From contig JARJMX020000066.1 in NCBI GenBank assembly GCA_029335925.2, positions 1 through 16,779 of the forward strand: a stretch of 16,779 nt of DNA. Reading direction: 5' to 3'. The DNA comes from Gammaproteobacteria bacterium. GTDB lineage: Bacteria; Pseudomonadota; Gammaproteobacteria; Halothiobacillales; Halothiobacillaceae. Positions 1 to 16,779 of the stretch are shown here, piece after piece; positions within the stretch are counted from its first letter, which is position 1; each line of letters starts with the position of its first letter. The notes beneath the pieces are model-generated. The model was not told where the DNA came from. It saw only the letters and a list, made by a program, of their open reading frames with translations, and searched no databases. The position numbers and the translations under genes were made by a program.

Positions 1-1
1 C

Positions 2-1279
2 ACAAGCGTAGCCGTCTCGGGCGTCGCGCTTGCGGCTGGCACTGTAGCCGGTCGCGCCGTGGCCAGCGATGTCGTCAAGGATCCGCTGCCCATCCCTCCG
101 ACCAACAAGATGCTGGGTCGTGGCGTGGTCAGCGTGCCGTACGGCATGCCGTCCAAGTTCGAAGCCCATGTGGTACGTCGTAACGTCGAGTGGTTGACCG
201 CCGACACCATCGCGTCCATCAGCTTCACCCCGCTGCAGGACCTTGAGGGCATCATCACCCCGGCGGGTCTTCACTTCGAGCGTTACCACGCCGGCGCCGT
301 GGATATCGATCCGGCCACCCATCGCCTGGTGATCCACGGCATGGTCGAAAAGCCGATGATCTTTACCATCGAGGACCTCAAGCGTATGCCGCAAAAGTCC
401 GGCATATGGTTCATAGAATGTCCGGCGAACGGTGGTATGGAATGGCGCGGCGTGCAGATGGACTCCCTGCAGTTCACCCACGGCATGATCTCTTGTTCCG
501 AGTGGGTAGGTGTAAGCCTGCTCGAGCTTATGAAGATCGTTGGCGTCAAGAAGGAAGCCACCTGGTTCTACGCCGAGGGCGCCGACGGTTCCGCGCTGCA
601 GCGCTCCATCCCGTTGCCGGGCGCCAAAGATCAGTTCGGTAAGCCGATTCCCGATGCCGACAAGATCTATAAGGACATCATCGTGGCTTACGCGCAGAAC
701 GGCGAAGCCCTCCGTCCAGAGAACGGTTACCCAATCCGTTTGGTGGTACCGGGCTGCGAAGCCAACCTGTCCATCAAGCACCTGCGTCGCATCAAGTTCA
801 CCAATAAGCCGCTGGTTACTTATCAGGAAACTCGTCACTACACCGACGGCATGCCGGACGGCCGCTTCCGTCAGTTCACTCTGATCAACGAAGCCAATTC
901 CGTCATCACCTTCCCCTGCCCGGACAAGAAGCTCTCGGGTAAGGGCTTCTACGAGGTGCGTGGTCTGGCCTGGTCCGGTCGTGGCAAAATCAAAGCCGTG
1001 GATGTTTCCGTCGATGGCGGCAAGACCTGGAAAGAGGCCAAGCTGGTCGAGCCGGTGTTCTCCAAGTGCCTGACCCGCTTCACCATGCCGTGGGAATGGG
1101 ATGGCAAAGAGACCCTGATCATGAGCCGCGCGACCGATGAAACCGGTTACACCCAGCCGACCCTGCGTCAGCTGCGCGAGGTACGTGGCACCAACAGCAT
1201 CTACCACAAGAACTCGATCCAGACCTGGAAGATCGAGGCGAACGGAGAAGTGAAGAATGTTCAAATCGAAAACCTCTAA
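2..1279 (+). CDS. soxC: SoxC, sulfane dehydrogenase molybdopterin subunit (5' end missing)
   Basis: SoxC carries the molybdenum cofactor of the periplasmic SoxCD sulfane dehydrogenase, which oxidises the protein-bound sulfane sulfur of the Sox thiosulfate pathway. The frame is open from base 2, so the gene starts outside the window. The first residues (SVAVSGVALAAGTVAG, then RAVAS) look like the hydrophobic core and cleavage region of a Tat signal; the twin arginines would lie upstream. A GTG at 59 would give a mature-like protein but is probably internal. Seen: the molybdenum-ligand cysteine in FIECPANGGMEWRG (codon 419-421), then LQFTHGM, YAQNGEALRPENGYP, LAWSGRGKI and RATDETGYTQPT, which are family signatures running through the sulfite-oxidase core and the dimerisation domain. 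About 17 residues between RSIPL and DIIVAYAQNG seem extra relative to the Paracoccus type, from memory. The end overlaps soxD by 23 bases, implying coupled translation. SoxC rather than SorA is favoured by these signatures and the neighbour. Confidence 0.93.
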   Translation, partial: TSVAVSGVALAAGTVAGRAVASDVVKDPLPIPPTNKMLGRGVVSVPYGMPSKFEAHVVRRNVEWLTADTIASISFTPLQDLEGIITPAGLHFERYHAGAVDIDPATHRLVIHGMVEKPMIFTIEDLKRMPQKSGIWFIECPANGGMEWRGVQMDSLQFTHGMISCSEWVGVSLLELMKIVGVKKEATWFYAEGADGSALQRSIPLPGAKDQFGKPIPDADKIYKDIIVAYAQNGEALRPENGYPIRLVVPGCEANLSIKHLRRIKFTNKPLVTYQETRHYTDGMPDGRFRQFTLINEANSVITFPCPDKKLSGKGFYEVRGLAWSGRGKIKAVDVSVDGGKTWKEAKLVEPVFSKCLTRFTMPWEWDGKETLIMSRATDETGYTQPTLRQLREVRGTNSIYHKNSIQTWKIEANGEVKNVQIENL

Positions 1280-1928
1280 GTCTGCCCTGGTGGCAGCGCT
1301 GTTCGCTGCTTCTTCCATGGCCTTTGCCGGTCCCTACAATGGGATTGGCAAGCCGATCACTGAGGAGGCCATCAAGCCGTGGGATATCTCTGTCTTCTTT
1401 GATGGCGAGAACCTGCCGGCTGGCAAGGGCTCGGTCGCGGATGGCGAGAAGATCTACCAGGCCAAGTGCGCGATGTGCCACGGCGAGTTCGGTGAGGGGG
1501 CCAGAGGCTATCCGAAGATGCTGGGCGACAAGCTGGAACTCCTGCAGCAGTATGCCAAATCTGGCGAGGACACCGTTGGTGCCCGTGGCATCAACAACCT
1601 GTGGGGCCATGCACCGACCCTGTATGACTACATCCGTCGTGCGATGCCGTTCTTTGCGCCGCAGTCGTTGAGCGACGACGAGGCTTACGCCACCACGTGC
1701 TACGTCCTGTATCTTGCTGAAGTGATCAGCGACGACAAAGCCGTGTGCGATGCGGACTTCCTTAAGAAGACCAAGATGCCGGCCCAGGATAACTACTACA
1801 CCGACCCGCGTCCGGACGTGAAGAACGTCCGCTGCATGAAAGACTGCATGAAGGAAGAGCCGATCGTTAAAGGCAAAGCCGTCATCGGCGATGTTTCTGT
1901 CGGCGCCGTGAAGAAGGTCGGCGAGTAA
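1257..1928 (+). CDS. soxD: SoxD-type monoheme cytochrome c subunit of sulfane dehydrogenase
   Basis: This is the electron-accepting cytochrome c partner of SoxC, acting in the periplasm. The 223-residue protein starts with a Sec signal peptide (cleavage likely after MAFA, residue 24). It has one heme-attachment motif, CAMCH at 71-75, and a likely axial methionine in RRAMPFFAPQSLSDDE (Met130). The well-studied Paracoccus SoxD is a diheme protein of nearly twice this length, so this is a short one-heme form. Four further cysteines lie after the heme domain: C148, C164, C193 and C197, the last two as CMKDC. They could form disulfides in the periplasm. The ATG at 1257 has a GGAG ribosome site at 1244-1247, nine bases upstream and inside soxC. 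A strong terminator follows at 1974-2012. The SoxD name rests on the neighbour and on the RAMPFFAPQSL block; a SorB-like name is the alternative. Confidence 0.85.
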   Translation: MFKSKTSKSALVAALFAASSMAFAGPYNGIGKPITEEAIKPWDISVFFDGENLPAGKGSVADGEKIYQAKCAMCHGEFGEGARGYPKMLGDKLELLQQYAKSGEDTVGARGINNLWGHAPTLYDYIRRAMPFFAPQSLSDDEAYATTCYVLYLAEVISDDKAVCDADFLKKTKMPAQDNYYTDPRPDVKNVRCMKDCMKEEPIVKGKAVIGDVSVGAVKKVGE

Positions 1929-1973
1929 CACTCGCAATCAGGATAGGGGCCGGTCGTCGGCACCCGTTCCCCT

Positions 1974-2012
1974 AAAAAGCTCGTCGAATCTGAAAGACTC
2001 GACGGGCTTTTT
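1974..2012 (+). terminator. Intrinsic terminator after soxD
   Basis: A 14-base arm at 1974-1987 pairs with 1999-2012 (AAAAAGCTCGTCGA with TCGACGGGCTTTTT; a single G-U wobble) across an 11-base loop. A further T-rich run follows to 2018. It lies 45 bases after the soxD stop. It closes the soxCD transcript and isolates it from the degraded region that follows. The A/T-rich outer stem would also work in the other direction. Confidence 0.9.
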
Positions 2013-2085
2013 GTTTTTCTGCATTCATGGTTGCAGTGAGCGACTCTGGAACCTTGAGTTCCATTCGTCACTCGTCCTGTTGCTG

Positions 2086-2370
2086 ATGGATCACGACACC
2101 CATCTCCTGCGCCATGCCATGCCGTCCCTGCTTGATGCCCTTCGCGACGAGGGGTATGACGTGGTGGGGCCGCGTGCGAGCGAGGGCGCGATCCTGTACG
2201 CTGATCTGGAGGATGTTGCCGATCTGCCGCAGGGCTGGCGGGATGTACAGCAGCCGGGGCGCTACCGCCTTGAGCAGGATGGTGGTGAGCGATGCTTTGC
2301 CTGGGCCAACGGCCCCAAGCGCCTAAGCTCTTCCTGTTCTCCTCGTGGTCAACCCTCTCCCGCTCCAGCT
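2086..2370 (+). pseudogene. hydB: HydB-like 4Fe-4S subunit of a group 3b hydrogenase, N-terminal remnant
   Basis: From the ATG at 2086 the frame reads LLDALRDEGYDVVGP, then ILYADLEDVADLPQGW and QQPGRYRLEQDGGE. This resembles the N-terminus of the beta subunit (4Fe-4S dicluster family) of sulfhydrogenase-type group 3b [NiFe]-hydrogenases: a region ending VVGP, an acidic stretch, then PGRYRL. At about 2311-2316 the match moves to another frame, where APKLFLFSSWSTLSRS corresponds to the family's conserved KRFLF block. So there is a frameshift within the fragment. Only about 95 residues of a protein of roughly 350 remain, and no cysteine cluster survives. At about 2370 the sequence passes directly into hydA remnant sequence. 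No clear ribosome site precedes the ATG. The identification is by remembered motif similarity, not a search. Confidence 0.65.
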
Positions 2371-2605
2371 CGCCACCTGGTTGGCCCGCTCGCCCGGCTC
2401 AACCTCAACCTCGACTGCCTGCCGCCCGCAACCCTGCTTGAGGCGACCGGCATCCGCTTCCCCAGCCGCAATATGTTCCACAGCGTGGTGGCGTGCGGTG
2501 GCGATCCCCATTGCCCTGTTCGAGGCCATCCGCCTGCTGGAGACCTACAGCCTGCTTGCATCCCCTCATATCGAGGTGCGACTGCACGCCGGGGTCTGCA
2601 AAAAG
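2371..2605 (+). pseudogene. hydA: HydA-like [NiFe]-hydrogenase large subunit, internal remnant
   Basis: The frame from 2374 reads HLVGPLARLNLNLDCLPP, then FPSRNMFHSVVA. After a frameshift at about 2491-2493 it continues RAVAIPIALFEAIRLLETY and SPHIEVRLHAGV. This follows the C-terminal half of group 3b hydrogenase alpha subunits closely: a VGPLARYNLN block, then RNPF, then a RAVE..YA..EALRL.E.Y helix and a V..RAG strand. The frameshift is explained by loss of one CG pair from a GCGCG run, which would restore VVARAVAI. About 78 residues of some 430 remain. Both sets of nickel-ligand cysteines are absent, so the product could not bind the metal centre. The fragment abuts the hydB remnant upstream, as if the rest of a hydB-hydG-hydD-hydA operon had been deleted. 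Confidence 0.75.
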
Positions 2606-2860
2606 CAGCACCCACAGACCGCTCCCCAGTATCCCCGCTCCGGCAAGGCACGTGATGCCCTCTGGCAGCAGGCGGGCGAGCGCGAGGCCCACAAGGTGCA
2701 GGCCGCGGGTGGTCGCTCCAAGACCGGTCAAGTAGGCGGTAAGGTCAGCGGACGGGTCCTCCATCCCATGGGTCAGGCCGTGGGGTGCGGCGAGCAGCAC
2801 CAGGAGGGGCGCGGCGAGCACAGGATGGGGGGCGCGCAAAGCCAGCCTCTGCCCTGCCTT
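2588..2860 (-). pseudogene. hupE: HupE/UreJ-family membrane protein, C-terminal remnant
   Basis: On the minus strand, reading down from about 2860, the frame gives APLLVLLAAPHGLTHGMEDP, then ADLTAYLTGLGATTRGLHLV and LAGAGILGSGLWVLLF. HupE/UreJ proteins are small membrane proteins linked to nickel uptake for hydrogenase or urease. Their C-terminal half has an HGxxHG motif between membrane helices, an A-Y-x-x-G helix with LLHLAG, and a final glycine-rich helix. All three elements are recognisable in order. The N-terminal half with the HPxxGxDH motif is missing, and no stop codon follows the last helix at the expected place. Its orientation opposes the flanking hydA and hypF remnants, so an inversion or rearrangement took place. 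It overlaps the hypF piece by a few bases in its poorly matching start. Confidence 0.58.
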
Positions 2861-3001
2861 GCGGTGCAGCACCATGCCGCGCATGCCTCCGCCCTCTATG
2901 CCGAGCTCTGGCAGGCCCGGGGGATGGCGCCCGGCGAGATGCTGGTGCTGGCCTGGGACGGGCTGGGGCTTGAGGAGGACCCGCGTCCGAGGACTGGCTG
3001 A
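2846..3001 (+). pseudogene. hypF: HypF (carbamoyltransferase) internal remnant
   Basis: The frame reads PLPCLAVQHHAAHASALYAE, then GEMLVLAWDGLGLEEDP, and stops at 2999-3001. HypF makes the thiocyanate used for the CN ligands of the [NiFe] active site. Its Kae1-like C-terminal domain has a VQHHxAHxxAL metal-site motif followed by a V.A.DG.G.G.DG strand and loop. Both are here with about the right spacing. The rest of a protein of about 750 residues is absent: the acylphosphatase, zinc-finger and YrdC-like domains upstream and the sequence after the loop, where WGGE would be expected. It ends six bases before the ubiA stop on the other strand. The match is short, so this call leans on the hydrogenase neighbours. 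Confidence 0.6.
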
Positions 3002-3006
3002 TTCAT

Positions 3007-3885
3007 TCATTTCCAAGCCAGATCCACCGCCAGCCCGACGAACACCGCCATGCCGAACCACTGGTTGTTCTTGAATGCTGCGATACAGGCGACCGGCTCA
3101 CGTTTGCGGATCAGCCACTGCTGCCACAGGGCCAAGCCCGCGGCGGCCAAGAGGCCCGCGCCGTAGGCCCAGCCGAGCTCCGCGTGCAGGCCGACTAGGG
3201 CCAGCAGCAGGAGGGTGGCGAGCTGAAGCCCGCCGATGATCAGGCGGTCGAAGCGGCCGAACAGGATGGCGGTGGACTTTACCCCGATCTTCACATCGTC
3301 CTCCCGATCAGCCATGGCATACATGGTGTCGTAGGCCACCGTCCACAGCACATTGGCGGCAAACAGTAGCATGGCGGTAAGATCGAGCGTGCCCTTTTCG
3401 GCGGCATAAGCCATTGGAATACCCCAGGAGTAGGCGATGCCGAGGTGCAGCTGCGGCAGGTGATGCCAGCGCTTCATGAAGGGGTAGCTCGCCGCCAGCA
3501 GCACGCCAACCACGGATAGCTTAAGCACCAGTGGGTCGAGCAGCAGGACGAGGCCGAAGGCGGCGAGCGCCAGCACGGCGAATACCATCAGTGCCTCCCA
3601 GGGCTGGATTAACCCCGCGGCGAGGGGGCGTTCGCGGGTGCGCGCGACGTGGGCGTCGAAGCCGCGGTCGGCGTAGTCGTTGATGGCGCAGCCGGCCGAG
3701 CGCATCAGCACCACCCCGGCGACGAATACGGCAAGATTCAGCGCCTTGGGCACGCCGTCCGCCGCCAGCCACAGGGCGAGCAGGGTCGGCCATAAGAGCA
3801 GGATCCAGCCGACCGGCCGATCCAGCCGGGTCAGGCGAACATAGAGGCCAAGGCGTTGATACAGCTGCGCAAACATGAGGGACAT
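3007..3885 (-). CDS. ubiA: 4-hydroxybenzoate polyprenyltransferase UbiA
   Basis: This is an integral inner-membrane enzyme that transfers the polyprenyl chain to 4-hydroxybenzoate, an early committed step of ubiquinone synthesis. The 292 residues match the usual length. Both aspartate-rich motifs that bind Mg-diphosphate are visible: NDYADRGFD at 69-77 and, after YDTMYA, DREDD at 193-197. Around eight or nine hydrophobic helices span the rest, and the C-terminus NNQWFGMAVF is typical. The start at 3885 has no good ribosome site; an in-frame ATG at 3876 (Met4) is an equally good choice. It is divergent from the carbonic-anhydrase-like gene, with a 57-base gap to that gene's preferred start at 3943. 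Its 3' end abuts the hypF remnant. No chorismate lyase gene (ubiC) is next to it. Confidence 0.96.
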   Translation of the reverse strand: MSLMFAQLYQRLGLYVRLTRLDRPVGWILLLWPTLLALWLAADGVPKALNLAVFVAGVVLMRSAGCAINDYADRGFDAHVARTRERPLAAGLIQPWEALMVFAVLALAAFGLVLLLDPLVLKLSVVGVLLAASYPFMKRWHHLPQLHLGIAYSWGIPMAYAAEKGTLDLTAMLLFAANVLWTVAYDTMYAMADREDDVKIGVKSTAILFGRFDRLIIGGLQLATLLLLALVGLHAELGWAYGAGLLAAAGLALWQQWLIRKREPVACIAAFKNNQWFGMAVFVGLAVDLAWK

Positions 3886-3930
3886 CGTTCTGATTAGGGG
3901 CTTGAGAGGTTATCATCCTGGCATGTTTCT

Positions 3931-3934
3931 GGAG
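3931..3934 (+). promoter_or_regulatory. Ribosome binding site that fixes the start of the gamma-CA gene
   Basis: GGAG lies eight bases before the ATG at 3943 but only two bases before the upstream in-frame ATG at 3937. The spacing favours 3943, which also gives the N-terminus MTIRCFEG expected for the family. Confidence 0.6.
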
Positions 3935-3942
3935 CGATGCCG

Positions 3943-4479
3943 ATGACCATCCGATGTTTCGAGGGCCACATGCCCATGCTTGAGGCCGGTGCCTGGGTTG
4001 ACCCCACCGCCCTGGTTACCGGGCAGGTGCACCTTGGGATGGATGTCTCGATCTGGCCGATGAGCGTGCTGCGCGGCGACATCAACCGCATCGAAATTGG
4101 CGCGCGCACCAATGTCCAGGATGGGACGATCATTCACGTCACCCACGCCAGCCGCTTCAACCCGCGCGGCGCGCCGGTAATCGTCGGCAGCGATGTCACC
4201 ATCGGCCACAAGGCCGTGCTGCATGCCTGCACCATAGAGTATCGCTGTCTGATCGGCATGGGCACCGTGGTGCTCGACGAGGCGGTGATTCGGCGTGAGG
4301 TGATCGTCGGTGCGGGCAGCGTGGTGCCGCCCGGCAAGGAACTGGAGAGCGGCTACCTTTGGCTCGGCGCGCCGGCGCGCAAGGTGCGCCCGCTGACCGA
4401 CGAGGAGTTGGAATACCTCGGCTACTCCGCCGACTACTACGTCGAGCTGGCCCGCCGCCACGCTTCCGGGGGGGGCTGA
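3943..4479 (+). CDS. yrdA: YrdA-type gamma-carbonic-anhydrase-like hexapeptide-repeat protein
   Basis: The protein is a left-handed beta-helix trimer of the gamma-carbonic anhydrase family (YrdA/PaaY branch). The 178 residues show hexapeptide repeats from about 18 to 135 and the histidines that hold zinc between subunits: His65 in DGTIIHVTH, then His89 and His94 in IGHKAVLHAC. The following GMGTVVLDEAVI, IVGAGSVV and LESGYLWLGAPARKVRPL are close to E. coli YrdA. A short alpha-helical tail ends the protein. Many members of this branch have weak or no measured carbonic anhydrase activity, so hydration of CO2 is possible but not established. A TATCAT box at 3911-3916 could be its -10 element, with a poor -35 at 3888. 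Its TGA overlaps the next ATG (TGATG), so it is co-translated with the DUF1461 gene. Confidence 0.9.
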   Translation: MTIRCFEGHMPMLEAGAWVDPTALVTGQVHLGMDVSIWPMSVLRGDINRIEIGARTNVQDGTIIHVTHASRFNPRGAPVIVGSDVTIGHKAVLHACTIEYRCLIGMGTVVLDEAVIRREVIVGAGSVVPPGKELESGYLWLGAPARKVRPLTDEELEYLGYSADYYVELARRHASGGG

Positions 4480-5222
4480 TGCCGCGAGCCGTGCGGGGAC
4501 TGGCCGTTACGGCTTACGGGATCCTGCTTTGGCCTGCCGCGCTGTGGCTCGCCTGGCTGCTGTTGGCGAAGGTCGATTTCCTCTATCCCGCGGGCTATCG
4601 CCTACTCAACATTCCTGCCACGCTCAGCACCTACGTGCCCCAGAATCGCCATGGGCGGCAGGACTTCATCCGGACCGATGCGGTCGAGCACGCCCGGCTG
4701 TTCGCAGCCATCGCCGAGGCCGTGCGCCATGGCGGCAAGGGCCTGGAGGAGCTGCGCTACCACGACCCGCAGGGCCGTGAACTGGGGCGTCTGCTGACTT
4801 GGGATGAGGTCACCCACCTGCGCGATGTGGCGCATCTGGTCGAGAGGGGAGAACGCGCTGGCCTGCTGGCGCTTGTGGGTTGGGCGGTTCTTGCGCTTCT
4901 GCTCAGCCTCGGGCACGTTCCCGTTCCGCGGGCGGGGCGGCTGCTGGCCGCCAGTTTGGCCGGTCTTGCGGTTCTTGCTGGTGCATTATTCGCGCTCGGG
5001 CCGGTCGAGGTCTTCTATGCCTGGCACCGCTGGGTCTTCCCGCCTGACCACCCGTGGTTTTTCTATTACCAGGACTCGCTGATGAGCAGTCTGATGCAGG
5101 CGCCGAACCTGTTCGGTTTCATCGGCGCGCTGTGGCTCGGCGTGAGCCTGGGGCTCTTGTTAGCATTGAACCACGCGGTCCGCTTGGCCGTCCGTTTTCT
5201 CATGCCAAGAAGATCATCGTGA
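4479..5222 (+). CDS. DUF1461 / TIGR01906 integral membrane protein, Lit-like
   Basis: The 247-residue membrane protein has four clear hydrophobic segments: about 9-30, 128-146, 156-175 and 210-232. The soluble loop between the first two has the family signature TWDEVTHLRDVAHL (His113, Asp116). A second conserved block, FYAWHRWVFPPDHPW (His183, Asp190), precedes the last helix. This is the pattern of DUF1461. From memory, the lipoprotein intramolecular acyltransferase Lit of Firmicutes belongs to this family and uses two histidines that appear to correspond to these. Activity in proteobacterial members is, as far as I know, untested, so only the family is firm. The start at 4479 overlaps the previous stop and begins just ahead of the first helix; longer open frame upstream lies inside the gamma-CA gene. 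Its stop overlaps the start of a small lipoprotein gene. Confidence 0.8.
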   Translation: MPRAVRGLAVTAYGILLWPAALWLAWLLLAKVDFLYPAGYRLLNIPATLSTYVPQNRHGRQDFIRTDAVEHARLFAAIAEAVRHGGKGLEELRYHDPQGRELGRLLTWDEVTHLRDVAHLVERGERAGLLALVGWAVLALLLSLGHVPVPRAGRLLAASLAGLAVLAGALFALGPVEVFYAWHRWVFPPDHPWFFYYQDSLMSSLMQAPNLFGFIGALWLGVSLGLLLALNHAVRLAVRFLMPRRSS

Positions 5223-5338
5223 AAGCAGCCTCCATCCTCGTCCTCGCCCGGCTCCTGTCCGCCTGCAACACCTTCGAGGGGATCGGCAAGGACATCAAGA
5301 AGGGAGGCGAGGCCATCGAGCACGCTACCGCCAAGTAA
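5219..5338 (+). CDS. Entericidin-like small lipoprotein
   Basis: This is a 39-residue peptide: a short hydrophobic signal, a lipobox LLSAC with the acylated cysteine at 16, then NTFEGIGKDIKKGGEAI, the entericidin A/B signature (NT.EG.GKDI...GE.I). Entericidins are tiny cell-envelope lipoproteins, named from a bacteriolytic/antidote pair in E. coli. The only usual start in frame is the GTG at 5219, which overlaps the upstream stop as GTGA. The codons just before it read AKKII, like the usual MKKII opening, while the nearby ATG at 5202 is out of frame. The original start may therefore have been displaced. An arginine in the signal core (VLARLLSAC) is unusual. The gene converges on mntH, 14 bases away, with no visible terminator. 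Confidence 0.72.
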   Translation: MKAASILVLARLLSACNTFEGIGKDIKKGGEAIEHATAK

Positions 5339-5352
5339 TTCGCCCGGCTTCG

Positions 5353-6603
5353 TCACTCGCCGCTGAACAGGAAGCCAAGATTCAGGGCAATGATGAGTAG
5401 CGCACAGGCCCAGGCCAGCCCCACCATCCAGCGCGGGGCGGTCATCTCGCCCATCAGGGACTGATTGGAGACCAGGAGGATCAAGGGCAGCAGGGTGAAC
5501 GGCAGCTGCATGGACAGGATCACCTGCGAGAGCACCAGTAAGCTCAGGGGTTTGGCGCTCAGGAGAATGGCAATCACCGCGGGGATCATGGTCAAGAGTC
5601 GGAGCGTTAGGCGCAGCCTGGCGATGTTGACCGGCCGGCCGAGCAGGGGCTCGAATACGATCTGGCCGGCCAGGGTCGCGGTGGTGGAGCTGGCTACCCC
5701 CGAAGCCAAAAGGGCGATGGCAAAGGTCAGTGCGGCCGCCTCGCCAAACAGGGGCCCGAGGGTGACGTAGGCCTGGTCGAGGTCGGTGATCAACAGGCCC
5801 TGTTCGTGGAAGGCCGCGGCAGCGGTGATGAGGATAGCGGAGTTGACCATCCATGCGGCGAGCAGCGCCCCCACGGTGTCCCATTTGAGGATGCCGTAGA
5901 TCCTGCGCTTGTCGAGGTTGGTGTCCCGCAACCGGGTCAGCACCTGCGACGAGTGCAGGAAGATGTTGTGTGGCATGACGGTGGCGCCGATGATCCCGAG
6001 GGCGATGAACAGGGCCGTGCTGTCGCTGATGGTCCCGTTCGGCAGGAAGGCGTGGGAGGCCACGGCGGCCATGTCAGGCTGGATGATGAGGAGTTCCACC
6101 ACGTAGCCGAGGCTGATGGTGGCGACGAAGGCAAGGATGGTCATTTCCACCCAGCGGAAGCCAAAGCGCTCCAGCCACAGGATCAGCAGCACATCGAACA
6201 CGGTCAGCACCACCGCGACCGGCAATGGGATGTCGAACAACATGTTCAGGGCCACGGCCACGCCCAGAAATTCCGCCAGATCAGTCGCCATCATCGCTAG
6301 CGCCGCGGTGGTGAGCAGCGCTTTGGCGCGCCAGCCTGGATAGCGTTCGGCGATTAGCTGGGCCAGGTTCCGTTCCGTCGCCACCCCGAGCCGCGCGGCC
6401 AGCAGCTGCATGAGGATGGCGATCAGGCTGGCGAGGGTGATGACCCACAGCAGGGCATAGCCATAGCGGCTGCCCGCTTCGAGTGACGTGGCCCAGTTGC
6501 CCGGGTCCATGTAGCCCACGGACACCAGGAAGGCGGGCCCAAGATAAAACCAGAAGGGGCGCACGATCGGGCGGTCTTGGGCGCAGGGGAGGTCACTTAT
6601 CAA
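5353..6603 (-). CDS. mntH: Nramp-family divalent metal transporter MntH
   Basis: This is a proton-coupled importer of Mn(II), and often Fe(II), in the inner membrane. The 416 residues form about eleven hydrophobic helices. The two metal-binding signatures are both present: DPGN at 33-36 in helix 1 and MPHN at 210-213 in helix 6. TDLAEFLG with Glu111 in helix 3 is also as in the family. The methionine before PHN is the residue expected in true transition-metal transporters, as opposed to magnesium-selective relatives. The start is uncertain: the frame begins at a TTG (6603) with no ribosome site, and a GTG at 6564 (residue 14) is possible; helix 1 needs one of them. It is divergent from a DtxR/MntR-type regulator, the usual arrangement for manganese control of mntH. 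Confidence 0.93.
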   Translation of the reverse strand: MISDLPCAQDRPIVRPFWFYLGPAFLVSVGYMDPGNWATSLEAGSRYGYALLWVITLASLIAILMQLLAARLGVATERNLAQLIAERYPGWRAKALLTTAALAMMATDLAEFLGVAVALNMLFDIPLPVAVVLTVFDVLLILWLERFGFRWVEMTILAFVATISLGYVVELLIIQPDMAAVASHAFLPNGTISDSTALFIALGIIGATVMPHNIFLHSSQVLTRLRDTNLDKRRIYGILKWDTVGALLAAWMVNSAILITAAAAFHEQGLLITDLDQAYVTLGPLFGEAAALTFAIALLASGVASSTTATLAGQIVFEPLLGRPVNIARLRLTLRLLTMIPAVIAILLSAKPLSLLVLSQVILSMQLPFTLLPLILLVSNQSLMGEMTAPRWMVGLAWACALLIIALNLGFLFSGE

Positions 6604-6717
6604 ATGAGGCAGGACTAAAAAAGAGATTTGGGCAATCTACGGCAAGCCGACACACGCGGTCAAATGCAGGAAAGTGATAAGGTCCATGAATTCTTCCTAT
6701 CGTTGCCCTCCATCTCC

Positions 6718-7068
6718 ATGAGCAGCCGTGCCCTCCAGGACTATCTCAAGGCCATCTACAAGCTGGCCGGGGACACCGCGGAGCCGGTCTCGACCTCCGC
6801 CTTGGCCGAACGGTTGAAGGTGGCTCAGCCCTCGGTCACCGGGATGGTGAAGACGCTGGCCGCCGAGGGGCTGATCGAGCACATCCCTTACTTGAGCCTG
6901 CGCCTGACTGCGGAGGGCCGTCGGATGGTGGTGGGGACCATCCGCCGCCATCGCATCGTTGAGCACTTCCTGGTGCAGGTGCTGGGGTTGTCCTGGGATG
7001 AGGTGAACGCCGAGGTCGCCGAGGTGCTGGAGCACAGCGTTTCCGAGCGAGTCGTCAACCGCATATAG
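6718..7068 (+). CDS. DtxR/MntR-family metalloregulator, C-terminally truncated by an in-frame TAG
   Basis: This is a metal-dependent transcriptional repressor, probably of the divergent mntH. From the ATG at 6718 it has the canonical opening ALQDYLKAIYKL, a winged helix (ALAERLKVAQPSVTGMVKTL, then GLIEHIPY and LRLTAEG) and the start of the metal-binding/dimerisation domain with His78, Glu102, Glu105 and His106 (AEVLEHSVSE). Lys11 sits where Bacillus MntR has a glutamate ligand. The frame stops at TAG 7066-7068. After the stop the same frame continues EVFGYPVSDPHGLP, the family's usual next block, so the stop is premature. The product is 116 residues. E. coli MntR ends only about ten residues later, so it may still work; the FeoA/SH3-like domain of longer members is gone. 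An ATG at 6664 gives a longer version but fits the family less well. Confidence 0.78.
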   Translation: MSSRALQDYLKAIYKLAGDTAEPVSTSALAERLKVAQPSVTGMVKTLAAEGLIEHIPYLSLRLTAEGRRMVVGTIRRHRIVEHFLVQVLGLSWDEVNAEVAEVLEHSVSERVVNRI

Positions 7069-7156
7069 GAGGTGTTCGGCTATCCGGTGAGCGACCCGCA
7101 TGGCTTACCTAAGCCTGCTAAGCTTGGGCTGATGATTCGGCCGCTTGATACCAGCC

Positions 7157-8254
7157 TCAGCCGCGCGCCTTCAGGAAGGCGACTTCAGAGACCTCGGTCC
7201 AAGGCTTGACCTTATCGCGAAAGGCGATGAAGGAGTCATAGACCTTCTTTGTGAGTGGATCGTGCTGGGCTACCTCAGCCAGCACCTCAGCCGAGAGCTT
7301 CTTCAGCTCGGCGATCACGTCATCCGGCAACGTCCGCACCTGCACCCCGTGCTCCCTTTTGAGTGTTTCGAGGGCCTGATGATTGCGCGCCATGAACTCG
7401 GCCAGCATGTCGGCATTCACCACCTTGCAGGCGTTGAGGACGATACTCTGCAAATCCTTGGGCAAGGATTCCAGCGCCTGCTTGTTGAAGATGGCCTCCA
7501 TGGTGCTGCCTGGCTCGTGCCAGCCTGGGGTGTAATAGTATCGAGCCGCCTTGTACAGACCGAAGGCGAGATCGTTATAGGGTCCCACCCATTCGGTGGC
7601 ATCGATGGTGCCCGACTGTAGCGCGGTAAACAGTTCGCCGCCTGGCAGGTTGACTGGGGTGCCGCCAGCGCGGCGCAGTACCTCGCCTCCAAGCCCCGGG
7701 ATGCGCATCTTCAGGCCCTTGAGGTCGGCAAGGCTGTTGATCTCTCTATTGAACCAGCCCGCCATTTGCACCCCCGTATTGCCGCAGGGCATAGGTACCA
7801 GGCCAAAAGGGGCATACACCTCCTGCCACAAAGCGAGGCCGTCGCCGTAGAACAGCCAGGCATTCATCTCTTGGGCGGTGAAACCAAAGGGTACGGAGGT
7901 GAAAAACTGGGTCGCCTCGTGCTTGGCCTTCCAGTAATAGGCCCCACCGTGACCGATTTGGGCCGTGCCGCGCGCCACGGCATCGAACACTTCCAGCGCT
8001 GGGACCAACTCCCCAGCGGCATAGACCTTAACCTCGATGCGCCCGCCGCTCATTTCATGGATGAGCTTGGCGAGGTTCTCGGCCCCTGTGCCAAGGCCGG
8101 GAAAGTTCTTTGGCCAGGTGGTGACCATCTTCCACTTGATGACCTCGGCGGGTTGGCACGCGCTGCTTGCGGTGGTGGTTTGCTCCTTGTTGCAACCCGC
8201 GAGCGCGGCGGCGCTGCCCACGGCGGCAGCGGTCAGAAAGTGACGGCGGTTCAT
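7157..8254 (-). CDS. dctP: TRAP transporter solute-binding protein, DctP/TakP type, Tat lipoprotein
   Basis: This is an extracytoplasmic binding protein for a TRAP carboxylate transporter. The 365 residues open with a twin-arginine motif (NRRHFLT) and a lipobox LAGC with Cys21. It therefore looks like a Tat-exported lipoprotein anchored to the membrane, rather than a free periplasmic protein. Family blocks follow in order: TTWPKNFPGLGTGAENLAKL, AAGELVPALEVFDAV, GHGGAYYW, CGNTGVQMAGWF, LKGLKMRIPGLGGEVLRRAG, LFTALQSGTIDATEWVGPYN and YYTPGWHEPG. The last two resemble the alpha-keto-acid-binding TakP branch, including the arginine in KMRI that usually pairs with the substrate carboxylate. The ribosome site GGAGAG at 8261-8266 lies six bases before the ATG. 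It starts 27 bases after uvrD on the same strand, and no DctQ or DctM membrane gene is in the window. Confidence 0.88.
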   Translation of the reverse strand: MNRRHFLTAAAVGSAAALAGCNKEQTTTASSACQPAEVIKWKMVTTWPKNFPGLGTGAENLAKLIHEMSGGRIEVKVYAAGELVPALEVFDAVARGTAQIGHGGAYYWKAKHEATQFFTSVPFGFTAQEMNAWLFYGDGLALWQEVYAPFGLVPMPCGNTGVQMAGWFNREINSLADLKGLKMRIPGLGGEVLRRAGGTPVNLPGGELFTALQSGTIDATEWVGPYNDLAFGLYKAARYYYTPGWHEPGSTMEAIFNKQALESLPKDLQSIVLNACKVVNADMLAEFMARNHQALETLKREHGVQVRTLPDDVIAELKKLSAEVLAEVAQHDPLTKKVYDSFIAFRDKVKPWTEVSEVAFLKARG

Positions 8255-8281
8255 GGGAGACTCTCCATCAATCGTAAATTT

Positions 8282-10450
8282 TTAAAGCGGGGTAAGGTTG
8301 GCATAGGCTAGCACCAGCCACTTGCTGCCCTGGCGGCCGAAGTTGACGTGCACGCGCGCCTGCGGGCCAGCACCCTCGTGACCGATGATCACGCCCTCAC
8401 CGAAGATGGCGTGCCGCACGGCCTGGCCGAGGCGCAGGCCATTTTCGGTGGCGTCCATCGCGCGCATGTGCTGCGGCGTGAGGCCCATCGGGCGCATCAC
8501 TTGGGCGCGCGGGCGCACATCGCGCAACAGGTCCGGGGGGATCTCGCCAAGAAAGCGCGAGGGCTGCGGGTAGAGGTCCTTGCCATGCAGGCGGCGGCGC
8601 TCGGCGTAGGTGAGGACCAGTTGCTCGCGGGCACGGGTGATGCCCACGTAGGCCAGCCGACGCTCCTCCTCCAGCTTGGCGGGGTCCTCACGCGACATCT
8701 GGTGCGGGAATAGCCCTTCCTCCAGGCCGACGATGAATACCAGCGGGAATTCCAGGCCCTTAGCAGCGTGCAGGGTCATCAGTTGCACGCAGTCCTGGTG
8801 CGCCCCGCCCTGGGTCTCGCCAGACTCCAGCGCAGCATAGCCGAGAAAGGCTTCGAGCGGAGCCAGGCCAAGGGCCTGATCCTCCTCACTCAGGCTGAAG
8901 CCGCGCGCGGCGTTGATGAGTTCCTCGATGTTCTCGGCGCGCATCTCGCCCCGCTCCGCATCCTTCTTGTGGAACTCCAAGAGGCCGCTGGCCTCGGCCA
9001 CGTGGGCCACCTGCTGCTCCAGCGGCAGCTCCTCGATGGCTACCGCCATGGCGTCGAGGCCGAGCACAAAGCCGCGGATGGCCGCAGCGGCGCGACCAGT
9101 GAGCTTGCCCTCCGCCAAGAGCGCCAGCGCGGCACTCCAGAGGGAGAGCCGCTGTTTGCGCGCGGCTTCGCGTACCTGCTCCAGGGTCTTCTCGCCGATG
9201 CCGCGCGGGGGAACGTTGACCACGCGCTCGAAGGCCGCGTCGTTGTCGCGGTGGCAGGCGAGGGTGAGGTAGGCGAGCATGTCCTTGATCTCGGCGCGCT
9301 CGAAGAAGCGCAGGCCGCCGAAGATGCGGTAGGGCAGATCGAAGCGGATCAGTTGCTCCTCCAGCACGCGTGACTGGGCGTTGGAGCGGTAGAGGATGGC
9401 GACATCCTGCAAGCGCTGCCCGGCTTCGTGCCAGGCGCGGATGCGCTCAGCCACGAAGCGCGCTTCGTCCTGCTCGTTGAAGGCAGCATAGAGCTGGATC
9501 GGCTCACCCTCCTTGCCGTCGGTCCACAGGTTCTTGCCCAGCCGCTCGTCGTTGTGGGCGATGACCGCGTTGGCGGCGGCGAGGATGGTGGCGGTGGAGC
9601 GGTAATTCTGCTCCAGACGCACCAGATGCGTGCCGGGGAAGTCGCGTTCGAAGTGACGGATGTGCTCCACCCGTGCTCCACGCCAGCCGTAGATCGACTG
9701 GTCGTCGTCGCCGACCGCGAAGACGTGACCGTACGTCCCGGCCAAGAGGCGCAGCCAGCCGTACTGCAGGGCATTGGTGTCTTGGAACTCGTCCACCAGA
9801 AGGTGGGTGAAGCGGCGCTGGTAGTGCTCGAGCAGGGCCGGGGTGTCGCGTAAAAGCTCCAGGGCGCGCAGCAAGAGTTCGGCGAAGTCCACCAGCCCGC
9901 TCTGGCGACAGAGCTGCTCGTAGGCCTCGTACAGCTCCAAGAGCTGACGCCTGGCCGGGTCGAAGCCGGGCTGGATGGCGGAGGGACGCAGCCCCTCCTC
10001 CTTGCGGCCGTTGATGTAGCCCGCCACCATACGCGGCGGCCAGCGTGACTCGTCCAGGCCCCGTTCGCGCAGCAGGCGCTTGATCAGGCGGGTCTGGTCG
10101 TCACTATCCAGGATCTGGAAGCCCTGCGGCAGTCCGGCCTCCTGTCCGTGGGCGCGCAGCAGGCGGTGGGCGATGCCGTGGAAGGTGCCGATCCACATGC
10201 CGGAGATCGTGTGACCGAGCAGCTGTTCGACCCGACTCCGCATCTCGCCCGCGGCCTTGTTGGTGAAGGTCACAGCCAGGATGGCGTAGGGTGAGACGCC
10301 CATGGCCTGCACCAGCCAAGCGATGCGGTGTGTGAGGACACGGGTCTTGCCCGAACCCGCCCCGGCGAGGACCAGGGTGGTGCGGGTGGGGCTGGTGACG
10401 GCCTCGCGTTGGGCGGCGTTAAGCGGGTCAAGAATGGCTTGAAGGTCCAT
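8282..10450 (-). CDS. uvrD: DNA helicase II UvrD
   Basis: This is an SF1A 3'-to-5' helicase for nucleotide excision and mismatch repair. The 722 residues match the 720 of E. coli almost throughout. Helicase motifs seen in order: Q-motif region LNAAQREAV; Walker A AGAGSGKT at 29-36; FTNKAAGEMR; WIGTFHGIAHRLLRAH; Walker B LLVDEFQDTN; GDDDQSIYGWRGA; LEQNYRSTATIL; VQLMTLHAAKGLEFP; and EEERRLAYVGITRARE. The C-terminal RNA-polymerase-binding Tudor-like domain is present too (GLRLGQAVRHAIFGEGVI, ending GSKWLVLAYANL), which separates UvrD from Rep. The ATG at 10448-10450 matches the E. coli N-terminus, though no clear ribosome site precedes it. It is first in a probable two-gene unit with the TRAP binding protein. 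Confidence 0.97.
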   Translation of the reverse strand: MDLQAILDPLNAAQREAVTSPTRTTLVLAGAGSGKTRVLTHRIAWLVQAMGVSPYAILAVTFTNKAAGEMRSRVEQLLGHTISGMWIGTFHGIAHRLLRAHGQEAGLPQGFQILDSDDQTRLIKRLLRERGLDESRWPPRMVAGYINGRKEEGLRPSAIQPGFDPARRQLLELYEAYEQLCRQSGLVDFAELLLRALELLRDTPALLEHYQRRFTHLLVDEFQDTNALQYGWLRLLAGTYGHVFAVGDDDQSIYGWRGARVEHIRHFERDFPGTHLVRLEQNYRSTATILAAANAVIAHNDERLGKNLWTDGKEGEPIQLYAAFNEQDEARFVAERIRAWHEAGQRLQDVAILYRSNAQSRVLEEQLIRFDLPYRIFGGLRFFERAEIKDMLAYLTLACHRDNDAAFERVVNVPPRGIGEKTLEQVREAARKQRLSLWSAALALLAEGKLTGRAAAAIRGFVLGLDAMAVAIEELPLEQQVAHVAEASGLLEFHKKDAERGEMRAENIEELINAARGFSLSEEDQALGLAPLEAFLGYAALESGETQGGAHQDCVQLMTLHAAKGLEFPLVFIVGLEEGLFPHQMSREDPAKLEEERRLAYVGITRAREQLVLTYAERRRLHGKDLYPQPSRFLGEIPPDLLRDVRPRAQVMRPMGLTPQHMRAMDATENGLRLGQAVRHAIFGEGVIIGHEGAGPQARVHVNFGRQGSKWLVLAYANLTPL

Positions 10451-10760
10451 TGCGACATTTTACCGGGCATTTCAAGCGTGCGGGAAAGATAAATCAGTCT
10501 CCCCATGCTATCCATGCAACGTCGCGTGTTTGTCTTAGGGGGGGATCGGAGTGGGCTGGCCGCCTATAGGACGCCGCCGGATATGCGGCCAAAGGGTCGC
10601 CCGAGCCACAGGCCGAGGCGGTTCACGCCACGTCACAGCGTATAGTCGAGGGGTTGGCGGCAGGGCAGGCGCACGCCCTGATCGACCAAGGGGGGCTTTC
10701 TGCCTTTCCGCCAGGCTGACAAAGCAGAACAAGTCCCTACCACAATCATGGAAATGTGGA
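10451..10760. other. Gene-free spacer between uvrD and ubiB
   Basis: No credible gene was found in these 310 bases. Seen: TGGCCGC at 10557-10563 repeated in inverse as GCGGCCA at 10585-10591, with the palindrome CCTATAGG inside the loop. A second inverted repeat is CAGGGC at 10661-10666 with GCCCTG at 10675-10680. Neither is followed by a T run on either strand, so neither is a standard intrinsic terminator for ubiB. The uvrD promoter should lie near the left end, but I see no clear box. A stretch of open frame at about 10610-10720 (EAVHATSQRIVEGLAAGQAH) looks codon-like but has no start and no recognisable homologue. Confidence 0.5.
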
Positions 10761-12332
10761 TCACCCTCCCATGCTCAGGCCGAACAGCAGCAGAAGGGCG
10801 GTCACGGTGAGCAGACCGATCAGTAGCCCGCTACGTCGGGCTTGAGCTAACTCTTTGCGCAGGAGGGCAAGTTCACGACCTTGGGCCTCCAGAAGCTGGG
10901 CTTGCCGTCGTTGTGCGCTCAGGGCCTCGTGGGTCAGGCGCGGCAGTTCGGGGAGCAGGATCAGGGCCTGGGGCAGCTCGGTCTTGAGTTTGTTCAGCGC
11001 GGCCTTGGGGCCGATCCGCTCGTGCATCCAGCGCTCGATGAAGGGCTTGGCTGTGGTCCATAGGTCGAGGTCAGGATAGAGCTGGCGCCCAAGTCCCTCT
11101 ATGTTCAGTAGGGTCTTCTGCAGTAGCACCAGCTGCGGCTGGACTTCCATGTCAAAGCGGCGCGCAGTCTGGAACAGGCGGAGCAGGAAGTGGCCGAAGG
11201 AGATCTCGCGCAGCGGGCGCTGGAAGATCGGCTCGCTGACGGTGCGGATCGCGGCCTCGAACTCGTTCACCCGGGTGTGGGCCGGCACCCAGCCGGATTC
11301 GATGTGCAGCTCGGCCACCCGGCGGTAGTCGCGGTTGAAAAAGGCGTGGAAGTTCTCCGCCAGGTAGCGCTGGTCCTCCGGGGTGAGGGTGCCCATGATG
11401 CCGAAGTCGACCGCCATGTAGCGCGGTGCGGCGGGTGTTTCGGGGGAAACGAAGATATTGCCCGGGTGCATGTCGGCATGGAAGAAGTTGTGGGTGAACA
11501 CCTGGGTGAAGAAGATTTCCACCCCGCGTTCGGCCAAGGCCTTCATGTCGATGCCTGCCGCGCGCAGACCGGCGACGTCACTGATCGGGATGCCGTAAAT
11601 GCGCTCCTGCACCATCACGTTCGGCTGGGTGTAGGCCCAGTACACCTTGGGGACGTACAGCAGATCCGATCCGGCGAAGTTCCGTGCCAGCTGGCCGCAG
11701 TTGGCGGCCTCGCGCACGAGGTCGAGTTCATCGTGCAGGCTCTTGTCGAACTCGTTGACCACGTCCACAGGGTGCAGGCGGCGCGCCTCGCGCGAGGCCT
11801 TCTCGGCCAGGGTGGCGAGGGTGTAGAGGATCTCAAGGTCGCGCTCGATGACCGACAGGATATTGGGGCGCACCACCTTGACCACCACGGCCTTGCCGTC
11901 CGGCAGGCGCGCCGGATGCACCTGGGCAATGGAGGCGGAGGCGAGCGGAGTCTCGTCGAACTCGAGGAACAGTTCGCCGACCGGCTTGCCGAGCGCCTTT
12001 TCGATCAGGGCACGGGCCTGCGTGCCGGGGAAGGGCGGCACCCGGTCCTGCAGTTTCGCCAGTTCGTCGGCCACGTCCTCGGGCAGCAGGTCGCGGCGGG
12101 TGGAGAGGGCCTGGCCGAACTTGACGAAGATCGGCCCTAGCTCCTCCAAGGCCTGCCGCAGGCGCTCGCCGCGTGAGCGGCGGGTGCGGCCGAGAAGGCG
12201 CCAGGGCGAGAGCCAGAGCATGAAGCGCAACGGCTTGAACCAGGGTGTGGCGAACAGCAGTTCGTCCAGCCCGTGGCGCATCAGAGTCCATTGGATGACG
12301 GTCAGGCGGATGAGGAGCCGGGGGCGTATCAT
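10761..12332 (-). CDS. ubiB: Ubiquinone biosynthesis ABC1/ADCK-type kinase-like protein UbiB
   Basis: This is an atypical kinase-fold ATPase needed for ubiquinone synthesis, associated with the inner membrane. The 523 residues show the defining KxGQ motif ([14 protein letters not shown], 71-74), the alanine-rich replacement of the glycine loop (ASASIAQVH, 131-139), the lysine of VVVKVVRP (152), HADMHPGN at 285-292 and the metal-binding DFG at 309-311. Two hydrophobic C-terminal segments, ending [17 protein letters not shown], are the usual membrane anchor. The frame is open for 219 bases further upstream, but the ATG at 12332 is chosen because the N-terminus [10 protein letters not shown] fits the family and because it overlaps the ubiJ stop as ATGA. 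It is the last gene of a DUF971-ubiE-ubiJ-ubiB unit. Confidence 0.96.
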
Positions 12333-12955
12333 GCGCCCGTCTCCGTGCGCGAGCGCTTGAGCCCTTCTTCCAGACCCCGGAGGCGCGCCTCCAGCGCGTC
12401 CATCCCCTCCCGCATCCGATCGACGGCATCGAACCACGATTCCAGTTCCGCGCGGTAGGGGGTAAGGCCGATTTCGTCGCGCAGGCCATCGGCCGTATCT
12501 TGCAGGCGGTGTTCGGCAAAGCGGCGCAGTTCGTCGTTCACGCCACGCCATATACGGCCGAGCTGATGGGCGAGCAGCATGCCGACATGAGGGGTTAGGG
12601 CCCGTTCGAGGTCAGGGTTAAGTCCGCCGAGGAGGCGGGCGGTACGTACGGCAAGGTGGGGGTCGACGATCAGCTCAATATCGCCATGCATCAGAGCGCC
12701 GCGCAGGCGTGCACGCAGGCAGCCGAGCGGCGAGGCGCGCAGCACGGCATCGGGGGCATCCAACCCGGGACCGGCGATGATCAGCGCATCGCTTTGGGGC
12801 AGCAGGTCGAGATTGAACAGGCCTTTTAGCTCGATGCGGATGCGTCTTCCGGCCAGTCGGATAAGCTCCTCCCGGGTGGCCGGGTCCGCCTCGAGTGCGG
12901 CGTTGCAGGCCCGCTCCAGCGCTAGACGCGCCAGCTCAGCGACTTCGGGGGTCAC
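12329..12955 (-). CDS. ubiJ: Ubiquinone biosynthesis accessory factor UbiJ (SCP2 domain)
   Basis: UbiJ is a lipid-binding accessory protein of the cytoplasmic Ubi complex that holds polyprenyl intermediates for the ring-modifying enzymes. The 208 residues have an N-terminal SCP2-like sterol-carrier fold (about 15-115, with [15 protein letters not shown] and [19 protein letters not shown]) and a helical C-terminal half (about 120-205) ending in a coiled-coil-like run ([18 protein letters not shown]). Position between ubiE and ubiB is the standard one in gammaproteobacteria and is the strongest support, because the sequence itself is poorly conserved. It starts with GTG at 12955, overlapping the ubiE stop as GTGA, and ends by overlapping the ubiB ATG, so its synthesis is probably coupled at both ends. 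Confidence 0.9.
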
Positions 12956-13701
12956 GCCTTGAACCCCCAGTGCAGGGCGACGATACCATCGCTCATGTTG
13001 AGATAGTCGCAGCGTATAAAGCCCGCCGCTTCCATCATGCCCTTGAGTGTGTCCTGGTCCGGGTGCATGCGGATCGACTCGGCCAGGTACTGGTAACTCT
13101 CCGCATCTCCGGCGATCAGTTTGCCCATCAGCGGCAGGGCTTTGAAGGAGTAGAGATCATAGAGCTTCTTCATCAAGTCATGGCGCGGGTGGGAGAACTC
13201 CAGCACCAGCGCACGGCCGCCCGGTTTGAGCACGCGCAGCATCTCGGCGAGCACCTTGTCCTTGTAGGTGACATTGCGCAGGCCGAAGCCGATGGTGACG
13301 ACATCGAAGCTGTTGTCGACGAACGGGATCATCTCCGCGTTGACCTGTGCGCTCTGTGCCTCGGCGCCGAAACCGTCGTTGATCAGACGGTCACGGCCGC
13401 GGCTGAGCATCTGGGCATTGATGTCGGAGAGGACCACCAGCCCGTCGCGGCCGACCTGCCGGAGCATCCCGGCGGCCAGATCCCCAGTACCGCCGGCAAG
13501 ATCAAGGGCGCGCATGCCGGGCCGCAGACCTGTGCGCGAGAGGGTGATGCGCTTCCACAGGCGATGGATGCCAAACGACATCAGATCATTCATCAGGTCG
13601 TACTTGCTGGCTACGGAGTCGAACACCCCGCGCACCAGCCTCGCCTTTTCCTCCACCGCCACCCGGCGGAAGCCAAAGTCCGTCGAATCAGTGCTCATCA
13701 T
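12952..13701 (-). CDS. ubiE: Ubiquinone/menaquinone C-methyltransferase UbiE
   Basis: This is the SAM-dependent class I methyltransferase that adds the ring C-methyl group in ubiquinone synthesis. The 249 residues have the UbiE signatures: [23 protein letters not shown], the SAM loop DLAGGTGD at 67-74, [22 protein letters not shown] and [14 protein letters not shown]. Two adjacent ATGs can start it, at 13701 and 13698. The first overlaps the DUF971 stop as ATGA; a GGGA just upstream is better spaced for the second. Either way the protein is essentially the same. It is translationally linked to DUF971 before it and ubiJ after it. Confidence 0.97.
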
Positions 13702-14057
13702 GCATCCCGTGTCTTGCCCGCGCCTTCAAGGCGCGCAAGGTAGCGCCCCCAGTTGGTATCGTAGTCGCGACCGAGGGCGTAGAGAAAGTCCCAATCATAC
13801 AGCCCGCTGTCGTGTCCGTCGTCGAAGATCAGTTTCACCGCGTATTGGCCGATCGGTTCAATAGCGTCGATATTGACCTCGCGCTTACCAGACACCAAGA
13901 GCGGCTCCGGCAAGCCGTGGCCGCGCACCTCGGCCGAGGGAGAGAAGACGCGCAGGTATTCGCAGGGTAGGGTGAAGGTGCGGCCGTCGTCAAACGTGAC
14001 TTCGAGGGTGCGGCTTGGGCGGTGGAGGGTGAGGTTGATGGGGTGGTGGCGGGACAT
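13698..14057 (-). CDS. DUF971 (GBBH-like N-terminal domain) protein
   Basis: This is a 119-residue single-domain protein of family PF06155, named for the N-terminal domain of gamma-butyrobetaine hydroxylase. Seen: [56 protein letters not shown] and the ending [18 protein letters not shown], all family hallmarks. The domain is sometimes fused to Mrp/ApbC iron-sulfur carriers and sits beside hslU and ubiE in many gammaproteobacteria, but the function of the stand-alone form is not settled. The ATG at 14057 gives the family N-terminus MSRHHPINL. An extra 34 codons are open upstream to 14159 but are not family-like and run into repeat-rich sequence. No ribosome site is evident before 14057. The stop overlaps the ubiE start. 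Confidence 0.88.
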
Positions 14058-14086
14058 GGTTTTGGGTGGGGGGTGTTCTTTTAACT

Positions 14087-14136
14087 CGCCCGCTTGCACG
14101 GGTGCATGTTCAAAGATACAAGCTTCAAAGCGGGCG
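14087..14136. repeat. Inverted repeat upstream of DUF971
   Basis: CGCCCGCTT at 14087-14095 pairs perfectly with AAGCGGGCG at 14128-14136 across 32 bases. The loop holds a second small hairpin, TGCACGGGTGCA. On the plus strand a run of five A follows, and no T run follows in either direction, so it is not a standard terminator. It sits 30 bases before the DUF971 start. Confidence 0.55.
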
Positions 14137-14429
14137 AAAAAGCACTTCAGATTGTTCAAAGCCGCTTTGAGACAGGCTTGCAGGCTGTTTCACCCGCCTT
14201 AAGCCGCGCACACTTCGAACAACCTAAATCGCACGCAGGCGCGTGCTTTTCTTGGCTTGCCCAAAGAGAGGACACCCCGCAAGGCCGCCCTTCGGGTTCC
14301 CGTGCTGCCAGGCCGTTCAAGGTGGCCGCTTTGACGGGGCATCCTGCCCCGGCCAAGCTGAGCCGGCCCTTCTTGGCCGTCTCACCCCCTTGCCCAACTT
14401 GGCATCACGGCGGCCTTGAGGGGGATTTT

Positions 14430-14467
14430 CCCTCTCCCCCGACCCCTTCCTCCTGGGGGAGAGGGGG
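14430..14467. repeat. CCCTCTCCCCC hairpin, interspersed-repeat type
   Basis: CCCTCTCCCCC at 14430-14440 pairs perfectly over 11 bases with GGGGGAGAGGG at 14455-14465, across a 14-base pyrimidine-rich loop. Sequences of this kind recur many times in some proteobacterial genomes. It lies 33 bases after the hslU stop and may act as its transcript end or mRNA-stabilising hairpin, although no T run follows on the minus strand. Confidence 0.65.
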
Positions 14468-14499
14468 TAACGAAACCCTTCGTTTTCTGGAGAGCCGCA

Positions 14500-15840
14500 T
14501 CAAAGGATATACCGGCTCAGATCCTCACTCTTCACCAGCATTCCAAGCCGCTCATCCACATCCGCAGCGTCGATGGTCACCGTCTCTCCCGCCCGCGACG
14601 GGGCCTCGAAGGCGAGGTTTTCAAGCAGCCGCTCGACCACGGTGTGCAGGCGGCGGGCACCGATGTTTTCGGTGGTGGCGTTGACCTCATAGGCCACCTC
14701 GGCCAGGCGACGGATGGCGGCGTCGGTGAAGTTCAGGGTGACGCCCTCGGTGGCGAGCAGGGCTTGGTACTGCTTGAGCAGCGCGGCGTCCGGCTCGGTC
14801 AGGATACGCACGAAGTCGTCGGCGGTCAGCGCGGTCAGTTCCACCCGGATCGGCAGGCGGCCCTGCAGCTCGGGGATCAGGTCCGAGGGGCGGGCGAAGT
14901 GGAAGGCCCCGGAGGCGATGAAAAGGATGTGATCGGTCTTGATCATGCCGATCTTGGTGCTCACCGTGCTGCCCTCGATCAGGGGCAAAAGGTCGCGCTG
15001 CACACCCTCGCGGGAGACATCCGAGCCGCTGAACTCGCCCTTGCGGCAGACCTTGTCGATCTCATCGATGAACACGATGCCGTGCTGCTCGACCAGCTTG
15101 ACCGCCTCCTGCTTGATCTCTTCGTCACTGACCCGGCGCGCGGCCTCCTCCTCAGTAAGCTGGCGCAGGGCCTCCGCGATGCGCATCTTGCGCCGCTGGC
15201 TGCGCGGAATACCGAGGCTCTGGAACAGGCCCTTGAGCTGGCTGGCCATGTCCTCCATGCCGGGCGGGGAGAGGATATCTACCCCAAGCCGCGGTCCCTC
15301 CAGCTCAATTTCGATCTCCTTGTCGTCGAGCTGGCCTTCGCGTAGGCGTGCGCGGAATTTCTCGCGCGTGTTGGCGTAGGCCTTGTCGGTGTGCTCGTCT
15401 GTGCCCCAGGGGTTGGTGTCGCGCGGCGGGGGGAGCAGGGCGTCGAGCACCCGCTCCTCGGCGGCCTCACGGGCCGCCTCCCGCACCCGCTCCTGCGCCA
15501 TAGCACGCACCATCTTCATGCCGACATCGGCAAGATCGCGGATGATGCTCTCCACATCACGCCCTACATAGCCCACTTCGGTGAACTTGGTCGCCTCCAC
15601 CTTGAGGAAGGGGGCGTTGGCGAGTTTCGCCAGGCGGCGGGCGATCTCGGTCTTGCCCACCCCCGTGGGGCCAATCATGAGGATGTTCTTGGGAGTGATC
15701 TCCGAGCGCATGGGCTCATCCACCTGCTGGCGCCGCCAGCGGTTGCGTAGGGCGATGGCCACGGCGCGCTTGGCGTCCTGCTGGCCGACGATGTGCTTGT
15801 CGAGTTCGGCGACGATCTCCGCGGGGGTGAGGGTGTTCAT
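14500..15840 (-). CDS. hslU: ATP-dependent protease ATPase subunit HslU (ClpY)
   Basis: This is the AAA+ unfoldase of the cytoplasmic HslUV protease. The 446 residues compare with 443 in E. coli. Seen: [20 protein letters not shown], Walker A GPTGVGKT at 57-64, the pore loop GYVG at 90-93, [15 protein letters not shown] in the I-domain, Walker [12 protein letters not shown], the [13 protein letters not shown] block, sensor-type NIGARRL and the C-terminus EDLSRYIL that docks into HslV. The ATG at 15840 gives [10 protein letters not shown] as in the family; another ATG three codons upstream (15849) is possible. The same frame stays open to 16287, but that part lies over hslV and is not coding. 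It follows hslV by 85 bases, slightly far for coupling but on the same strand. Confidence 0.97.
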
Positions 15841-15925
15841 GAGCAGCATTTCAGAATTCGGTGTGGGCGAGGGGCCTCTGCCGCGATCATGCTGACCTTG
15901 AGCGTGGCGTTGTGCCTGGGGCGGA

Positions 15926-16459
15926 TCAGAGCTCTTCGATGGTGAAGTTGCGGTTGGTGTAAACGCAGGTCTCGGCGGCGATGGTGAGCGACTGTTCGAC
16001 GATCTGGCGCGCATCCAGCGAGGAGTGCAAAAGCAGGGCACGGGCGGCGGACTGGGCGTAGGCGCCGCCAGAGCCGATGGCGAGCAGGCCGTGCTCAGGT
16101 TCGAGTACATCGCCAAGGCCGGAGATGGTGAGCATGGTCTCGCGGTTGGCGACGATGAGCATGGCCTCCAGGCGGCGCATGGCGCGATCCGTGCGCCAGT
16201 CCTTGGCCAGCTCCACCGCCGAGCGGACGAGGTTGCCGCTGTGCTTGACCAGTTTGGCCTCGAAGCGCTCGAACAGGGTGAAGGCATCAGCGGTGCCGCC
16301 GGCGAAGCCCGCGATCACGCTGCCGTCGTGCAGGCGGCGCACCTTGCGCGCATTGCCTTTGACGATGGTGGGGCCGAGCGAGACCTGGCCGTCGCCGCCG
16401 ATGACGGTGCGCCCGTCGCGGCGGACGCAGAGGATCGTGGTGCCGTGGAACTGTTCCAT
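15926..16459 (-). CDS. hslV: ATP-dependent protease proteolytic subunit HslV (ClpQ)
   Basis: This is the threonine peptidase of HslUV, a dodecamer in the cytoplasm. The 177 residues have the propeptide MEQFHG followed by [10 protein letters not shown], so Thr7 becomes the catalytic N-terminal threonine after processing. Further family blocks are [48 protein letters not shown] and [19 protein letters not shown]. The start at 16459 fits the six-residue propeptide seen in related bacteria; no good ribosome site is visible before it, and I found no clear heat-shock-type promoter in the upstream gap. It heads the hslV-hslU pair. Confidence 0.97.
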
Positions 16460-16567
16460 GGGGTGGTCAGCCGGTTAAGGAGGACTGAAGTTTAGCATCT
16501 GTGGCTTGCATGCAAATCAATCACGTTAAGGGATTGATCGGCAGTCGCGGACATGCGCCTGGGCGTA

Positions 16568-16600
16568 CCTGTAGGAGGCTTGCCTCCGGGCCGATGGGGG
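16568..16600. repeat. REP-like hairpin between xerC and hslV
   Basis: The sequence CCTGTAGGAGGCTTGCCTCC is followed by GGGCCGATGGGGG. GGAGGC at 16574-16579 and GCCTCC at 16582-16587 form a perfect six-base stem with a TT loop. The GTAGGAG opening, tight palindrome and trailing CGATGG resemble the repetitive extragenic palindromes of pseudomonads and relatives. Only one copy is in the window. Confidence 0.55.
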
Positions 16601-16657
16601 CCTTGCAGCACGACAACGATCGCGACGAGAGGCTCTTTCGGTTGGGGTTCCGTAGGC

Positions 16658-16779
16658 TCAAGGCTTGTTCCGCCTCGCCCGCGGGTGGGCGGCATCGTAC
16701 ACCCGGGCTAGGTGCTGGAAGTCGAGGTGGGTATAGATCTGGGTGGTGGCAAGGCTGCTGTGACCTAACAGTTCCTGCA
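16658..16779 (-). CDS. xerC: Tyrosine recombinase XerC (3' end only)
   Basis: This is the C-terminal 39 residues of a tyrosine recombinase, continuing beyond the right edge. It contains the catalytic block [16 protein letters not shown], with the active-site histidine of LGHSSL and the nucleophilic tyrosine of IYTH. The tail [17 protein letters not shown] is typical of XerC rather than XerD. XerC with XerD resolves chromosome dimers at dif. Position just upstream of hslV on the same strand is common in gammaproteobacteria. The stop is at 16658-16660. Confidence 0.93.

Follow-up and report, generated by a model that had tools for sequence, protein, structure and literature searches.

Between soxD and ubiA, the window (the whole stretch of 16,779 nucleotides analysed here, from genome G000) carries at 2086-3003 what we read as the remains of a group 3b-type [NiFe]-hydrogenase gene cluster, in the order hydB, hydA, hupE (on the opposite strand), hypF and, tentatively, the end of hypE (Table 1). 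No intact gene was found between soxD and ubiA, and an Rfam scan of the whole window returned no matches. The names soxC and soxD were assigned by family and position. The former matches Pfam Oxidored_molyb and Mo-co_dimer and shares 91% identity with soxC of G002 (like G003, a genome of the same genus); the latter matches Pfam cytochrome c and is 81% identical to G002:C137:5501-6169 (C, contig; L, fetched locus), which lies directly upstream of hydB. On the other side, ubiA shares 78% identity with G002:C46:1947-2804, where it adjoins hypE. The scan lists the hairpin at 1982-2004 on the minus strand only; read from the sequence, the plus strand holds the same hairpin followed by GGGCTTTTTGTTTTT.

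Table 1 Coordinates of the hydrogenase relic and its neighbours in the window
Feature	Positions	Strand	Description
soxC	2..1279	+	5' end cut by window; sulfane dehydrogenase molybdopterin subunit; intact left neighbour
soxD	1257..1928	+	c-type cytochrome subunit; intact left neighbour
Terminator-like hairpin with T tract, 3' of soxD	1982..2020	+	hairpin itself 1982-2004
hydB relic	2086..2339	+	start codon and ~80 in-frame codons, followed by a probable 1-base shift and a short tail in decay
hydA relic	2362..2599	+	middle of [NiFe] large subunit, ~residues 266-342; 2-base frameshift near 2500
hupE relic	2604..2845	-	C-terminal half of HupE/UreJ
hypF relic	2834..2980	+	middle of HypF including VQHHAAH stretch
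Probable hypE relic	2969..3003	+	last ~ten codons and stop; tentative; absent from first-pass annotation
ubiA	3007..3885	-	intact right neighbour; Pfam UbiA 220.7 bits

Elsewhere in the window, an mntR-like regulator gene (6628-7133) beside an Nramp gene contains an in-frame TAG at 7066-7068, and its Fe_dep_repr_C match covers only positions 1-52 of 70. After the TAG the frame goes on with EVFGYPVSDPHGLPKP, which we take to resemble the usual end of mntR-like proteins. This is possibly a second decaying gene, or a sequencing error.

The pieces were identified with intact proteins of G002 and G003 in tblastn searches of 1921-3020, run without low-complexity filtering or composition correction (E-values for a 1.1-kb target) and repeated on the whole window under default settings for both. 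Residues 2-79 of G002 HydB align to 2086-2319 (64%, E 2e-32; 4e-27 in the whole window under defaults), and blastn matches window 34-2339 to L095:4293-6559; the Fe-S part of HydB is missing. The G002 HydA protein aligns in two frames (E 5e-23), the second part at 2492-2596, and the alignment of the first part extends leftward into hydB, the real start lying at ~2362. The same piece scores 2e-21 in the whole window with default tblastn and 6e-14 in a whole-genome search, matches L095:9815-10047 in DNA (2375-2599, 78%, blastn), and contains neither CxxC motif. The hupE piece is located by Pfam HupE_UreJ at G000:C134:2612-2845 (29.8 bits vs a cut-off of 23), and the G003 HupE protein aligns to the minus strand at 2603-2878 (E 3e-15; 4e-6 in the whole window under defaults). 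HypF of G002 aligns to 2753-2980 (E 4e-21), overlapping the hupE piece, and HypF of G003 to 2834-2980 (E 8e-19), both with filters off. Since HypF goes unreported at 1e-3 in the whole-window tblastn with default filter and correction, its identity rests on a genome-wide protein search that finds the relic at E 9e-17, on a DNA match of 2843-2979 to G002 hypF (L096:4979-4843, 78%, E 2.5e-25, blastn), and on weak profile matches (Pfam HypF_C, 17.4 bits vs a cut-off of 23; TIGR00143, 17.9 vs 466). The tentative hypE piece matches the end of G002 hypE at 22 of 30 bases, vs 20 of 30 at the best other place in the window, a weak likeness alone, yet its place and order are right.

These results bear out the four fragments of the first-pass annotation (the HydB N-terminus, part of HydA, HupE/UreJ on the other strand, and HypF), in the places given there. 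Of the frameshifts that it saw in two pieces, the 2-base loss in hydA is clear in the alignment; the 1-base shift in hydB, near 2322, is only likely, as judged from a tail ~58% identical (counted by eye). Library scans of the fragments put only HupE over its cut-off, and the hydB and hydA pieces hit no Pfam and no NCBIfam family. Profile libraries can thus miss such relics, hydB and hydA here becoming clear only with close relatives. For hydG and hydD, tblastn gave no match at 0.01 in 1921-3020, and in the window neither the large nor the small subunit is complete with its metal ligands. With no hydG or hydD match, a frameshifted hydA without CxxC motifs and a hydB without its Fe-S part, the stretch itself looks dead.

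A jump alignment of 1929-3012 against three parental stretches placed the pieces in parental order at 57-84% identity: hydB 2085-2338, hydA 2375-2599, hupE 2604-2782, hypF 2843-2967 and the hypE end 2969-3012 (70%). The exception is a 27-base segment at 2793-2819 that breaks this order and was taken as noise. The alignment scored 212.7, vs -39.8 for reversed and -40.9 for reverse-complemented parents. In GC-rich sequence, chance or low-complexity similarity might be thought to produce such a picture, given that the library scans are empty for HydB and HydA, that HypF is lost under default tblastn filtering and that the hypE tail alone is near chance level. Against this stand the E-values for HydB, HydA and HupE that persist in the whole window under default filters, the genome-wide and DNA matches of HypF, the collinearity with real relatives, and the low scores of the control alignments. 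The first-pass annotation had argued that chance was unlikely, and the argument holds; from these comparisons the chance reading appears already refuted for hydB, hydA, hupE and hypF, the hypE piece excepted, and as an account of the relic it deserves virtually no credence.

A DNA search with 1921-3020 against 57 genomes (G000 included) matched nine. The hydB, hydA and hypF pieces have counterparts in G002 and G003, the hydA piece alone in G047, G048, G010 and G022; G004 and G005 gave short weak matches. The latter two were followed up as candidate relics and rejected, the matches leading to no hyd genes. The protease query gave two weak matches (L102, L153).

The G002 genes run soxC-soxD-hydB-hydG-hydD-hydA-hycI-hypA-hypB-hypD on contig C137 and hypF-hypE on contig C46, where ubiA, a hexapeptide gene and a Lit-like gene follow in the same order as in the window. 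Pfam and NCBIfam identify the G002 genes as Fer4_22, NAD-binding/DHODB Fe-S, Oxidored_q6, NiFeSe_Hases, HycI, HypA, HypB, HypD, HypF and HypE, and hupE was not found in this genome by a PF04955 search. The two contigs presumably join at this locus, so that the hydBGDA-hyp cluster that the first-pass annotation predicted between soxCD and ubiA in a relative does exist, spanning two contigs. The soxD-ubiA interval is ~0.9 kb in the window vs ~12 kb in G002 (the 8.3 kb up to where C137 ends and 3.7 kb of C46, counting an apparent insert). The junction of the hypD end and hypF start occurs twice in G002 (L095:13282-13328 and L096:6418-6464; 47 bases, 91% identical), near the contig ends; the sequence beyond differs, as after an insertion with duplication between hypD and hypF, or in two alleles. 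In neither intact cluster (L095, L094) was hypC among the genes identified.

The G003 cluster, ~11 kb on C60 beside recJ, reads hydBGDA-hycI-hupE-hypABDFE, with hupE reversed between hycI and hypA. Its hupE matches the window piece in order and strand, and this gene order explains the reversed hupE of the relic. In G003, soxD and ubiA lie on contigs other than the cluster's. The neighbour facing ubiA is a LysR-type gene in both G001 and G003; after soxD comes a patatin-like gene in G001 and folB in G003. In G004, soxD and ubiA are on different contigs. Of the five genus genomes examined, none but G000 and G002 therefore shows the soxD-hyd-ubiA arrangement, which in G002 is spread over two contigs. 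At 38 hydA loci of other genomes, no soxC, soxD, ubiA or other window gene was found alongside, most of these loci extending <=~1.5 kb per flank and thus giving no measure of neighbour frequency.

Within the G000 bin, a 214-contig draft that is 92.5% complete, searches gave no match to the [NiFe] large subunit (PF00374), HypD (PF01924) or [FeFe] hydrogenase (PF02906), and full-length HypF and HydA queries find the relic only. The absence covers these five queries. Within the draft and the families searched, no intact hydrogenase was found in the rest of the genome, a check that the first-pass annotation had proposed; the missing part of the draft could hold one.

Across the family, HypD was found in five of 27 genomes (G002, G003, G006, G010 and G022) and PF00374 exceeds its cut-off in eight of the 27; neither the large subunit nor HypD was found in G001 or G004 by searches with PF00374 and PF01924. 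In G008, G012 and G014 (family f1, g3), PF00374 is over its cut-off in frames of 522-540 aa, yet HypD was not found; these proteins are perhaps relatives rather than [NiFe]-hydrogenases. HydA of G002 and G003 is 83.5% identical, and the two are sisters (support 100/99) in a tree of 35 rows, comprising five from the family and the best 30 loci from a search that matched 144 of 369 class genomes. Their nearest rows come from two other families (94/98), g3 HydA stands apart, and 16 of the 32 inner branches are unresolved.

Identities of soxD and ubiA divide the genus into two groups, G000 with G002 and G001 with G003 and G004. Under vertical inheritance of the cluster within the genus, G000 would have lost it and the second group (G001, G004) would have done so independently; G003 could also have gained it by transfer. 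We rate the chances as even that the same group 3b hydrogenase was lost more than once within one genus of sulfur oxidisers, leaving a relic in G000 and nothing that was found in G001 and G004. If so, the genus would span intact, relic and absent states, a natural series on which the disappearance of hydrogen metabolism from sox-bearing bacteria could be timed.

Changes per codon were assigned to branches for 203 alignable relic codons and for 660 codons of soxD, ubiA and the hexapeptide gene; soxC was left out of these three controls, having no G003 match in the stretch compared. On the G000 branch, changes at positions 1/2/3 amount to 0.113/0.113/0.182 in the relic vs 0.045/0.048/0.150 in the controls (Fisher p=0.014). 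For the G002 branch, values in the hyd codons (0.049/0.039/0.108) resemble those of the controls (0.048/0.041/0.102; p=0.86). Compared directly between the G000 and G002 branches, the relic codons give p=0.34, and the test is modest, with relic columns chosen for alignability. Because G002 keeps full-length genes, the loss would postdate the split of G000 from G002, a timing in keeping with the extra changes at positions 1 and 2 on the G000 branch. Treating that branch as a mixture of constrained and free evolution, our own arithmetic gives a very rough date for the loss, about midway between the split and the present.

Fragments in parental order and orientation, together with full-length G002 genes at the same flanks, support the reading of the stretch as a pseudogenised, collapsed group 3b-type [NiFe]-hydrogenase cluster, which it almost certainly is. 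The stretch has intact homologues at the same place in G002 (across two contigs), and shows large deletions along with the hydA frameshift. The ancestor shared with G002 would have carried soxD-hydB-hydG-hydD-hydA-hycI-hupE(reversed)-hypA-hypB-hypD-hypF-hypE-ubiA, an arrangement that combines the place of the G002 cluster with the gene content of G003, neither genome showing the whole set. On the G000 lineage the cluster would no longer have been selected, and at least four internal deletions may have followed, running from the middle of hydB to the middle of hydA, from hydA to the hupE end, from the middle of hupE to the middle of hypF, and from hypF to the hypE end. These would have removed ~10 kb, taking ~11 kb down to 0.9 kb, with small indels and substitutions spoiling the remainder. 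The number and order of the deletions, their stepwise course and the reason for the loss are all inferred. At ~20% divergence the breakpoints cannot be fixed; a GAGGA common to both parents at the hypF/hypE junction (by eye) is only suggestive.

Two other accounts of the stretch were weighed. The genome could really contain an intact cluster, pieces of which, or of two strains, the assembler put together between soxD and ubiA, a concern raised by the many contigs of the G000 draft and by the contig break inside the cluster of G002 itself. A simple misjoin, however, would not be expected to yield ordered pieces at 57-84% identity to relatives, nor a frameshift inside hydA with extra position-1/2 changes on the G000 branch, and intact hydA, hypD and hypF were not found elsewhere in the bin; we regard an artefact as very improbable. 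Slightly less probable again is a chimeric protein in use, encoded by the open frames 2011-2655 (HydB N-terminus and part of HydA) and 2345-3001 (part of HydA, antisense hupE, HypF and the HypE end). These frames are 214 and 218 codons long, and a single frame holds the second hydA part together with hypF and the hypE end, but chance ORFs are common in a region of 63-70% GC (95 ORFs of >=60 codons in 16.8 kb). The missing hydA CxxC motifs and HydB Fe-S part and the raised position-1/2 changes also speak against use, and no sigma-70-like promoter match occurs in 1900-3100.

The collapsed cluster is ordinary gene loss, unusually easy to read and well documented by relatives. The first-pass annotation saw in it a 'metabolic switch', which is one conceivable cause; it could also be plain genome reduction. 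Genome sizes (1.64 Mb at 92.5% complete for G000 vs ~2.4 Mb for G002) would be as compatible with general reduction as with a change of energy source. No earlier report of the relic was found among the titles and abstract openings of the papers listed by the searches, and group 3b hydrogenases are described as widely distributed in a sulfidic spring community (PMC10811913). The loss of gene clusters is common but usually visible only as presence or absence; here an intermediate is visible, and the full-length genes of the sister species allow the order and timing of hydrogenase loss to be studied.

As judged from its gene families, the parent enzyme is a group 3b-type [NiFe]-hydrogenase. The order Fer4_22, NAD_binding_1 with DHODB_Fe-S, Oxidored_q6 and NiFeSe_Hases in L095 of G002 is that of a four-subunit HydBGDA operon, and this set (Fe-S beta, NAD(P)/flavin gamma, small delta and nickel-binding large alpha subunits) defines the group. 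CGIC and CISC, the N- and C-terminal CxxC motifs, read directly from the G002 HydA translation, are the nickel ligands. An ancestor with such a hydrogenase beside its sox genes, proposed in the first-pass annotation, is supported by the full-length G002 genes at the same flanks. The solved structure nearest in sequence to G002 HydA is subunit alpha of sulfhydrogenase 1 (9nez_D, E 9e-61), and sulfhydrogenase I of the Pyrococcus furiosus type has the same four-subunit make-up as the G002 cluster. The G002 proteins fall far below the cut-offs of the NCBIfam sulfhydrogenase models (HydA, 224 of 700 and 205 of 880 bits; HydB, 157 of 750), and those of G003 are likewise below (238 of 880, 237.5 of 700 and 169 of 750 bits). 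Sulfhydrogenase (polysulfide-reducing) activity of the lost enzyme is thus at most a conjecture, and with scores so low polysulfide reduction should not be claimed for the parent. Among intact systems, the G003 cluster has the same gene content as the parent proposed for the relic, including the reversed hupE, but lies beside recJ and not between soxD and ubiA. The G002 hydBGDA-hyp cluster differs from the relic in its full-length open genes, in the lack of a detected hupE and in its spread over two contigs, and agrees with it in genes, order and soxD/ubiA neighbours, the hydB, hydA and hypF pieces being 74-78% identical in DNA.
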